From contig PAPI01000004.1 in NCBI GenBank assembly GCA_002708845.1, positions 124,001 through 188,000 on the forward strand: a DNA stretch of 64,000 bases, given 5' to 3'. The notes under the pieces are model-generated. The model made no database searches, was not told the origin of the DNA, and saw only the letters and a list, made by a program, of their open reading frames with translations. Of this stretch, positions 1-64,000 are shown in pieces; the first letter of the stretch is position 1, and every line of letters begins with the position of its first letter. Origin of the DNA: Leeuwenhoekiella sp. GTDB lineage: Bacteria > Bacteroidota > Bacteroidia > Flavobacteriales > Flavobacteriaceae. The position numbers were made by a program, and so were the translations under genes.

Positions 1-143
1 AAACCGTAAAGGCAATTATGCGGCAATATGGCAAATACGATTTGGTCACCACGTCTTATCAGCGTTTTAAAGCCGATAAAACCGAAAATCGCAATCATAA
101 AGCAACCGGTACAACTGAATATTTACACATTTTAGAAAAATAA
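1..143 (+). CDS. C-terminal fragment, probable D12-class DNA adenine methylase
   Basis: An open frame enters from the left edge and ends at the TAA at 141-143, leaving 46 residues. The tail has a YGKYDLV stretch, a TSYQRFKADKT stretch and the ending TEYLHILEK. From memory this resembles the C-terminus of D12-class (Dam-like) N6-adenine DNA methyltransferases of Flavobacteria, which modify adenine in double-stranded DNA. None of the catalytic motifs (the FxGxG and DPPY regions) is in the window, so the assignment rests on the tail alone. The next gene starts six bases downstream. Confidence 0.5.
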   Translation, partial: TVKAIMRQYGKYDLVTTSYQRFKADKTENRNHKATGTTEYLHILEK

Positions 144-149
144 CCAGCC

Positions 150-764
150 ATGATAACACATACCGCAAAACGTATTTTTGAACGTGCTGTAGACGATTAC
201 CACATAAAAGACCGTGTAGATCAACCCTTTGACAATCCATATGATACTGATGTTGACTTTTTAGAGCATTTGCTGTATCGCAAAGCCTGGATTGACACTG
301 TGCAATGGCATTATGAAGATCTTATTCGCGACCCAAATATTGACCCTGTAGAAGCCCTTGAGCTAAAACGTAAAATCGATGCCTCAAACCAGGACCGCAC
401 CGATATGGTGGAGTATATAGATAGTTACTTTCTTAAACTGTATCGCAATGTAGAGCCTAATGATTCGGCAACGATAAATACAGAAAGTCCTGCCTGGGCG
501 CTGGATCGCCTGGCCATTCTTACCCTGAAGATTTATCATATGGAAGAGGAGGCAAACCGCGAAGACGCTTCAGACGAGCATAAAATCGCCTGCCAGAATA
601 AGCTTGATGTACTTATTGAGCAGCGCGTAGATTTATGTACTGCGATAGATACCTTGGTACGTGATATAGAGAGCGGCGACAAGTACATGAAAGTCTATAA
701 GCAGATGAAAATGTACAATGATGATGAGCTAAACCCGGTGTTACGCAGCCAGAATAAAAAATAG
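150..764 (+). CDS. DUF4254 domain-containing protein
   Basis: A soluble, acidic, largely helical protein of 204 residues with no signal peptide or membrane segment. Its length and its helical pattern, with paired aromatic and acidic positions (WHYEDLIRDP near residue 53, SPAWALDRLAILTLKIYHM near 114), match the Bacteroidetes family DUF4254, whose function is unknown. The stop codon TAG (762-764) abuts the ATG of the glycosyltransferase at 765, so the two are almost certainly co-translated. That context suggests a role connected with surface glycan assembly, but this is inference only. The family call is from recognition of the pattern and the neighbour. Confidence 0.75.
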   Translation: MITHTAKRIFERAVDDYHIKDRVDQPFDNPYDTDVDFLEHLLYRKAWIDTVQWHYEDLIRDPNIDPVEALELKRKIDASNQDRTDMVEYIDSYFLKLYRNVEPNDSATINTESPAWALDRLAILTLKIYHMEEEANREDASDEHKIACQNKLDVLIEQRVDLCTAIDTLVRDIESGDKYMKVYKQMKMYNDDELNPVLRSQNKK

Positions 765-1805
765 ATGACGGTTGCCCAAAATCCCCACATTCTGTGCATA
801 CGGCTTTCTGCAATGGGGGATGTGGCGATGACCGTACCCGTATTAATAGCCTTGACACGTACCTACCCCAATCTGGAGGTCACGGTAGTGTCAAGGCCTT
901 TTTTTTTACCTTTCTTTGAGCCGTTGGAGCGCGTACATTTTTTTGGTGCTGATGTTAAGGGCACGTACAAAGGAGCCGTTGGGCTCTATAGACTCTATAA
1001 AGATCTGGAGCCCAGCCGATTTACGGCAATCGCCGATTTGCACAATGTGATCCGCTCCAATGTACTGCGATCTTTTTTCCGCCTACGCGGAAGCAAATCG
1101 GCACAAATTGATAAGGGTAGGGCTGAAAAGAAAGCCTTAACACGAGAGCACAATAAGGATTTTAGACCACTCAAAAGCACCCACGCACGTTATGCCGAAG
1201 TATTTGAAAAGCTGGGCTATCCGGTACAATTAACCGGCAACGAGCTCCTGGCAAAACAACCCATTACTGATAGCATTCGTGCTCATGTAGGTCACGAGCC
1301 GCAGAAATGGCTAGGTATAGCGCCTTTTGCTGCACACGCCGGCAAGCACTATCCGTTGGAGTTGATGGATGCTGTTTTAGCTCAATTGAATAAAGAACCG
1401 TATAAAATTATTTTGTTTGGCGGCGGGGCCGAAGAAACACAGACCCTGCAAAGCTTTGCTGACAAATATCCCAATTGTGTTTCGGTGGCGGGCAGATTCA
1501 GCTTTGCTGAAGAATTGGCCCTCATCTCCCATCTTGACGCCATGCTGGCGATGGATAGTGGCAATGGGCATCTTGCCGCGCTTTTTGGAATTCCAGTGGT
1601 GACGATGTGGGGGGTGACGCATCCGTATCTGGGCTTTACGCCATACGGTCAACCAGAAGAAAATCAATTGCTATCAGATCGCAAGCAGTTTCCGGCAATT
1701 CCCACTTCGGTTTATGGCAATAAAGTCCCTGCGGATTATGAGAAAGCGATGTACAGCATTAAACCGCAACAGGTAGTTGATCGTATCAAAACGATTTTAG
1801 CGTAA
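765..1805 (+). CDS. Glycosyltransferase family 9 (ADP-heptose:LPS heptosyltransferase-like)
   Basis: A 346-residue GT-B-fold protein of the RfaF/WaaF type, which moves a sugar (heptose in the classical cases) onto the lipopolysaccharide core at the inner face of the membrane. The N-terminus has the family pattern ILCIRLSAMGDVAMTVPVL. The C-terminal nucleotide-binding half has LGIAPFAAHAGKHYP near residue 185, a glycine run ILFGGGAEE near 217, and the family signature MAMDSGNGHLAALFGIPVV near 262-281 with the usual 'MWG' following. The length is normal. The start is fixed by the abutting stop of DUF4254. The acceptor and donor sugars cannot be read from the sequence. A terminator-like hairpin with a nine-T run lies inside the 5' part of this gene (849-907) and is described separately. 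Confidence 0.88.
   Translation: MTVAQNPHILCIRLSAMGDVAMTVPVLIALTRTYPNLEVTVVSRPFFLPFFEPLERVHFFGADVKGTYKGAVGLYRLYKDLEPSRFTAIADLHNVIRSNVLRSFFRLRGSKSAQIDKGRAEKKALTREHNKDFRPLKSTHARYAEVFEKLGYPVQLTGNELLAKQPITDSIRAHVGHEPQKWLGIAPFAAHAGKHYPLELMDAVLAQLNKEPYKIILFGGGAEETQTLQSFADKYPNCVSVAGRFSFAEELALISHLDAMLAMDSGNGHLAALFGIPVVTMWGVTHPYLGFTPYGQPEENQLLSDRKQFPAIPTSVYGNKVPADYEKAMYSIKPQQVVDRIKTILA
849..907 (+). terminator. Intragenic terminator-like hairpin
   Basis: A perfect 10-bp inverted repeat, GCCTTGACAC at 849-858 and GTGTCAAGGC at 888-897, encloses a 29-base loop that can itself pair (ACCT with AGGT). It is followed directly by CTTTTTTTTT, with nine Ts at 899-907. This has the form of a Rho-independent terminator but lies about 85 bases into the glycosyltransferase gene. 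Whether it works as attenuation is unknown. Confidence 0.4.
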
Positions 1806-1851
1806 ACTATCCTGTACAGGTGATCTCTTTTTTTACTTCCGATTATCAGAT

Positions 1852-1940
1852 TTGGGCGTGACCCTACGGGTCGGGCTATTCGCTACAAGTTTATGCCCAA
1901 TAAAATGGGCATAAAGCTTTTCACTTCTATCCCTCACGCG
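1852..1940. repeat. Structured intergenic repeat, Flavobacteria-type
   Basis: An outer stem GCGTGA (1856-1861) pairs with TCACGC (1934-1939). Inside it sit a small hairpin ACCC-TAC-GGGT (1861-1871) and a long hairpin TTTATGCCCA / TGGGCATAAA (around 1890-1914). This makes a branched, tRNA-sized fold. From memory, similar blocks that begin GGGCGT-ACC and end TCCCTCACGC are scattered between genes in many Flavobacteria. It occupies most of the 230-base gap 1806-2035; the rest is AT-rich with no gene. Confidence 0.5.
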
Positions 1941-2035
1941 ATTTTCAACATTCAATTTTACGAGTATACTTTTTAATATCTCTTTAAAATGCTATGGTCA
2001 TTTTAAAAGCTAACTTTAAAATTCAATAGTTAATT

Positions 2036-2980
2036 ATGAAAGCACCGCTCACGCAATTACTTAAGATAAAACACCCTATTATAATGGCACCTATGTTTCT
2101 GGTGTCTAATGTGGCTATGGTCAAAGCGGCAATGCAGGCCGGGATCGCAGGCTGCATACCCGCGCTCAACTACCGCACCCTGCCCGAATTACGGGAAGCA
2201 ATCAACGAACTAAAAGCCACAAAGACCTCAGGAGGCGCTTTTGGCTTTAATCTCATTGTCAATAAATCAAACACAAAATATCCTGATCAGTTAGCGGTTT
2301 GTTGCGAATTGGGTTGTGATTTCATCATTACCTCGTTAGGAAATCCCAAGCAGGTGATTGAAGAAGCTCATAAAAAGGGAATTCTCGTTTTTTGCGATGT
2401 TGTCAATTTGGAGCAGGCCAAAAAGGTAGAAGCTCTAGGATGTGATGCTATAATCGCTGTAAATAATGAAGCCGGCGGTCATCGTGGAGATATTTCGCCT
2501 AAAAACTTAATAGAAACGCTCAATGCTGCTGTAAATATTCCTGTGATTTCTGCCGGTGGTGTGGGAACTCGTGCAGACCTGGAAGAAAAAATGAGTTTTG
2601 GAGCAGCCGGGGTCAGCATCGGGAGTCCGTTTATAGCTTCAGAAGAAGCCGGGGTTTCGCAGGAATACAAGCAAGCATGTGTGGATTATGGGGAACAGGA
2701 CATTGTAATGACTCAAAAGATTAGCGGTACGCCCTGTACAGTAATCAATACACCTTATGTGCAGGAAATAGGTACCGAGCAAACCTGGATTGAAAAACTG
2801 CTCAACAAAAATAAGTGGCTCAAGAAATATGTAAAAATGCTGCGCTTTTTAAAAGGAACCAATATGGTGACCAAAGCCGCAACCGAAGCCACCTACAAAA
2901 CCGTATGGGTTGCGGGCCCCACCATCGAGCATACCAAAGCCATTGAACCGGTTGAGAAAATCATTGCACGATTTGTCTGA
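2036..2980 (+). CDS. NAD(P)H-dependent flavin oxidoreductase, nitronate monooxygenase family
   Basis: A 314-residue TIM-barrel flavoprotein of the 2-nitropropane dioxygenase / nitronate monooxygenase group, which oxidises alkyl nitronates or acts as an FMN-dependent enoyl reductase. Visible family marks are the opening KHPIIMAPMFLVSN, the AVNNEAGGHRGD loop near residue 142-152 that carries the family's conserved His, and the FMN phosphate-binding strands VISAGGVGTRADLEEKMSFGAAGVSIGSPF near 171-200. It is soluble and of normal length. It stands alone: the upstream gap holds a repeat and the downstream gap a bidirectional terminator. The physiological substrate cannot be inferred. Confidence 0.85.
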   Translation: MKAPLTQLLKIKHPIIMAPMFLVSNVAMVKAAMQAGIAGCIPALNYRTLPELREAINELKATKTSGGAFGFNLIVNKSNTKYPDQLAVCCELGCDFIITSLGNPKQVIEEAHKKGILVFCDVVNLEQAKKVEALGCDAIIAVNNEAGGHRGDISPKNLIETLNAAVNIPVISAGGVGTRADLEEKMSFGAAGVSIGSPFIASEEAGVSQEYKQACVDYGEQDIVMTQKISGTPCTVINTPYVQEIGTEQTWIEKLLNKNKWLKKYVKMLRFLKGTNMVTKAATEATYKTVWVAGPTIEHTKAIEPVEKIIARFV

Positions 2981-3022
2981 GATCTTGCTGAACTCGTCTA
3001 GATGAAACCCGCAAAAAAACTA

Positions 3023-3062
3023 AAATCCTCACCCTTTTTTAAAACAGGTGAGGATTTATTTT
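3023..3062. terminator. Bidirectional terminator
   Basis: A perfect 11-bp stem, AAATCCTCACC (3023-3033) with GGTGAGGATTT (3047-3057), is flanked by A-rich and T-rich runs. It lies between two converging genes and can serve both. Confidence 0.85.
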
Positions 3063-3102
3063 TTAAAGCGAAGCTTTTGAGCATTCCCACTTAGGGTCTG
3101 GC

Positions 3103-4155
3103 TTAAATGTCATCATAATCAACCGTCAGCGTAGCTGAGGTAGCTAAAGCCTGGCAGGTTAAAATAAGTCCTTCTTCAACCTCGTCATCAGTCAGGATCT
3201 GGTTTTTACGCATCACTGCGGTACCCTCAGTGATACGCGCAATACAGCTACTGCAAATACCACCCTGGCAGGAGTGCGGCGCATCAATATCGTTTTCCAA
3301 TGCAGCATCAAGAATCACTTTATCCTGTGGGATTGTTAACTCAAACTCCTCATCATCACAGATGATTTTTACCTGAGTGATTCCATCTAGTGATTCCGCA
3401 ATTTCCTCACCGTCATCAGAACTGGTAAAAAGTTCAAATTTCACTTTATCGTCTGTAACACCGTTTTCTTTTAAAACTTCAGAAACCCCGTTGATCATTT
3501 CTTCAGGTCCGCAGAGGAAAAACTGGTCAAAATCGTGAGACTTGAATTTGTTTTTCAGCACAAAATTAACTGTAGCTTTTTCAATTCGGCCAAAATGCGC
3601 ATCGGTCTCCTGCTTGCGGCTGTAGATAAACTCAATAAAAAGACGCTCCGGATACTTCAATTGTAACTCAAGCAACTCTTTGTGAAAAATGGTTTCTTCA
3701 ACGGCCCTGTTTCCGTAAGCTAAAACAAACCGGCTTTTAGGCTCTTCTTCCAGTATGGTTTTAAGGATTGAAAGTACAGGGGTAATTCCGCTTCCGGCAG
3801 CAAAAGCTGCATAATCTTTTTGATTATCAGGATTGGTTTCTATGATGAATTTTCCTTCAGGCGGGTGCACTTCAAGCGACTCACCCACGTTTAGTTTATT
3901 ATTGGCTAAAACCGAAAAGGTTCCGCCTTCTACTTCTTTTACAGCCACTTTTAAAATTCCGCTTTGCGGAGTAGAGCATAGCGAATACGCACGACGGACT
4001 TCTTTACCTTGAATTTTGGTTTTCAAAGTAATGTATTGGCCCGCTTTAAAACTGAACTCTTCTTTCAGGTTTTGAGGGACTCCAAAGGTGATGCTCACTG
4101 CTTTATCGGTCTCTCGGGTAATATCTTGTATGGTTAGTGCGTGAAAATCGCTCAT
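3103..4155 (-). CDS. Ferredoxin--NADP reductase family, PaaE-like 2Fe-2S flavoprotein
   Basis: A 350-residue electron-transfer protein that takes electrons from NAD(P)H through FAD to a plant-type 2Fe-2S centre. Order of domains: FAD-binding barrel with RAYSLCS at 55-61, NAD-binding lobe with GSGITP at 121-126 and CGPEEM at 215-220, then a C-terminal ferredoxin domain. The cluster ligands are visible as Cys296, Cys301, Cys304 and Cys334 (pattern C-x4-C-x2-C-x29-C). This architecture is that of PaaE, the reductase of phenylacetyl-CoA epoxidase, but no paaABCD genes are present nearby, so the electron acceptor is open; a general reductase for a monooxygenase or desaturase is possible. A -7 type promoter element (TATTTTTG on this strand, 4173-4180) precedes it. 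Confidence 0.87.
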   Translation of the reverse strand: MSDFHALTIQDITRETDKAVSITFGVPQNLKEEFSFKAGQYITLKTKIQGKEVRRAYSLCSTPQSGILKVAVKEVEGGTFSVLANNKLNVGESLEVHPPEGKFIIETNPDNQKDYAAFAAGSGITPVLSILKTILEEEPKSRFVLAYGNRAVEETIFHKELLELQLKYPERLFIEFIYSRKQETDAHFGRIEKATVNFVLKNKFKSHDFDQFFLCGPEEMINGVSEVLKENGVTDDKVKFELFTSSDDGEEIAESLDGITQVKIICDDEEFELTIPQDKVILDAALENDIDAPHSCQGGICSSCIARITEGTAVMRKNQILTDDEVEEGLILTCQALATSATLTVDYDDI

Positions 4156-4172
4156 GGTTCAAAAAATTTGGG

Positions 4173-4180
4173 CAAAAATA
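4173..4180 (-). promoter_or_regulatory. Bacteroidetes -7 promoter element for the PaaE-like gene
   Basis: TATTTTTG on the minus strand fits the TAnnTTTG consensus and lies 17 bases before the ATG. A good -33 TTTG at the expected distance was not found, so this is a partial match. Confidence 0.4.
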
Positions 4181-4261
4181 CAAAGCAAGCCGGTTTTGAG
4201 GCGTAACATTTTTATAATTTTCGTACTAATGCAGGGACGCTAAGCCAAAAAACTTAAATAA

Positions 4262-5731
4262 ATGATCAAACATTTTATAAATCTGGAATGGAAAAGCTTT
4301 TTTAGATCTGCGGCTTTTCAAACCAATCTGGTACTCAAAATTTTTATGGCGCTTGGGGCGCTATATTTCATTGGCATTTTTACACTTGCGGGTGTTGGCG
4401 CCTATTTTGGTCTTGAAAAAGCCGGTTATGAGCCTTTGCAAACGCTTAATCGGTTTATGATTTATTATGTGATCTTAGACCTGATTATTAAGTACTTGCT
4501 GCAAAAAATGCCGGTGGTCAATATAAAACCCCTGCTTTTGTTGCCTTTTAATAAGTCTAAGATTGTTGATTTTGCCCTGGGTAAAACCATGCTGTCTTTT
4601 TTCAATATTGTACACGCGTTTTTCTTTATTCCGTTTAGTATCGTGTTGTTAGGGCAGGGTTATGATCCGCTTCACGTAATTACCTGGCACCTGGGGATGA
4701 TGGCGCTTATTTATGTAAACAACTTCATCAACGTGTTTCTCAATGATGCGATGGCTTTGGTTGCAGGTCTGGGTTCTGTTATTCTGGGACTTGGTGCCCT
4801 TCAGTATTACGGAATTTTTGATGTAACACCTTACGTAGCTCCATTCTTTCAGGGGTTGTATGACACGCTGTGGATGTTTGCCATCCCGGTGATTGCAGCG
4901 ATTGCGTTATACAAGGTAGCACACAGCTATTTTCTAAAGCGCCTGTATCTGGATGCCGGTCTGGCTGTAAAAGCCCAAAAAGCATCGACCGAGAATCTGG
5001 ATTGGTTAAATCGCTTTGGTAAAACAGCAACCTTTTTAAAGAACGACATTAAACTCATTAAACGGAACAAACGCTCTAAAACAACGGTAATCGTGAGTGT
5101 TTTGTTTTTGTTTTATGGACTGCTCTTTTTTACCGGAGCAATTGAAGTCTATGACACCCCATTCTTTAAAATATTTGCCGGCATTTTTGTTACAGGCGGT
5201 TTTCTGTTCAGTTTTGGGCAGTTTGTGCCCAGTTGGGACAGCTCCTATTACCCGCTGATGATGACACAAAACATCAAATACCAGGAATATCTAAAATCTA
5301 AATGGATGCTGGTTGTTCTGGCAACTGCGGTTTCTACCGTTTTGGGACTAGGCTATTTGTATTTTGGCTGGGAAGCTTACGCCGCAGTTTTGGTAGGCGG
5401 TATTTACAATATGGGCGTAAACGGCCACGTCGTGCTACTGGGTGGTGCCTATATCAAAACACCTATTGATTTAACCAGCAATAAAAAGGCCTTTGGAGAC
5501 AGTTCGGCATTTAATGTGAAAACGTTGCTGATTACCATTCCTAAATTGTTGTTGCCAATTGCATTATACGCCATTGGGCATTTTACGCTGGGGCCGGTTT
5601 TTGGTTATGCTTTGGTAGCCCTGGCAGGTGTCGCCGGATTTGCATTTAGAGATTTTATGTTCAAAAAAATTGAAGGAGTTTATAAAGCCGAAAAATATAA
5701 AACGATAGCTGCATATAAGCAGAAGAACTAG
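4262..5731 (+). CDS. DUF5687 family membrane protein (ABC exporter permease-like)
   Basis: A 489-residue polytopic inner-membrane protein with about ten to twelve hydrophobic segments, for example around residues 28-50, 118-133, 165-185, 205-220, 276-295 and 350-375. It matches the Bacteroidetes family DUF5687, which is regularly encoded next to a single ABC ATPase. It is therefore probably the membrane half of an ABC-2-like exporter with the downstream ATPase, from which it is separated by 62 bases holding a small palindromic repeat. The N-terminus (LEWKSFFRSAAFQTN) is typical of such permeases. The substrate is unknown. Confidence 0.8.
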   Translation: MIKHFINLEWKSFFRSAAFQTNLVLKIFMALGALYFIGIFTLAGVGAYFGLEKAGYEPLQTLNRFMIYYVILDLIIKYLLQKMPVVNIKPLLLLPFNKSKIVDFALGKTMLSFFNIVHAFFFIPFSIVLLGQGYDPLHVITWHLGMMALIYVNNFINVFLNDAMALVAGLGSVILGLGALQYYGIFDVTPYVAPFFQGLYDTLWMFAIPVIAAIALYKVAHSYFLKRLYLDAGLAVKAQKASTENLDWLNRFGKTATFLKNDIKLIKRNKRSKTTVIVSVLFLFYGLLFFTGAIEVYDTPFFKIFAGIFVTGGFLFSFGQFVPSWDSSYYPLMMTQNIKYQEYLKSKWMLVVLATAVSTVLGLGYLYFGWEAYAAVLVGGIYNMGVNGHVVLLGGAYIKTPIDLTSNKKAFGDSSAFNVKTLLITIPKLLLPIALYAIGHFTLGPVFGYALVALAGVAGFAFRDFMFKKIEGVYKAEKYKTIAAYKQKN

Positions 5732-5770
5732 AGCCCTCCCTCGGTCCCTCCCAAATAGGAGGGAAGCTTT
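5731..5770. repeat. Short GC-rich palindromic repeat (REP-like)
   Basis: TCCCTCC (5745-5751) and GGAGGGA (5758-5764) form a perfect 7-bp stem with a 6-base loop, preceded by GCCCTCCCTCGG. Composition and form resemble the repeats at hemD (61.7-62.5 kb), a pattern I recall as common between genes in Bacteroidetes. Confidence 0.5.
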
Positions 5771-5793
5771 AATAACCACTAAAAATTGAAATT

Positions 5794-6507
5794 ATGATAC
5801 ATATTCACGATTTATCAAAAACCTATAGCGGCGTTACTGTTTTAAATATCGAAGAATTGCACATCCCAAAAGGTGAATCTTTTGGCCTTGTAGGAAATAA
5901 TGGTGCGGGAAAAACCACACTTTTTAGCGCGTTACTTGACCTGATTCAGCCCACAACGGGCTATATTCAGAATGGGGAAAGCAAGGTTAATGAAAGCGAA
6001 GCCTGGAAATCGCACACGGCTTCCTTTATTGATGAAAGTTTTTTAATCGGGTATCTTACGGCTGAAGAATACTTCTACTTCATTGGGGAATTACGCGGAC
6101 AAAATAAAGCAGATGTAGATGCCTTACTCTCCGGTTTTTCTGACTTTTTTAATGATGAAATCCTGGGCAAACGCAAGTATTTACGTGATTTGTCTAAAGG
6201 AAATCAAAAGAAAGTAGGCATTGTTGCCACGCTTATAGGTAATCCCGATGTGATTATTCTGGACGAACCTTTTGCTAATCTGGATCCTACTACACAAATA
6301 CGTTTAAAAGGAATCATAAAAAAACTGGTAACCGATCGGGATATTACGGTGCTGGTCTCTAGCCATGACCTTATTCACGTGACTGAAGTTTGTGAACGCA
6401 TTGTAGTGCTTGAAAAAGGAAGCGTGGTTAAAGACATCAAAACTTCAGAAGCTACGCTTAAGGAATTGGAAGCGTATTTTAGTAAGGAGGAGCCTGTGGT
6501 GGAGTAA
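5794..6507 (+). CDS. ABC transporter ATP-binding protein
   Basis: A 237-residue single ABC ATPase domain that would power the DUF5687 membrane protein encoded just upstream. Walker A is GNNGAGKTT at 34-42, the signature motif is seen as LSKGNQKK near 132-139 (a variant of LSGGQ), Walker B is VIILDEPF near 152-159, and the switch His is in SSHDL near 189-193. The loop spacing and the degenerate signature are typical of ABC-2 exporters. The C-terminus is acidic and ends in the same transcription unit as a small membrane protein 26 bases later. Confidence 0.88.
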   Translation: MIHIHDLSKTYSGVTVLNIEELHIPKGESFGLVGNNGAGKTTLFSALLDLIQPTTGYIQNGESKVNESEAWKSHTASFIDESFLIGYLTAEEYFYFIGELRGQNKADVDALLSGFSDFFNDEILGKRKYLRDLSKGNQKKVGIVATLIGNPDVIILDEPFANLDPTTQIRLKGIIKKLVTDRDITVLVSSHDLIHVTEVCERIVVLEKGSVVKDIKTSEATLKELEAYFSKEEPVVE

Positions 6508-6533
6508 GAGGTTGTATTTTAAATATTAGACTA

Positions 6534-6914
6534 ATGCTTCAGATACTCTATCTGCTGTTTTTTGGAGCAGTAAATTTTCTTATTTATTATCTGTTTGTAC
6601 GAGATGTATTAATTCTAAGGAGTATTTTAATAGGTTTAATTTTATTCTCTGGCCTGTTTATTTTAATTCAGAATTATTATCTCTATGAATACGGAATGCC
6701 TAATGATTTGTTCTTTACTAATTTGAAAAACCCTCTTATTTTTCTTTTGTTTTTTTCAATAGCGGGTAAAATTATCGAAGAGCAATTACCAAAGAAAAAA
6801 GCTGAATCAGGGAGGAATAATATTTTAGTCCAGTCAATAAAATTTTTCAGAACTGGGGTCATTTTTGTTGCAACAATGATTTGGCAAATGGTTATTGTTC
6901 TCAGTCCTTATTAA
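6534..6914 (+). CDS. Hypothetical small membrane protein
   Basis: A 126-residue protein with four hydrophobic segments (about residues 2-20, 26-47, 60-78 and 103-124), a short charged loop containing KIIEEQLPKKKAESGRNN, and no motif I recognise. It follows the ABC ATPase by 26 bases and could belong to that exporter unit, but it is distinctly more AT-rich than its neighbours and may be an independent addition. I do not recognise the family and assign no function. Confidence 0.55.
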   Translation: MLQILYLLFFGAVNFLIYYLFVRDVLILRSILIGLILFSGLFILIQNYYLYEYGMPNDLFFTNLKNPLIFLLFFSIAGKIIEEQLPKKKAESGRNNILVQSIKFFRTGVIFVATMIWQMVIVLSPY

Positions 6915-6954
6915 TTGAAAAAATTATTTTAACGGCTTTTTAACCCCTTCATAC

Positions 6955-6962
6955 TAATTTTG
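6955..6962 (+). promoter_or_regulatory. Bacteroidetes -7 promoter element upstream of porW
   Basis: TAATTTTG matches TAnnTTTG exactly. The expected transcription start, near 6969, lies after the more upstream possible TTG start at 6960, which favours the start at 6999 for the downstream lipoprotein. Confidence 0.45.
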
Positions 6963-6998
6963 CTACTTTGCAGTTATTGCTTTATAATCAAATACGAT

Positions 6999-9542
6999 TT
7001 GCAGACTTCGCTACAAAAAATACTTCTCGTCACGCTACTCCTTGCTGTTATGGCAGGTTGTTCCCGTAAGAAAGATAAATTTCTAAGTAGAAATTTTCAT
7101 GCAATTACTGCTGAGTACAACACGTTGTTCAACGGAAGGCAGGCTTTTGAGCAGGGGCGTGACGCGCTTATTGAAAGTTATCAGGATAATTTTTGGGAGA
7201 TCTTACCGGTAGAACGCTTAGACTCCCCAGATTTTATACCGCTTCCCGGCGATGCGGTCGATCCCAGTTTTGAGCGTGCTGAAGAGAAAGCCATTAAAGC
7301 CATACAAAAACACAGTATGGAAATTGACGGCACCGAGCGTAATCCTCAAATTGACGAGGCTTTTATGCTACTGGGTAAAGCGCGTTATTATGATTTACGC
7401 TACGTAAGGGCATTGGAGGCGTTTAATTATATTCTTGGTTATTATCCCGCCAGTAACACTATTGCCCAGGCCAAAATCTGGAAGGCCAAAACAAACCTGC
7501 GTCTCAACAACACCAAAATCGCGATTGAAAGCCTGCATAATCTTCTTGACAAGGAGGATGCGCTTGATCGCCAGGATTTTGCCGATGCTTCTGCGATGCT
7601 GGCACAGGGTTATATCGAAGAAAATCGACTTGATAGTGCCCTGGTTTACATTGAAAAAGCAGCTTTTTTAACCCGTAAAAATGAAGAGAAAGGCCGCTAT
7701 TATTTCATAAAAGGACAATTGTACGATCGCGTGGGGCAGCCGCTTTTGGCTAACGCCAATTATGACAAGGTGATTAACCTAAATCGTAAATCCCCACGGC
7801 GATACATGATTAATGCGTTTGTAAATAAGCTACGTAATTTTGATTATGAAGCTCAGGATCCACAACTGGCGTTTGATTTGCTTACCGATCTTGAAGAAAA
7901 CCGCGAAAATCGTCCGTATCTGGATATTATTCAGCATCAGTTTGCAGAGTTTTACCTCAATGTAGGGCAGCAGGATTCTGCGGTTTCTTATTTCAATAAA
8001 TCCATCAGATCAAACAGCCCCGATAAATACCTGACCTCGCGTAATTACCTGAGCCTGGGGGATCTCAATTTTGACAATTCAGAATACCTGATTGCGGGAG
8101 CGTACTACGACAGTACGCTCAACTTTGTACCCGAAAAATCTCGGGAATTCCGTCGTATAAGTAAGAAACGGGAGAATCTTGATGATGTAATTCTATACGA
8201 AGGAATCGCTACACGCAACGACAGTATTTTAAACCTGGTGCGTATGAGCGATGCCGAGCGCACAGCTTATTTTGAAGCTTATATTCAAGGGCTTAGGGAG
8301 GAACGTGCCAAAGACTCTATAGCCGCAGCAATTGCTGAGGAAACACTGGCAAATAATGAATTTTTTGTTCCGGAAAAAGGTGGTCCGGCAGAGAGAGGTG
8401 GTTTTTATTTTTACAATCCAACGCAGGTTGCGCAGGGAAAGCTCGACTTTAAAAATCGTTGGGGATCAAGGCCTAACGAAGATTACTGGCGTATTTCAAA
8501 CAGGCAGGGTATGTTGCCTGAAGAAGAAGCTATTGCTACACAGGAAAGTCAACAGGAATTGGTAGAGGATGAGTTGTTTGACGTAGAATCATACACCAGT
8601 AAAATTCCTACTGTCCCGGCTGCAATAGACAGTATTAAAACCGAACGGAATTTTGCATACTACCAGTTGGGACTGATTTATAAAGAGAAACTGCGTGAAC
8701 CGGACCTGGCCATACAACGGCTTGAGAATTTGCTTGCCAGCAATCCTGAAGAGCGCTTAGTTCTGCCCGCCAAGTACAATCTGTATCAGCTTTATGAGGC
8801 AGAAGGCGATACATTTAATAGTGATAAATATAAGTTTGATATTCTTCAAAATTATGGAGATACGCGCTATGCCAGTATAATTAAAAATCCAAATAAAACC
8901 CTTGAGCAGGACGCATCAGGACCTGAGGCGGTTTACAACAATTTGTATAAGCAATACGAAAATCAGGAATATGAGATCGTGATCGCAAAAGCTCAGGATT
9001 ACATAGATGAATTTGCAGGTGATGATTTTGTGCCAAAATTTGAATTGCTCAAAGCCTTAGCTACCGGCAAACTCAAAGGTTATGAGGCTTATGAAGAGGC
9101 GCTGAATTATGTCGCACTCAATTATCCCAATCAGGAGGAAGGAAAACAAGCCAAAGAATTGGTCGAAAAAGGATTACCCGCCGTTAAAAGCAGCACTTTT
9201 ATATCTGATGCAGAAGCTTTCAGTTTTAAATTGTTGTATCCGTATGCTAAAGGCAATCATCTGGAGACCCTTAAGCTTAAAGACTCTACGCAAGCTTTTC
9301 TGAGCCGTCAATCTCGTAAAGACTTGAGCGTTTCGTTAGATGTTTATGATAAAAGCACTGAGTTTCTGGTACTGCACGGATTTGTATCTGTCGCAGAAGC
9401 CTTAATTTTTTCTGAAACTTTAAACCGGGAAAAACTCATTTCGTTAAAAGAAGAAGAACCGGTTATTATAAATTCGCAAAATTACCGAACCATTCAAATA
9501 CACAAGAATTTGCAAGCCTATACTAATGTAGAGACTAACTGA
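6999..9542 (+). CDS. porW: Type IX secretion / gliding motility lipoprotein PorW (SprE)
   Basis: A very long periplasmic lipoprotein made of TPR-like helical repeats, needed for type IX protein secretion and gliding in Bacteroidetes. The N-terminus reads LLVTLLLAVMAGCSRKK, a lipobox with Cys about 33 residues from the upstream possible start at 6960. I prefer the TTG at 6999, which leaves a normal short signal peptide and lies downstream of the -7 promoter element. After the Cys come the family marks FLSRNFHAITAEYNTLFNG and then TPR arrays over most of the remaining ~800 residues (for example around residues 100-330 and 520-720). The total length matches SprE/PorW. It overlaps the bactofilin start by one base (TGATG). 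The start choice is the weakest part of the call. Confidence 0.85.
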   Translation: MQTSLQKILLVTLLLAVMAGCSRKKDKFLSRNFHAITAEYNTLFNGRQAFEQGRDALIESYQDNFWEILPVERLDSPDFIPLPGDAVDPSFERAEEKAIKAIQKHSMEIDGTERNPQIDEAFMLLGKARYYDLRYVRALEAFNYILGYYPASNTIAQAKIWKAKTNLRLNNTKIAIESLHNLLDKEDALDRQDFADASAMLAQGYIEENRLDSALVYIEKAAFLTRKNEEKGRYYFIKGQLYDRVGQPLLANANYDKVINLNRKSPRRYMINAFVNKLRNFDYEAQDPQLAFDLLTDLEENRENRPYLDIIQHQFAEFYLNVGQQDSAVSYFNKSIRSNSPDKYLTSRNYLSLGDLNFDNSEYLIAGAYYDSTLNFVPEKSREFRRISKKRENLDDVILYEGIATRNDSILNLVRMSDAERTAYFEAYIQGLREERAKDSIAAAIAEETLANNEFFVPEKGGPAERGGFYFYNPTQVAQGKLDFKNRWGSRPNEDYWRISNRQGMLPEEEAIATQESQQELVEDELFDVESYTSKIPTVPAAIDSIKTERNFAYYQLGLIYKEKLREPDLAIQRLENLLASNPEERLVLPAKYNLYQLYEAEGDTFNSDKYKFDILQNYGDTRYASIIKNPNKTLEQDASGPEAVYNNLYKQYENQEYEIVIAKAQDYIDEFAGDDFVPKFELLKALATGKLKGYEAYEEALNYVALNYPNQEEGKQAKELVEKGLPAVKSSTFISDAEAFSFKLLYPYAKGNHLETLKLKDSTQAFLSRQSRKDLSVSLDVYDKSTEFLVLHGFVSVAEALIFSETLNREKLISLKEEEPVIINSQNYRTIQIHKNLQAYTNVETN

Positions 9543-9946
9543 TGAGAAAAGATAAAGTAAGAAAAGAATTCGAAGACGGAAGTAAGCAAAACAGAATCAG
9601 TAAAGGAACATCGATTACTGGCGATATCAAATCTGAAGGTGATTTCAGAATTGATGGTACCCTTGAAGGAAAAATGGAAAGTAGCGGTAAAGTAGTTATC
9701 GGGAAAGACGGCAAACTCAAGGGAACTCTGGTCTGTAAAGAAGCCGATTTAGAGGGTGTGGTTGATGGCACGCTTAGCATCGAGGGCCTTTTAAATTTAA
9801 GAAGCTCTGCGGTGGTAAAGGGTGAAGTAAGTACTGGCAGACTTTCGGTAGAGCCCGGAGCCGATTTTAATGCCACCTGCGCAATGGGAACCTCAGTCAA
9901 GAACGAATCAGAAGATGTCAAAAAAGAAGCCGGAAAATCCGCTTAA
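9542..9946 (+). CDS. Bactofilin family polymer-forming protein
   Basis: A 134-residue bactofilin: a short disordered N-terminus, then a right-handed beta-helix core of glycine-spaced strands (FRIDGTLEGKMESSGKVVIG near 37-56, DLEGVVDGTLSIEGLLNL near 69-86), then a charged Lys/Glu tail. Bactofilins self-assemble into membrane-associated filaments that place envelope enzymes. The ATG overlaps the porW stop by one base and the tail overlaps the start of atpZ by 32 bases, so it joins the secretion gene and the ATP synthase genes in one tight unit. Confidence 0.87.
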   Translation: MRKDKVRKEFEDGSKQNRISKGTSITGDIKSEGDFRIDGTLEGKMESSGKVVIGKDGKLKGTLVCKEADLEGVVDGTLSIEGLLNLRSSAVVKGEVSTGRLSVEPGADFNATCAMGTSVKNESEDVKKEAGKSA

Positions 9947-10130
9947 AAGTTGGGTTCAATTTTCTACTATTGCCCTGCAAATGGGCGGAACCATTTTTAT
10001 GGGGAATCTGCTGGGATCATGGCTTGACGAAAAGTTTGAAACCACCTGGCTGGAACCTGCTATAACCCTAGCTGCTGTATTTTTGTCAATGTACATTGTG
10101 ATCAGGGCAGTTAATCAATTTAACAAGTAA
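9915..10130 (+). CDS. AtpZ/AtpI family ATP synthase-associated membrane protein
   Basis: A 71-residue protein with two transmembrane helices, around residues 15-35 and 44-62 (MGGTIFMGNLLGSWLDEKF between them). This is the AtpZ / AtpI short family found ahead of F0F1 ATP synthase genes, thought to help with c-ring assembly or Mg2+/Ca2+ entry. I chose the ATG at 9915, giving MSKKKPENP, because the upstream in-frame start lies deep in bactofilin. It overlaps bactofilin by 32 bases and the next gene by one base (TAATG). Confidence 0.83.
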   Translation: MSKKKPENPLKSWVQFSTIALQMGGTIFMGNLLGSWLDEKFETTWLEPAITLAAVFLSMYIVIRAVNQFNK

Positions 10131-10531
10131 TGCTTATAAAGCGCCTGGCATCTTATGTGCTTATTGCCGTTGTTCTGTTTATCACCTTCTACTTTTTGCA
10201 CGGGTATGTCGTGCAAAAAGTCGGGGCAATACATCCCTTCTCATTGTTTGAGGTATATGTATTCAACTTTTTATTTTCAATAATCACGGTAGTGATTTTT
10301 GATTTGCTGGCAACCTACACTATCCGATTTAAAGATCAACTTGGGTTTTTGTATCTGGCTACTATGATTGCCAAAATAGGATTGTTCTGTATTGTTTTTA
10401 AGGAGAGCCTTTTTGCCGGTGTGCCACTTACGAAAGGGGACAGCCTTAGTTTGCTGATTCCCATATTCCTGTATTTGTTTTACGAGGTATATATTCTTGC
10501 CAAAATCCTTAACCGAAAGCCTTCAATTTAA
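10130..10531 (+). CDS. DUF6168-type membrane protein in the AtpI position
   Basis: A 133-residue protein with four predicted transmembrane helices (about 5-25, 43-65, 73-92 and 108-127). Position and topology match the classical AtpI/UncI slot of ATP synthase operons; by memory the sequence fits the flavobacterial family DUF6168. The role is unproven, possibly as an assembly aid for the membrane sector. It starts within the stop of the preceding gene and is followed by a hairpin and a promoter element before atpB. Confidence 0.65.
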   Translation: MLIKRLASYVLIAVVLFITFYFLHGYVVQKVGAIHPFSLFEVYVFNFLFSIITVVIFDLLATYTIRFKDQLGFLYLATMIAKIGLFCIVFKESLFAGVPLTKGDSLSLLIPIFLYLFYEVYILAKILNRKPSI

Positions 10532-10533
10532 TT

Positions 10534-10562
10534 TTATTCAAAAGAATTCGTATTCTGAATAA
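10534..10562. promoter_or_regulatory. Inverted repeat just upstream of atpB
   Basis: TTATTCA (10534-10540) pairs with TGAATAA (10556-10562), and an inner GAAT/ATTC stem continues the dyad. It covers the expected -33 region of the promoter whose -7 element is at 10569-10576, so it could be an operator or an RNA processing hairpin. No T run follows it. Confidence 0.35.
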
Positions 10563-10568
10563 AATGCT

Positions 10569-10576
10569 TAGTTTTG
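10569..10576 (+). promoter_or_regulatory. Bacteroidetes -7 promoter element upstream of atpB
   Basis: TAGTTTTG matches TAnnTTTG and lies 38 bases before the atpB ATG at 10615. It suggests that the ATP synthase genes can be transcribed separately from porW and bactofilin. Confidence 0.45.
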
Positions 10577-10614
10577 CAACAAATTTTAGGAAGCCCTATT
10601 TTGAATTTAACATA

Positions 10615-11808
10615 ATGAAGATAGCCAGATTATCTGTCAAATTTTTAGTTGTTTTAACAGTCCTTTTTTCGTTAAACAGCGCTTTTGCGCAAGAGCACGC
10701 AGTTGCAGCCTCAAATGATGAAGGTCCTGTGAATACCAATCAGGAAATCAACGACTACATTCAGCATCACATTAAAGATTCTCACGACTTTCATTTGTAT
10801 TCGTATACAGATGCGGCAGGGGAGCGTCATCACGTAGGATTTCCACTTCCGGTAATTCTGTGGGCAAGTAACGGGCCGGTAGCCTTTATGTCTTCTGCAT
10901 TTCACCATGATGTTAATGGAGAGGTGGTTGTAGAAGCTGGTGGATCACGTTTTGTGAACCTGCACGATAAAATATATGAATTAGAAAACGGTGCTGACGA
11001 GCTGGTCATGGGAGCAGACGGTCATCATCCTGAAAATGCATCAAAACCTTTAGATTTTTCAATCTCAAAAAGTGTTTTTGGAATTTTAATAATTGGGTTA
11101 TTGATGTTATTCTGGTTCTCTTCACTGGCCAGACAATACAAAAAGAAAAACATACCCACCGGTTTTGGGCGTGTGCTTGAGCCTTTGGTGATTTATGTGC
11201 GTGATGAAATCGCTAAGCCAAACATCGGTGATAAGTACCGAAAGTTTACAGGATATTTATTAACGGTATTCTTTTTTATCTGGATTTCAAACTTACTGGG
11301 CTTAACTCCATTTGGTTTCAATATTACGGGTCAGATTGCGGTAACGGCAGCATTGGCAATTTTCACGTTGATCATTTATACCTTTAGTGGTACTAAAGAT
11401 TACTGGATGCACATGCTATGGATGCCTGGTGTACCGGTTCTTATACGTCCTGTTTTGGCAATTATCGAATTGGCAGGAGCCTTTTTAATCAAGCCGTTTT
11501 CACTTTTAGTTCGACTTTTTGCGAATATTTCTGCAGGTCACATTGTGGTAATGAGTTTGATTGCAATTATGATCACGCTTAAAGGAGAGTTGACCCCATT
11601 TGGTTCGACAACCCTTTCGTTTATTTTATCTCTTTTTATCACGCTTATCGAGGTGCTGGTTGCATTTCTACAGGCGTATATTTTCACGATGCTTTCGGCA
11701 CTGTTTATTGGTATGGCTGTAGCAGATCATGTGCACGATGAACATTTACACGATGCTCAGGGTCATGATATCGAAGATACCGAGGCGTCAAGAAGAGAAT
11801 TTATTTAA
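10615..11808 (+). CDS. atpB: F0F1 ATP synthase subunit A
   Basis: The proton-channel subunit a of ATP synthase, 397 residues from the ATG at 10615. I chose this start because it gives the signal peptide MKIARLSVKFLVV...SAFA, while the upstream ATG at 10564 lies next to the -7 promoter element. A long periplasmic N-terminal region of about 130 residues, rich in His (HH pairs near QHHIKDSH and GHHPENAS), precedes the membrane part; such an extension is usual in Bacteroidetes. The membrane half carries the essential Arg in LLVRLFANISAGH and the final helices LVAFLQAYIFTMLSALFIGMA. The C-terminus is also His-rich (DHVHDEHLHDAQGHD). It works with subunit c to move protons. Confidence 0.95.
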   Translation: MKIARLSVKFLVVLTVLFSLNSAFAQEHAVAASNDEGPVNTNQEINDYIQHHIKDSHDFHLYSYTDAAGERHHVGFPLPVILWASNGPVAFMSSAFHHDVNGEVVVEAGGSRFVNLHDKIYELENGADELVMGADGHHPENASKPLDFSISKSVFGILIIGLLMLFWFSSLARQYKKKNIPTGFGRVLEPLVIYVRDEIAKPNIGDKYRKFTGYLLTVFFFIWISNLLGLTPFGFNITGQIAVTAALAIFTLIIYTFSGTKDYWMHMLWMPGVPVLIRPVLAIIELAGAFLIKPFSLLVRLFANISAGHIVVMSLIAIMITLKGELTPFGSTTLSFILSLFITLIEVLVAFLQAYIFTMLSALFIGMAVADHVHDEHLHDAQGHDIEDTEASRREFI

Positions 11809-11843
11809 GAATTTTTGTTTAATTATTTATATATACTTTAATT

Positions 11844-12071
11844 ATGGCTTTAGCTATTGTACAAGAAGAGATGATCTCTTGGGTACCTAACCTAGTAGGT
11901 GCAGGTTTAATCGTAATCGGTGCTGGTATTGGTCTTGGTAAAATTGGTGGAAGCGCGATGGAAGGTATCGCTCGTCAACCAGAAGCAACCGGAAAAATCC
12001 AGACTGCGATGATTATCATTGCTGCACTTTTAGAAGGTCTTGCATTTGGTGCACTTTTCTTAGGAAAGTAA
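11844..12071 (+). CDS. atpE: F0F1 ATP synthase subunit C
   Basis: A 75-residue c-ring subunit: two transmembrane helices joined by the polar loop GIARQPEAT, with the ion-binding Glu in helix 2 (AALLEGLAFG, about residue 64). The N-terminus MALAIVQEEMISW is short. The residues around the Glu (no obvious Gln/Ser/Thr Na+ ligands in helix 1) look like those of proton-driven rings, which is inference. It lies 35 bases after atpB and is followed by a 121-base spacer with two hairpins. Confidence 0.95.
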   Translation: MALAIVQEEMISWVPNLVGAGLIVIGAGIGLGKIGGSAMEGIARQPEATGKIQTAMIIIAALLEGLAFGALFLGK

Positions 12072-12100
12072 TCCACGGGATTAAAAACAAAACTTGGGTG

Positions 12101-12167
12101 CCTGTAACGGTTGGTTACAGGACCTGAGTTTAAAAATTGCCGCGAGGTATGCCTGTAACGGGCAATT
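12101..12167 (+). promoter_or_regulatory. Paired hairpins in the atpE-atpF spacer
   Basis: Hairpin 1 is CCTGTAAC (12101-12108) with GTTACAGG (12114-12121). Hairpin 2 is AATTGCC (12135-12141) with GGCAATT (12161-12167). The ten-base string CCTGTAACGG occurs in both (12101-12110 and 12152-12161), so alternative pairing between the two is possible. Hairpins after atpE are a known means of raising c-subunit yield in other bacteria. Confidence 0.55.
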
Positions 12168-12192
12168 AAACAAACAAAAATACGATCAGAAT

Positions 12193-12693
12193 ATGGATCA
12201 GTTATTAAATGATTTTTCTATAGGCTTATTCATCATGCAAACTGTGATTTTGCTGGTGTTGATTTTCTTAATTGTGAAATTTGCCTGGAAACCTATACTT
12301 AACTCGCTTAATGAGCGCGAAGAGGGTATTGAAAATGCACTTGAGGAAGCCGAAAAAGCACGTTTGGAGATGAAAAATCTTCAAGCCGACAATGAAAAGG
12401 CTTTGCAAGAGGCTCGTGCTGAGCGAGACACTATGATCAAAGAAGCCCGTGAAATTCGTGCTAAAATGATCGCAGAGGCTGAAGAAGATGCAAAAGCTCA
12501 GGCAAACAAGATCATCAAACAGGCTCAGGAAGCTATCGAAGCTGAAAAGCGTACTGCAGTAGCAGAGCTTAAAAGTCAGGTAGCCGAATTATCACTTGAG
12601 ATCGCTGAAAAAGTAGTTAAAGACGAACTTTCAGATAAAAAGAAACAAATGCAGTATGTTGACAAAATGCTGCAAGACGCCACCCTTAACTAA
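12193..12693 (+). CDS. atpF: F0F1 ATP synthase subunit B
   Basis: The peripheral stalk subunit b, 166 residues from the ATG at 12193. The start is chosen because the upstream reading frame runs through the hairpin spacer and would add 33 unconserved residues. A single transmembrane helix (about residues 9-29, SIGLFIMQTVILLVLIFLIV) is followed by KFAWKPILNSLNERE and a long charged coiled coil to the end, as in all b subunits. It dimerises and connects subunit a to the delta/alpha head. Confidence 0.93.
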   Translation: MDQLLNDFSIGLFIMQTVILLVLIFLIVKFAWKPILNSLNEREEGIENALEEAEKARLEMKNLQADNEKALQEARAERDTMIKEAREIRAKMIAEAEEDAKAQANKIIKQAQEAIEAEKRTAVAELKSQVAELSLEIAEKVVKDELSDKKKQMQYVDKMLQDATLN

Positions 12694-12706
12694 TTAAAAA
12701 CAGTTC

Positions 12707-13246
12707 ATGGCATCAAGAGCAGCAATACGTTATGCAAAAGCCGTTTTAGACCAAAGCCAAGAAAAAGGTACGTCTGAGGTGGTTTTTGGTAATATGAAAT
12801 CAATACAGGGTACACTGATTGCCAGCAGAGAGTTGCGCAATGTTTTGAGCAGCCCTGTTATTAAGCCCGAAGACAAGCGTGCCTCTTTAAAAGAAATTTT
12901 TAAAGGATACGATCCCACGGTCACCAGTCTTATTGACCTATTGGTAGATAAAAAGCGAAGCGCTTTATTGGGTGATGTGGCCGCTGCATATTTAAGATTG
13001 TACAATGAGTCTAAAGGTATTGTTGAGGCTCACGTAACCACAGCAGTTGATCTAGACAAAGCTTTAGAAGACAAAATACTTGCTAAGGTTAAAGAATTGA
13101 CGAGCAGTAAAGAGGTAACTCTTGAGCATCATATTGATCCCTCAATAATTGGTGGATTCGTACTTCGTATAGGAGATATACAATACGATGCGAGTGCTTC
13201 AAATCAACTTGACCGAGTACATAAAGAATTTAGTAAACGTTTATAA
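12707..13246 (+). CDS. atpH: F0F1 ATP synthase subunit delta
   Basis: A 179-residue OSCP/delta subunit that attaches the stalk to the F1 head. It starts MASRAAIRYAKAVLDQSQEKG, the family's first helix; the C-terminal part holds the beta-strand region VTLEHHIDPSIIGGFVLRIGD, containing the conserved IIGG. The length is typical. It sits between atpF and atpA in the standard order, 13 bases after atpF. Confidence 0.95.
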   Translation: MASRAAIRYAKAVLDQSQEKGTSEVVFGNMKSIQGTLIASRELRNVLSSPVIKPEDKRASLKEIFKGYDPTVTSLIDLLVDKKRSALLGDVAAAYLRLYNESKGIVEAHVTTAVDLDKALEDKILAKVKELTSSKEVTLEHHIDPSIIGGFVLRIGDIQYDASASNQLDRVHKEFSKRL

Positions 13247-13295
13247 TTACAACTGAGTCATGGTTAATCTGTGACTTGCTTAGACATCAAATAAA

Positions 13296-14876
13296 ATGGC
13301 AGAAGTAAAACCAGCTGAAGTTTCAACAATATTAAAGAAACAGCTTTCAGGCTTTGAAGCATCGGCTTCTTTAAACGAAGTAGGGACAGTACTTACCGTA
13401 GGTGATGGTATTGCCCGTGTGTATGGGCTTTCTAACGCTCAATATGGCGAACTTGTAGAGTTTGACGGTGGGCTTGAAGGTATTGTACTTAACCTTGAAG
13501 AAGACAACGTAGGGGTTGTACTCTTAGGTCCTTCTAAAGAAATTAAAGAGGGAGCTACCGTAAAACGTACCCAGCGTATCGCTTCAATCAACGTAGGTGA
13601 AGGTATTGTGGGCCGTGTGGTTAACACATTAGGTCAGCCTATAGATGGTAAAGGTGCTATTCAGGGCGAAACTTATGAAATGCCGCTAGAGCGTAAAGCT
13701 CCTGGGGTAATTTACCGTCAGCCGGTTAACGAGCCACTTCAAACAGGTATTAAATCAATCGACGCGATGATTCCGGTAGGTCGTGGACAGCGTGAGCTTG
13801 TGATTGGTGACCGTCAGACTGGTAAAACCACAGTTTGTATTGATACCATTTTGAACCAAAAAGAATTTTATGATGCAGGAGAGCCTGTTTATTGTATCTA
13901 CGTTGCTGTAGGTCAAAAGGCTTCAACGGTTGCGGGTATTGCCAGCGTTCTTGAAGAAAAAGGAGCATTAGCATATACCACTATTGTTGCTGCAAATGCA
14001 TCAGACCCTGCTCCTATGCAGGTATACGCTCCGTTTGCAGGTGCTGCTATTGGAGAATATTTTAGAGATACAGGTCGTCCTGCATTGATCATTTATGATG
14101 ATTTATCAAAACAGGCGGTAGCTTACCGTGAGGTATCACTTTTGCTACGTCGTCCACCGGGTCGTGAGGCATATCCTGGAGACGTTTTCTTCCTGCACTC
14201 GCGTTTATTAGAGCGTGCTGCAAAGGTTATTGCAGATGATGATATCGCTAAGAACATGAACGATCTCCCAGATAGCCTTAAACCTATCGTTAAAGGGGGC
14301 GGTTCATTAACTGCACTTCCTATCATTGAAACACAGGCGGGTGACGTTTCGGCGTATATCCCTACAAACGTAATTTCGATTACTGATGGTCAGATCTTCC
14401 TGGATGGTGACTTGTTCAACTCAGGTGTGCGTCCTGCGATTAACGTGGGTATTTCGGTATCACGTGTGGGTGGTTCTGCTCAGATTAAATCAATGAAAAA
14501 AGTAGCAGGTACGCTTAAGTTAGACCAGGCAGCTTTCCGTGAACTGGAAGCTTTCGCGAAGTTTGGTTCTGACCTTGATGCTGCAACCTTGAGCGTAATT
14601 GAAAAAGGTAAACGTAACGTAGAGATCTTAAAGCAGGCTGAGAATACACCATATACAGTTGAAGATCAGATTGCGATTATCTATGCAGGTTCAAAAAACC
14701 TGATGCGTAACGTACCTATCGATAAAGTAAAAGAATTTGAACGTGACTATTTAGAGTTTCTTAATGCGAAGCACAGAGACGTTTTAGATACACTTAAAGC
14801 AGGTAAATTAACTGATGAGGTTACTGATACCTTAACAAGTGTAGCAAACGACCTGTCTTCAAAATATAAGAAGTAG
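13296..14876 (+). CDS. atpA: F0F1 ATP synthase subunit alpha
   Basis: The 526-residue non-catalytic, nucleotide-binding subunit of F1. The N-terminal beta-barrel is followed by the nucleotide-binding domain with Walker [10 protein letters not shown] at 171-179, the [15 protein letters not shown] Walker B region and the [15 protein letters not shown] segment near 290. The length and all visible motifs are normal. The genes for beta and epsilon (atpD, atpC) are not in this window; in Bacteroidetes they are commonly placed elsewhere. Confidence 0.97.
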
Positions 14877-14921
14877 TTTTTAGCTAAGGCAGTTCATAAT
14901 TCTTAATTTATAATTTAGATA

Positions 14922-15797
14922 ATGGCGAATTTAAAGGAAATACGTAACCGCATTTCATCAGTATCTTCTACGATGCAGATCACCAGTGCTATGAAAATGG
15001 TGTCTGCCGCAAAATTGAAGAAAGCTCAGGATGCGATTACTGCAATGCGACCGTATTCTGACAAGCTTACTGAGTTGCTACAAAACTTAAGTGCTTCACT
15101 TGAGGGAGATAGCGAAAGTAAATTTGCTGAAGAGCGCCCGGTGAAAAAAGTACTTGTGGTTGCAATCTCATCAAACCGCGGTCTTGCAGGTGCCTTTAAC
15201 TCAAATATCGTAAAGGAAGCTAAAAATATCGCTGAAAATGCCTATCCAGGTAAAGAAGTGCACTTTTTAACTATTGGTAAGAAGGCAAATGATATTTTAA
15301 AGAAAACGCACACCGTGATCTTTAATAACAATGCAGTGTACGATGAGCTTACTTTTGAAAATGTAGAAGAAATAGCCCAGCGAGTTATGGATTTGTTTAC
15401 TGACGGGACTTACGACAAGATCGAATTGGTTTACAACTCCTTTAAAAATGCCGCTACTCAAATTGTAATGCGGGAACAGTTTTTACCTATTGTTCCTTTA
15501 AAAGAGCAATTTGAAGGAGTAGCAACAGCTAATACAGGTGATTATATCTTTGAACCTTCAAAAGAGGAAATCGTAAAGCAATTAATACCTAAAGCATTAA
15601 AGACGCAATTCTTTAAGGGAATAAGAGATTCGGTTGCCAGTGAGCACGGTGCACGTATGACTGCAATGCATAAAGCAACAGATAATGCCACAGAATTGAG
15701 AGATCAGCTTAAGTTAACTTATAACAAGGCGAGACAGGCGGCCATTACAAACGAAATCCTTGAGATCGTGGGTGGTGCAGAAGCCCTTAACAATTAA
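14922..15797 (+). CDS. atpG: F0F1 ATP synthase subunit gamma
   Basis: The 291-residue rotor subunit. The N-terminal helix MANLKEIRNRISSVSSTMQITSAMKMVSAAKLKKAQ and the C-terminal helix ending ARQAAITNEILEIVGGAEAL form the coiled shaft, with the Rossmann-like middle including SSNRGLAGAFNSN. The length is normal. It ends the ATP synthase run and is followed by a clear terminator at 15816. Confidence 0.96.
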   Translation: MANLKEIRNRISSVSSTMQITSAMKMVSAAKLKKAQDAITAMRPYSDKLTELLQNLSASLEGDSESKFAEERPVKKVLVVAISSNRGLAGAFNSNIVKEAKNIAENAYPGKEVHFLTIGKKANDILKKTHTVIFNNNAVYDELTFENVEEIAQRVMDLFTDGTYDKIELVYNSFKNAATQIVMREQFLPIVPLKEQFEGVATANTGDYIFEPSKEEIVKQLIPKALKTQFFKGIRDSVASEHGARMTAMHKATDNATELRDQLKLTYNKARQAAITNEILEIVGGAEALNN

Positions 15798-15815
15798 GAG
15801 AATAATTTTTATCTT

Positions 15816-15843
15816 GAAGCCTCGCAATTAGCGGGGCTTTTTT
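15816..15843 (+). terminator. Terminator after atpG
   Basis: AAGCCTCGC (15816-15824) pairs with GCGGGGCTT (15830-15838), with one G-T pair, and runs into a T stretch to 15843. It closes the ATP synthase transcript. Confidence 0.85.
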
Positions 15844-15900
15844 GTTTAATTCCTATACCATAGCAAGAGGTTTCGCGTTTATTCAAAAAGATTTCCTGTA

Positions 15901-16323
15901 ATGAAATTTAAATGGGCTTATTTAATTCTTGTGGTTTTATTCGCATCCTGTGGTGGTAGTTCAGATTTGGTCAGCAATCCTCCTTTTAAAATAGTTGAGG
16001 CCAATAAAAAAGAAATGGATAAAAAGGGATATTCCATTTCGTTTAATACTTCGGCATTACCGCGTGATATTGCCTTTAAAAGTTTGTATTTTGGCAAGCG
16101 TAAGGCACAAGTGCTTTGGGATGATGAGAACACCTACTACGCAGATTTTCCGCTTTACACTTCAGATGGAGAAAAAGTGCTTTCCGCAGATATGAGTGAA
16201 GAATCAAACAACCCGTTGCCGATTATGCCGGTAGAAGTTCCACATCCTCTTAAAGAAAACGAAGCCCTGCTGCATTATTCCGAAGGAGAAGAAACGTATT
16301 ATACCATTTTTGAAGTGCAATAG
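15901..16323 (+). CDS. Hypothetical lipoprotein
   Basis: A 140-residue protein with a clear lipoprotein signal, MKFKWAYLILVVLFASCGGSS, with the lipobox Cys at residue 17. The mature part is small, with beta-strand-like stretches and acidic loops (VLWDDENTYYADFPL, HYSEGEETYYTIFEVQ), and shows no motif I recognise. It stands between the ATP synthase terminator and the flippase gene. A periplasmic or outer-membrane location follows from the signal; the function is unknown. Confidence 0.65.
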   Translation: MKFKWAYLILVVLFASCGGSSDLVSNPPFKIVEANKKEMDKKGYSISFNTSALPRDIAFKSLYFGKRKAQVLWDDENTYYADFPLYTSDGEKVLSADMSEESNNPLPIMPVEVPHPLKENEALLHYSEGEETYYTIFEVQ

Positions 16324-16346
16324 AACCATACAATTTTGCAGAGTGC

Positions 16347-16354
16347 TACTTTTG
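16347..16354 (+). promoter_or_regulatory. Bacteroidetes -7 promoter element upstream of the flippase gene
   Basis: TACTTTTG fits TAnnTTTG and lies 45 bases before the TTG start at 16399. A -33 TTTG at the ideal distance was not found. Confidence 0.35.
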
Positions 16355-16398
16355 CAGGGTTTACTCGGCTTTCCAATTAATCTTTTAAAAGCTATTTC

Positions 16399-17835
16399 TT
16401 GAGCATCTTAAAGCGTTTTGTAAAAGATACTGCGGTCTACGGTCTGGCAACGATCCTGCCGCGTATTATGAGCGTTGTACTTGTATATCTTCATACCGAT
16501 AAGCTTGAGACTTCGGGCTACGCCGAAAATACTTCGTTTTACATTGGCGCCGCATTTCTAAACGTGTTGCTCACGTATGGGATGGAAACGGCTTTTTTCC
16601 GCTTCTTTTCAAAGGCGGAAGACAAACAACGGGTATACAGTACCGTTCTCATCGCTCTTACCACAACAACGCTCATCGCCTTTGGCTTACTTTGGCTTTT
16701 AAAAACACCTATTACCGAAGCTTTAGAGCTTCCTGTACAGTACTTTGGGTATCTTCTGGGGGTAGTGATACTTGATGCGCTGGTTGTCGCTCCATTCGCT
16801 TATTTACGTGCTAAAGGTAAAGCACTGCGTTTTGCCGGAATTAAGCTCATCAATCTCGCGATCTATGTGATTCTTAATGTTACGCTGCTTTGGGCTATTC
16901 CGTACTTTGAATTACAATTCAGTTGGTACAGCACCTCAGAATATTTGATTTATATTTTCTTCGCAAACCTGGCGGCGAGTGCCGTAACCTTTTTACTCAT
17001 TTTGCCCGACTTTTTCAAGACTGAACTTGTTTTCGACAAACAGCTCTTTGGTCAACTCTGGCGTTACGGCTGGCCCGTTCTAATCGCAGGTCTGGCCTTT
17101 GTGGTCAATGAAAATTTAGATAAACTCCTGCTGGGCAACATACTGGATAAAGATATTATGGGTGCCTATTCCGGATGCTATAAGCTAGCCGTGTTTATGA
17201 CTATTTTTATTCAGGCATTTAGGCTGGGAGCAGAACCCTTCTTTTTTAATCACGCCAGCAGCAAGAATGCACCGGTTACCTATGCTACTATTCTTAAGTA
17301 TTTCACGATTACCGGGGCCTTTGGTCTTATGATCATTGTCTGTTTTATCGACTTTTTTAAAGACCTGCTCATTGGTAATTCAGATTATTTTATCGCTTTA
17401 GAAATTGTTCCCTATATACTTCTGGCTAATCTATTTTTGGGTATTTATCACAATCTGGCGGTATGGTATAAACTCACCGATAAAACTTTATACGGAATGT
17501 ATTTTTCATTACTGGGAGCGGCATTAACTATTGGCTTAAACTGGTATTTCATTCCCAAAATTGGCTTTATGGCTTCTGCTTATGCTACCGTGGTGGCCTA
17601 CGGGGCGATGATGGGTATTTCGTACTATTTTGGGCAACGCCATTACCGTATTCCGTATAACACTTTGCGCATTGTACTTTATCTTGTTCTGGCAATGGGA
17701 GGCGCTCTGCTCTCGTTCTACCTGTTTAGAGGAAATTATGCCGTCAGCATTGTAACCTTAGTGCTTTTTGCCGGAATCACTATTGCCTGGGAAGGCCGCG
17801 AATTGAAACGAATTTTAACCAAAAAATCAGCATAA
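16399..17835 (+). CDS. Polysaccharide biosynthesis flippase (Wzx / MATE-like)
   Basis: A 478-residue polytopic protein with about 12-14 transmembrane segments, of the MOP flippase superfamily (Wzx/RfbX, MurJ-related), which carries lipid-linked sugars across the inner membrane. The opening [28 protein letters not shown] and the segment [16 protein letters not shown] are characteristic of this group. Translation begins at a TTG at 16399. It ends two bases before dut. It probably handles an envelope or capsular oligosaccharide; the exact substrate cannot be told. Confidence 0.87.
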
Positions 17836-17837
17836 CT

Positions 17838-18272
17838 ATGCAAATCAATATCATCAACAAATCTAGTCATGACTTACCGCATTACGAGACCGAAGCTTCT
17901 GCAGGAATGGATCTCCGCGCGGAGCTTGATGCTCCTGTTACTCTTAAACCTTTAGAGCGTGCAATTATCAAAACCGGTCTGTTTATCGAATTACCCGTAG
18001 GCATCGAAGCTCAGGTACGTCCGCGCAGTGGTTTGGCAGCTAAAAAAGGCATCACCGTTCTTAACGCTCCCGGAACCATCGATGCCGATTACCGTGGGGA
18101 AATCGGGGTGATTTTAGTAAATCTATCCAACGAAGATTTTACCATTGAAAGTGGGGAGCGCATCGCCCAACTGGTAATTGCCAAACACGAGCGTGCCGAG
18201 TGGAATCCTGTTGAAGTTTTGAGCGAAACCGCTCGTGGAGCAGGAGGATTTGGAAGTACGGGAACAAAATAG
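17838..18272 (+). CDS. dut: dUTP diphosphatase
   Basis: A 144-residue trimeric dUTPase that hydrolyses dUTP to dUMP and pyrophosphate. It keeps uracil out of DNA and supplies dTMP synthesis. All five motifs are visible: [10 protein letters not shown] near 22-31, [11 protein letters not shown] near 56-66, [20 protein letters not shown] near 75-94, GERIAQLVI near 105-113, and the C-terminal phosphate clamp [10 protein letters not shown]. The length is normal. It starts two bases after the flippase stop; a terminator overlaps its stop codon. Confidence 0.97.
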
Positions 18273-18288
18273 CGATTAGCTATTTTTG
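18266..18288 (+). terminator. Terminator overlapping the dut stop codon
   Basis: AAAATAGC (18266-18273) pairs perfectly with GCTATTTT (18279-18286) and merges with a T run. The stop codon TAG lies inside the left arm. Confidence 0.6.
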
Positions 18289-18291
18289 TCC

Positions 18292-18336
18292 TTTTCCGCC
18301 CTTCGACTATCGCTCAGGATAGACTCCGGCGGAAAA
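18292..18336. repeat. Long imperfect inverted repeat in the dut-MOSC gap
   Basis: Outer arms TTTTCCGCC (18292-18300) and GGCGGAAAA (18328-18336) enclose a second stem, CTATC (18307-18311) with GATAG (18318-18322), whose loop is GCTCAG. The inner part (CTTCGACTATCGCTCAGGATAG) recalls the widespread CTTCGACT-CGCTCAGG type of intergenic repeat. It is part of the ~200-base gap 18273-18470, which has no gene. Confidence 0.5.
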
Positions 18337-18361
18337 CTCTTTCTTAAATCAAAGAAACATA

Positions 18362-18381
18362 TTCGCGAAGGCGGAAAACTT
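18362..18381. repeat. TTCGCGAA-type dispersed repeat, copy 1
   Basis: TTCGCGAAGGCGGAAAACTT. It matches 17 of 20 bases of a stretch at 41331-41350 in another gene-free gap. Its part GGCGGAAAACT also repeats 18328-18338. Confidence 0.4.
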
Positions 18382-18470
18382 TTTATAGTCAACTAAAATT
18401 TTAAAAGCGGCTAGCGCACCCGATAGACTTTGGTGGCCCCTCCAGAAAATTTCTTATACAGCAAAACCTC

Positions 18471-19274
18471 TTGAACGAACTTAAAATCACATCAATTTAT
18501 ACTTATCCGTTGAAATCTGCGGGTGGTGTTAGGTTGCAGCACTCTCAGGTTAGCAGGCTGGGTTTAGCGCACGATCGGGAGTTTGCTTTGGTCAATGCTG
18601 AAAATAAAATTTTGACCGCTCGTGAAAAACCGCAATTGTTGCAGTTGGAGGTTACCTTGAAGGGAGATTCCATGCGAATTGCTGCTGAAACTGATTCGAT
18701 TGAGATCGCATTAACCTCAGAAGAGGAAGCGGTCTACGAATTAGAGCTTTTTAAAAAGCCTGCTTACGGCAAATCGGTTGCTGCTAAAGCTGACGCCTGG
18801 TTCAGCACGTTTTTTAACGAACCGCTGCGCTTGGTACGTCTGCATCCGCAAAAATTACGGCGGGTGAACTCTAAATATGAGTTAGAAGGCGAGCATCCCA
18901 TTTCATTTGCAGATGGCTTTCCTGTTCATTTGATCTCAGAAGCTTCGGTTACTGATTTAAATAAGCGTTTGGAGCAGCCGCTTCCGGCAGAACGCTTCCG
19001 ACCAAATCTTATCATTTCAGGAGTAGAAGCCTATGCCGAAGAAACCTGGAAACACATTAGCATCGGGGATTGTATTTTCGATGTGATTACTGCCACGCCG
19101 CGTTGTTCGCTCATTACCATCAAACCCGAAACTGCTGTTTTTGACTCCAATCAGGAACCTTTGCGGAGTCTTTCAGCTTATAAAAAAGAGGGAAACCAAA
19201 CCAATTTTGGCGTATACCTGATCCCGAAGACGTTCGGGACTATTTCTGTAAACGATGCCGTGCATCTTAAATAG
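18471..19274 (+). CDS. MOSC domain-containing protein
   Basis: A 267-residue protein with an N-terminal MOSC beta-barrel domain (about 1-120, opening ITSIYTYPLKSAGG) and a C-terminal MOSC domain. The conserved Cys is in TPRCSLITIKPET near residue 207, the position that binds the molybdenum cofactor sulfur in relatives such as mARC and YcbX, which reduce N-hydroxylated compounds. The motif RFRPNLIISG near 176 is also a family mark. There is no ferredoxin domain. It starts at a TTG at 18471; the redox partner is unknown. Confidence 0.87.
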   Translation: MNELKITSIYTYPLKSAGGVRLQHSQVSRLGLAHDREFALVNAENKILTAREKPQLLQLEVTLKGDSMRIAAETDSIEIALTSEEEAVYELELFKKPAYGKSVAAKADAWFSTFFNEPLRLVRLHPQKLRRVNSKYELEGEHPISFADGFPVHLISEASVTDLNKRLEQPLPAERFRPNLIISGVEAYAEETWKHISIGDCIFDVITATPRCSLITIKPETAVFDSNQEPLRSLSAYKKEGNQTNFGVYLIPKTFGTISVNDAVHLK

Positions 19275-19378
19275 CTGTTAGTGAATTCGGCAAACAATCA
19301 AATCCTTTGTATTTTGCAGCATCGCCGGCTGATTACCAGAAGCGGTTGGCGTGTCTACCTACAATTAAAAACTTTAAC

Positions 19379-20389
19379 ATGAAGATTATTGTCCCAATGG
19401 CAGGCCGCGGTTCCCGACTGCGACCGCACACCCTTACGATCCCCAAGCCACTAATCCCTATAGCCGGTAAGCCTATCGTACAACGTCTGGTTGAAGATAT
19501 AGCCGAAGTTTTAGAGGAAAAGATCGAAGAGATTGCGTTTATCATCGCAGAAGATTTTGGCTCAGAAACCGAAGAAAACCTCAAAGCAGTTGCAAAAAGT
19601 CTGGGCGCAAAAGGGACGATTTACTATCAGGATAAACCTTTAGGTACCGGGCACGCGATTATGTGTGCGCAAGATTCGCTGAACGGCCCCTGTGTGATTG
19701 CTTATGCCGATACACTTTTTAGAGCCGACTTTACGTTAGACAAGGAAGCTGACAGTGTAATCTGGGTGAAACAGGTTGCAAATCCGCAGGCGTATGGTGT
19801 TGTGTCGCTTAATGAGGCTAATGAAATTACCGGTCTGGTTGAAAAACCGGCCGAGTTTGTCTCAGATCTTGCGGTGATAGGTATCTATTATTTTAAACAA
19901 GGCGAAGTGCTTAAACAAGAACTTCAGGCAGTGTTAGATGCCCAATTGATGCACGGTGGCGAGTACCAGATCAATGACGGAATCAAACAAATGCAGGCTA
20001 AAGGCTATGTCTTTAAACCCGGCAAAATTGATGAGTGGATGGATTGCGGTAATAAAAACGTAACGGTAGAAACCAATGGCAGAATGCTTCAGTTTTTACA
20101 CAAAGAAGGTAAGCATCTGGTTTCAGACCAGGCTAAACTGGAAAACGCTTCGATCATTCCGCCCTGTTTCATTGGTGCAAACGCAGTCATTAAAGATTCA
20201 ACTGTGGGTCCTAATGTTTCAGTAGGAGCAGGGACCGTTATTGAAAACAGTACCGTGTCTGACAGTTTGATACAAAATCACAGCACAATTACTAACGCGC
20301 AGTTAAAAAATGCGATGATTGGAAATTATGCCAAATACGATGGTAACTTTACCGCGATAAGCATCGGGGATTATTCTGAACTGATTTAG
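19379..20389 (+). CDS. Sugar phosphate nucleotidyltransferase
   Basis: A 336-residue NTP-transferase that activates a sugar 1-phosphate to an NDP-sugar. The N-terminal Rossmann domain carries the signature PMAGRGSRLRPHTLTIPKPLIPIAGKP within the first 35 residues, and YADTLF near residue 116 provides the metal-binding Asp. A C-terminal left-handed beta-helix with hexapeptide repeats (IIPPCFIGANAVIKDSTVGPNV and following) spans about 250-336. I chose the ATG at 19379, which gives MKIIVPMAGRG, since the upstream extension has no family similarity. The sugar specificity (glucose-1-P thymidylyl- or uridylyl-type) is uncertain. It is followed nine bases later by a TPR gene. Confidence 0.85.
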   Translation: MKIIVPMAGRGSRLRPHTLTIPKPLIPIAGKPIVQRLVEDIAEVLEEKIEEIAFIIAEDFGSETEENLKAVAKSLGAKGTIYYQDKPLGTGHAIMCAQDSLNGPCVIAYADTLFRADFTLDKEADSVIWVKQVANPQAYGVVSLNEANEITGLVEKPAEFVSDLAVIGIYYFKQGEVLKQELQAVLDAQLMHGGEYQINDGIKQMQAKGYVFKPGKIDEWMDCGNKNVTVETNGRMLQFLHKEGKHLVSDQAKLENASIIPPCFIGANAVIKDSTVGPNVSVGAGTVIENSTVSDSLIQNHSTITNAQLKNAMIGNYAKYDGNFTAISIGDYSELI

Positions 20390-20398
20390 TTTGTAGAT

Positions 20399-21745
20399 AT
20401 GAAATGGCTCACGCTCATACTTGTATTTTTTATGTTTTCGCCCTTGGCGGAAGCACAGGAGCCTAGTCCTTTGCAGGATGTAAACGTAGACGAGCTTGAA
20501 GATGTGACCGATGAATTTCAGGAGCTGTTTTTTGAAGCACTGAAGCAAAAAGGAATTGAAAATTACGACCGCGCCATCACGGCTTTAGATAAATGCATCA
20601 ACCTGCGCCCTCAAGAGCCCATTTTATACTTCGAAAAAGGTAAAAACGAGGCCGCACTGGGCAACCTGCAGCAAGCCGAAAATAATTACCTAAAGGCACT
20701 TCAGATTAAGCCCAATCAACGCGATATTATGGAAAGCCTGTATGAGGTATATTATGCCCGTCAGGATTTTGATAAAGCGATTGATTTGGTCAAAGATTTG
20801 GCGAAATTTGACCTTCGGTATAAAGAAGACCTGGCGCGTATTTATGTGAGTAAGGGCGATTTTAAAGCGGCTATAGCAGTTTTAGATGAGCTTGATGCGG
20901 AGTTGGGCAAGGATGCCTATCGAAACCAGATTCGTACACAGGCACTGGCATTAAGCGGTGGCGATTTTAAAGAGCAAATGCTTCTGGAAAAGATTAAAAC
21001 CAGTCCGCAGGATGAGCAAAATTACCTGAATTTGATTTACGTGTATAGTGAGCAGGGTAAAACCGATAAGGCTTACGCTACCGCTCAAAAGTTGCTCAAA
21101 GTAAATCCGCAGGCAGACGAAGTGCATCTGGCGCTTTATAAATTTCATCTGGAAGAAGGCTCTGTGCCTCAAGCTTTAAAATCACTTGAAAAAGTGATGA
21201 AAAGCAATCGAATCGAAGCAAAGGCGAAGCACAGCGTACTCAACGACTTTTTAATTTTTGCAGATCGCAATCCCGAGTATCAACCCGAACTGGAGGAAGC
21301 TATTGCCCTGTTTTCAGAAGAAGAAAATACCGATGTAAGCGAAGAGTTGGGTGCGTATTACCTGAAGAATCAGGAAACTGATAAAGCATTGTCGTATTAT
21401 GAGACGGCCTATGAAAATGATCCCACAGATGCCGGTGTTCTGCGTAATTTAACCCTTCTGCGTCTGGAAGCCGGTCAGTTTAAAGAAGTTATAGCCCTGA
21501 GTGAGGAAGCTCTGAGTTTCTATCCGGCTCAGGCGGTGTTTTATCTGGCTTATGGCGTAGCCCAAAATGAGCTGGGTAACTTTAAAGATGCCGTGAGCTA
21601 CCTCGAGATGGGCATAGATTATGTAATTGAAAACCCTAAAATGGAGGCCGACTTCTACCGGCAACTGGCTCGTGGCTACACCGGTCTGGGTGATGCCGCA
21701 AAAGCGGAAACCTATCAAAAGCGCCTCACAAACTTGAATCAATAG
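20399..21745 (+). CDS. Exported tetratricopeptide repeat protein
   Basis: A 448-residue protein with a signal peptide (MKWLTLILVFFMFSPLAEAQ) and about ten TPR units covering residues 50-445, such as NYDRAITALDKCINLRPQEPILYFEKG and KDAVSYLEMGIDYVIENPK. It should sit in the periplasm as a protein-protein scaffold. Its stop codon abuts the ATG of the DUF4292 lipoprotein (21746), and an EnvC-like gene follows, so these three are probably co-expressed envelope factors. The partner cannot be read from the sequence. Confidence 0.82.
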   Translation: MKWLTLILVFFMFSPLAEAQEPSPLQDVNVDELEDVTDEFQELFFEALKQKGIENYDRAITALDKCINLRPQEPILYFEKGKNEAALGNLQQAENNYLKALQIKPNQRDIMESLYEVYYARQDFDKAIDLVKDLAKFDLRYKEDLARIYVSKGDFKAAIAVLDELDAELGKDAYRNQIRTQALALSGGDFKEQMLLEKIKTSPQDEQNYLNLIYVYSEQGKTDKAYATAQKLLKVNPQADEVHLALYKFHLEEGSVPQALKSLEKVMKSNRIEAKAKHSVLNDFLIFADRNPEYQPELEEAIALFSEEENTDVSEELGAYYLKNQETDKALSYYETAYENDPTDAGVLRNLTLLRLEAGQFKEVIALSEEALSFYPAQAVFYLAYGVAQNELGNFKDAVSYLEMGIDYVIENPKMEADFYRQLARGYTGLGDAAKAETYQKRLTNLNQ

Positions 21746-22513
21746 ATGCAAACAATATATAAAATTCTCATTCTTTCGTTTATCCTAAGCCTTTCAGCTT
21801 GTAAGTCTACCAGAACGGTATCTTCAACTGAAGACTTAGAATCTGCAAAAATCATTGCTTCGCATTACGAGACGCATCCTGATTTTGAAACCCTTGCAGC
21901 ACGTTTAAAAATCCGTTATCAGGATCCCGGCACCAATCAAAGTGTGACGGTAAGCCTGCGTATGAAAAAGAGAGAAGCTATCTGGATGAGCGCTTCAGTT
22001 TTAGGGATTTCTCTTGCAAAAGCAATGATAACGCCAGACCGGGTGCAGTTTTATGAAAAAATAGACGGTTCTTATTTTGACGGGGACTTTGAATTGCTGA
22101 GTGAAGTACTGGGTACCGAACTTAATTATGATCAGGTCGAAGCCTTACTTCTGGGTCAGCCTATCTACGATTTACGAAATGGCGGTTTTAGCGCCGGCTC
22201 AACTTCTACACGTTATGTAATTGCTCCGCGAAAACAGTCGGAATTGTTTGATCTGTTTTTCTATTTAAATCCGGGTGCGTTCACGCTTCAGCAGCAACGC
22301 TTGACGCAGCGTGAAGAAAGCCGTGATCTGGTAATTGACTATGGAGATTTCACCAAAGAACAGGCGGGTTATTTTCCGTCAGAAATACACGTAAAAGCTC
22401 AGGAAGGGGATAAAACCACTTTAATTGATATCGAATACCGCGGTTTAGACTTTAATACACCGGTAAGTTTTCCATTTTCAATACCTTCGGGACTTAAAGA
22501 AATCGAACTGTAA
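21746..22513 (+). CDS. DUF4292 domain-containing lipoprotein
   Basis: A 255-residue lipoprotein; the signal is MQTIYKILILSFILSLSACKS with the lipobox Cys at 19. The body has the features of Bacteroidetes DUF4292: LKIRYQDPGTNQSVTVSLRMKKREAIWMS, then SKA-like helix LGISLAKAMITPDRVQFYEKIDGSYF, with a C-terminal half of alternating strands. The fold is thought to resemble LolA/LolB-type lipoprotein carriers, which is inference. It overlaps the next gene by one base (TAATG). It probably works at the inner face of the outer membrane. Confidence 0.82.
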   Translation: MQTIYKILILSFILSLSACKSTRTVSSTEDLESAKIIASHYETHPDFETLAARLKIRYQDPGTNQSVTVSLRMKKREAIWMSASVLGISLAKAMITPDRVQFYEKIDGSYFDGDFELLSEVLGTELNYDQVEALLLGQPIYDLRNGGFSAGSTSTRYVIAPRKQSELFDLFFYLNPGAFTLQQQRLTQREESRDLVIDYGDFTKEQAGYFPSEIHVKAQEGDKTTLIDIEYRGLDFNTPVSFPFSIPSGLKEIEL

Positions 22514-23760
22514 TGCAGCCATCCCGCTTTTACAAACTTCTTATTTTTATGATGCTCCTGCTGGGAGCTTCAACACTTTTCGCCCAAAACGACCGTCAGG
22601 CAGAGCTTGAGCGTCAGCGCCGGCAGTTGATGGGGCAAATTGAAGAATTAAGCAGATTGCGGCAAAACAATAAAAAGGACGAGCGCAATGTATTGAGCCA
22701 GGTTGAAGATCTGGATTCTAAAATCAAAACGCGCCAAAACCTGATTAAGGTTACAAACAGTCAGGCCAATCTGCTCACGCAGAAAATTAACCAGAACATC
22801 AACAAAATAAGCAACCTGCGGGACGAGCTCGAAAAGCTAAAGACTGACTATGCCGCCATGGTTGAGAAATCATACAAAAGTAAGAGCAGCCAGAGCCGTA
22901 TTATGTTTTTGTTGTCTTCGGAAAGTTTTTTACAGGCTTATAAGCGGGTGCAGTATATGAAGCAGTACAGCAATTACCGTAAAAAACAGGGCGATCAAAT
23001 CAAAGAGCGCACGGAGTTGCTGAAGCAAACTAACAACGATCTTTTAAAACAGAAGGAAGAAAAGCAGCAACTTATTGCCCAAAACCGCGAGGAGCAGGAA
23101 AAGCTTGAAGCTGAGAAAAAGCAGCAGGATGCACTTATTGCCAAAATCAGGGAGAAAGAGTCTACCTATGTGGCTCAAATTCGTGAAAAACAAAAAGCCG
23201 CAGACCGCATTGATAAAGAGATTGACAGAATGATTAGAGAAGCAATAGCCGCTTCTAAAAAAGAAACCGGGGCAGAACCCACTAAAGTTGAAAAGGCGGG
23301 GGAGATGCCTACTTTTAACCTGACACCTGCCGCCAAAGCACTTGCGAGCGATTTTGCTTCCAATAAAGGGCGTATGGACTGGCCTGTAGAGCGGGGCAGG
23401 GTTTATAAACGTTTTGGTACTTCGCAGCACCCTACTTTACCAAATATTACACAATATAACAGTGGTGTAGAAATCGAGACCGCTCCCGGTAGTGTTGCAC
23501 GAACCGCTTTTAAAGGTACGGTACAGCAAATACAATTGATACGCGGAGGAGGCTATATAGTCTATGTCCGTCACGGAAATTACATAACGGTGTACCAAAA
23601 CCTTAAAAACCTTAAAGTCAAAGTAAATGATGAGGTCTCGACCAAGCAGGCTTTGGGTGAAGTAGCAGTAAATTCTTTCACGGGAAAGGCCATTCTGAAA
23701 TTTTTGGTTTACAAAGACTCACAGCGTCTAAATCCCGAAGAATGGGTGTATAACATGTAG
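22513..23760 (+). CDS. EnvC-like murein hydrolase activator, degenerate M23 domain
   Basis: A 415-residue protein: signal peptide to about residue 25 (LLGASTLFAQ), long coiled coil from about 27 to 240 (QRRQLMGQIEELSRLRQNNKK and following), then a C-terminal LytM/M23 domain from about 290. The zinc ligands of active M23 enzymes are missing: the first motif reads YNSGVEIET instead of HxGxD, and the final HxH position reads KFLVY. This fits EnvC/NlpD-type activators, which bind and open amidases during septal peptidoglycan splitting instead of cutting themselves. It starts inside the stop codon of the DUF4292 gene. Confidence 0.85.
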   Translation: MQPSRFYKLLIFMMLLLGASTLFAQNDRQAELERQRRQLMGQIEELSRLRQNNKKDERNVLSQVEDLDSKIKTRQNLIKVTNSQANLLTQKINQNINKISNLRDELEKLKTDYAAMVEKSYKSKSSQSRIMFLLSSESFLQAYKRVQYMKQYSNYRKKQGDQIKERTELLKQTNNDLLKQKEEKQQLIAQNREEQEKLEAEKKQQDALIAKIREKESTYVAQIREKQKAADRIDKEIDRMIREAIAASKKETGAEPTKVEKAGEMPTFNLTPAAKALASDFASNKGRMDWPVERGRVYKRFGTSQHPTLPNITQYNSGVEIETAPGSVARTAFKGTVQQIQLIRGGGYIVYVRHGNYITVYQNLKNLKVKVNDEVSTKQALGEVAVNSFTGKAILKFLVYKDSQRLNPEEWVYNM

Positions 23761-23820
23761 ATTTTCGGACAAAAGGGCGCAACCATTTTAACAGATTAGC
23801 ATCTGTTTGTAAAACAATGT

Positions 23821-24504
23821 ATGAGAAATCTTTACCTTTTGTTTGCTTGCTTTGTTTTAGGCAGTTCCTTTTCCTGCGAGCCTGAGATAGAGTCCAATTC
23901 CCGCGGTCAGGCTAAAGGCCGACTTGTCGACCAAAATGCCATCGGGGTTGCCGGTATTTTAGTACGTGCAGAAACTCCATATACGCGTCTGGGTTTTCAG
24001 AATACCGATGCCGAAGGAAATTTTGAATTCACTTATCTCATTCCCGGATGGGAAATACCTGAAGTGCAATTGAACCCAAGGGACGAAAACCCGGATTATA
24101 ATTCTTCTTTTGCTTCTATCTCCTATGTTGATAATAGTTCAATGTTTACAACTACTAACAGTGATTATGGCGATGTTATGTTGCCAGAACTGGCTACATT
24201 CGAATTGACTTTAAAGGCAAATGCCAATACTCAGGACACCTTAAATTTTAGAGTCACCTACGCCGATCGCTTTTGTGAACGGTATCGGTTTCCTCCCGAA
24301 GATGACGTAGAAATCGAAGAATTGTGTTTTGTGGATACCGAGTTCTTTGGCCAGCATTTACCAGACGACCTGAACAAAACGTTTGATTTTGCAACAATTC
24401 AGGGCAGGCCGGTTTATATCGACTTTCGCATTAATAGCGGCGCTGAGCAAAACCTGGTTTTAAATCTCAACAATTCAATATTAAGCTATGAGATTACGCA
24501 CTAG
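23821..24504 (+). CDS. Hypothetical lipoprotein, tandem-duplicated pair, copy 1
   Basis: A 227-residue lipoprotein (signal MRNLYLLFACFVLGSSFSCEP, Cys 19). The N-terminal half is a carboxypeptidase-regulatory-like Ig domain, seen as GRLVDQNAIGVAGILVRAET followed by TDAEGNFEF near residue 62. The C-terminal half (TQDTLNFRVTY, DFRINSGAEQ, ending LSYEITH) recurs in the gene at 25119. Its end overlaps the beta-barrel gene by 17 bases. The two probably act together at the outer membrane. The family is not known to me. Confidence 0.65.
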   Translation: MRNLYLLFACFVLGSSFSCEPEIESNSRGQAKGRLVDQNAIGVAGILVRAETPYTRLGFQNTDAEGNFEFTYLIPGWEIPEVQLNPRDENPDYNSSFASISYVDNSSMFTTTNSDYGDVMLPELATFELTLKANANTQDTLNFRVTYADRFCERYRFPPEDDVEIEELCFVDTEFFGQHLPDDLNKTFDFATIQGRPVYIDFRINSGAEQNLVLNLNNSILSYEITH

Positions 24505-25108
24505 ACTGTTTTTGACGCTGTTTATTTTTGTTGCAGTTTACGGGACTGGAAGCGCACAAGATAGTACGGCAACCCGTGATTTAAGCTGGAAACGCAAGGG
24601 TTTTATTGATGCCGGAGTGTATATAGCCAATCCCGGTTCAAAATCATATGTGTCTCAGTCATACAGCCTCAACCCGGGTTTTCAATTGGCATTTTCGGGG
24701 TATTTGTTTCCTAAAGTTTTATTTGGCGTTCGCTACGTGCAGTTTAGCGGAAGTATTACAGACCGGCAATTAGCAGGAGATTATGACAGAACCAATTTTC
24801 AAACTTTTGGCATTCAATTAGGCTATGATATCGCTACCATAAATCGCTTTAATTTTGTTTTAAATGCCTGTGTAGGGGCAACAACCTACCGAAATAAAAA
24901 AGAAGGTGCTCAAAATTTTATAGATAATGGGACGTCTTTACACATTAACCCGCAGGTAAATGTGGAGTTGTTAGACTGGCTTGCTGTTTATGTAATGCCT
25001 GAGTGGCGTATTGATTATATGAATACCCGTGTTCCTCCTGATTTAGAAGATCTTTTTGGAACCTTAAACTATATCAATATATCAGCTGGGGTACATTTGA
25101 AATTTTAA
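24488..25108 (+). CDS. Outer-membrane beta-barrel protein, tandem-duplicated pair, copy 1
   Basis: A 206-residue protein with a signal peptide ending about GSAQ and then alternating strands of a small (about eight-stranded) outer-membrane barrel. Aromatic girdle positions and the final residue Phe (VHLKF) are typical of Bam-inserted proteins. It is homologous to the gene at 25798: both share an RKGFIDAGVYIANPGSKSYV-like start region and the ending SAGVHLKF / SFGVRFKL. It overlaps the preceding lipoprotein gene by 17 bases. Confidence 0.68.
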   Translation: MRLRTRLFLTLFIFVAVYGTGSAQDSTATRDLSWKRKGFIDAGVYIANPGSKSYVSQSYSLNPGFQLAFSGYLFPKVLFGVRYVQFSGSITDRQLAGDYDRTNFQTFGIQLGYDIATINRFNFVLNACVGATTYRNKKEGAQNFIDNGTSLHINPQVNVELLDWLAVYVMPEWRIDYMNTRVPPDLEDLFGTLNYINISAGVHLKF

Positions 25109-25118
25109 TCAGGACTTA

Positions 25119-25814
25119 ATGAGAACATATTATTTAATAACTTCAATTCTGCTGTTCTTTTTCATTAGCAGCTGCAGTAATGAAGAACGCATTACAGACA
25201 ACAGGAGAGTGCTTTTTAAAGGCCGACTTATAGATACCGAAGGTATGCCCGTTACTAATTTACGGGTTGAAACTAAAACAGAAAGGAGTAATCTGGGATC
25301 TGTCCTTACCGATGATAACGGCAACTTTAAGTTTACCGCCTTGACTGTTAGTCGAAACAATGTAATGTTTACTGTAAATGACTCGGACTATTATACCGTC
25401 GCCAATCCTGAGTTTGGTACTGTTCAATTCTTAGAAGCTCGCCCACAACAAAATGAATGGACTTTTGATTTCAACGAAATTACCATTGCAAGGCGTGCTA
25501 CTTTTAGAATTGTTACAATTCCTCAAGAAGGGACTCAGGATACCCTTACCTATCAGCTCACCTATACCTCTCCCGAATGTATTAAATACTTAAATGAACC
25601 CGAAGATTATATACCGGGAGGTACAGCAGACAGATGTTTTTCAAGTCTTGAATTTTTAAAAACTAAAGGACCTGAGGCCTTTAAAGATTCGATTAATCTT
25701 GAAACTAGTCTTTATAGTGATGTCATTCTAACCTATAGAATCAATAGTGGTGCTCAAAATCAGATCTCCATTCCTGTAAATACAAATCTTACTCGTTATG
25801 AGATTACTTATTAG
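25119..25814 (+). CDS. Hypothetical lipoprotein, tandem-duplicated pair, copy 2
   Basis: A 231-residue lipoprotein (signal MRTYYLITSILLFFFISSCS, Cys 19) paralogous to the gene at 23821. Shared marks in the same order are KGRLIDTEGMPV (Ig-like strand), TDDNGNFKFT, TQDTLTYQLTYTSPEC, YRINSGAQ and the ending TRYEITY. It overlaps the following barrel gene by 17 bases, exactly as in copy 1. The divergence between copies is considerable, so the duplication is not recent. The function is unknown. Confidence 0.65.
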   Translation: MRTYYLITSILLFFFISSCSNEERITDNRRVLFKGRLIDTEGMPVTNLRVETKTERSNLGSVLTDDNGNFKFTALTVSRNNVMFTVNDSDYYTVANPEFGTVQFLEARPQQNEWTFDFNEITIARRATFRIVTIPQEGTQDTLTYQLTYTSPECIKYLNEPEDYIPGGTADRCFSSLEFLKTKGPEAFKDSINLETSLYSDVILTYRINSGAQNQISIPVNTNLTRYEITY

Positions 25815-26418
25815 ATTATTTCTAACGTGTTTGTCAATCTTTTCATTTTTGAATCTTCAAGCTCAGGATTCTACAGAGGTTCAAAAGGAATCGTTTTTTA
25901 ACCGAAAAGGAATGATTGCGATTGGTTTTTATAAGATCAATGCCAGCGAAGAGAGTTACGTAAATAAGGCTTATGATCTGGGTGAAGGCTATGAAGTTTC
26001 AGCTTTAGGATATATTGCGCCTCACGTTGTTTTGGGAGCCAGAATCTCTGTTTTCAGAGGCTCGGTAACTGATCCTACTTTTGTGGGCAATTATTATGTT
26101 ACCCAGTTTAATCTCACCGGGGCTCAGGTGGGTTATCATTTTTTCGAAGAAAAGCGTATTCAGATTATTTTACAGGGAGGTTTAGGCTGGGTTAACTATA
26201 GACATGCCAAAGCAAAGGCTAAAGATTTTAAAGATTCGGGATTTTCATATTATCTAAATCCGCAATTGAGCTTCTCTATTTTTAAATGGCTGGCTCTTTA
26301 TGGCACGCTTGATTTGAGATATGACAAATTAAAAGTTCAAACTGCAGCTGAGATTCAGGATGCTTTTGATCAAGTAACCTATCTCAACACCTCATTTGGT
26401 GTACGTTTTAAACTCTAA
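25798..26418 (+). CDS. Outer-membrane beta-barrel protein, tandem-duplicated pair, copy 2
   Basis: A 206-residue paralogue of the barrel at 24488, of equal length. The signal peptide ends around LNLQAQ; the mature part begins RKGMIAIGFYKINASEESYV and ends SFGVRFKL with alternating strands between. It is converging with, and one base from, the thioesterase gene on the other strand, with no visible terminator between them. Confidence 0.68.
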   Translation: MRLLIRLFLTCLSIFSFLNLQAQDSTEVQKESFFNRKGMIAIGFYKINASEESYVNKAYDLGEGYEVSALGYIAPHVVLGARISVFRGSVTDPTFVGNYYVTQFNLTGAQVGYHFFEEKRIQIILQGGLGWVNYRHAKAKAKDFKDSGFSYYLNPQLSFSIFKWLALYGTLDLRYDKLKVQTAAEIQDAFDQVTYLNTSFGVRFKL

Positions 26419-26419
26419 T

Positions 26420-26935
26420 CTACTCAAATAACGCCTTCAATTCAGTAGCATCGTTTGCATTCATCTTACCAGCAAGTACCAGACTAAGCTGTTTTCTACG
26501 TAAAGCAGCAGCATAACGTTCTTTTTCCTGATCAGTTTCAGGTTTAATTTCAGGGATGGGTACAGGTGTACCAGTACGGTCAACAGCAACAAAGGTGTAA
26601 ATGGCATCATTTGCCTTAGATCTAAGGCCGCTTTCCCGATCTTCTACCCAGACATCTATAATTACCTCCATAGAGGTCTTAAATGCTCTTGAAATGGTTG
26701 CCTCAACTGTTACAACACTTCCTAGCGGAATGGCTTTATTAAAAGCCACGTGATTTACCGATGCCGTAACTACAATCCTTCTGCTATGTCTGCGAGCTGT
26801 GATACTCGCTACGCGGTCCATACGCGCCAGCAACTCTCCACCAAACATATTATTGAGCGGATTGGTCTCATTGGGCAGAACAAGGTCGGTCTGTACGGTT
26901 TTAGATTCAGAAGGTGTTTTTGCGTCCATAAGCAT
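26420..26935 (-). CDS. Acyl-CoA thioesterase, hotdog fold
   Basis: A 171-residue single-hotdog thioesterase that hydrolyses acyl-CoA to free acid and CoA. The family pattern is NETNPLNNMFGGELLARMDRVASITARRHSRR (about 22-53), including the conserved Asn and the Asp of the helix, and then VTASVNHVAFNKAIPLGSVV. It resembles the YciA/BFIT-type enzymes. There is no signal peptide. An alternative ATG two codons downstream (MDAKTP) is equally possible. The chain-length preference is not readable. Confidence 0.85.
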   Translation of the reverse strand: MLMDAKTPSESKTVQTDLVLPNETNPLNNMFGGELLARMDRVASITARRHSRRIVVTASVNHVAFNKAIPLGSVVTVEATISRAFKTSMEVIIDVWVEDRESGLRSKANDAIYTFVAVDRTGTPVPIPEIKPETDQEKERYAAALRRKQLSLVLAGKMNANDATELKALFE

Positions 26936-27071
26936 TTTATTGGCAAAGCCTAATGATAAAATATCCCAAGGCTTGCTGCGAAATCAAAATTGAGTCTAGT
27001 CTAATTCCTCAGGGGCATACCTAAGGGATTTTCTTTCGGCAAAAATAGGAAGAATACAAGCAACAGAGACT

Positions 27072-27096
27072 AAAAAAGCCCCCGAGTTGGAGGCTT
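27072..27096 (-). terminator. Terminator after the HU/SPOR gene
   Basis: On the minus strand AAGCCTCC pairs with GGGGGCTT (one mismatch) around the loop AACTC and is followed by TTTTTTA. It lies about 30 bases after the stop at 27127. Confidence 0.75.
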
Positions 27097-27126
27097 GCAA
27101 AAGTTTTATTGAATAGTTGATGATGC

Positions 27127-28056
27127 TTAATCGAGTTCCTGTACGAGCATCCAGGCATTAGGGTTGTCTGAATTGCGTACTTCACGTAAGACTTTGGAGG
27201 CCTCACTTCGATCTGCATAGCTACCATAAACAACCTGATGTAAGCCATATTTATTTTCACCGATAAGACGCGCTTTATAGCCCGCTTTTCGAAGTTCTTC
27301 AACTTTTACCTCCGCATTTTCAGGAATGCGAAAGGCTCCTGCTACAATATGGTAATTACCGCTAGGCTTAAAAACATTCAGAGTAACCGCCGGCAACGGA
27401 TTTTCAATAGTAAATGTCGCTTTCTGTATGGTCTCATCTACAACTTGTTTGGCTTTTTGTTCTTCGGCCAGATTGTGATCTGCGATATCTTTAAAGTATA
27501 AGAATCCCAAAGATCCCGAAAGACCTATAGCAAGCAAGCCTACTGCAGCATATTTAAGCCAGGGAGAGTTACGTTGTTTTTGCTCTAAAGTCACAACTTT
27601 TGGTTCAACCACCGGTTCTTCAACAACGGGTGCTGTACGTGAAACTACCTCAAATTGATACGTTGCAAGGCCAAATGCTTCCGTAAGGAAATTGGACTCA
27701 CCTGCAGGTTCAAAATTAATTTTACCAGCTTCATTCCTTGAAAGCGTACCTATTTTGGTAAAAACAACTTCATTACCGGCCTGCAAATCGGCATTGAGTT
27801 GCGCTGCAAACTCCTGCACATTTTGAAGTGCTTCTCCATAACTAATATTTTCCGCAGAGGCGGCATAGTTAGCAAGTAAGCCATCATTTTGCGTGAGTTG
27901 TGCGTTAAATGACAAACGTTTGTAAGGAGGGAAAAAGGTATGGGTGTCGGGATTATGACGCGCTGCAACGCGATGCCCTAAAAAGGCTCCGAATCCCGGT
28001 ATAATCACACACTCATACCGGTATAGTAAATCGCTGATGTAGGTTGTAAAATGCAT
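27127..28056 (-). CDS. HU-CCDC81 and SPOR domain-containing protein
   Basis: A 309-residue protein: two N-terminal HU-like (CCDC81-type) domains (about 1-65 and 66-140; opening YISDLLYRYECVIIPGFGAF), a single transmembrane helix near 178-196 (AVGLLAIGLSGSLGFLYF), and a C-terminal SPOR domain (about 230-309, YHIVAGAFRIPENAEVKVEELR). SPOR domains bind denuded peptidoglycan at the septum. The HU part lies on the cytoplasmic side, so the protein may link DNA or a partner inside with septal wall outside; that last point is inference. It is common in Flavobacteria. Confidence 0.87.
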   Translation of the reverse strand: MHFTTYISDLLYRYECVIIPGFGAFLGHRVAARHNPDTHTFFPPYKRLSFNAQLTQNDGLLANYAASAENISYGEALQNVQEFAAQLNADLQAGNEVVFTKIGTLSRNEAGKINFEPAGESNFLTEAFGLATYQFEVVSRTAPVVEEPVVEPKVVTLEQKQRNSPWLKYAAVGLLAIGLSGSLGFLYFKDIADHNLAEEQKAKQVVDETIQKATFTIENPLPAVTLNVFKPSGNYHIVAGAFRIPENAEVKVEELRKAGYKARLIGENKYGLHQVVYGSYADRSEASKVLREVRNSDNPNAWMLVQELD

Positions 28057-28184
28057 AACGTAAAATTAAAAAAAAATGCCACCGGGCTAAACTTATAAAC
28101 CGTGATTTGTTAACAATTTTATAATACCTTTAGGCTAAGTTGCTTAGCGCCCCCGTAAACCTAATCAACCTAAGGGCTTCATAA

Positions 28185-29285
28185 ATGACGCAAGACGAAC
28201 TTCAGGCTTATTTGATCCTGCAACGTATTCCTAATCTGGGAGATACTTCTATTAAACGGCTTATCAACCGCTTTGAGACCGCTGAAAATGTTTTGCGGCA
28301 GAAGAAAGAAACGCTTTTAAAAATTGATGGTATTGGCGAGGTAAGACTGAAAGAGTTTTATGAGAAAAGCCACAGGCTAGCTGCTGAAGAGGAGTTGCGT
28401 TTTATTGAAAGTAAGGGCATTTCGTATTGCAGCTTTATGGAGGCAAACTATCCTGAGCGTTTAAAGCATTGCGTTGACGGTCCCATTTTGCTCTTTAAAC
28501 GCGGTGATGCAGGTTATGATAAAAAGCGGGTTTTGGCAATTGTGGGCACCCGAAAAGTCACCACTCACGGGCTGCAATTTATTAAAAAGTTTATTGAAGA
28601 GCTTGCACCTCTGCAGCCGCTTATTGTCTCAGGTTTTGCTTATGGTGTGGATATAGCAGCACACACTGCGGCCCTAGATAACGACCTTGATACACTGGCG
28701 GTTCTTGCACACGGTTTAAACCAGATCTATCCTAAAGTGCATGCTAAATATCAAAAGGCAATTGAACGACAAGGCGCTTTTATTACAGATTTTTGGAGTT
28801 CTGACGCTTTTGATCGAACCAATTTCTTAAGGCGTAACCGAATCATTGCCGGGATTGCCGAAGCTACTTTGGTTGTTGAAAGTGCTGAAAGGGGTGGGTC
28901 GCTGGTAACCGCTGATATCGCAAACTCTTATAATCGTGACGTATTCGCTGTTCCTGGAAGAGCAGATGATCTGCAAAGTGTAGGCTGTAATAATTTAATC
29001 AAGACTCAAAAAGCCCAACTGATTACCAGCGCCGCAGACCTGGTTTATCATTTGAACTGGCAGCCTGAGGAAATTTTTAAACCGGTGCAAAAGCAACTGT
29101 TCGTAGAACTTACCGACGAGGAAAAAATCATCTGGCGCCTGCTTTCAGATCGAGGTAAAGAAGAACTCGATCTCATCGCTTTAAACTGCGGGCTACCCAC
29201 ATTTAAGACGGCCTCACTGCTTTTGAACATGGAGCTTAAAGGTGTGGTGCGTCCGCTTCCGGGAAAATTGTTTGAGCTGATTTAA
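28185..29285 (+). CDS. dprA: DNA-processing protein DprA
   Basis: A 366-residue DprA/Smf protein, which binds incoming single-stranded DNA during transformation and loads RecA. An N-terminal helix-hairpin-helix part (RIPNLGDTSIKRLINRF, ETLLKIDGIGEVRL) is followed by the Rossmann core with VGTRKVTTHG near 123-132, SGFAYGVDIAAH near 148-159, FLRRNRIIAGIAEATLVVE near 213-231 and GSLVTADIANSYNRDVFAVPG. A C-terminal winged-helix domain follows. The length is typical. Its stop codon overlaps that of trpS on the other strand (TTAA). Confidence 0.95.
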   Translation: MTQDELQAYLILQRIPNLGDTSIKRLINRFETAENVLRQKKETLLKIDGIGEVRLKEFYEKSHRLAAEEELRFIESKGISYCSFMEANYPERLKHCVDGPILLFKRGDAGYDKKRVLAIVGTRKVTTHGLQFIKKFIEELAPLQPLIVSGFAYGVDIAAHTAALDNDLDTLAVLAHGLNQIYPKVHAKYQKAIERQGAFITDFWSSDAFDRTNFLRRNRIIAGIAEATLVVESAERGGSLVTADIANSYNRDVFAVPGRADDLQSVGCNNLIKTQKAQLITSAADLVYHLNWQPEEIFKPVQKQLFVELTDEEKIIWRLLSDRGKEELDLIALNCGLPTFKTASLLLNMELKGVVRPLPGKLFELI

Positions 29286-30250
29286 TAGCCTAACTTTTCA
29301 CGTACACGATTTAAAACCCCATTAGCAACTTCACGAGCTTTTTCTGCTCCTTTCTCCAGAGCGGCATCTACTTCTTCAAGATTATTCATATAGTAGTTGT
29401 AAGCCTCACGTTGCTTTGCATATTTTTCAACAAGAAGCTCGTAAAGAGCTTGCTTGGCGTGTCCGTAACCATAATTTCCGGCTAAATAATTTTGGCGCAT
29501 CTCTGCAACTTGAGCTTCAGAAGCAATTACTTTATACAGATTAAAAACATTACAGGTATCGGGATTTTTAGGTTCTTCTAGAGGTGTGCTGTCTGTTTGA
29601 ATGCCCATCACCTGTTTCCGCAATTGTTTATCCGGTAAAAAGAGGTTGATGTAGTTATCACGGGACTTACTCATTTTCTCGCCGTCTGTCCCGGGAATGT
29701 ATTTGGTATTTTCCTGAATTTTGGCTTCGGGCATCACAAAGGTTTCTCCCATTTGAGCGTGAAAGCGTGATGCCACATCGCGGGTCATCTCAATGTGCTG
29801 CAACTGGTCTTTACCTACCGGAACAAACTCGGCGTCGTATAAAAGAATATCTGCTGCCATAAGCATTGGGTAGGTAAACAGACCAGAGTTTACGTCTGCC
29901 AGGCGATCTGCTTTATCTTTAAAAGAATGCGCAAGGGTAAGACGCTGGTATGGAAAAAAGCAACTTAAATACCAAGTAAGCTCTGTAGTTTGTGGTACAT
30001 CGCTCTGACGATAGAATACGGTTTTTTCAATATCAAGACCAAAGGCCAGCCAGGTTGCAGCCACCGAATAGGTATTTTCTTTTAATACCGAAGCATCTTT
30101 GATCTGCGTAAGCGTATGCAGATTGGCAATAAAGAGAAAAGACTCGTTGTTAGAGTCATTTGCCATTTCAATTGCAGGTATGATAGCTCCCAGTAAGTTA
30201 CCTAAATGCGGAGTTCCTGTGCTTTGAACGCCGGTTAAAATTCGTGACAT
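29282..30250 (-). CDS. trpS: Tryptophan--tRNA ligase
   Basis: A 322-residue class I aminoacyl-tRNA synthetase charging tRNA-Trp. The HIGH motif is TPHLGN at 13-18 and the KMSKS loop is exact at 192-196. The tryptophan pocket region QSDVPQTTELTWYLSCFFPYQRL follows the family pattern, and the length is normal. A TAnnTTTG element (TAACTTTG, on this strand at 30271-30278) lies 21 bases before the start. The gene converges with dprA, with overlapping stop codons. Confidence 0.97.
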   Translation of the reverse strand: MSRILTGVQSTGTPHLGNLLGAIIPAIEMANDSNNESFLFIANLHTLTQIKDASVLKENTYSVAATWLAFGLDIEKTVFYRQSDVPQTTELTWYLSCFFPYQRLTLAHSFKDKADRLADVNSGLFTYPMLMAADILLYDAEFVPVGKDQLQHIEMTRDVASRFHAQMGETFVMPEAKIQENTKYIPGTDGEKMSKSRDNYINLFLPDKQLRKQVMGIQTDSTPLEEPKNPDTCNVFNLYKVIASEAQVAEMRQNYLAGNYGYGHAKQALYELLVEKYAKQREAYNYYMNNLEEVDAALEKGAEKAREVANGVLNRVREKLGY

Positions 30251-30270
30251 GCCTTAAATTTTATTTGGCG

Positions 30271-30278
30271 CAAAGTTA
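30271..30278 (-). promoter_or_regulatory. Bacteroidetes -7 promoter element for trpS
   Basis: TAACTTTG on the minus strand matches TAnnTTTG. The distance to the trpS start is about 20 bases. Confidence 0.45.
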
Positions 30279-30366
30279 CCCCTTTTGAGCAATTAACTCT
30301 TTTTAAAATGTCTATTTTTGAATTAACCAATGCCCTAAAGCACGTACTAACCTGTAAACAACCCGA

Positions 30367-31131
30367 ATGATAAAAATTCTACGTAAAATACTGATTTTGC
30401 TCTGGCGCATTTGGTTTTATGTGATTCTTATTGTTCCGATTCTGGTTTTGTTTCCAATCTTGCTAATTTCTGTGGCAAAAGACTCCTGGTATCCCTTTTT
30501 CTTTAGGCTAGCCCGGTTTTGGGCACGTATTATTCTCTACGGAATGGGGTTTTGGCCAAAAGTGGAGCGCCTTGAGAAAACCGAGCGTGGCAAAAGCTAT
30601 ATGTACATCGCAAATCATACATCCATGACAGACATTATGTTGATGTTGCATTCCGTACGTAATCCGTTTGTGTTTGTAGGTAAGCAGGAATTGGCAAAAT
30701 TTCCCATTTTCGGATACTTCTATAAGCAAACCTGTATTTTGGTTGACCGAGGAGACCCGAAAAGCCGAAGGGCTGTTTTTGAAAGTGCCCAAAAGCGCCT
30801 CAATCAGGGATTGAGTATTTGCATTTTTCCGGAAGGTGGGGTGCCAGATGATCTCTCAGTAGTTCTCGACACCTTTAAGGATGGGGCATTTAGACTGGCA
30901 ATAGATCATCAGGTACCTATTGTTCCTATGGTTTTTTACGATAATAAAAAGCGCTTTTCCTATGATTTCTTTACCGGTTCGCCAGGTATTATGCGCGTTA
31001 AAGTATTGCCGTTCTTAGAAACGGAAGGTAAAGAACCTAATGATCGCCGCGAACTTAGAGATCAGGCTTACAAAGCGATTCATAGCGAATTACTAAAAGA
31101 TAAAACAACACCTCGGGCACTAAAAGGATGA
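30367..31131 (+). CDS. plsC: 1-acyl-sn-glycerol-3-phosphate acyltransferase
   Basis: A 254-residue membrane-bound acyltransferase that makes phosphatidic acid from lysophosphatidic acid. A hydrophobic N-terminus (about 10-35) is followed by the catalytic NHTSMTD (HX4D, about 79-85), FVGKQELAKFPIFGYFYKQ, the RGD-containing strand LVDRGDPKSRR and FPEGG near 153-157. The divergent promoter region with trpS contains TATTTTTG at 30313-30320. A strong hairpin terminator follows at 31145. Confidence 0.9.
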   Translation: MIKILRKILILLWRIWFYVILIVPILVLFPILLISVAKDSWYPFFFRLARFWARIILYGMGFWPKVERLEKTERGKSYMYIANHTSMTDIMLMLHSVRNPFVFVGKQELAKFPIFGYFYKQTCILVDRGDPKSRRAVFESAQKRLNQGLSICIFPEGGVPDDLSVVLDTFKDGAFRLAIDHQVPIVPMVFYDNKKRFSYDFFTGSPGIMRVKVLPFLETEGKEPNDRRELRDQAYKAIHSELLKDKTTPRALKG

Positions 31132-31144
31132 GGTTTCTTCAACA

Positions 31145-31175
31145 AAAAAGCTGCCTCTACCCAGGCAGCTTTTTC
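31145..31175. terminator. Bidirectional terminator
   Basis: AAAAGCTGCCT (about 31146-31156) pairs with AGGCAGCTTTT (31163-31173) around CTACCC, with A and T runs on the two sides. It serves plsC and the converging barrel/anti-sigma gene. Confidence 0.88.
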
Positions 31176-31239
31176 TGTCATCGTCTACACGATGACTAAC
31201 CTAACCAACTAATAAAATCTAATTCTTCTTTTTCAAAAT

Positions 31240-32742
31240 TTAGAATCTTACGTTTATACCCGTGTAAAGCCCCATATAGTAGGGTTTAAAATCACTCACC
31301 CCATTTGTATAGGCGTTAAGCTGGTATTTAAAAATAGGCTCCAGATTAAATTCAATAGCAGGAGTAATGCGGTAATCAAAGCCGATACCTATATTGGTGC
31401 TAAAACTGGTATTGTTCAAACTGTTTGACGAACCTAGTTCGGTAGTAAATCGAGACCCTTCTTCTAAGATGACAGAATTGTCATTTAGGAAAAGCGTACT
31501 GAAACCTCCGATAATTTGCATACCAAATTTTTTGTCAACCAGCGCGTACTCAGCCTCAAGCGGAACTTCGATATAGCCCAGCTGTTGACGCAATGTGCTA
31601 GACGGACTTGCAAAATTACTCGATGCAAATTCTTCTGAAACCGGAGCATTAGGAATCGAATTCATCGTATTCATCCGGTTACTAAAAGTTGAGACCTGTA
31701 CCTGAGAGGCACTCTTGTTATAATCTATACTACGAAGAGAACTTGCCTGTATACTTGGGGTGAAAGCGACCTGCTCGGTACGGTAACCTAAATCGACACG
31801 ATTTACTCCCGCTCTTAATTTCAATTTGTCATTTAGGGCATAGCTTACCTGAAGGCCATAGCTCAAATTAACATCACCGCGTTTGGCATTATCTGCAAAT
31901 TGCGGGTCAATACCTGAACCTCCAAAATCTCCATAATAAACAGGTGCAACCAAAGGTGTTATACCCCAGCGATTTGACTTCTGAGTTTCAGGATCTTCAG
32001 TAGTTGCATCAGCAATTTCTTCCTCCCTGTTTGCAATACGCAGCAATTCATCAGGGTCTGTTTCTGTTTCCGGCTCTTTGCTTTCCTCTTCTTTAGCTAC
32101 AGCATTTTGTGTTGTGATTGTTTCCGTTTGCAGGCCTGCATCTAAAGAGTCAGAATCTGATGAACCTGAGCTGTTTTGAACATCAGTAGTATTCCGGAGC
32201 TTGTTCTTTTCGCTTTGCGAAAGTGCTACAGCTTCTGTTTTTGTTGAATTAGCTGTAGGTTGAGATTCTTTAGTGTCATTTGTTTTTTGTTCTGTAACAT
32301 TAGCAAATTGACTCTCGCGGGATGCATAAGAATTCAAACCTGCATTATCTTTTTGCTCAGTCTTAATTTCTTCGGTAGCAACTGTATCAAATTGATCAGA
32401 GGTGTCTGATTTATCTTCAGTTTGCTGATTTGGGGTTTCTTCAGAAGCAACTTCAGTTTGCGGGTTTGTGCTTCCGTTTGATGCGTTGGTATCTTCTGAC
32501 TGTTTTTCCTGAACCAGTTTAGGTGAAACGGTATTCTGAGTGTCAAAAACAAAATTGCCTGCCAAAAGTAATAGTGCAATAACAGCTGCAACACCGCCAA
32601 GCTTAATCCAAAGCGGGATTACGCGTTTACGCTTCTGCTTTTCACGCGCAGCGATAGACTCCCAAACGTGAGCGCCGGGTTGTGCTTCAAAGTCTTTAAA
32701 CTTTTCCTGAAACAGTCTGTCTATGTTTTTCTTCTCTTTCAC
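31240..32742 (-). CDS. Anti-sigma-like protein fused to an outer-membrane beta-barrel (Dma-type)
   Basis: A 500-residue protein with three parts: a cytoplasmic N-terminal segment of about 45 residues (IDRLFQEKFKDFEAQPGAHVWESI), one transmembrane helix near 47-65 (LGGVAAVIALLLLAGNFVF), a long Ser/Thr/Glu/Gln-rich linker of about 190 residues, and a C-terminal barrel of about 250 residues beginning RWGITPLVAPVYYGDFGGSG and ending in Phe. It is encoded 22 bases after an ECF sigma factor. Bacteroides has 'dual membrane-spanning anti-sigma factors' (Dma) of this layout, in which one chain joins cytoplasm and outer membrane. I infer that this is such a protein and that it restrains the neighbouring sigma factor. 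Confidence 0.72.
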   Translation of the reverse strand: MKEKKNIDRLFQEKFKDFEAQPGAHVWESIAAREKQKRKRVIPLWIKLGGVAAVIALLLLAGNFVFDTQNTVSPKLVQEKQSEDTNASNGSTNPQTEVASEETPNQQTEDKSDTSDQFDTVATEEIKTEQKDNAGLNSYASRESQFANVTEQKTNDTKESQPTANSTKTEAVALSQSEKNKLRNTTDVQNSSGSSDSDSLDAGLQTETITTQNAVAKEEESKEPETETDPDELLRIANREEEIADATTEDPETQKSNRWGITPLVAPVYYGDFGGSGIDPQFADNAKRGDVNLSYGLQVSYALNDKLKLRAGVNRVDLGYRTEQVAFTPSIQASSLRSIDYNKSASQVQVSTFSNRMNTMNSIPNAPVSEEFASSNFASPSSTLRQQLGYIEVPLEAEYALVDKKFGMQIIGGFSTLFLNDNSVILEEGSRFTTELGSSNSLNNTSFSTNIGIGFDYRITPAIEFNLEPIFKYQLNAYTNGVSDFKPYYMGLYTGINVRF

Positions 32743-32763
32743 GGAATGAAAACTATTAATGCT

Positions 32764-33300
32764 TTACGAGGTTTTAGATTCGGTTTGAAAGTGTTCTACT
32801 TTCTGTTTTAAAATCATACGGGCACGGGCCAGATTTGATTTTGAAGTGCCTTCACTTATCTCAAGCATACTTGCTATCTCTTTATGCGAATAGCCATCAA
32901 GTGCATATAGGTTAAAAACCAGTCTGTAACGATCTGGTAATTCCTGTACTATTTTTAGTAAAAACTGAAGAGAAACATCTTCTTCATCTACGAGAACATC
33001 TTCCTGTTCTATATGCTCTTCGTTTACAATATTAAAAACCCGCTGCTTTCTATAGCGCTGCAAAGCGGTATTAATTACAATGCGTTTGAGCCAGCCTTCA
33101 AACGATCCTTTGTGTTTGTACTGGGAAATTTTGTCAAAAATAATGATGAACCCATCCTGCAAGATATCTTCGGCCTCGGTATAATTACGGGCATATTTCA
33201 AAGAAACAGAGAACAGTGTCTTTGCATAGCGCGTATACAACTGTTCCTGTGCCTTTATATCTTTCTTAATGCATTTTTTGATGAGTTCGTCCAGACTCAC
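32764..33300 (-). CDS. RNA polymerase sigma factor, ECF (sigma-70 family)
   Basis: A 178-residue group 4 sigma factor. Region 2 has LYTRYAKTLFSVSLKYARNYTEAEDILQDGFIIIFDKI (about 21-57), and region 4 has ELPDRYRLVFNLYALDGYSHKEIASMLEISEGTSKSNLARAR near 116-157. It directs RNA polymerase to specific promoters, probably for envelope stress given the downstream gene. It lies 22 bases before the barrel/anti-sigma gene and 21 bases after a small lipoprotein gene, so the three are likely one unit. Confidence 0.92.
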   Translation of the reverse strand: MSLDELIKKCIKKDIKAQEQLYTRYAKTLFSVSLKYARNYTEAEDILQDGFIIIFDKISQYKHKGSFEGWLKRIVINTALQRYRKQRVFNIVNEEHIEQEDVLVDEEDVSLQFLLKIVQELPDRYRLVFNLYALDGYSHKEIASMLEISEGTSKSNLARARMILKQKVEHFQTESKTS

Positions 33301-33321
33301 ATTTTCCTTAGGTTTAAACCA

Positions 33322-33735
33322 TTAACCTTTAACAGGTATGGTGTCTGTTATAAATTGATCTTCACCATTTTCGTCCTTGCCTGAATAAAACTTAAAGATA
33401 TAATCGTAATTATATCGTGTTTCAAAAGGCAGGTAAACAGACACGGTATCTGTTGGTGTGTCAGTACACATTTCTTCTTCATAAACCCCTTCAAAAACAT
33501 AAACAAAGCGAGTGCTGTCCTGACGCGCATAGTCAAAATCGTAAAAATAATTACAGCTCGTAGGGGAGATATAACGAATTTTAAAGTTATAGCGCTGACC
33601 CCAGACCAGAGTGTCTGGCAACTCATAATCCACTACGGGTTGTAGTTCATAATTAATTTGCACACGATCATCATCAAGTGAGCAGGATGTGATTAATCCA
33701 AGTAGGGCTAAAATTAAAAAAACCTTTTTCATCAT
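33322..33735 (-). CDS. Hypothetical lipoprotein upstream of the ECF sigma gene
   Basis: A 137-residue lipoprotein (signal MMKKVFLILALLGLITSCSLDD, lipobox Cys at 18). The mature domain is beta-rich with two more cysteines in ISPTSCNYFYDFDYARQ and EEEMCTDTPTDT that may pair. It is the first gene of a likely unit with the sigma factor and the barrel/anti-sigma protein. By memory it resembles the DUF6452-type lipoproteins of Flavobacteria; I do not rely on that. A role in sensing envelope state would fit the context but is not shown. Confidence 0.62.
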   Translation of the reverse strand: MMKKVFLILALLGLITSCSLDDDRVQINYELQPVVDYELPDTLVWGQRYNFKIRYISPTSCNYFYDFDYARQDSTRFVYVFEGVYEEEMCTDTPTDTVSVYLPFETRYNYDYIFKFYSGKDENGEDQFITDTIPVKG

Positions 33736-33800
33736 TTAAATATTTACCTGGTAGATACCTAAAGATGAAAAAGGTTGCGTAAAGCCTGTAATTTTTTTTT

Positions 33801-34811
33801 CTAAGCCTGATTCGCGAGCTTTATGGCTTCCTTAATTTTGGTTTCGAGCTCGTCTAAAAGATCTGGATTGTCTTTTAAAATAGCTTTTACAGCATCCCGA
33901 CCCTGACCCAACTTGGTGTCTTCATAACTAAACCATGAGCCACTTTTTTTGATGATTTCATAATCAACCCCAATATCAAGAATCTCACCTACTTTAGAAA
34001 TTCCCTCGCCGTACATAATATCAAATTCGGCCTGACGAAAAGGTGGCGCAACTTTATTTTTGACCACTTTAACGCGGGTTTTGTTACCCTGTACTTCGCC
34101 ATTTGCGTCTTTAATTTGCGTCGAACGGCGTATGTCAAGACGTACGGAAGCATAAAATTTAAGCGCGTTACCACCGGTTGTTGTTTCCGGGTTTCCAAAC
34201 ATCACCCCGATCTTTTCACGCAACTGGTTGATGAAAATAACGGTACAATTGGTTTTGCTAATAGAACCGGTAAGTTTTCGTAGCGCCTGAGACATTAAAC
34301 GGGCATGAAGTCCCATTTTAGAATCTCCCATTTCGCCTTCAATCTCACTTTTAGGCGTCAAGGCTGCAACAGAGTCCACTACAATAATATCAATAGCGCC
34401 CGAGCGAATAAGATTATCGGTAATTTCAAGAGCCTGCTCACCATTGTCTGGTTGTGAAATGATAAGGTTTTCAATATCTACACCTAGTTTTTCCGCATAA
34501 AAGCGGTCAAAAGCGTGTTCTGCATCAATAAATGCCGCAATACCTCCTTTTTTCTGAGATTCGGCGATAGCATGCAGAGTAAGAGTTGTTTTACCAGAAG
34601 ATTCAGGGCCGTAGATTTCAATCACTCGTCCTTTAGGCAAACCACCCACACCTAACGCAAGGTCAAGACCCAGCGAACCGGTTGAGATGGCTTCAACTTC
34701 TACTATGGCATTATCGCCCATTTTCATAACCGTACCCTTACCGTAGGTTTTATCCATTTTGTCAAGGGTAAGTTTGAGGGCTTTTAATTTGGCTTCTTGT
34801 TCTTTGCTCAT
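33801..34811 (-). CDS. recA: Recombinase RecA
   Basis: A 336-residue RecA that forms filaments on single-stranded DNA and drives strand exchange and the SOS response. Walker A is GPESSGKTT at 68-76; other exact family marks are [15 protein letters not shown], the L1/L2 region with [21 protein letters not shown], and the nucleotide-contacting [12 protein letters not shown]. The length is normal; the C-terminus is acidic. No classical LexA box was found, but a duplicated dyad lies upstream at 34966-35034. A tail-to-head gap of 65 bases separates it from the lipoprotein gene. Confidence 0.98.
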
Positions 34812-34965
34812 ACGATTTTTTAAGTCTTTACCCGGTGAACCGGGGTTTTTACAAGTTTGAGTTCTTCTTATTAACTAATGGTCAACACAAAGACCGTAAA
34901 GAACCTCAATTTTCAGGCTGCTAAAGTAGTATTTCTTTTTAAGGGAAGCAATCAAAGCAGCTTTA

Positions 34966-35034
34966 AATATTGGAAAAATTCCTTTAAAATATCAGAAAAC
35001 GTATAATTACGCCATTAATATCGGAAAAATTCCT
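34966..35034. promoter_or_regulatory. Duplicated dyad upstream of recA
   Basis: The 18-base string AATATTGGAAAAATTCCT (34966-34983) recurs as AATATCGGAAAAATTCCT (35017-35034), 17 of 18 identical, 51 bases apart (about five helical turns). Each contains the dyad GGAA-AAA-TTCC. They lie 155-225 bases before recA in a gap (34812-35296) without genes and could be operator sites. The rest of the gap is AT-rich and ends with a terminator for no visible gene on the plus side or for the VOC gene. Confidence 0.4.
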
Positions 35035-35258
35035 AGTATAAAAGTCATTTTATTGGGGTGAAGCAACCTTTTTGCATTTTATGCATCTACAACTTAAATG
35101 TAAACTCTGTAAAGTTATGATGCAGAAATTACCTGAATTACACTTCAGTTTACGAGGGGTTTTAAGCTTCAGGCTGTTTTGTAATTTTAAAATGGATGGC
35201 GGTTAATGGTGTTTTTGAGATACTCAAAAATATCTATTAACTGAATTAGCCGTTCAGG

Positions 35259-35292
35259 AAAATGCCCCCAAGTGATACTTGCGGGCATTTTT
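35259..35292 (-). terminator. Terminator after the VOC gene
   Basis: On the minus strand AAAAATGCCCGC pairs with GGGGGCATTTT around AAGTATCACTTG-type loop bases; A and T runs flank it. It lies immediately after the stop at 35297. Confidence 0.75.
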
Positions 35293-35296
35293 CAGT

Positions 35297-35773
35297 TTAA
35301 TCAATAGGTTCCCACAATTGAACTTTATTCCCTTCCCCATCAAGAATGTGAATAAATTTTCCGTAGTCATAGGTTTCCATTTCATCAACAACCTCAACAC
35401 CTTCTTTTTTTAGCTGGTTTACAAGTTCTTCAAGATCTTCGACCCGGTAGTTGATCATATAATCCTGACCAGATGAGCCAAAATAGTTTGAAGTCTCTGC
35501 AAAGGGTGTCCATTGGGTTTGTGCTTTGGTAGACGGGTCTGCCTCTTGAAACCATTCAAAAGTAGCTCCGTAGGGGTTGGTTTCCAGCCCCAGGTGTTTA
35601 TGATACCATTCTGTTATTTTTTCAGGATCTTTACTTTTAAAGAAAATCCCTCCAATTCCAGTTACGCGTTTCATAGTAAATAGTGTATCAGGTTGTTTGA
35701 AAAAAAGTGTATTTGTAGTAAATCCAAGAGAAAAAGCTGCTACGAGAAGCAAACTTAGTGCTGCTTTTTTCAT
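35297..35773 (-). CDS. Exported VOC (glyoxalase/bleomycin resistance fold) protein
   Basis: A 158-residue protein. From about residue 35 on it is a complete VOC domain: RVTGIGGIFFKSKDPEKITEWYHKHLGLE, then INYRVEDLEELVNQLKKEGV and the closing FIHILDGEGNKVQLWEP with the metal-type Glu. Unusually for the family, a signal-peptide-like stretch precedes it (MKKAALSLLLVAAFSLGFTTN), and I chose the ATG at 35773 for that reason; a start at MKRVTGIGG would make a cytosolic protein. The substrate is unknown. Confidence 0.68.
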   Translation of the reverse strand: MKKAALSLLLVAAFSLGFTTNTLFFKQPDTLFTMKRVTGIGGIFFKSKDPEKITEWYHKHLGLETNPYGATFEWFQEADPSTKAQTQWTPFAETSNYFGSSGQDYMINYRVEDLEELVNQLKKEGVEVVDEMETYDYGKFIHILDGEGNKVQLWEPID

Positions 35774-35870
35774 AGATAAATGATTTTTAGGTTTAAAGTC
35801 TTTTGACAGGTTTATTAAAAGTAATTTAAATCTCGTTTCATTTGCAGTCCGTTTCAAAAAGTGGTTTGCC

Positions 35871-35902
35871 TTTGTCCCAACCGTCTAAAAACTGTATTTT
35901 TG
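35871..35902 (+). promoter_or_regulatory. Bacteroidetes promoter upstream of trhO
   Basis: TTTG (35871-35874), 20 bases, then TATTTTTG (35895-35902): both elements of the TTTG / TAnnTTTG consensus at normal spacing, 32 bases before the ATG at 35934. Confidence 0.65.
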
Positions 35903-35933
35903 CCCCACTTTTAATCTTAAAATTACGTATAGC

Positions 35934-36968
35934 ATGCAACTGTACAACAAATTAAGTGCAAAAGAACGTGCAGCTCTCATTGACGAGGCCGGGGAAGACC
36001 GGTTGACGCTCTCGTTCTATCAATATGCCAAAATCGGCAATCCGCACCTGTTTAGAAATCATTTATTTGTCGCCTGGGATGAACTTCAGGTTTTGGGACG
36101 TATTTACGTTGCCCACGAAGGCATCAACGCGCAGCTTTCGGTCCCTGCACAAAATTTCGAAAAATTTAAAAGTTTTCTAGACGGTATTTATTTTCTGGAA
36201 AATGTACGCCTCAACATTGCTATTGAGCATGATGCGAAGTCATTCCTTAAGCTCAAAGTTAAAGTGCGCAATAAGATCGTCGCAGACGGTCTTAATGATG
36301 ATACGTTTGATGTAACCAATAAGGGCATACACGTAGACGCTGCCACTTTTAACGAACTCATCGAGAGCGATGATGTGGTGCTGGTAGATATGCGCAACCA
36401 TTATGAGAGCGAGATAGGGCATTTTAAAAATGCAGTCACACCTGACGTTGATACCTTTCGCGATAGCTTAGACTTGATTGAAGAAGATCTTAAAGATCAT
36501 AAGGAAGATAAAAAACTGGTGATGTACTGTACCGGCGGTATTCGCTGCGAAAAGGCCAGTGCCTACTACAAGCACAAAGGTTTTAAACAGGTATATCAGC
36601 TTGAAGGCGGAATCATCGAGTATGCCCGGCAGGTTGAGCAATTAAAGCTTGAAAATAAATTTAAGGGTAAAAACTTTGTTTTTGACCACCGTCGCGGTGA
36701 ACGCATTACTGATGAGATTATCTCCAATTGCCATCAATGCGGAAAGCCTTGCGACACCCACGTTAATTGTGCTAATGAAGCCTGTCATTTACTCTTTATA
36801 CAATGTGATGAGTGTGCTGAAGCTATGAACCACACCTGCTCTGATGAATGTAAAGAAATAATCGCTTTGCCTGAAGATGTGCAAAAAGAACTGCGTAAGG
36901 GCATACCCAATAGCAATAAAATTTTCAAAAAAGGAAGATCTGAAAAGCTGAAATTTCAGCGTAAGTAA
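35934..36968 (+). CDS. trhO: tRNA uridine(34) hydroxylase, rhodanese family
   Basis: A 344-residue TrhO/YceA protein, which hydroxylates U34 of certain tRNAs in an oxygen-dependent way towards 5-carboxymethoxyuridine. An N-terminal acylphosphatase-like domain (FYQYAKIGNPHLFRNHLF, GRIYVAHEGINAQLSVP) is followed by the rhodanese domain with the catalytic Cys199 in MYCTGGIRCEKASAY and a C-terminal Cys-rich part (CHQCGKPCDTHVNCANEACH and CDECAEAMNHTCSDEC), which probably binds zinc. The length is typical. A well-matched promoter precedes and a terminator follows. Confidence 0.94.
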   Translation: MQLYNKLSAKERAALIDEAGEDRLTLSFYQYAKIGNPHLFRNHLFVAWDELQVLGRIYVAHEGINAQLSVPAQNFEKFKSFLDGIYFLENVRLNIAIEHDAKSFLKLKVKVRNKIVADGLNDDTFDVTNKGIHVDAATFNELIESDDVVLVDMRNHYESEIGHFKNAVTPDVDTFRDSLDLIEEDLKDHKEDKKLVMYCTGGIRCEKASAYYKHKGFKQVYQLEGGIIEYARQVEQLKLENKFKGKNFVFDHRRGERITDEIISNCHQCGKPCDTHVNCANEACHLLFIQCDECAEAMNHTCSDECKEIIALPEDVQKELRKGIPNSNKIFKKGRSEKLKFQRK

Positions 36969-36972
36969 ACTG

Positions 36973-37003
36973 AATCCCGGAGGTCTAACTTCGGGATTTT
37001 TCT
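36973..37003 (+). terminator. Terminator after trhO
   Basis: AATCCCG (36973-36979) pairs with CGGGATT (36992-36998) and continues into TTTTC. The remainder of the 266-base gap to ricT holds a promoter element at 37114-37121 and no gene. Confidence 0.7.
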
Positions 37004-37113
37004 TTGATGAAAATCAAGTATGCCGTAAAATAGATAAGTCTTCGGCTTCCTGATTTTTACCAAAGGTTTAAAAATGTAAGAGGCTTTCCTAGTTATGCAA
37101 TTTAGTTTTACTA

Positions 37114-37121
37114 TATTTTTG
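37114..37121 (+). promoter_or_regulatory. Bacteroidetes -7 promoter element for ricT-gldH-PBP1A
   Basis: TATTTTTG matches TAnnTTTG. It is 113 bases upstream of the ATG at 37235, leaving a leader of about 100 bases. Confidence 0.45.
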
Positions 37122-37234
37122 CGTAGCTAAAATGGTATCTTTAGCGGCAATAAAGACAGAAGACTTCTGTTTTTAATACTAAACATCAAATCCCGGTAAT
37201 TTTAAGCTGGAGATTTACTAAATATATAGGGTAC

Positions 37235-38404
37235 ATGGCGTGTGGAAATTGTGGTACGACTGTTAATGGTCAGCCGCGTGGTTGTCAAAATAATGGTACT
37301 TGCGGTACCGATGGTTGCAATAAATTAACGGTTTTTGACTGGCTCTCCAATATGAGTTTGCCTGAAGGTCAGGAACCTTTCGACTTTGTTGAGGTTCGGT
37401 TTAAAAACGGCCGCAAGGAGTTTTATAAAAACGTAGATAAACTACAAATCAATGTGGGAGAAGTGCTTGCTGTACAGGCACAATCTGGCCACGACGTGGG
37501 TATTGTATCCCTTACCGGGGAGTTGGTACGCATACAGATGAAAAAGAAAAAGGTACCTTTTGATACCGATGATTTCCAAAAAATTTACCGCAAAGCAAAT
37601 ACCCGCGATGTCGAAGTTTGGGAAGAAGTAAAAGGTAGGGAAGAAGCCATAAAGGTGCGTTCCCGCCAAATTGCTATACGCCTTGGGCTTCAAATGAAAA
37701 TATCAGATATTGAGTTTCAGGGAGACGGGTCTAAAGCCACTTTTTTTTATACCGCAGAAGATCGGGTAGACTTCAGGCAACTTATTAAAGAATTTGCTCA
37801 AGAGTTTAGAACCCGTATCGAAATGCGCCAAATAGGTTTCCGTCAGGAAGCTTCCCGTTTAGGAGGTATTGGCTCGTGCGGCCGCGAACTTTGTTGTTCT
37901 ACATGGCTTACCGATTTTAGATCGGTTACCACCAGCGCAGCACGCTATCAGCAGTTATCGCTTAATCCGCAGAAACTTGCCGGACAATGTGGAAAGTTGA
38001 AATGTTGCCTCAATTATGAGCTTGATGCCTACCTGGATGCATTAAAAGATTTCCCGTCTACTGAGCAAAAGCTCAAAACCGAAAAAGGAACGGCTGTTTG
38101 TCAAAAAATAGACATTTTTCAGGGTCATTTGTGGTATGCTTACGAGGGCGAGTGGATGAACTGGCACAAACTTACCACCGATCAGGCTAATGAAATCCTT
38201 GAAAAAAATAAAACCAGTAAACCAGTAGCCAGTCTCGAAGAGTATGCTGCAGATCTGGTAACCGATACTAAAGTTGATTTTGGTAACGTTGTGGGGCAGG
38301 ATAGCCTTACCCGCTTTGATACGCCTAAAAACAACAAAAAGCGATCAAAAAATCGCAGAAAGAAGAAAAATTACCGCAAAAGAGGTCCTAAAAAAGATGC
38401 TTAG
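37235..38404 (+). CDS. ricT: PSP1/RicT family protein
   Basis: A 389-residue PSP1-domain protein of the RicT (YaaT) family. In Bacillus, RicT with RicA and RicF forms an Fe-S-containing complex that speeds RNA maturation by RNase Y. The conserved Cys pairs are visible in GSCGRELCCSTWL and GQCGKLKCCLNYE (about residues 216-267), preceded by the FRTRIEMRQIGFRQEASRLGG helix. An N-terminal Cys-rich tip (CGNCGTTVNGQPRGCQNNGTCG) and a basic Lys/Arg-rich tail of about 40 residues are extra. It overlaps gldH by 8 bases. Confidence 0.88.
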   Translation: MACGNCGTTVNGQPRGCQNNGTCGTDGCNKLTVFDWLSNMSLPEGQEPFDFVEVRFKNGRKEFYKNVDKLQINVGEVLAVQAQSGHDVGIVSLTGELVRIQMKKKKVPFDTDDFQKIYRKANTRDVEVWEEVKGREEAIKVRSRQIAIRLGLQMKISDIEFQGDGSKATFFYTAEDRVDFRQLIKEFAQEFRTRIEMRQIGFRQEASRLGGIGSCGRELCCSTWLTDFRSVTTSAARYQQLSLNPQKLAGQCGKLKCCLNYELDAYLDALKDFPSTEQKLKTEKGTAVCQKIDIFQGHLWYAYEGEWMNWHKLTTDQANEILEKNKTSKPVASLEEYAADLVTDTKVDFGNVVGQDSLTRFDTPKNNKKRSKNRRKKKNYRKRGPKKDA

Positions 38405-38879
38405 ATTCTTTATTGTTTTTGCCGTGTTAGTACTCTTTTGTTCATGTGACGACAATGCGGTATTTCATGAGTTTAAAGAATTACCGGGCAGTTGGCAGCG
38501 TGATTCGGCTGTAGTTTTTAAGGTTAAAGCACCAGATAGTCTACAATCTTATGATGCCTTTATAACCCTACGCAACGATAATACCTATCCTTTTAGCAAT
38601 ATCTTTTTAGTTACCCAAATGCAATTTCCCAACGGAAAAACAGTTACAGATACGCTGGAGTATATGATGGCTCAGCCTGACGGTACCTGGCTGGGAGAAG
38701 GTTTTGGCGATCTAAAAGAAAGCAAGCTCTGGTATAAGGAAAATATCAGGTTTGAAGAATCGGGAATCTATCAGTTTAAAGTAATGCAGGCCATGCGCCG
38801 CAATGGAGATATTAACGCTGTTCCGGAGCTCTCAGGCATCAGAGATGTAGGCCTGCGAATAGAGCGCATAAAAGAATAA
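38397..38879 (+). CDS. gldH: Gliding motility lipoprotein GldH
   Basis: A 160-residue lipoprotein of the gliding motility set. I chose the ATG at 38397, which gives MLRFFIVFAVLVLFCSCDDN with a lipobox Cys at 17; the longer frame starts within ricT. The mature part has FHEFKELPGSWQRDSAVVF, typical of GldH, with a single beta-sandwich-like domain. It lies between ricT and a class A PBP, its standard setting in Flavobacteria. Its exact role in gliding and T9SS is not known. Confidence 0.87.
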   Translation: MLRFFIVFAVLVLFCSCDDNAVFHEFKELPGSWQRDSAVVFKVKAPDSLQSYDAFITLRNDNTYPFSNIFLVTQMQFPNGKTVTDTLEYMMAQPDGTWLGEGFGDLKESKLWYKENIRFEESGIYQFKVMQAMRRNGDINAVPELSGIRDVGLRIERIKE

Positions 38880-38883
38880 ACAC

Positions 38884-41220
38884 ATGGCGACACCAAAAAA
38901 GAAGGTTTCTAAAAAAGAAACTAAGTCAGATTTCAGCACATACATCAAGGGGTTTTGGATCCTGTTTCTTGGAGGATTGGGGGCCTTGGCCCTGGTATTC
39001 CTATTGGCTTCCTGGGGGGTGTTTGGCAAACTGCCCACTTTTGAGGAACTTGAAAATCCCGAGAGTAATCTCGCAACCGAAATTCTTTCTTCAGACGGAA
39101 AAACGCTGGGTAAATTTTATAACGAAAACCGTACTCCGGTAAAGTATGACGACTTGCCTCAAAACCTTATTGATGCTGTGGTTGCTACCGAAGACCGCCG
39201 GTTTTATGAACATTCCGGTATTGATGTTAGGGGTACCGCACGCGCGGTTGCCTATTTGGGCTCTAAGGGAGGTGCAAGTACCATAACCCAGCAGCTGGCT
39301 AAGCTTCTGTTTTCAGATGAGCCCAGTAATAAACTGGAGCGTGTGATTCAAAAAGTAAAAGAATGGATCATCGCTGCGCGTCTGGAGCGTCAATATACCA
39401 AAGAAGAAATTATCACCATGTACCTCAATAAGCAGGATTTCCTGTTTCAGGCAGTGGGTATTCGTTCGGCCTCAAAAATCTATTTTGATAAAGAACCAAG
39501 AGAATTACGGCCCGAAGAATCTGCGGTGATTGCCGGAATGCTTAAAAACCCAAGACAATTTAATCCCTACCGGGAAATTTCAAAAGAGAAATCATTGGAG
39601 CGCCGCAATACCGTAATTGCGCTTATGGCTGAAACCGGCAGAATTACAGAGACTGAAAAAGACAGTCTTATAGCAATGCCAATGAAGATCAACTTCTCTC
39701 CGGAAGGGCACGCAGACGGCATCGCGACTTACTTCAGAGAATACCTGCGTGCGTTTATGGCAGACTGGATTCAGAAAAATCCCAAGGGGAAAGATGCAGA
39801 AGGTAATGAGGAGTATTACAATATTTACCGAGACGGTCTGGTAATTACCACGACCCTTGACTCGCGCATGCAGCGCTATGCCGAAGAGGCTGTTACTGCG
39901 CATATGGAGAATCTGCAGCGTGAATTTGATAAACAGAATGAGAAAAATAAAACAGCTCCTTTTAGGGATATATCTGTAGAGGAGGAAGAAAGCATTATTA
40001 ATCGGGCAATGCGCAATTCAGACCGCTGGCGCAAGATGGCAGCCCGTGATATTGATGTGGAACAAATTAAGGCCTCTTTTGATAAAGAAACAGATATGCG
40101 TGTTTTTGTTTGGGATAATGGGGCAAAAGAGGTAGATACGGTAATGACTCCGCGGGACAGTATTTTGTATTACAAGCGTTTCCTAAGAGCAGGTTTGCTG
40201 AGTATGACGCCACAAACCGGGGAGGTCAAAGCCTGGGTAGGTGGTATAGATTACAAGCATTTTCAATATGACCATGTGAAAACAGGTAGAAGACAGGTAG
40301 GATCTACCTTTAAGCCTTTTTTATACGCCACAGCCATAGATCAATTACATCTTTCGCCTTGCGACACCATTCCTGATAATCCGTATTGTATTCCGGCAGG
40401 AGAGATGGGTACACAAAGCGACTGGTGTCCGGAAAACTCGGGTGGAGATTATAAAGGTATGGTAACATTAAAGTCAGCTTTAGCGCAATCAATTAATACT
40501 GTTTCAGCGCGTTTAATGCACCGCGTGGGTCCTAATACCGTAATTGATTTGATCCGAAAATTAGGTGTTGATACGCGTGAAATACCGGCTGTACCTTCTA
40601 TCGCATTGGGTACTGCAGACCTGAGTTTGTTTGAGATGGTATCCGCTTATTCAGCTTTTGCAAACAAAGGCGTTCATGTCGAACCACAAATTGTCTCTAC
40701 CATTGTTGATAAAAACGGGACGGTTTTGTACCAAAGCGTTCCTAAAGCGCAGGATGTGCTTAGTAAAGAATCGGCTTACGTGACTGTTAACCTTATGGAA
40801 GGGGTCACCCAATACGGTTCAGGAGTTCGCTTGCGGACGGGAGCAAGTAATGATTATATGTATAAGAACGTAATTACAGGTCACCCTTATGCTTTTAAAA
40901 ATCCCATAGCAGGTAAAACCGGTACTACCCAGAATCAAAGCGACGGCTGGTTTATGGGTATGGTGCCTAATCTGGTTACAGGAGTTTGGGTAGGTGGCGA
41001 CAACCGCTCGGTACATTTCCCAGGCATAAGATATGGACAAGGTGCAACAATGGCATTACCTATCTGGGCGATGTATATGAAAAAATGCTATGAAGACGAA
41101 GATTTAAAGATTTCTCAGGAAGATTTTGAACGTCCTGATGACCTTTCCATACGTATAGACTGCTCGATTCCTGCTGAAGGAAGTGGCCATACTGAAGTAC
41201 CGGACGAACTTGATTTTTAA
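38884..41220 (+). CDS. Penicillin-binding protein 1A (bifunctional)
   Basis: A 778-residue class A PBP that polymerises glycan strands and crosslinks them in the periplasm. A short basic cytoplasmic tip and a transmembrane helix (about 24-45) are followed by the GT51 domain with the catalytic Glu in TEDRRFYEHSGID (103-112) and GASTITQQLAK near 134-145. The transpeptidase domain has Ser474 in STFK, SIN in LAQSINT and KTG at 678-680. All motifs are intact. It follows gldH by four bases. Confidence 0.93.
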   Translation: MATPKKKVSKKETKSDFSTYIKGFWILFLGGLGALALVFLLASWGVFGKLPTFEELENPESNLATEILSSDGKTLGKFYNENRTPVKYDDLPQNLIDAVVATEDRRFYEHSGIDVRGTARAVAYLGSKGGASTITQQLAKLLFSDEPSNKLERVIQKVKEWIIAARLERQYTKEEIITMYLNKQDFLFQAVGIRSASKIYFDKEPRELRPEESAVIAGMLKNPRQFNPYREISKEKSLERRNTVIALMAETGRITETEKDSLIAMPMKINFSPEGHADGIATYFREYLRAFMADWIQKNPKGKDAEGNEEYYNIYRDGLVITTTLDSRMQRYAEEAVTAHMENLQREFDKQNEKNKTAPFRDISVEEEESIINRAMRNSDRWRKMAARDIDVEQIKASFDKETDMRVFVWDNGAKEVDTVMTPRDSILYYKRFLRAGLLSMTPQTGEVKAWVGGIDYKHFQYDHVKTGRRQVGSTFKPFLYATAIDQLHLSPCDTIPDNPYCIPAGEMGTQSDWCPENSGGDYKGMVTLKSALAQSINTVSARLMHRVGPNTVIDLIRKLGVDTREIPAVPSIALGTADLSLFEMVSAYSAFANKGVHVEPQIVSTIVDKNGTVLYQSVPKAQDVLSKESAYVTVNLMEGVTQYGSGVRLRTGASNDYMYKNVITGHPYAFKNPIAGKTGTTQNQSDGWFMGMVPNLVTGVWVGGDNRSVHFPGIRYGQGATMALPIWAMYMKKCYEDEDLKISQEDFERPDDLSIRIDCSIPAEGSGHTEVPDELDF

Positions 41221-41330
41221 TTGGCAGCACCAAAGGGATCAATATAGCCGAGGTTTAGTTCGAAAATGAATTTTTTCTAATGCATGTCTCAAAGGCTTTC
41301 CCTAAGGAAGTTTACTGCTGTTGAAGCGTT

Positions 41331-41350
41331 TTCGCGAATGCGGAATTCTT
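41331..41350. repeat. TTCGCGAA-type dispersed repeat, copy 2
   Basis: TTCGCGAATGCGGAATTCTT, 17 of 20 identical to 18362-18381. It lies in the 211-base gap 41221-41431 before the CoA-transferase genes, which otherwise contains no gene. Confidence 0.4.
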
Positions 41351-41431
41351 CTTTATGAAATCTATAAAATCCTGCTAAAAGATTGTCTCTAGACCGGGTA
41401 TTTTGTAATTTTCTTATTCTAAAATGAGAAA

Positions 41432-42136
41432 ATGATAACAAAAAAAGTAAACTCGGTAACTGAAGCCCTTCAGGGGGTTCAGGACGATATGACGTTGATG
41501 CTGGGAGGCTTTGGCCTTAGCGGTATTCCCGAAAATGCAATTGCAGAACTCGTTAAACTCAACGTTAAGGGGCTTACCTGTATTTCAAACAATGCCGGGG
41601 TTGACGATTTTGGACTGGGTTTATTGCTTCATAAGAAACAAATCAAAAAAATGATTTCGTCTTATGTGGGTGAAAATGCTGAATTCGAGCGCCAGATGTT
41701 GAGCGGAGAACTTGATGTTGAACTGATTCCGCAGGGTACACTGGCAGAACGATGCCGTGCTGCACAAGGCGGTTTTCCTGCAATTTACACCCCTGCCGGT
41801 TATGGTACTGAGGTAGCTGAAGGTAAAGAAACCCGCGAGTTCGACGGTAAAATGTATGTGTTAGAACGTGCATTTAAAGCCGATTTTGCTTTCATAAAGG
41901 CCTGGAAAGGCGATACCGCCGGAAATCTCATTTTTAAAGGTACAGCGCGTAATTTTAATCCGGTTATGTGTGGTTCGGCTTCAATCACCGTAGCAGAAGT
42001 TGAAGAGCTTTTGCCGGCCGGTGAACTAGACCCCAATCAGATACATATTCCCGGGATATTTGTTCAACGTATTTTTGAAGGTAAGAATTACGAAAAACGC
42101 ATTGAGCAACGCACGGTACGCAAACGCGAAAACTAA
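41432..42136 (+). CDS. 3-oxoacid CoA-transferase subunit A
   Basis: A 234-residue alpha subunit of a succinyl-CoA:3-ketoacid (SCOT-type) CoA-transferase, which activates acetoacetate with CoA from succinyl-CoA. The opening [33 protein letters not shown] (with GGFG-xxGxP) and [15 protein letters not shown] are family marks, with [24 protein letters not shown] near 149-172. It pairs with the subunit B encoded at 42809; unusually, a peroxiredoxin gene lies between the two. All three genes run in one direction with small gaps (29 and 4 bases), so they are probably one transcript. Confidence 0.92.
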
Positions 42137-42165
42137 TTGATAACTATATAAAACCAAAAAACAAT

Positions 42166-42804
42166 ATGGCACATTTAAGACTGGGCGATACCGCCCCTGA
42201 TTTTAAAGCAGAGACTACCGAAGGAACTATTAATTTTCACGAATGGCTGGGGGACAGCTGGGGAATTTTATTCTCACACCCGGCAGATTATACCCCGGTT
42301 TGTACTACAGAATTGGGTACAGTAGCCAATTACCATGGTGAGTTTAAGAAACGTAATGTAAAGCCGATTGCACTAAGTGTTGATGGCGTGGCCTCACATA
42401 AGGAGTGGATTAAGGATATTAATGAAACGCAAAATACAACTGTAGATTACCCGATTATTGGTGATGAAGATCATAAGGTAGCAGAATTGTACGATATGAT
42501 ACATCCTAACGCTAGTGAAAAAGCTACGGTACGTTCGGTATTTGTAATAGGACCTGATAAGAAGATTAAACTTACACTGACTTACCCGCCATCAACCGGG
42601 CGTAATTTTGATGAAATTCTAAGAGTGATTGATTCACTACAGCTTACTGCTTATCATAAGGTTGCAACACCGGCGAACTGGAAAGACGGTGAGGACTGTG
42701 TGATTTCACCAAGCGTGAGCAATGAGCAAATACCTGAATTTTTCCCAAAAGGACACCGCGAAATCAAACCTTATCTGCGTATGACGCCGCAGCCTAATAA
42801 ATAA
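42166..42804 (+). CDS. Peroxiredoxin, Prx6 type
   Basis: A 212-residue thiol peroxidase that reduces hydrogen and organic peroxides. The peroxidatic Cys46 is in HPADYTPVCTTELG, with the catalytic Thr and Arg (RSVFVIGPDKKI near 122) in place. The longer C-terminal part (TPANWKDGEDCVISPSVSNEQ) is typical of the Prx6 subfamily, in which one Cys does the work. It is encoded between the A and B genes of a CoA-transferase. It is soluble and of normal length. Confidence 0.93.
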   Translation: MAHLRLGDTAPDFKAETTEGTINFHEWLGDSWGILFSHPADYTPVCTTELGTVANYHGEFKKRNVKPIALSVDGVASHKEWIKDINETQNTTVDYPIIGDEDHKVAELYDMIHPNASEKATVRSVFVIGPDKKIKLTLTYPPSTGRNFDEILRVIDSLQLTAYHKVATPANWKDGEDCVISPSVSNEQIPEFFPKGHREIKPYLRMTPQPNK

Positions 42805-42808
42805 ACTT

Positions 42809-43465
42809 ATGTTAGACAAGAACGGAATCGCAAGACGTATTGCCCGCGAAGTGCAGGATGGCTTTTATGTCAACCTGGGCATCGGTATACCTACGCTGGT
42901 AGCCAATTATGTGAGAGACGATATCGAAGTGGAGTTTCAAAGTGAAAATGGCGTTTTGGGAATGGGCCCCTTTCCATTTGATGGAGAAGAAGATGCCGAC
43001 ATTATCAATGCCGGCAAACAAACCATTACTACGCTTAAAGGAGCCTCTTTTTTTGATTCGGCATTGAGTTTCTCGATGATACGCGGGCAACACGTAGACC
43101 TTACGATTCTGGGTGCTATGGAAGTTGCAGAGAATGGTGATATCGCAAACTGGAAGATTCCCGGTAAGATGGTTAAAGGTATGGGAGGCGCGATGGATCT
43201 TGTGGCCAGTGCCGAAAATATCATCGTAGCGATGATGCACACCAATAGGGCAGGAGAATCAAAGCTTCTTAAGCGATGCACTTTGCCACTCACCGGCGTA
43301 GGTTGCGTGACAAAAATAGTTACCAATCTTGCAGTCCTTGAAGTAACCGAAAACGGGTTTAAGCTTCTTGAGCGTGCTCCGGGCGTTACAGTCGAAGAAA
43401 TCAAAATAGCAACTGAGGGAGCTCTGGAAGTTCCGGATGAAGTACCCGAAATGGTACTTGCATAG
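42809..43465 (+). CDS. 3-oxoacid CoA-transferase subunit B
   Basis: A 218-residue beta subunit of a SCOT-type CoA-transferase. The catalytic Glu47 is in EVEFQSENGVLGMGP, the site that forms the glutamyl-CoA thioester; GIGIPTLVANYV near 24-35 is the family's glycine loop. It pairs with the A subunit at 41432. A terminator follows at 43488. Ketone-body type metabolism or branched-chain amino-acid breakdown are possible uses; the substrate is inferred from the family only. Confidence 0.92.
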   Translation: MLDKNGIARRIAREVQDGFYVNLGIGIPTLVANYVRDDIEVEFQSENGVLGMGPFPFDGEEDADIINAGKQTITTLKGASFFDSALSFSMIRGQHVDLTILGAMEVAENGDIANWKIPGKMVKGMGGAMDLVASAENIIVAMMHTNRAGESKLLKRCTLPLTGVGCVTKIVTNLAVLEVTENGFKLLERAPGVTVEEIKIATEGALEVPDEVPEMVLA

Positions 43466-43487
43466 CAGTTAGCAACATTAAGAATTA

Positions 43488-43518
43488 AAAGGAGCCTTAG
43501 AGGGTTCCTTTTTTTTAT
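43488..43518 (+). terminator. Terminator after the CoA-transferase genes
   Basis: AAAAGGAGCC pairs with GGTTCCTTTT (one G-T pair) around TTAGAG and is followed by a run of eight Ts. Confidence 0.8.
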
Positions 43519-43669
43519 GCTATCAAAAGTGCTTTAAGTCCGTTAAAAGACTTCTTAAGTTCTGAATAAGCGTTTAAAATGCGTTTTTGAACGTTTAAAA
43601 ACGTTAAAATTTAACATTTATTGTATAAAATTTAAGTTTTCTCTTGTAAAATTCAATTTTTAAAGTACT

Positions 43670-43808
43670 TTAGCCAAACCCCAAATTCAAAACACTTAAA
43701 ATTCAGATTCGGGAGGAGTCCTGGATGTGTATGTAACTTCAGAATAGGAGTATTTTGATGTTGTGATTTGTTAGAATCCGCGGGGGGAGCCCCGCGGCTT
43801 TTTTTGTA
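43670..43808 (+). ncRNA. Candidate orphan small RNA
   Basis: TACTTTAG near 43664-43671 is a near match to the -7 promoter element, and about 135 bases later there is a very strong terminator: CCGCGGGG (43778-43785) with CCCCGCGG (43790-43797), then CTTTTTTTG. No gene on this strand lies between. The segment has GGGAGGAG and AATAGGAG stretches, each followed by a three-codon mini-frame. The gap 43466-43937 contains nothing else I can support. I cannot name the RNA family. Confidence 0.45.
43778..43808 (+). terminator. Strong GC-rich terminator with no gene upstream
   Basis: A perfect 8-bp GC stem (CCGCGGGG / CCCCGCGG) with a 4-base loop, followed by seven Ts. The nearest gene on this strand already has its own terminator at 43488, which supports a separate short transcript. 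Confidence 0.8.
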
Positions 43809-43937
43809 GATTTTGAACTAATAAAAATCCCTTATAATGATTTCATCCCTACGTAAAACAAAGCATTCATTACTTGAATTTTTTAAGACAACTGCCAAGT
43901 TAGCCTACGTTGCTAAAAAGGTATTTCTTTTTATGAT

Positions 43938-45626
43938 TTAAATCCCTTTTGGGATTGCGGCTATAAGAGCTTTGGTATAATCACTTTGCGGATGTTCATA
44001 AACCGCATCAGCCTCTCCGGTTTCTTCAAATTGCCCCGCACGCATAACCAGTAAGCGGTCTGAGATGTATTTTACCACAGCAAGATCGTGTGAGATAAAC
44101 AAATAGGTAAAGTTATAGCTGTTTTTAAGGCTGTTCAGCAGGTTGAGTACTTGTGCCTGTACAGAGATATCCAATGCTGAAACCGACTCATCACATACAA
44201 TAAACTTAGGTTTTACCGCAATGGTTCGCGCAATGCCTATACGCTGACGTTGCCCGCCGCTAAACTCGTGTGGGTAACGATCGTAATGCTCGGGTAATAA
44301 ACCTACTTCTTCTAATAATTTTAAAGCTTCAGCTTTGCGTTCCTGAGCTGAATTGTACAGTTTATGTACCTGCATAGCCTCTGTGATAGCAAGGCCCACG
44401 GTAAGCCTGGGGTTCAGCGACGAATACGGATCTTGAAAAATAATCTGAATGTCTTTGCGCAAATTGCGCAATTCTTTTGTACTTAATTTCGTGAGATCTT
44501 TTCCGTTGTAGAAAATGCTTCCGGCAGTAGGGTTATCCAATTGCAAGATGAGGTTCCCCAAAGTAGATTTTCCGCACCCGCTTTCGCCCACTAATCCTAA
44601 TGTTTCTCCTTCATAAATTTTAAAACTCACATCATTAACCGCCTTAACACTTTCGGCTTTGCCAAAAAAAGAAACAGAATTGAAGTATTCTTTTTCCACA
44701 TTTTTGATCTCCAAAAGAGGAGTTTTAGCGTAAATTTTTTGGTGTTGTTCGCTGCGCTCAACTTTTGTTACGGGTTTTTCCAGTGGTTTTTTAGCCAAGA
44801 AATCGGCTACAGTGGGTAATTTTTTTAAACGTTGGGTTGTTGATGGTCGGGCGTAAATAAGCGCTTTTGTGTAATCTTCCTTCGGGTTTTTAAAAATGGC
44901 TGTCGCACTACCAGTCTCCACAATTTTACCTTTGTACATCACAATTACCCGATCTGCAATTTCACTCACGAGGGATAGGTCATGCGAGATGAAGAGAATA
45001 CTCATTCCGGTTTGTTCCTGCAATTCTTTGAGCAGCAGTATAATCTCTTTTTGAACGGTAACATCGAGTGCTGTCGTAGGTTCATCAGCGATAAGAAGCT
45101 TTGGCTTGCAGGCGATGGCCATAGCGATCATCACACGCTGCTTTTGTCCACCACTGATCTCGTGAGGATAGGAGTTAAAAACAGCTTCTGGCCGCGGCAA
45201 TTTAACCTGATTAAAAAGTTTTAAAACCTGCTCCTTAGCTTCGGCTTTAGAAACATTTGTATGTCTGAGCAAAATTTCTGCAACCTGTTTCCCGCATTTC
45301 ATGGATGGATTGAGCGAACTCATAGGCTCCTGAAAGATCATGGAAATATCCTTGCCGCGGAGATCTTGTATCTGATTTTTAGTGTACTCCAGTAGGTTTT
45401 TGCCTTCAAAATAAATGGCACCGCGGGTGATTTGTGAAATGCGCTCAGGCAGGAGCCCTAAAATTGCCAGACTGGTCACTGATTTACCAGAACCAGACTC
45501 CCCAACTACCCCTAGGATTTCATTAGTATTGATAAAGAAATCGACCGCATGAAGCACGTTATTTACATTTTTACCACTTTGAAACGCAACATGCAGGTCG
45601 TTTATATGAAGAAGTGTGTTTTTCAT
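43938..45626 (-). CDS. Fused dipeptide/oligopeptide-type ABC transporter ATP-binding protein
   Basis: A 562-residue protein with two complete ABC ATPase domains of the DppD/DppF (OppD/OppF) type in one chain. Domain 1 has Walker A GESGSGKS near 39-46, signature ISGGQKQR and Walker B LLIADEPTTALD. Domain 2 starts around residue 300 with Walker A GESGCGKS near 347-354, FSGGQRQR and FIVCDESVSALD. The C-terminal extensions (YTKALIYARPS and YTKALIAAIP) are the usual oligopeptide-binding tails. No permease or substrate-binding genes are adjacent, so they must lie elsewhere. Confidence 0.9.
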   Translation of the reverse strand: MKNTLLHINDLHVAFQSGKNVNNVLHAVDFFINTNEILGVVGESGSGKSVTSLAILGLLPERISQITRGAIYFEGKNLLEYTKNQIQDLRGKDISMIFQEPMSSLNPSMKCGKQVAEILLRHTNVSKAEAKEQVLKLFNQVKLPRPEAVFNSYPHEISGGQKQRVMIAMAIACKPKLLIADEPTTALDVTVQKEIILLLKELQEQTGMSILFISHDLSLVSEIADRVIVMYKGKIVETGSATAIFKNPKEDYTKALIYARPSTTQRLKKLPTVADFLAKKPLEKPVTKVERSEQHQKIYAKTPLLEIKNVEKEYFNSVSFFGKAESVKAVNDVSFKIYEGETLGLVGESGCGKSTLGNLILQLDNPTAGSIFYNGKDLTKLSTKELRNLRKDIQIIFQDPYSSLNPRLTVGLAITEAMQVHKLYNSAQERKAEALKLLEEVGLLPEHYDRYPHEFSGGQRQRIGIARTIAVKPKFIVCDESVSALDISVQAQVLNLLNSLKNSYNFTYLFISHDLAVVKYISDRLLVMRAGQFEETGEADAVYEHPQSDYTKALIAAIPKGI

Positions 45627-45815
45627 AATGCTAATTTACGATGTTTGTCACGCTAAAAGGTATACCTAAATAATTGACTTACAGTTTATTAATTCAAAAG
45701 TTAAATGTGATAATGTGTTTTAACGAAAATATTTGTTTTATGTCAATAAAAAGGGCAATTTGAAGCAATTCTTTAACAATAATAAAGGTAACATTAACAT
45801 TTTTAACAAGCATTT

Positions 45816-45959
45816 ATGAAAAAAAACTACTCGAGGCATATTTTTTTGGCTTCTTATCTTAGTTTGAGTTTGTGTGGTCTTTAAGCTCAAAATAAGAATG
45901 CAGAAGAATCTTTAGAGAAAAAGCCCATTCAGGCTTTAGGCCTCTTTAAATTAGATCGT
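45816..45959 (+). pseudogene. Signal-peptide portion of the M4 peptidase, interrupted by an in-frame stop
   Basis: From the ATG at 45816 the frame reads MKKNYSRHIFLASYLSLSLCGL, then TAA at 45882-45884, then AQNKNAEESLEKK, continuing without a break into the peptidase frame at 45960 (144 bases, in frame). The first part is a typical signal peptide, and the stop stands where a residue before the A-Q cleavage site is expected; CAA (Gln) to TAA would explain it with one change. As written, the protein lacks export. A sequencing error, a recent null mutation or stop readthrough are all open. Confidence 0.75.
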
Positions 45960-48900
45960 GTGCAGTCTAAGTCGATGACTGGCCCACGTATTATTCTAGG
46001 TTCGCAGCTGGAGCTTACTGATGACAATACCTTTACTCAGGTCGATTTGATTTCTGAAAAATCAGGGATGCAGCATCAGCGTTTTGATCAGTATTACGAT
46101 AATGTGCGCGTAGAATTCTCTAGTCCTGTGATTCACTCAGAAAAGGGAACACCCACAGCAATTAGTGGTGAATTTTATGCGGTTAAAGATTTAAGTACAA
46201 CTCCTGCAATCAGCCCGCAACAAGGTTTTCAAAACGCGTTGCGCCAGATTGGGGCACAGCACTACTTGTGGGAATATCCTGATGCTGCTCAGGAAATTGA
46301 CTATCAAAAACCGGCAGGCGAACTGGTTGTTCTACCCTATATAACCGATGCAGGGACGACCATGAAACTGGCTTATAAATACGATATCTATGCAACCTTT
46401 CCGCTTAGCAGAGGAGAGGTTTATGTAGATGCGCAAAAAGGGGATGTGCTATTTTACAACAGTATAATCAAGCACGTTGATAGTTTTGGCCACGTTGGCG
46501 AAATCGCTGCAACGGTTAGAACGGCAGATGAGGCTAAGAAAGCTTTGGAAGATTACGACGCCTTAGCCTATGTTACCGGGTCCGCTGCTACGCGGTATAG
46601 TGGTACACGTTCTATAGAAACCACTTTAAGTGGCGGAAGCTATATTCTTGCCGATGCCGGAAGAAAATTATACACCCGTGATGCTAAAAATCAGGCTCCG
46701 GGGTCAACCTATCCTTACATTAATAATTACGACCAGTTCACAGATAATGACAACAACTGGACTTCTGCTGAGCATAGTGCTAATAAAGATGATGCGGCAT
46801 TAGACGCGCACTGGGGAGCTATGATGACTTACGATTACTTTTTAAGTCAGCATAACCGCAACTCCTTTGACAACAACGGAACCCAAATACGCAGTTATGT
46901 GCACGTAGATGTGAACTATGATAACGCGTTCTGGAATGGTTCGGTTATGTCTTATGGTGACGGATCGTCAAACGGGCAGGAAGGTAATGGCTATTTTGAC
47001 GCTTTGACCTCTCTTGATGTGGCGGCTCACGAGATAGGTCACGCAGTATGTACCTATACAGCAAATCTGGCCTATCAAAGAGAGTCAGGAGGTCTTAACG
47101 AGGGCTTTTCAGATATCTGGGGTGCTGCTGTTGAATTTTATGCTAAAGGAAACGGTAATGAGACCAATCCAAATCCTGAGATATGGCTTATTGGTGACGA
47201 GATTGACCGTAGAACAGGCTCTGCAGCCCTACGCTCTATGTCTGATCCTAAATCCTTAGGTCAGCCTGATACCTACGGTGGTACCTACTGGAAAAACCCA
47301 AACTGTGGTACACCAACCCGTACCAACGATTATTGTGGGGTTCATACCAATTCCGGGGTTCTCAACCACTGGTTCTATCTGTCTTCTGTAGGAGGAACAG
47401 GTACAAATGATGTAGGAAGTTCCTATTCTGTAAACGGAATCGGTGTTACTAAAGCTGCGCGTATCAGTTATAGAACAGAGTCGCTTTATCTTTCTTCCAA
47501 CTCCACTTATGCAGATGCACGTGCTGCCAGTATTCAGGCGGCTATAGATCTTTATGGCGCGGGTAGTGCTGAAGAGCAGGCGGTTACCAATGCCTGGTAT
47601 GCAGTAAATGTAGGAAGTGCCTATGGAGAAACACCTCCTGTAGACTACTGTACCTCTCAGGGTAATAGTGTTGCAGATGAGTACATAGGGCGTGTACAGC
47701 TCGGAAGCATTGATAACGCCAGTGGTGCAACAAGCGGCTATACCGATCACACTGCTGTTAGTACCGAATTAACCCGCGGAAGTTCTGCAACCATAACCAT
47801 CACTCCGGTATGGAGAGGTACTGTATATTCTGAAGGATATGCGGTATGGATCGATTATAACCAAAACGGAAGCTTCACCGATAGCGGCGAATTGGTATTT
47901 AGTCAGGGGGCTAATCAAAACACCTCTGTAAGTGGAAGCTTTACCGTTCCCACTTCAGCATTAGACGGTTCTACCCGTATGCGTGTCTCTATGAAATATA
48001 ACGGTATTCCATCTTCTTGCGAAACCTTTAGCTATGGCGAGGTAGAAGATTATACCATTACGTTTGGAGGTGGCACAGCAGATACTGAAGCTCCTTCAGC
48101 TCCTACAAATCTTGCAGCTTCCAATGTGACTGAGACCACACTTGATTTAACCTGGGATGCTTCCACTGACAATGTGGGTGTAACCGGTTATGATGTGTAT
48201 CAGGGAACCAGTCTTTTGGGAACGGTTACCGGTACTTCTGCCTCAATTACGGGTCTAACGGCAGATACGTCCTATTCATTTTCTGTGCAGGCTAAAGATG
48301 CTGCAGGTAATGTTTCGGCCTCGAGTAATAACGTAAATGTTACTACGGCGGGGGGAACCACAGCAGATACTGAAGCTCCTTCAGCACCTACGAATCTTGC
48401 AGCTTCTAATGTGACTGAGACCACACTTGATTTAACCTGGACAGCTTCCACAGATAATGTGGGCGTAACCGGTTATGATGTGTATCAGGGGGCCAGCCTT
48501 TTGGGGACGGTTACGGGTACTTCGGCCTCAATTACAGGTCTAACAGCAGATACGTCCTATTCATTTTCTGTACAGGCTAAAGATGCTGCTGGTAATGTTT
48601 CGGCTTCCAGCAATGTAGTTAATGTAACTACAGCGGGAGGAACTACCCCAGATACCGAGGCACCAAGTGCTCCTACGAATCTTACAGCTTCCAATGTGAC
48701 TGAGACCACCCTTGATTTAACCTGGACAGCTTCCACGGATAATGTGGGCGTAACCGGTTATGACGTGTATCAGGGAGCTAGTCTCTTAGGTAGCGTAACA
48801 GGTACTTCGGCTTCAATTACCGGGCTAACAGCAAATACAGCATATACTTTTACGGTTAATGCTAAAGATGCTGCGGGTAATAGCTCTGCGGGAGCATCAG

Positions 48901-49739
48901 TGAATGTAACTACTGCCGATGGAGGCGGTGGACCTATAGATGACACGCTCATTGCAAGTTATTTTGAAACCGGCTGGGATGGTTGGATTGATGGTGGTGG
49001 AGACTGTGCACGCTATGCAGGTTCTCGCTCTCCAGAAGGAAGCTATTCCATTCAGTTGCGTGATAACAGTGGGGTTGCTTCATCAATGACCAGTCCTGTA
49101 TTTGATCTATCGGCTTACGACAATGTTGAGATCAGTTTCTCGATGTACGCGTATAGTATGGAAAATGGTGAGGATTTCTGGGTGCGTTACAACGATGGTT
49201 CAGGATGGCAAACGGTTGTTGCTTACGCGCGAGGGACCAGTTTTAATAACAACACGTTCTATACAGCTACTGTTAATCTTCCGGCATCAAGCTATAATTT
49301 GAGCAGTACCGGTCAGTTTAGATTTCAGTGTGATGCCAGTGCTAACGGAGATTTGGTTTATATAGATGAGGTTGTAATACGAGGTACAGCGACAGCAGGA
49401 GTAAACGCTATTGTAGAAGCAGCCGCTCCACAAACTTTTCGTGGCGAAAGCTTTGCAGAGCAACCTGATTTTGAGGGAGACTTTGTCGTATACCCAAGTC
49501 CGGCGGTTGATCTGGCTCGTGTACAGGTAATGCTTGATATTGAAGACAAGCCTGTTGATGTTGTACTTTCGGTTTACGATATTAAAGGAAGTCGTATTCT
49601 TACTAAAGAATACAGCAATGTAACCGAAGCTGCATTTACTGAAGAACTGGATGTGACCAGTTTCAAATCAGGAGTCTATTTCGTAGAAATCACCGCACAG
49701 GGCGGAATGAAAGAAACGGCTAAATTTATTAAGAAGTAA
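45960..49739 (+). CDS. M4 family metallopeptidase with FN3 repeats and T9SS sorting domain
   Basis: A thermolysin-like protease of 1259 residues as numbered from the GTG at 45960. Order: propeptide (FTP/PepSY-like, about 1-180); M4 catalytic domain with HEIGH at 357-361 and the third zinc ligand Glu381 in NEGFSDIWG; a GEVED-type beta domain (about 555-700, ending SYGEVEDYTI); three FN3 modules starting at 708, 803 and 898; a jelly-roll/MAM-like domain (about 985-1140); and a type A T9SS C-terminal signal from about 1175 (YPSPAVD...GVYFVEI). It should be secreted by T9SS and cell-attached. However, the true start appears to be the ATG at 45816, and the signal peptide there carries an in-frame stop. 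Confidence 0.85.
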   Translation: MQSKSMTGPRIILGSQLELTDDNTFTQVDLISEKSGMQHQRFDQYYDNVRVEFSSPVIHSEKGTPTAISGEFYAVKDLSTTPAISPQQGFQNALRQIGAQHYLWEYPDAAQEIDYQKPAGELVVLPYITDAGTTMKLAYKYDIYATFPLSRGEVYVDAQKGDVLFYNSIIKHVDSFGHVGEIAATVRTADEAKKALEDYDALAYVTGSAATRYSGTRSIETTLSGGSYILADAGRKLYTRDAKNQAPGSTYPYINNYDQFTDNDNNWTSAEHSANKDDAALDAHWGAMMTYDYFLSQHNRNSFDNNGTQIRSYVHVDVNYDNAFWNGSVMSYGDGSSNGQEGNGYFDALTSLDVAAHEIGHAVCTYTANLAYQRESGGLNEGFSDIWGAAVEFYAKGNGNETNPNPEIWLIGDEIDRRTGSAALRSMSDPKSLGQPDTYGGTYWKNPNCGTPTRTNDYCGVHTNSGVLNHWFYLSSVGGTGTNDVGSSYSVNGIGVTKAARISYRTESLYLSSNSTYADARAASIQAAIDLYGAGSAEEQAVTNAWYAVNVGSAYGETPPVDYCTSQGNSVADEYIGRVQLGSIDNASGATSGYTDHTAVSTELTRGSSATITITPVWRGTVYSEGYAVWIDYNQNGSFTDSGELVFSQGANQNTSVSGSFTVPTSALDGSTRMRVSMKYNGIPSSCETFSYGEVEDYTITFGGGTADTEAPSAPTNLAASNVTETTLDLTWDASTDNVGVTGYDVYQGTSLLGTVTGTSASITGLTADTSYSFSVQAKDAAGNVSASSNNVNVTTAGGTTADTEAPSAPTNLAASNVTETTLDLTWTASTDNVGVTGYDVYQGASLLGTVTGTSASITGLTADTSYSFSVQAKDAAGNVSASSNVVNVTTAGGTTPDTEAPSAPTNLTASNVTETTLDLTWTASTDNVGVTGYDVYQGASLLGSVTGTSASITGLTANTAYTFTVNAKDAAGNSSAGASVNVTTADGGGGPIDDTLIASYFETGWDGWIDGGGDCARYAGSRSPEGSYSIQLRDNSGVASSMTSPVFDLSAYDNVEISFSMYAYSMENGEDFWVRYNDGSGWQTVVAYARGTSFNNNTFYTATVNLPASSYNLSSTGQFRFQCDASANGDLVYIDEVVIRGTATAGVNAIVEAAAPQTFRGESFAEQPDFEGDFVVYPSPAVDLARVQVMLDIEDKPVDVVLSVYDIKGSRILTKEYSNVTEAAFTEELDVTSFKSGVYFVEITAQGGMKETAKFIKK
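48078..48930 (+). repeat. Three tandem FN3-coding repeats, 285-bp period
   Basis: Three in-frame copies at 48081, 48366 and 48651 have an exact period of 285 bases (95 codons) and are nearly identical in protein (TNLAASNVTETTLDLTW, STDNVGVTGYDVYQG). The DNA copies differ mostly at third positions, though the first two are closest. This is a module amplification in the peptidase gene. Confidence 0.85.
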
Positions 49740-49763
49740 AATCGAAATAGCTATATTAAAATC

Positions 49764-49796
49764 AAAGCCCGGTGCAACTGCATCGGGCTTTTTTTG
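49764..49796 (+). terminator. Terminator after the M4 peptidase
   Basis: AAAGCCCGGTGCA (49764-49776) pairs with TGCATCGGGCTTT (49779-49791) with one G-T pair, followed by more Ts. It also faces the end of the converging exonuclease gene. Confidence 0.85.
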
Positions 49797-49798
49797 TG

Positions 49799-50512
49799 TT
49801 ATACAGAAGTAACTTCGCTATCTTCTAATAAAGCTTCGTTGCGTAGGCGCAAAACAATCTGCGCAACTGCAACCACATCACGCTCACAATACTCAACGAT
49901 GCGTTTCACATCTTTTTGTTTGTAATAGACATCTCGAACCTGACTGCCGTCGATATCGGTCTTAGGAGAAGGAATATCCAGTATTTTAGTAAGTAATTTT
50001 AAGGAAGTATAATGTTTATAGTCACCAAATTTCCACAACTCCAGTGTGTCCAGATGCGGAATTTCCCAAGGTTTTTTGCCGAAGAGATCCAATTTAAATG
50101 GAAGTTTGATGCCATTTACAATCATTCTTCGGGCGATAAAAGGAAAGTCAAATTCTTTCCCGTTATGCGCGCAAAGCACGTGCTGCGGTTTGTTATAATG
50201 CTCGCTAAGTAATTTTTTAAACTGAAACAACAACTCTTTTTCAGTACCCGAAAAGGTGGTAGTTCTGAAGTTTCGAGTGTCGCTGTCTAGTTTAAAATAA
50301 CCAACAGAGATACAAACGATTTTTCCAAATTCGGCCCAAATCCCGGCGCGCTCGTAGAATTCTTCAGCGGTAAACTCATCTCTACGTTGGTATTCGGTCT
50401 TATCAGCATAGAGCTTTTGCATTTCTGAATCCAGATCGCTAAAGTGCTCGTGTTGCGGAACGGTTTCGATATCAAGAAAGAGTATATTTTCTAAGTTGAG
50501 TCTGGAGATCAT
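49799..50512 (-). CDS. 3'-5' exonuclease, PolB exonuclease-like (RNase H fold)
   Basis: A 237-residue DEDD-type exonuclease related to the proofreading domain of family B DNA polymerases. The first acidic motif is LFLDIETVP near 13-21; NGKEFDFPFIARRM near 116-129 is the second; and VEYCERDVVAVAQIV near 206-220 holds the third Asp. It is predicted to cut single-stranded DNA 3' to 5'. There is no polymerase part, as expected for this stand-alone family. It ends the leftward run of genes from 64 kb. Confidence 0.87.
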   Translation of the reverse strand: MISRLNLENILFLDIETVPQHEHFSDLDSEMQKLYADKTEYQRRDEFTAEEFYERAGIWAEFGKIVCISVGYFKLDSDTRNFRTTTFSGTEKELLFQFKKLLSEHYNKPQHVLCAHNGKEFDFPFIARRMIVNGIKLPFKLDLFGKKPWEIPHLDTLELWKFGDYKHYTSLKLLTKILDIPSPKTDIDGSQVRDVYYKQKDVKRIVEYCERDVVAVAQIVLRLRNEALLEDSEVTSV

Positions 50513-50514
50513 AA

Positions 50515-51654
50515 TTAAAACATCTTATAAGCTTCATCAAAATAGGTGTTCAATTCAGCAGGATAGCCGTTATCACTCAATGGACCGTGGCTGTGACCCA
50601 ACCGTACCACAATCAAATCATCTTCTGGTAGGACCATCACATATTGACCCAAATGGCCGCGCATCATAAATACATTTTTGTTTTTATAATCCATCAACCA
50701 AAATCCGTAACCATAAGGTTCGCCTTCAAAACGAGGACTAATTGATTTGGCAACATAGGCAGAGTCCAAAAGCTGCTGTCCGTTCCATTTCCCGTAGTCT
50801 TTGTAAAGCTTACCCAGGCGTGCAAAATCGCGAGCGTTTGAGGCAATACAGCAATAAGCTTTTACGAGTCCGCTTTCTTCACTATCCATTTGCCAAAGGG
50901 CATCTTCCTGGGATCCCAGGGGTTTCCAGAATGTTTTAGAAAGATATTCGGCTAATTTTTTGCCAGTAGTTTTTTCGAGCACCATTGCTAGAAGTTGTGT
51001 GTTGCCGCTCAGGTAGGTAAAACCCTGTCCCGGCTCGGTCTTCATTCCCAAATTACGCATTACAGGATCCAGATTATCATCAAAATAAGCTCGTGTAGTT
51101 ACTGAAAACGGACTGTAATACGACTCGTCCCAATTGAGACCACTGGCCATAGAGGCCAGGTCGCCAACGGTCATTTGAGCAGCTGCTCCTTCAGCATATT
51201 CCGGAATGAAATCGCCTACTGGCTGATCCAGACTTTTGATATAGCCCTGCATTATGGCTTTGCCCAGCATTGCTGAAACATAACTTTTAGCCATCGAAAA
51301 CGAATTGCTTTTTGAAGTTTGCCCAAAACCATCGTAGTATTCTTCAAATACAATACTGTCATTTTTGATCACGATGTAGGCAATTGAACCATATTCTTTA
51401 TGAATACTTTGAAGCGTATCACTGAGTTCATACGTGTTGTAGTTTTTTGCCTGTGGCCAGGCCTCTGAGGTGCCGGCTTCAATAAGGGTATTGTCAAACT
51501 TCTTATAATCTTCCAGATATGCCGTAGTGTGACCGGTAAAATAGATGGTGCGTACAGCCTTGAGCAGGTAGTCGTAATCAAACACATATAATGCGATGAC
51601 GAGTAGGACCAAAAGGCTTATTAAACCAATAAAGAGGCGCTTTAGTATTTTCAT
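50515..51654 (-). CDS. Serine hydrolase, beta-lactamase class C family
   Basis: A 379-residue serine hydrolase anchored by an N-terminal transmembrane helix (about 6-26). The class C fold's nucleophile motif SxxK reads SMAK in NSFSMAKSYVSAMLG near 118; the Tyr motif is near YLSGNTQLLAM, and the final triad motif position reads GHLGQYVMVLPEDDLIVVRLGHSHG. Related proteins include D-alanyl-peptidases and esterases; real lactamase activity is not implied. It probably faces the periplasm. It follows Ogt by 51 bases in the same direction. Confidence 0.84.
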   Translation of the reverse strand: MKILKRLFIGLISLLVLLVIALYVFDYDYLLKAVRTIYFTGHTTAYLEDYKKFDNTLIEAGTSEAWPQAKNYNTYELSDTLQSIHKEYGSIAYIVIKNDSIVFEEYYDGFGQTSKSNSFSMAKSYVSAMLGKAIMQGYIKSLDQPVGDFIPEYAEGAAAQMTVGDLASMASGLNWDESYYSPFSVTTRAYFDDNLDPVMRNLGMKTEPGQGFTYLSGNTQLLAMVLEKTTGKKLAEYLSKTFWKPLGSQEDALWQMDSEESGLVKAYCCIASNARDFARLGKLYKDYGKWNGQQLLDSAYVAKSISPRFEGEPYGYGFWLMDYKNKNVFMMRGHLGQYVMVLPEDDLIVVRLGHSHGPLSDNGYPAELNTYFDEAYKMF

Positions 51655-51705
51655 AACTTAAAGATACCGAAAAAGCGTTTTGGTTTTTTGAGGAAATCCG
51701 TACTT

Positions 51706-52179
51706 CTAAAAAAGAACTTGTTGGGTGACGGGACTTTCGTGTTCCAGCAGCCATTTTTTACGCCAAATTCCGCCGGCGTAGCCGGTCATCGAATTATCGC
51801 TGCCAATCACGCGATGGCAGGGAATAATAATCGCGATCGGGTTTTTTCCGTTTGCTGAGGCCGCAGCTCTAATGACTTTCGGATCACCCAGATCTTTGGC
51901 CATTTGTAAATACGAAGTAGTTTTACCAAAAGGAATTTCTGCAAGTTGAAGCCAGACGCGTTTCTGAAAATCGGTTCCCTGCGGATTCAATTTGAGATCG
52001 AAGTTTTTGCGTTTTCCTTCAAAATAATCGCTTAGCTGAAATACCGCATCCTCTAAAGCAACCGGAATGTTTTCGCTTTGCGGAATTTTTTCATCTTTAA
52101 ATTCAACCCGTTGCAGTCCCGATTCATCTCCCTGAATTACGAGTGTTCCCAACGGCGAATTTACAAATGCTTCGCTCAT
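51706..52179 (-). CDS. ogt: Methylated-DNA--protein-cysteine S-methyltransferase
   Basis: A 157-residue suicide repair protein that transfers the methyl group from O6-methylguanine to its own Cys121, in the exact motif IPCHRVIG. A helix-turn-helix (FGKTTSYLQMAKDLGDPKVIRAAASANGKNP) precedes it, including the Arg finger. There is no AdaA-type regulatory domain. It overlaps the CNNM gene by four bases (ATGA type), so the two are co-translated. The gene symbol is by family convention. Confidence 0.92.
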   Translation of the reverse strand: MSEAFVNSPLGTLVIQGDESGLQRVEFKDEKIPQSENIPVALEDAVFQLSDYFEGKRKNFDLKLNPQGTDFQKRVWLQLAEIPFGKTTSYLQMAKDLGDPKVIRAAASANGKNPIAIIIPCHRVIGSDNSMTGYAGGIWRKKWLLEHESPVTQQVLF

Positions 52180-53354
52180 TCTGAAGGCTTATCAGAATCG
52201 GGCATATCTTCGCGTTTTACATCGGTATCGTGCTGTGGCGAAAGTTCTACCGTAGTCTCAGCGGTATTTACCTTTTCTAGAGGTATTCCCATTCGTTTAG
52301 CACGACGTTCCCAGTTTTTACGCGCTTGCACCTGCATATCTTCAATAGTGTCGCTCTCGTCCATTATTTCAAGCCCCAGTAAGGTTTCAATAATATCTTC
52401 CATAGTGACAATACCAATGGTGTTTCCGAATTCATCAGTCACCAGTGCTAAATGATCTCTGCTTTTTACAAACGTGTCAAATAGCTGCGGAATGGGTTGG
52501 TTGGAGTTTACAATAAGAATATCGCGCTTGATATCAGAAAGTGTTTTTTCGCCGTGCTCTTCTACGATTTCTTCAAGCACATCATCTTTAAGAATGAAAC
52601 CCGTGATGTTATGCGATTTATCTTCATAAACCGGGATTCTGGAAAATTTTAAATGCGGGTGTTCTTTTTGAAATTGCTTTAAGGTCATGCTCTGATCTTC
52701 GGTAACCACAACCGGAAATGGCGTCATAACATCTTTGGCCATAACCGATTTAAAGACGAGCAGGTTTTTAATCACTGTCGTCTCGTTGTCTTCAAACACC
52801 CCTTCTTTTTCAGCGGCATCGGTAAGGGCCATAAATTCTTCGCGGCTCATGGTGCTTACGTGCGCCGATTTGCCGACAAGCTTAGTCACCTGCATTAAGA
52901 TCCAGAGGATACCGGTGTATTTTAATAAAATCAGTATTAATGAGAGCGTTTTAGCCGTGAAATTCCCAAGAGATTTCCAATAGGTAGCACCTATAGTTTT
53001 TGGGATGATTTCAGACAAAACCAAAATTGCAAGTGTCATTATGGTAGAAACTAATCCCACGAAGTTGATTCCCAATATACTCATTTCGTAGCCTGACTCA
53101 GCGGCCATTTTACCGGCCTGATCACCCACCAAAATAGCACCCACCGTGTGGGCAATCGTGTTGAGTGTAAGGATTGCAATTAAGGGCTTATCGATGTCTT
53201 TTTTAAAATTGGCCAGGGTTTCTGCATAGCCTTTACCTTCTTTGGTCTTTATGCGAATAAAATTTGGCGTTATACTGAGTAAAACGGCCTCCAGAATAGA
53301 ACATAGGAAGGAAAAGAATATCGAAATAAACGCAAACGCGATAAGTAGAGCCAT
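52176..53354 (-). CDS. CNNM/CorC family (hemolysin-related) membrane protein
   Basis: A 392-residue protein with an N-terminal CNNM (DUF21) domain of three to four transmembrane segments (about 1-150), then two CBS domains (about 195-320: MAKDVMTPFPVVVTEDQSMTLKQF and LALVTDEFGNTIGIVTMEDIIE) that bind adenosine nucleotides. Relatives export or take up Mg2+ or Co2+. The CorC C-terminal domain is missing; the protein ends in a charged tail with several Asp/Lys. It overlaps ogt by four bases. Confidence 0.87.
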   Translation of the reverse strand: MALLIAFAFISIFFSFLCSILEAVLLSITPNFIRIKTKEGKGYAETLANFKKDIDKPLIAILTLNTIAHTVGAILVGDQAGKMAAESGYEMSILGINFVGLVSTIMTLAILVLSEIIPKTIGATYWKSLGNFTAKTLSLILILLKYTGILWILMQVTKLVGKSAHVSTMSREEFMALTDAAEKEGVFEDNETTVIKNLLVFKSVMAKDVMTPFPVVVTEDQSMTLKQFQKEHPHLKFSRIPVYEDKSHNITGFILKDDVLEEIVEEHGEKTLSDIKRDILIVNSNQPIPQLFDTFVKSRDHLALVTDEFGNTIGIVTMEDIIETLLGLEIMDESDTIEDMQVQARKNWERRAKRMGIPLEKVNTAETTVELSPQHDTDVKREDMPDSDKPSE

Positions 53355-53451
53355 GGGTTAGTTTGATTTGCGATAAATATACTATAAATCAAAAGGTCTC
53401 GCCAAGAGGTTAAGAAAAGCTTAGGGTATAGCAACCGAAAAGATTTAGGAA

Positions 53452-53961
53452 TTACCAACCCGTATATTGTGGTGGTTTTAAACCGTTTAGATTGAGGTAT
53501 ACAATGAGTTGTCCGCGATGGTGGGTGACGTGATCCTGAAGCAGATTAAGAATTTGCAAACGTGATTTTTCACCCGCAAAAAAGGCTACAGATTCTTCCA
53601 GTTTGGTTTTGGGATAGTTTTTTATGGCTTCTTGAATTTGATCAAATGAAGATTCAAGATTGTCAATGATACGCTCTTTTGGGTTTGCTGAAGTACTCAC
53701 TTCGGCTTCTTTTTTATCAAAATAAGTAGTGGCCAGCCATTCCATATTGCCGTTTATATGCTCGAGTTGTTCAGCGAAACTCATCTCCCGATCGGTAGGT
53801 TTGTAATCATAGAGCGAGTCTGGCATTTGCCCGGCAATAGCAATCAAATATTCCTTTGAATTTTGCCATTTTCCAAGCCATGCTTTTTTATAAAGACTTT
53901 CCTGAGCTGAAACCTGACTGAAACTCAAAACGGCAATTATTAAGATTAAAAAATTACGCAT
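53452..53961 (-). CDS. DinB family protein, exported
   Basis: A 169-residue four-helix DinB/YfiT-like protein with a signal peptide (MRNFLILIIAVLSFSQVSAQES). The three His of the metal site appear to be H in EQLEHINGNMEW, and HVTHHRGQLIVYLNLNG near 145-160. DinB proteins in other bacteria are metal-dependent thiol transferases or have no known role. The gene follows hemB by two bases in the same direction, but nothing else links it with tetrapyrroles. Confidence 0.8.
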   Translation of the reverse strand: MRNFLILIIAVLSFSQVSAQESLYKKAWLGKWQNSKEYLIAIAGQMPDSLYDYKPTDREMSFAEQLEHINGNMEWLATTYFDKKEAEVSTSANPKERIIDNLESSFDQIQEAIKNYPKTKLEESVAFFAGEKSRLQILNLLQDHVTHHRGQLIVYLNLNGLKPPQYTGW

Positions 53962-53963
53962 AA

Positions 53964-54953
53964 CTAGGAGATCAATTTAACTACATCTTTTGCAAAATAG
54001 CTTGCAATCAGGTCAGCACCGGCGCGTTTAATGGCGTAGGTTTGTTCTAAAACAACCGCATCGTGGTCAAGCCAGCCTTTTGCAGCAGCAGCTTTGATCA
54101 TCGCATATTCACCACTCACCTGATACACGGAAACGGGTACATTTACCGCATTTTTAATGTCGCGTACGATATCCAGATAGCACAGTCCGGGTTTTACCAT
54201 CACAATATCGGCGCCTTCGTCAATATCCATCAGGGTTTCTTTTACCGCTTCAATGCGGTTGGCGTAGTCCATCTGATAGGTTTTTTTGTCTTTAGGCACA
54301 TCTTTCAGATCAACCGGGGCACTGTCTAGCGCATCGCGAAACGGACCGTAAAAAGCAGAGGCATATTTTGCCGAGTAGCTCATAATACCTACATCATGGT
54401 GTCCTTCATCTTCAAGAAGAGTTCGCATTTCAAAAATACGACCGTCCATCATATCGCTGGGCGCGACCATATCTGCACCGGCATTGGCGTGTGAAAGTGC
54501 CATTTCGGCTAAAACTGCACTCGAATCGTCATTTACGATTTTACCGCCACCTACAATACCGTCGTGACCAAAAGAAGAGTAGGGGTCAAGGGCAACATCG
54601 GTCATCACGACCAGTTCAGGAACGGCATCTTTAACCGTTTTAATCGCGCGTTGCATCAATCCGTCAGGATTTAAAGCTTCGGTACCACTATTGTCTTTCA
54701 GTTTATCATCCACTTTTACAAAAAGCAGCACGCTTTTAAGTCCGAGATTCCAAAGCTCTTTTACTTCTTTTTGCAATTTATCAAGACTGAGTCGGTAATA
54801 CCCCGGCATTGACGCGATTTCATCTTTAATGCCTTTTCCTTCCACCACAAAAAGCGGTACAATAAAGTCGGAGGGAGCTATTAGGGTTTCACGTACCATT
54901 GCACGCATCGCTTCTGAGGTACGTAATCTGCGATTTCTTCTTAATGGAAACAT
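53964..54953 (-). CDS. hemB: Porphobilinogen synthase (delta-aminolevulinic acid dehydratase)
   Basis: A 329-residue enzyme that joins two molecules of 5-aminolevulinate to porphobilinogen. The Schiff-base lysines are Lys196 (SAKYASAFYGPFRDA) and Lys254 (MVKPGLCYLD). The metal-binding segment reads TDVALDPYSSFGHDGIV, so the Cys-rich zinc site of the E. coli or human type is replaced by the Asp-rich (Mg2+-type) version. Length and motifs are otherwise normal. It ends the hem part of this leftward gene run and is 81 bases after a TPR gene. Confidence 0.96.
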   Translation of the reverse strand: MFPLRRNRRLRTSEAMRAMVRETLIAPSDFIVPLFVVEGKGIKDEIASMPGYYRLSLDKLQKEVKELWNLGLKSVLLFVKVDDKLKDNSGTEALNPDGLMQRAIKTVKDAVPELVVMTDVALDPYSSFGHDGIVGGGKIVNDDSSAVLAEMALSHANAGADMVAPSDMMDGRIFEMRTLLEDEGHHDVGIMSYSAKYASAFYGPFRDALDSAPVDLKDVPKDKKTYQMDYANRIEAVKETLMDIDEGADIVMVKPGLCYLDIVRDIKNAVNVPVSVYQVSGEYAMIKAAAAKGWLDHDAVVLEQTYAIKRAGADLIASYFAKDVVKLIS

Positions 54954-55034
54954 AGTTTTATTTTTATTACTATTTCTACTATTAAACCCACTTTCGCGGA
55001 TTTTCTAAATGATTCTAAGCTGTAAACAACTTCA

Positions 55035-56246
55035 TTACTTCACAATATTATCAAGCCAGGTAAAAGCGACGAGCATAAAGATAATAGCGATCAATACGCT
55101 GCCTGTATCCTTTACAATGAATGGCCCTACAAAACCTACGAGCAGGATAAGTAGACCATAAATCAGGGCAAAATAACGGCTGGTTTTACTGTATCTCAAA
55201 AAGGAATTGGGCAGCGGAACCATTGCACACAGCGAGGCAAGTCCTAAAGCTGCAAAATAGGCGATGCCTGTTGCATAAAATACAGAACCCGTTACCAAGG
55301 CAGTCAGGGCTAATGTGACTATGAGAATACCACTATACTTTTCATTCTGATCAAGGAGAAACTTTCCATTTCTGTCCAGAGAAAGAATGGCATTTGAGAT
55401 GGGATCTATCATCCAGCCTCCCAGAGCAAATAACAGATACGCAATTATCAACGGAACCGCAAGTACAGATAAACCGGCTTCTCCAAGCAATTTTACAGAA
55501 AAGCGATAGGCTAAATAGATACCAATAATAAAAATCCATTGATTCTTGCCGGTTTGTTTTGAAATCCAGAAAGCATATTTTAAATGCCAGCGGTAAATGA
55601 AATTATTAGCCTTAAGGGCTGTACTCATTCCGTTGCGGGCATATTCATTATTTGGATTGAGCTGCAGGGCCATTCTAAAATGTTCCATAGCTTTCTTGTG
55701 ATCGCCATGCTCAAGTGCAACCCAGCCCACGTTTGTGTGTGAAAAGCTGTCTTCAGGATTATCGTAAAGTATATTTTCAACAGTCTCACTGGCTTCTTCC
55801 TTGCGGTCAAGCTTGGTGAGAATTTGTGCACGCAGGTTCAGGCAATAGCTGTTTTTAGCATCCATGGAAAGGCCGTGATTTGCTAAATGAAGCGCTTCTT
55901 CATAGTTTTTCTTATCTAAAAGAAGTCCGGCCTTAAAGCCGAAGTAGTCTGCATCTTCAGGATCTATTGATATAGCCTCATCTATAAATTTCTGGGCATC
56001 AGCATGCTTGTCTTGTTGTTTGGCAATTTGTGCTTTTATAAAAAAGACATCCGGTTGGTTGGGATCTTCTGCCAAAAGTTGCGCAGTCATTAATTCAGCT
56101 CTATCATACTGGTTGAGATTGTAATAACAAAGCATCAGATAATAGCGAGCAGTAAAATCTGCCGGATTTTCGCTTAGTTGTTTAGCCGCTTCTTCATAGC
56201 GGCCTAATTCAAATAGGGTAATGCCCCTGTCTACGGCTGAAGCCAT
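55035..56246 (-). CDS. TPR-domain membrane protein, partner of the adjacent AAA+ gene
   Basis: A 403-residue protein whose first ~235 residues are about six TPR units (FELGRYEEAAKQLSENPADF, and following) and whose C-terminal part has about six hydrophobic segments (around 243-262, 270-290, 308-330, 333-350, 358-380 and 385-400). The TPR part would face the cytoplasm. The ATG overlaps the stop of the AAA+ gene by one base, so the two proteins are made together. The family is unknown to me. Confidence 0.7.
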   Translation of the reverse strand: MASAVDRGITLFELGRYEEAAKQLSENPADFTARYYLMLCYYNLNQYDRAELMTAQLLAEDPNQPDVFFIKAQIAKQQDKHADAQKFIDEAISIDPEDADYFGFKAGLLLDKKNYEEALHLANHGLSMDAKNSYCLNLRAQILTKLDRKEEASETVENILYDNPEDSFSHTNVGWVALEHGDHKKAMEHFRMALQLNPNNEYARNGMSTALKANNFIYRWHLKYAFWISKQTGKNQWIFIIGIYLAYRFSVKLLGEAGLSVLAVPLIIAYLLFALGGWMIDPISNAILSLDRNGKFLLDQNEKYSGILIVTLALTALVTGSVFYATGIAYFAALGLASLCAMVPLPNSFLRYSKTSRYFALIYGLLILLVGFVGPFIVKDTGSVLIAIIFMLVAFTWLDNIVK

Positions 56247-57541
56247 TATTTTTTAATTTTTAAGAAATGTAAGACTTCATCATATAATCCGGCGTCGTTG
56301 GCGTACAGTGCATAATTTTTAGCCGATGAAAACCACTCTTTGGTACTGGGTTTGACCTTTTTTATAGCCTTTAATAGATCTTTTGTTTTAAGGGGAGCCG
56401 GTATACCAGATTCAAATGATTTTTCAAGCTTTTCTTCAATAGCTACATCAATTGCAGCCTGAATATCAGCTCCCGAAAAATCTTTTGATGCCTTAGCCAG
56501 ACTGGCGTATTCTATTCGCTCAACCGGTTTGTTGTTGAGGTGTATTCTAAAAATACTCTCACGTGCAGGCTCATCTGGGGGAGATACAAAAATGATACGG
56601 TCAAATCTTCCAGGGCGTCTAAATGCAGGATCCAAATGCCAGGGAGCATTGGTTGCACCTAAAACTAAAATCCCGTCATTGTCTGAATCTACTCCATCTA
56701 ATTCTGAAAGAAACTGATTGATAACCGTGCGACCTGAAGATTTATTCATGTCGTTTCGGTTGGCGCCCAGCGCATCAATTTCATCTATAAAAATCACGCA
56801 AGGCTTATTGGCACGCGCTGTTTCAAAAATCTCGTGGAGGTTACGTTCTGAACTTCCAATCCACATATCGAGAATCTCATTGATCCCCACATTGATAAAG
56901 TCTGCGTTTATCTGGCCGGCAGTAGCTTTAGCCAAATGCGTTTTCCCACAACCCGGAGGGCCGTAGAGTAAAATACCACCGCCTATTTTCTTTCCGTATG
57001 CTTTGTAAATATCGCTGTGGAGCAAAGGTTTTATGATTTTGAGATCTATTTCGCGTTTTATATGATCCATACCGCCCACATCAGAAAAGCCAACTTTGGG
57101 CTTTTCTATAAAACTTAGAGCATCTGCATCTGTAAAATTTGTGTCAGTGGGAGTTGAAGCATTTTTGAGTTTTTCGTCAAAATCAGCGTTGGTGTAGTGA
57201 CGATCCAGGCTTAAAATTTCTTTATACGTTTCTTGTGCATCTTTAAGTTCACCCTGATTGATGTAGCAATAACATAGCAGCTCAAGAGCCTCAACAGACT
57301 TATGTTTGGCTAATAGTTCTTCTAGAAGTAGTTCGGCAGCACTAAATTTTTCCTGCTCGTAAAAACAATTAGCCAGGTTAAATTTAGCCTCGGTGTGTTG
57401 AGGTTCTTGTTGTATAATGTAAAGTAAATGTTCCTCGGCATTTTTTGTGTTGCCGTTTTGAAGATAAAGTTTCGCAATCTGAAGACGCAGCGGAATATTA
57501 TCTGGAGAAAACTTTAAGGCTTCTAATAAACTTTCTAACAT
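56246..57541 (-). CDS. TPR / AAA+ ATPase (FtsH/Cdc48-type AAA module)
   Basis: A 431-residue protein: TPR-like helices in about 1-115, a linker (130-150), then a single classical AAA module. Walker A GPPGCGKTH is at 194-202, Walker B VIFIDEIDALG at 249-259, and RRPGRFDRIIFV near 315 supplies the arginine fingers of the second region of homology; a C-terminal helical lid follows. There is no protease or second AAA domain. It overlaps the TPR membrane gene by one base and lies between hemF and that gene. A remodelling role for a membrane complex is possible; this is inference. Confidence 0.78.
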   Translation of the reverse strand: MLESLLEALKFSPDNIPLRLQIAKLYLQNGNTKNAEEHLLYIIQQEPQHTEAKFNLANCFYEQEKFSAAELLLEELLAKHKSVEALELLCYCYINQGELKDAQETYKEILSLDRHYTNADFDEKLKNASTPTDTNFTDADALSFIEKPKVGFSDVGGMDHIKREIDLKIIKPLLHSDIYKAYGKKIGGGILLYGPPGCGKTHLAKATAGQINADFINVGINEILDMWIGSSERNLHEIFETARANKPCVIFIDEIDALGANRNDMNKSSGRTVINQFLSELDGVDSDNDGILVLGATNAPWHLDPAFRRPGRFDRIIFVSPPDEPARESIFRIHLNNKPVERIEYASLAKASKDFSGADIQAAIDVAIEEKLEKSFESGIPAPLKTKDLLKAIKKVKPSTKEWFSSAKNYALYANDAGLYDEVLHFLKIKK

Positions 57542-57559
57542 AGCTGTAATTTTAAAATT

Positions 57560-58462
57560 TTAAACCCACTCCCGTGGATTCTCTAAGACATCAACCAGCT
57601 TGGCTTCCGGGCTTCCCGGTTGCGGATGATGATCGTAGCGCCACTGCACGTGTGGGGGAAGACTCATCAAAATACTTTCAATCCTTCCGTTTGTTTTAAG
57701 GCCAAAGAGGGTGCCTTTATCGTGAACCAGATTAAATTCTACATACCGGCCGCGGCGCACCTCCTGCCAGTCGCGCTCCTTTTCGCCGTAGGCTAAATCT
57801 TTTCGCTTTGCTAAAATGGGTATGTACGCATCCAGAAAGCTATCACCAACTTGAGTCACAAAATTGTACCAATCCTGCATGCTGCGATAGTCTGTGGCTT
57901 TTAAATAATCAAAAAACAAACCGCCTATTCCCCGAGCTTCACCGCGATGGCTGTTGTAAAAATACTCGTCACAGCGTGCTTTGTAATGCGGGTAAAAATC
58001 CGGATCGTGCTTGTCGCAGGCGGTTTTGCAGGTCTGGTGAAAATGCATGGCATCTTCTTCAAAAAGATAATAAGGTGTGAGATCCTGACCACCGCCAAAC
58101 CACGAGTCTACCAGCGTGCCGTCTTTTTCATACATCTCAAAATACCGCCAGTTTGCGTGAACCGTGGGCGCGTAGGGATTTTTAGGGTGTATTACCAGGC
58201 TGAGTCCGCAGGCAAAAAAATTGACGTCGCCTACCTTAAAATATTGCTGCATTGCGGGAGCCAGAGGGCCGTGTACTTCAGAGATATTGACGCCGCCTTT
58301 TTCAATCACAGCGCCATTTTCAATCACACGGGTGCGGCCACCGCCGCCTTCCGGGCGCGTCCAGTTATCTTCTTTAAATGTAGCTAAGCCGTCAACTTCT
58401 TCCAGTTTTGAGGTGATTTGATCTTGTAAGTTCTTGATATAGCTTACAAACTGCTCTTTCAT
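57560..58462 (-). CDS. hemF: Coproporphyrinogen III oxidase, oxygen-dependent
   Basis: A 300-residue enzyme that turns coproporphyrinogen III into protoporphyrinogen IX with O2, without a metal. The family marks are WTRPEGGGGRTRVIENGAVIEKGGVN (about 33-58), VIHPKNPYAPTVHANWRYFE near 92-111, DSWFGGGQDLTPYYLFEEDAMHFH and GVNxFFDYL-type GGLFFDYLK. The length is normal. It indicates that the organism makes haem aerobically. It lies four bases after a GNAT gene. Confidence 0.96.
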   Translation of the reverse strand: MKEQFVSYIKNLQDQITSKLEEVDGLATFKEDNWTRPEGGGGRTRVIENGAVIEKGGVNISEVHGPLAPAMQQYFKVGDVNFFACGLSLVIHPKNPYAPTVHANWRYFEMYEKDGTLVDSWFGGGQDLTPYYLFEEDAMHFHQTCKTACDKHDPDFYPHYKARCDEYFYNSHRGEARGIGGLFFDYLKATDYRSMQDWYNFVTQVGDSFLDAYIPILAKRKDLAYGEKERDWQEVRRGRYVEFNLVHDKGTLFGLKTNGRIESILMSLPPHVQWRYDHHPQPGSPEAKLVDVLENPREWV

Positions 58463-58465
58463 GCT

Positions 58466-58996
58466 TTATTTTTTTAGGATGTAAAGCTCCATATCCTGGG
58501 CTTTCCCACGAGTGGGTTTAAATTCGGTTTCCAGAGTGCTATGCCACACAAAACCACTACGTTCGGCTACTTTGATGCTTTTTTCGTTGCTTTTATGTGT
58601 GATGATGCGGTAGGTGGTAATTTGATGATTAAGATAGCCAAAGTCTGCAATGCGCGTAACGGCGTTGGTAATCCAGCCACGCCCGTGAAAGCGCTTATCC
58701 AGGCAGTACGCCAGTTCCGCCTCAGACTTCTCGTGATCGATTTCTTTTAAAATTACCAGTCCGGCAATTTCGGGGTGCACAGTGGTAGTTAGCGCAAAAT
58801 GAAATTCTTTTTTTGCCTCAACGTGTTTTTGAGCCTGTTCTATAAACGCTTTTGACGCTTTGATAGTCTTGAGCTCTTTTAATGTTTGCGGAAAATAAGT
58901 TTTAAAAGCATCTTTATTTTCTTTAAACAATACGTGTAATCTTTTGGCATCATCGGGAGTCAGGAGTGCCAGTTCAAAATCAGTTAGTTCAGTCAT
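58466..58996 (-). CDS. GNAT family N-acetyltransferase (RimJ/RimL-like)
   Basis: A 176-residue acetyltransferase of the RimJ/RimL group, with the acetyl-CoA loop in ELAYCLDKRFHGRGWITNAV (about 94-113) and the closing strand YRIITHKSNEKSIKVAERSGFVW typical of the family. The substrate may be a protein N-terminus or an antibiotic; the sequence does not tell. It overlaps the preceding membrane protein gene by 8 bases and is followed by hemF after three bases. Confidence 0.85.
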   Translation of the reverse strand: MTELTDFELALLTPDDAKRLHVLFKENKDAFKTYFPQTLKELKTIKASKAFIEQAQKHVEAKKEFHFALTTTVHPEIAGLVILKEIDHEKSEAELAYCLDKRFHGRGWITNAVTRIADFGYLNHQITTYRIITHKSNEKSIKVAERSGFVWHSTLETEFKPTRGKAQDMELYILKK

Positions 58997-59741
58997 TGGG
59001 ATAGCTTGTTTTTTGGTCTAAAAGTTCAAGCGTGGTTTTACTGGCAGCGGTTACCGAAATAGGTAAAACCAAAATAATTCCCACAACAGGAATCAATAAA
59101 AACAGCATAAAAATAATGCCGTTGCCTATTGCATAACCCCGGTGGCGTTTTACAAAGTTAACGCTTTCCCGATATGGAAAATGACGTTCAAGAGTATAAT
59201 CCATATTTCCGAAACCGGCGTAATAGGCCTGAATCAAAAACAGCATGGCTGTTGCCAAAATACCAATAACCGGTATTAGGCTAAGTAGTAAAAACGGAAT
59301 GCTAAGCAACAGTTCCCATACCAGATTTCGCAGGTTAATTTTAAGACCACGCACAAGCTGGCTGGCATTAGACGTGTCACGGTGTTTGTGTACCCCTTCA
59401 TAAAATTCAGCTTCTATTTTTTCAGAAACCGGACTCATAAAAGGCGCAGAAAAGGCCATGATGAGGTGTTTGTAGGCAATTAACCCCAGGGCGATAATGA
59501 TCAGGGCGCCTATAATAGTACTGAGTGTAGCAACGGTTTGCGCGCCCCATTCCCAGATCCACAACCTTGCAATAAAAGTTCCTATATTATCAGAGAAACC
59601 CCATGCAGAAACGCCAATTAAAATTGCGGTAAAAAAGCTGATAAGCATCGGGATGGCAAAATACTTCCAGAGTTTGAGCCGGCTGATCAGGCCAAATGCA
59701 TCTTTATAAGCAGAGAGTCCTTTAAAAATTGATTTAATCAT
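58989..59741 (-). CDS. EI24/CysZ-like membrane protein
   Basis: A 250-residue inner-membrane protein with about four hydrophobic segments (about 32-50, 72-95, 145-172 and 208-232) and the family pattern AFSAPFMSPVSEKIEAEFYEG near 95-115 and PFLLLSLIPVIGILA. It matches the EI24/CysZ family (DUF540), some of which are sulfate transporters. It overlaps the genes on both sides (4 and 8 bases). Whether it is a real CysZ is doubtful as no cys genes are near. Confidence 0.76.
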   Translation of the reverse strand: MIKSIFKGLSAYKDAFGLISRLKLWKYFAIPMLISFFTAILIGVSAWGFSDNIGTFIARLWIWEWGAQTVATLSTIIGALIIIALGLIAYKHLIMAFSAPFMSPVSEKIEAEFYEGVHKHRDTSNASQLVRGLKINLRNLVWELLLSIPFLLLSLIPVIGILATAMLFLIQAYYAGFGNMDYTLERHFPYRESVNFVKRHRGYAIGNGIIFMLFLLIPVVGIILVLPISVTAASKTTLELLDQKTSYPND

Positions 59742-60229
59742 ACTTCTGAAATATAAACCAGCTGTTTTAGGTTTTGATGTGCTTCTTCAGGAGCCGAAAT
59801 TTGGATTGCATTTTCCGCTTCGGTTTGCAGAAAATGAATTACTTCAGCTTCTGTATTTTGAACATACTGTGTTAGCACCTCAATCCCAAAACCATTATTG
59901 TGTAAATCCATCTTGCGGTCCAAGGGGTTATTCACAAACAATTCTTCGTGTAAATTAGTGAATTTTAACGCCCAGTCCTTCGCTTTTTTTATATCTGAAG
60001 TTTTGCGGTATACCGCGCGGCCCAATAGCAGTGTCCACAACGCGTGGCGAAAGGCATTGGCCCTGTTACTCTTATGATGCGTTTTTCCATAAATTTTTGT
60101 GGAAAGTCGCATTGCTTTTTTAGAAGCTCTAAGTGTAAGCACGATGTAATGCGGTCTCGTGGCAAAAAGCCGGGCAAGTTTAAAAAGTTGAGGAATACTC
60201 AGGGTTTTTAGCGTTGCCCAGATTCTCAT
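59738..60229 (-). CDS. DUF6973-type protein
   Basis: A 163-residue, mostly helical, basic protein with the patterns [18 protein letters not shown] near 54-71, KFTNLHEEL near 88 and [13 protein letters not shown] near 105-118; the pairs RHA/HEE/DLHNN look like metal or catalytic sites. This matches my memory of the family DUF6973 (function unknown). It overlaps hemE and the EI24-like gene by four bases each, which suggests co-translation. Confidence 0.62.
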
Positions 60230-61257
60230 CGTTCGGCTTTATATTCTTTTACGGCCTCGATAAAGGCCCCGGCATTTTCCAAAGGAATATTCGGTAAAAT
60301 CCCGTGACCCAGATTGACGATGTATTTGTCTTTGCCAAAGGCGTCGATCATTTCGGTTACCATACGTTTTATTTCTGCCGGGGGCGAAAACAGGCGTGTA
60401 GGGTCAAAATTTCCCTGAAGGGTGATATTTCCACCGGTTAGGTAGCGGGCATTGCGTGCGCTGCACGTCCAGTCAATTCCTAATGCTGAAGCGCCACTTT
60501 TTGCCATTTCGCCCAAAGCAAACCAGCAACCTTTACCAAAAGCAATCACCGGAATCTCATCCTTTAACGCATCGATAATTTGTTGCATATACTGCCAGCT
60601 AAATTCCTGATAATCTACCGGAGAAAGCATACCGCCCCAGCTGTCAAATACCTGAACCGCATTCACACCGGCCTTTACTTTCTCTTTAAGATACAGAATA
60701 GTCGTATCTGTAATTCTTTGCAGCAACGCATGTGCGGCTTCGGGTTGGGTGAAGCAAAATTCTTTTGCAATATCAAAATTCTTAGAACCCTGTCCCTGTA
60801 CGCAGTAGCATAGCAGCGTCCACGGGCTACCCGCAAAACCAATCAACGGAATCTCATCGTTCAGTTTTTCTTTGGTCACTTTGATGGCATCCATCACATA
60901 ACCCAACGTATCGTTGATATCGGGTACGATCACTCGATCCAAATCTTTCATTGACCGAATAGGATCTGGCAACCATGGCCCCACACCGGGTTTCATCTCC
61001 ACGTGAATGTTCATCGCCTGTGGGATCACCAAAATATCACTAAACAAAATCGCAGCGTCCATCCCATAACGACGTATGGGCTGTACTGTGATTTCACTGG
61101 CAAGCTCCGGAGTCTGGCAGCGGGTAAAGAAGTCGTATTTTGCTTTTATTTCTTGAAATTCCGGTAAATAACGACCGGCCTGACGCATCATCCATACCGG
61201 AGGGCGCTCTACGGTTTCGCCTTTAAGTGCTCTTAAGAATAAATCGTTTTTAATCAT
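60226..61257 (-). CDS. hemE: Uroporphyrinogen decarboxylase
   Basis: A 343-residue TIM-barrel enzyme that removes the four acetate carboxyls of uroporphyrinogen III to give coproporphyrinogen III. The exact first signature [16 protein letters not shown] is at 18-33, and the second signature [19 protein letters not shown] is near 144-162; the active-site Asp is in [12 protein letters not shown]. The length is normal. It lies 36 bases after hemD and overlaps the next gene. Confidence 0.97.
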
Positions 61258-61293
61258 AATTATCGTGTCTTCCCAATCGCTGTCGGGAGGTTT

Positions 61294-62433
61294 CTAATTT
61301 AATGCTTTTACCGCACGAGCAATCACGCTTTCAATCGTGGTTGCGTTAGCTACAGTAAACTGGTCTGTATAATTTTGAACTTCGGCAGCAGTGGTGTTTC
61401 CTATACATACCGCAAGTGTATTTTCTAATGAATTTTGTTGTGCAAAGCTCTGCACTCCGCTTGGACTAAAAAACAAAACTGCATCAAATTTTTGTTCGAA
61501 TTTTTTATTGTTTAAGCTGGTTTTATAAACTTCAATCTCCTGAAAACGAAGCCTGTTTTCGTTTAAAATTTGTGGCAATTCGTCTCTTCGCTTGTTTCCG
61601 CAGAAAAAGCAAAAATGCTCGTTTTTATAGTTTTTTGTGATAAAATCAGCTAATTCTGAGGCGTTTTGACCAGTTTTGACAACTTTTAAGCCGTTTTTTA
61701 AAAGTAAAGCTTCGGTTTTTGAACCTACGCAGAAGCACCTCACCCCAGCCCTCTCCTCAAGGAGAGGGGGTTGGTTTACATTTGCATTAGAAACATTCCG
61801 CTCAACTAATTTTTTCAAAAAAGCTTTAACCGCATTTTGACTCGTAAAAATTAGATTTTCTAATTGCTGCGGAAGATTAAAATCCAGAAAATCAATTTTA
61901 ATAGCGACATATTCCACCATCGAAAAACCGGCTCCCAGAATCAGATTCTTTTGAGAGGGCGTTAGTTTTTTTGTGGAGAGCACCCTCACCCCAGCCCTCT
62001 CCCTCGAGGGAGAGGGGGCCTTCATCCCACCTTCAATCCCTCTCTCGCCTGAGAGTGGAGCTTTATCTTTACTCTGCAAAGCCGCTTTTTCTTCTTGGTA
62101 ATGAACTATTTCATGTAGTATTTTCTTAGGATCTTTGAAGACATCATCATTAGTAAATCGGAGTACTTTATAACCCAAAGCCTTAAGATGTAAATCACGG
62201 ATTTCGTCTTTTTCTTTTTGCTCAGGATGGTTGTGGTAACCGCCATCTAATTCGATAACGAGTTCTATCTCATAACAGAAAAAATCGACAATATAATTTT
62301 TTAGGGGATGCTGCCTGCGGAATTTAAGACCATTTACTTTGCGACCACGAAGCAACTCCCAAAGCACTTTTTCTGCTTCGGTAAGCTCTTGCCTAAGCAG
62401 GCGTGCAAATTTTATGTGATTGCTTCGTTTCAT
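61294..62433 (-). CDS. hemD: DUF559 nuclease-like domain fused in frame to uroporphyrinogen-III synthase
   Basis: One frame of 379 residues made of two unrelated parts. Residues 1-115 are a complete DUF559 domain (Vsr/PD-(D/E)XK-like: RQELTEAEKVLWELLRGRKV, GLKFRRQHPLKNYIVDFFCYE, LVIELDGGYH, LRFTNDDV). Residues 125-150 are repeat-encoded and end ERAGVR. Residues 151-379 are HemD, which closes hydroxymethylbilane to uroporphyrinogen III (LSTKKLTPSQ, IFTSQNAVKAF, CFCVGSKTEALL, FFSPSGVQSF). The HemD part lacks its own Met where the family starts; the insertion seems to have replaced the first codon or codons. A second repeat insert is at 221-232. Whether the fusion is made, split, or started internally is unknown. 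Confidence 0.82.
   Translation of the reverse strand: MKRSNHIKFARLLRQELTEAEKVLWELLRGRKVNGLKFRRQHPLKNYIVDFFCYEIELVIELDGGYHNHPEQKEKDEIRDLHLKALGYKVLRFTNDDVFKDPKKILHEIVHYQEEKAALQSKDKAPLSGERGIEGGMKAPSPSRERAGVRVLSTKKLTPSQKNLILGAGFSMVEYVAIKIDFLDFNLPQQLENLIFTSQNAVKAFLKKLVERNVSNANVNQPPLLEERAGVRCFCVGSKTEALLLKNGLKVVKTGQNASELADFITKNYKNEHFCFFCGNKRRDELPQILNENRLRFQEIEVYKTSLNNKKFEQKFDAVLFFSPSGVQSFAQQNSLENTLAVCIGNTTAAEVQNYTDQFTVANATTIESVIARAVKALN
61736..61773 (+). repeat. REP-type palindromic repeat inside hemD
   Basis: CTCACCCCAGCCCTCTCC (61739-61756), then TCAA, then GGAGAGGG (61761-61768): a perfect 8-bp hairpin. The 18 bases 61739-61756 are identical to 61985-62002. It encodes QPPLLEERAGVR within HemD, in frame. 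Confidence 0.8.
61981..62061 (+). repeat. REP-type repeat at the DUF559-HemD junction
   Basis: CTCACCCCAGCC leads into a perfect 22-bp palindrome (61995-62016, CCCTCTCCCTCGAGGG...), followed by a second small hairpin CTCTC-GCCT-GAGAG (62042-62055). It encodes the linker ending SRERAGVR of the fusion. Confidence 0.8.
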
Positions 62434-62439
62434 AGTAAC

Positions 62440-62477
62440 TTCCTTCTCCCTTGGGAGAAAGATTGAGGATGAGGGGC
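62440..62477 (-). repeat. REP-type repeat upstream of the DUF559 start
   Basis: TTCTCCC (62444-62450) and GGGAGAA (62453-62459) form a hairpin, followed by GATTGAGGATGAGGGG. Read on the minus strand (CCCCTCATCC...CTTTCTCCC) it parallels the head of the plus-strand repeat at 61981, so the two are inverted around the DUF559 gene. Confidence 0.65.
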
Positions 62478-62479
62478 TT

Positions 62480-63397
62480 TTACAATTCCTTTTTAATTTC
62501 TACCATCAACTCGCGACCTCCTGATTCTAATATTTTGAGCGCGCACAGGCGACCAAAATTTTGCTGCTCAGAGACTGGTACGCTTTCTTCAATCTCCATT
62601 TTATTGCTTCCGTCAAGGCTAAAAAGAGCCCCGTGAAAGTAAATGCGATCGTCTTTAATTGCTGCATAAGCGCCAATGGGAGCAGTACAACCGCCTTCAA
62701 GTGTGCGTAAGAATTCACGTTCTATTCGTGTAGCGAGTTCAGCATTCTTATCATTAAGCTTGGCACAGGCTTCTTTGCAGAAAGTGTCATCATCCATCAC
62801 AGCAACTACCATCGCACCTTGTGCCGGTGCGGGAATCATCCAGTCCAGCACGATATGATTTTCAGGTTTCAGGTTGATACGTTCCAGACCGGCTTTTGCG
62901 AAAATGGCTCCCGCCCAGTCGTTGTCTTCAACTTTCTGAAGCCGTGTATTTACATTGCCGCGTAAATCAACAACGCTATGTTTTGGATATTTGTGCAGCC
63001 ATTGCGCTTTACGTCGCAAACTACCGGTTGCTATGGTCGTTGCATCTTCAAATGCAGTCGTGTTTTTTTCGCCCTTAAACACAAAAATATCTTCCTGCGC
63101 TGCGCGGGGTAAAACCGCTCCCTGAACGATGCCTTTGGGCAATTGCGTAGGCACATCTTTCATAGAATGCACGGCAATATCTACGCTGCCGTTGATCATC
63201 GCGACATCCAGGGTTTTGGTAAAAATCCCGGTAATACCGAGTTCGTAAAGGGGTTTGTCAAGGATGAGGTCGCCGGTAGATTTAACCGAAACCAGTTCTG
63301 TTTTATAACCCAATGCGTTAAGTTGATCCTGCACGGTATGGGCCTGCCAAAGCGCGAGTTCGCTATCGCGGGTGCCTATGCGTATGGTTTTTGCCAA
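62480..63397 (-). CDS. hemC: Hydroxymethylbilane synthase (porphobilinogen deaminase)
   Basis: A 305-residue enzyme that joins four porphobilinogens into hydroxymethylbilane. The dipyrromethane cofactor is carried on Cys237 in LEGGCTAPIGAYA; the other family marks are RIGTRDSELALWQA near 6-19, AVHSMKDVPTQLP (catalytic Asp81) and GSLRRKAQW near 125-133. The length is normal. It begins four bases after hemA ends. The repeat next to the DUF559 gene starts within three bases of its stop. Confidence 0.97.
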   Translation of the reverse strand: MAKTIRIGTRDSELALWQAHTVQDQLNALGYKTELVSVKSTGDLILDKPLYELGITGIFTKTLDVAMINGSVDIAVHSMKDVPTQLPKGIVQGAVLPRAAQEDIFVFKGEKNTTAFEDATTIATGSLRRKAQWLHKYPKHSVVDLRGNVNTRLQKVEDNDWAGAIFAKAGLERINLKPENHIVLDWMIPAPAQGAMVVAVMDDDTFCKEACAKLNDKNAELATRIEREFLRTLEGGCTAPIGAYAAIKDDRIYFHGALFSLDGSNKMEIEESVPVSEQQNFGRLCALKILESGGRELMVEIKKEL

Positions 63398-63400
63398 AGC

Positions 63401-64000
63401 TTAGTTATTTTGAAGATTAAACACTTTTTGAATGAGATCCAGGCTTTCGGTGCTGGAGAGGTCTTCGGTCTTTAAGTGTTTTGCAAATTGCGTGGTAATT
63501 TTCTGAATGATGCGCTCGCTGATGATTTCAGCCTGTTCTTCATTGAAGTCGGCAATTTTGCGACGCTGATTGTCAATCTCGCCGGCTTTCATATCGGCCA
63601 GTTTCAATTTTAGAGCTTTAATAGTGGGCGCAAACTGGCGGGTGGTGAGCCACTCGTAAAATTCTTCCTTAATTTCATCGATGATTGCCTGTGCCTGCGG
63701 CAATTGTTTTTTACGACGGTTGAGCGTATCATTAGTGATTTGCGAAAGCTGATCCAGATGCACGAGGCTTACACCTTCTACTTCTTCTACGTTTTCATTC
63801 ACATTCTTCGGAATGCTCAAATCCAATATCAATAAGGGCTTTTTCAGGTATAACAGCTCTTTAGAAATGGTGGGCTTTTGTGCTCCGGTTGCCACAATGA
63901 GCACGTCAGCCGCAGCGATTTCAGACTGAATATCGGCGTAATCTTTTACGATTAGATTGAATTTGCCCGCTATTTTTTCGGCTTTGTCCTTGGTGCGATT
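63401..64000 (-). CDS. hemA: Glutamyl-tRNA reductase, C-terminal part (runs off the window)
   Basis: 199 residues of the C-terminal part of GluTR, the first enzyme of C5-pathway haem synthesis, which reduces glutamyl-tRNA to glutamate-1-semialdehyde. The frame is open to the right edge: NRTKDKAEKIAGKFN, then DVLIVATGAQKPTISKELL and LLILDLSIPKNVNENVEEVEGVSLVHLDQL (NADPH domain), followed by the helical dimerisation domain (RRKKQLPQAQAIIDEIKEEFYEWLTTR). The catalytic Cys region is outside the window. It is four bases before hemC. Confidence 0.95.
   Translation of the reverse strand, partial: NRTKDKAEKIAGKFNLIVKDYADIQSEIAAADVLIVATGAQKPTISKELLYLKKPLLILDLSIPKNVNENVEEVEGVSLVHLDQLSQITNDTLNRRKKQLPQAQAIIDEIKEEFYEWLTTRQFAPTIKALKLKLADMKAGEIDNQRRKIADFNEEQAEIISERIIQKITTQFAKHLKTEDLSSTESLDLIQKVFNLQNN

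Follow-up and report, generated by a model that had tools for sequence, protein, structure and literature searches.

A DUF559 nuclease unit in frame at the start of hemD in Leeuwenhoekiella, and candidate homing-type elements resident in enzymes of Bacteroidia

Organisation of the DUF559-HemD fusion locus

The window analysed here is a 64,000-nucleotide stretch of a Leeuwenhoekiella sp. contig (PAPI01000004.1, positions 124,001 to 188,000), in which a single minus-strand reading frame joins a DUF559 nuclease domain to HemD. The frame comprises 379 codons and a stop, without an internal stop, and Pfam places DUF559 at residues 7–111 (E 8.5e-37) and HEM4/HemD at residues 167–371 (E 3.5e-36). The features of the locus, in window coordinates, are:

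62480..63397, minus strand: hemC, the immediate upstream gene
62442..62474, minus strand: left end of the unit, a CCTCATCC tag with a hairpin, between the hemC stop and the DUF559 ATG
61294..62433, minus strand: DUF559-HemD fusion open reading frame (open frame and Pfam)
62101..62415, minus strand: DUF559 nuclease domain, residues 7–111 (Pfam, alignments and fold match)
61993..62070, minus strand: linker, residues 122–147, pLDDT <50 (AlphaFold2)
61984..62019, plus strand: right end of the unit, a CCTCACCCC tag with a hairpin
61297..61983, minus strand: HemD part, residues 151–379, native start codon absent (Pfam, alignments and model)
61738..61774, plus strand: second repeat copy, without DUF559, in frame inside hemD (..PPLLEERAGVR)

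A gap of 46 nt separates the hemC stop from the start codon of DUF559. Read on the minus strand, the right end of the unit codes for ..PSPSRERAGVR, and a 19-nt repeat core, CCTCACCCCAGCCCTCTCC, is found both there (61984–62002, in the linker) and inside hemD (61738–61756); the hemD gene of the congener G144 is without the inner repeat copy. A search allowing up to two mismatches located three copies of the core in the genome, the third of them in frame near the N-terminus of an open reading frame that is TrpF-like by eye. Close to its start, that frame (L066, around position 2423; C32 of the same genome) carries the CCTCACCCC repeat in frame, and farther downstream it has another repeat of a different kind (..RHAELVSASH..). 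The preliminary description of this DNA had read the locus as one open frame containing DUF559, a repeat-encoded linker and HemD from residue 151, and the frame and its Pfam matches bear this out.

In an AlphaFold2 model of the fusion, computed with 14 fused sequences, residues 3–121 and 149–379 are predicted to form separate domains, the latter, the HemD part, being modelled mostly with confidence. Foldseek matches this part to uroporphyrinogen-III synthases (3p9z, 9.7e-12). Judged from its HEM4 domain and modelled fold it is HemD, with activity in the fused state being only a prediction. The genome also encodes a second, intact HEM4-domain protein of 251 aa (L390:578-1333, corresponding to C9:14077-14832 of the same genome; Pfam 6.1e-32), so that losing the fused HemD may not be lethal and the earlier description of hemD as essential is uncertain. 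A weak second HemD match of this kind was obtained in 13 of 13 genus genomes, and two HemD-like proteins may coexist throughout the genus.

Occupied and empty hemD alleles and the age of the insert

The hemD insert is present in six of the 13 genomes in our genus sample, which counts the window's own (G000, G153, G144, G151, G154 and G158), and absent from the other seven (G155, G152, G156, G149, G150, G157 and G159). An empty site at the hemC-hemD junction of relatives, which had been proposed as a check on the insertion, is therefore available in just over half of the sample. In all seven empty alleles HemD starts at its own ATG, followed by two codons and [VI]LSTK, i.e. M-(K/Q/P)-x-[VI]LSTK, and because they begin in this way residue 151 of the fusion corresponds to native HemD minus its first codons. 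In the occupied alleles the native ATG has been lost, and native codons follow directly on the right end of the unit, consistent with the earlier observation that the HemD part lacks a Met of its own. In two of the empty alleles (G155 and G152) a CCTCATCCTC string stands directly before the ATG, like the left end of the occupied alleles; the string was not seen in the 50 bases upstream of HemD in 19 unfused genomes of other genera, and we read it as a putative deletion scar. Close pairs differ in hemD state, with hemD 95.0% identical between G144 and G150 and 93.8% identical between G153 and G155. In the empty G157 (L079), 629 nt without a DUF559 match separate hemC and hemD, and an unrelated gene may lie between them.

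The fusion is open in five further genomes of the genus and in eight further genera, and is for this reason no sequencing artefact; the stop or frame break between the two parts that had been named as grounds for doubt was not seen. At least ten fused HemDs were among the matches listed in a search of 397 family genomes, and eight of these matches, one for each genus outside that of the window, were confirmed as open fusions, which brings the total to nine genera. Within the genus, synonymous divergence is alike for DUF559, hemD and hemC, with one of the 15 occupied pairs reaching a nominal p <0.05 (0.044), and no excess similarity of the hemD inserts over host genes was found in this synonymous comparison, a weak test for these inserts since most distances are near saturation. 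The 11 hemD-type DUF559 sequences in our tree form one clade (support 0.93), whose neighbour is an insert in a type I restriction subunit. In the HemD tree fused sequences are interspersed with unfused ones, and the nuclease within hemD is under purifying selection (mean pN/pS 0.17 over 10 pairs, compared with 0.29 for HemD).

Taken together, the single clade, the spread over nine genera, the host-like synonymous divergence and the interleaved HemD tree make the hemD insertion look old, inherited and repeatedly lost. The last three of these observations led us to reject a recent, private insertion at hemD. The suggestion that a small mobile unit landed at the start of hemD thus stands as far as the repeat ends, the empty congener alleles and the open frame are concerned, and falls as regards a recent private event. 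A relative with the same fusion and no repeat had been put forward as the sign of an old fusion; the fused G079 comes part of the way, with only weak repeat traces visible by eye and an end score matched by 25 of 98 controls.

DUF559 in frame inside other enzymes

Occurrence of the same nuclease family in frame in many other enzymes lay beyond the reach of the preliminary description. The genome itself has only two DUF559 matches, and each lies in frame in the gene of a core enzyme, hemD in one case and leuS in the other. A survey of the family gave a DUF559 match in 72 of 149 genomes, and by hand count 28 of the 84 rows at E<=1e-20 lay within frames of at least 300 aa, one of the 28 being a frameshifted LeuS copy (G112). 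A survey of the class gave a match at 1e-15 in 153 of 395 genomes, with 82 of the best 150 rows within frames of at least 300 aa, again by hand count; 76 of these 82 were newly fetched and inspected. Inspection covered the best-scoring part of each survey. The collection comprises 116 elements, in 92 of which the open frame extends 100 residues or more to either side; five of the 116 are without a host name, and the frame of L185 contains a masked stretch.

Hosts identified by Pfam include methylmalonyl-CoA mutase and UvrA, each with two sites, together with MutS, RecJ, TsaD, HsdR, MetG, a class I tRNA synthetase, a valyl-type synthetase, a SpoIIE phosphatase, a UvrD-like helicase, guanylate kinase, chorismate synthase and adenine deaminase. 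Protein motifs gave the further host labels LeuS, MetH and RecG (two sites each), IleS, Acs, HisF, HisD, IlvA and TrpF. When named genomes were searched with a profile of the inserts, 75 of the best 80 loci lay in frames of at least 260 aa, and these best 80 were apparently all from Bacteroidota.

Short-frame, apparently free-standing DUF559 genes are common in both the family and the class surveys, and 18 of the 21 free-standing rows in the tree (two genes entered twice) fall into a separate clade (support 0.84). PADLOC returned weak matches only. Among the first 4 of 80 loci in a viral scan, L310 is a tRNA-synthetase-like protein (ValS by eye) with an insert, which lies near a contig end and may be host DNA; in the remaining three the DUF559 frame looks free-standing.

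The nuclease domain

The DUF559 domain of the window has all four putative active-site residues, D50, E61, D63 and H67, and in an alignment of the collected elements these positions are conserved as D in 116 of 116, E in 115, D in 114 and H in 114. The exceptions are the hemD copy of G079, with K for E, and the LeuS inserts of G113 and G002, which lack both the H and the second D and are apparently decayed remnants. The modelled nuclease part has a Foldseek match to 3hrl (6.9e-7) and a weak one to the I-Bth0305I catalytic domain (E 0.017, TM 0.74 by target length). I-Bth0305I is an EDxHD homing endonuclease of a mobile intron, and the nuclease also has a profile match to it (3r3p, 1.5e-6). By profile and by its conserved acidic and histidine residues the domain is a nuclease of DUF559/EDxHD type, with cleavage being predicted. 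Vsr-like homing nucleases were reportedly treated by Dassa et al. in 2009.

Unit ends, hairpins and solo repeats

The LeuS insert of this genome has the ends CCCCCTAGCCCCCAAAGGGGGAA and TTCCCCCTTTGGGGGTTAGGGGG, which are near-perfect inverted repeats, each with a hairpin. Over 109 elements, the other 7 of the 116 being omitted for short or N-bearing flanks, the left end scored a mean of 19.0 against the reverse-complemented right end of the same element, compared with 12.7 against right ends of other elements, 14.0 in direct orientation and 9.6 after shuffling (Wilcoxon p 9e-15; 89 of the 109 above their own control). For the window's hemD copy the inversion was not significant (score 15 versus 12.2; 23 of 98 controls as high), and the same was true of several of the other 10 hemD copies; the copy in L048 has significantly inverted ends (28; 0 of 98 controls). 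The ends of the window's hemD copy look decayed. Both in this copy and in the LeuS copies the insert ends encode repeat peptides.

The repeat motif occurs in seven of the 149 family genomes, all seven of which have a DUF559 match (72 of 149 overall), and a reversed control motif had no matches in the 149. This association is partly circular, as no fewer than 6 of the 51 motif places belong, judged by position, to hemD fusions, being their ends or inner repeats (two of the three in G000, one of two in G144, the only one in G039 and two of 27 in G135). Solo repeats are mostly intergenic, 39 of the 40 copies fetched (from the 51 places, in five genomes) lying outside long frames, and a rule that the repeat alone lands in frame was rejected on this count. 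The remaining copy (L431, G110) is in frame within a 760-aa frame; the DUF559 matches of G110 are partial pieces, one with a stop. In G023 (L413–L426) the hairpin motif is contained in a longer dispersed repeat found in short frames, in which the motif is followed by a similar stretch of about 40–45 codons.

Same-site movement between species at LeuS

Within the genus, LeuS site 1 carries two distinct nuclease lineages at the same position, one in G000, G144 and the far-diverged G158, and the other in G153, G156, G152, G149 and G159; the site is empty, with a short linker, in five of the 13 genomes. We compared synonymous differences in the insert with those in 100 flanking codons. Between G156 and G149 these amount to 4/104 in the insert and 24/67 in the flanks (p 4.5e-8), between G153 and G156 to 32/104 and 48/67 (p 1.8e-7), between G153 and G149 to 32/104 and 50/67 (p 2.4e-8), and between G000 and G144 to 15/94 and 24/66 (p 0.0047; 3.7e-8 against the whole host, 278/621). 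The difference is weaker for G152-G156 and G152-G149 (p 0.0046 and 0.012), and none was found for G152-G153 (p 0.27), so that six of the seven pairs have p <0.05. The drop in synonymous differences is sharp at the insert edges, and in the G156-G149 pair a near-identical insert occupies the same LeuS codons in two species. Because the inserts differ at far fewer synonymous positions than their flanks, with sharp edges, the comparison indicates that the LeuS insert moved horizontally into the same site. A clear co-conversion tract was not seen in the flanks of the moved site-1 inserts.

In the DUF559 tree, 33 LeuS site-1 inserts (decayed copies excluded) fall into 10 pure clades, 11 LeuS site-2 inserts into 6, 6 MetH-B inserts into 4 and 7 Acs inserts into 4, all of these clade counts being approximate because supports inside the tree are often low. 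At LeuS site 2, G144, G155, G152 and G157 have repeat ends without a nuclease, apparently deletion remnants, and the otherwise close G153 and G155 differ strongly, which suggests allele replacement.

The empty site-1 linkers of G150, G154 and G155 (L105, L106 and L107) contain other repeats (TCACTTCGAGCGCAGTCGAGAAGT; AATTCAGAATTC runs). The loop seems to collect different repeat types, and part of the recurrence at site 1 may for this reason reflect a permissive loop. In the LeuS of G159 (L109), additional left and right ends that lack a nuclease lie on either side of the DUF559 insert, the whole array being in frame and made up of nested or tandem units. An AlphaFold2 model of the LeuS fusion was discarded (mean pLDDT 50.6).

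Discussion

The comparisons establish, at the level of sequence, in-frame insertion at recurrent enzyme sites, empty alleles in congeners and inverted hairpin ends over the set as a whole, together with an intact putative active site, horizontal movement to the same site of LeuS, and loss that appears to leave scars or remnants. Two of the features by which homing is recognised can be followed at individual sites. A precise insert with empty congener alleles is seen at both hemD (7 of 13) and leuS (5 of 13), and movement between species into the same site is indicated for LeuS; within the genus, the hemD insert shows no trace of such movement. The explanation that we favour, and consider probable, is a homing-type selfish element, tolerated and translated as part of the host protein in which it persists.

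Such an element would be a gene for a single-domain nuclease, DUF559 (Vsr/EDxHD-like), bounded by short ends that contain hairpins. It would occupy loops or termini of conserved proteins in frame, and since it would be translated as part of the host protein it would need neither a promoter of its own nor protein splicing. The nuclease would cut the empty allele and repair would copy the element in (homing), with the ends presumably playing a part when the element moves to a new site. At hemD, an old insertion of the DUF559 family would have replaced the start codon, and HemD would for that reason most simply be made as DUF559-linker-HemD with two independently folded domains. Homing usually leaves a co-conversion tract, and a simple form of homing is weakened by the lack of clear co-conversion at LeuS site 1 and by the other repeats in empty linkers. 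Further points against the account are the non-significant inversion of the ends in the window's copy, the hemD inserts being no more alike than their host genes, the LeuS pair G152-G153 with no difference between insert and flanks, the mostly intergenic solo repeats, and the weakness of the Foldseek match to I-Bth0305I. For Bacteroidia at large, we regard it as somewhat better than an even prospect that there is a large unrecognised class of protein-resident, hairpin-ended DUF559 homing elements, intein-like parasites without splicing that would enter loops of essential enzymes without breaking the frame, remain part of the mature protein, spread horizontally from allele to allele, decay and get lost.

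The main rival to homing is a transposon-like role, in which DUF559 would act on the hairpin repeats as their transposase, by analogy with REPtrons, and without site preference, the in-frame cases being survivors and the recurrent sites permissive loops. The inverted hairpin ends fit this account, as do the DUF559 match in every motif-bearing family genome (partly circular as this is), the abundance of free-standing short-frame genes, and the other repeats in LeuS loops. However, the near-identical insert at the same LeuS codons in two species calls for site specificity, the free-standing copies mostly form a clade of their own, and nucleases of this fold serve in homing and repair and are not known as lone transposases; we consider the transposon-like account unlikely.

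Less probable still is an old DUF559-HemD fusion, joined once and kept because it is useful, for example in DNA repair or regulation. This would agree with the single clade of hemD-type DUF559s, their host-like divergence within the genus, the purifying selection on the nuclease and the presence of the fusion in nine genera, but seven of the 13 congeners, near-identical neighbours among them, do without the insert, the HemD tree mixes fused with unfused proteins, and the same nuclease is found in many proteins without an evident common function. We give equally little credence to translation of HemD as a separate protein from a start inside the linker, which would make the fusion merely apparent. 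Candidate in-frame starts, an ATG and GTG codons, do occur in the window's linker, immediately before the HemD part or at it, but the other fused congeners have only GTG or no usual start codon near HemD (both by eye), and this route is closed to the LeuS, MetH and other internal inserts, in which the frame continues on both sides.

If the homing-type element is indeed the right explanation, a selfish nuclease would persist inside essential enzymes without splicing by using loops that tolerate an extra folded domain, the 'unknown' DUF559 family would gain a role, and some domain insertions in core enzymes would be the trace of parasitism. The occupied and empty alleles would then offer ready pairs for testing homing, the tolerance of proteins to insertion, and a cycle of invasion, decay and loss.

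Relation to known systems

A DUF559-containing gene was assigned to the EDxHD homing family in 2022 (PMC9403480). The EDxHD homing endonucleases described are mainly phage enzymes with long DNA-binding regions beside the nuclease domain (PMC3943268), in contrast to the bare DUF559 domain found here fused into host enzymes. Rickettsia palindromic elements are likewise palindromic selfish DNA in frame inside unrelated genes (PMC10969869); they are ~150 bp long with a short peptide ORF and no nuclease, whereas the DUF559 unit has a nuclease between palindromic ends, and identity with these elements was rejected because the window's unit carries the nuclease domain. REPtrons, in which a RAYT nuclease gene lies between hairpin repeats with GTAG and solo repeats occur elsewhere, are similar in layout (PMC3733652). 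RAYTs are HUH tyrosine transposases, and DUF559 is a nuclease of PD-(D/E)XK/EDxHD type; the window's unit has hairpin ends and a DUF559 protein, and REPtron/RAYT identity was rejected. Caulobacter VsrA, a DUF559 protein with the same nuclease domain, causes an SOS response in cells lacking a cytosine methyltransferase and has been proposed as a mismatch-repair nuclease, in an account whose accessible text differs from ours in making no mention of fusion or mobility (PMC12907096). A literature search over titles and the starts of abstracts, with most subscription papers outside it, found no description of in-frame DUF559 insertions.

Inteins with a homing endonuclease lie in frame in conserved proteins, at recurrent sites, with empty alleles and an embedded nuclease. 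The DUF559 units share all of these properties with inteins and differ from them in having hairpin-containing DNA ends and in that the host protein appears to keep the insert. Intein splicing (Hint) blocks were not found in the window's fusion by Pfam with E up to 1, and an intein was rejected on this ground. Elsewhere in the family, a 717-aa frame of G125 (L046:2366-4516) has intein-like ends (..VHN-C) with a DUF559-like nuclease inside (DUF559 4.8e-13; Intein_splicing 2.2e-6, under the curated cut-off) and is a probable intein whose endonuclease is DUF559-like.
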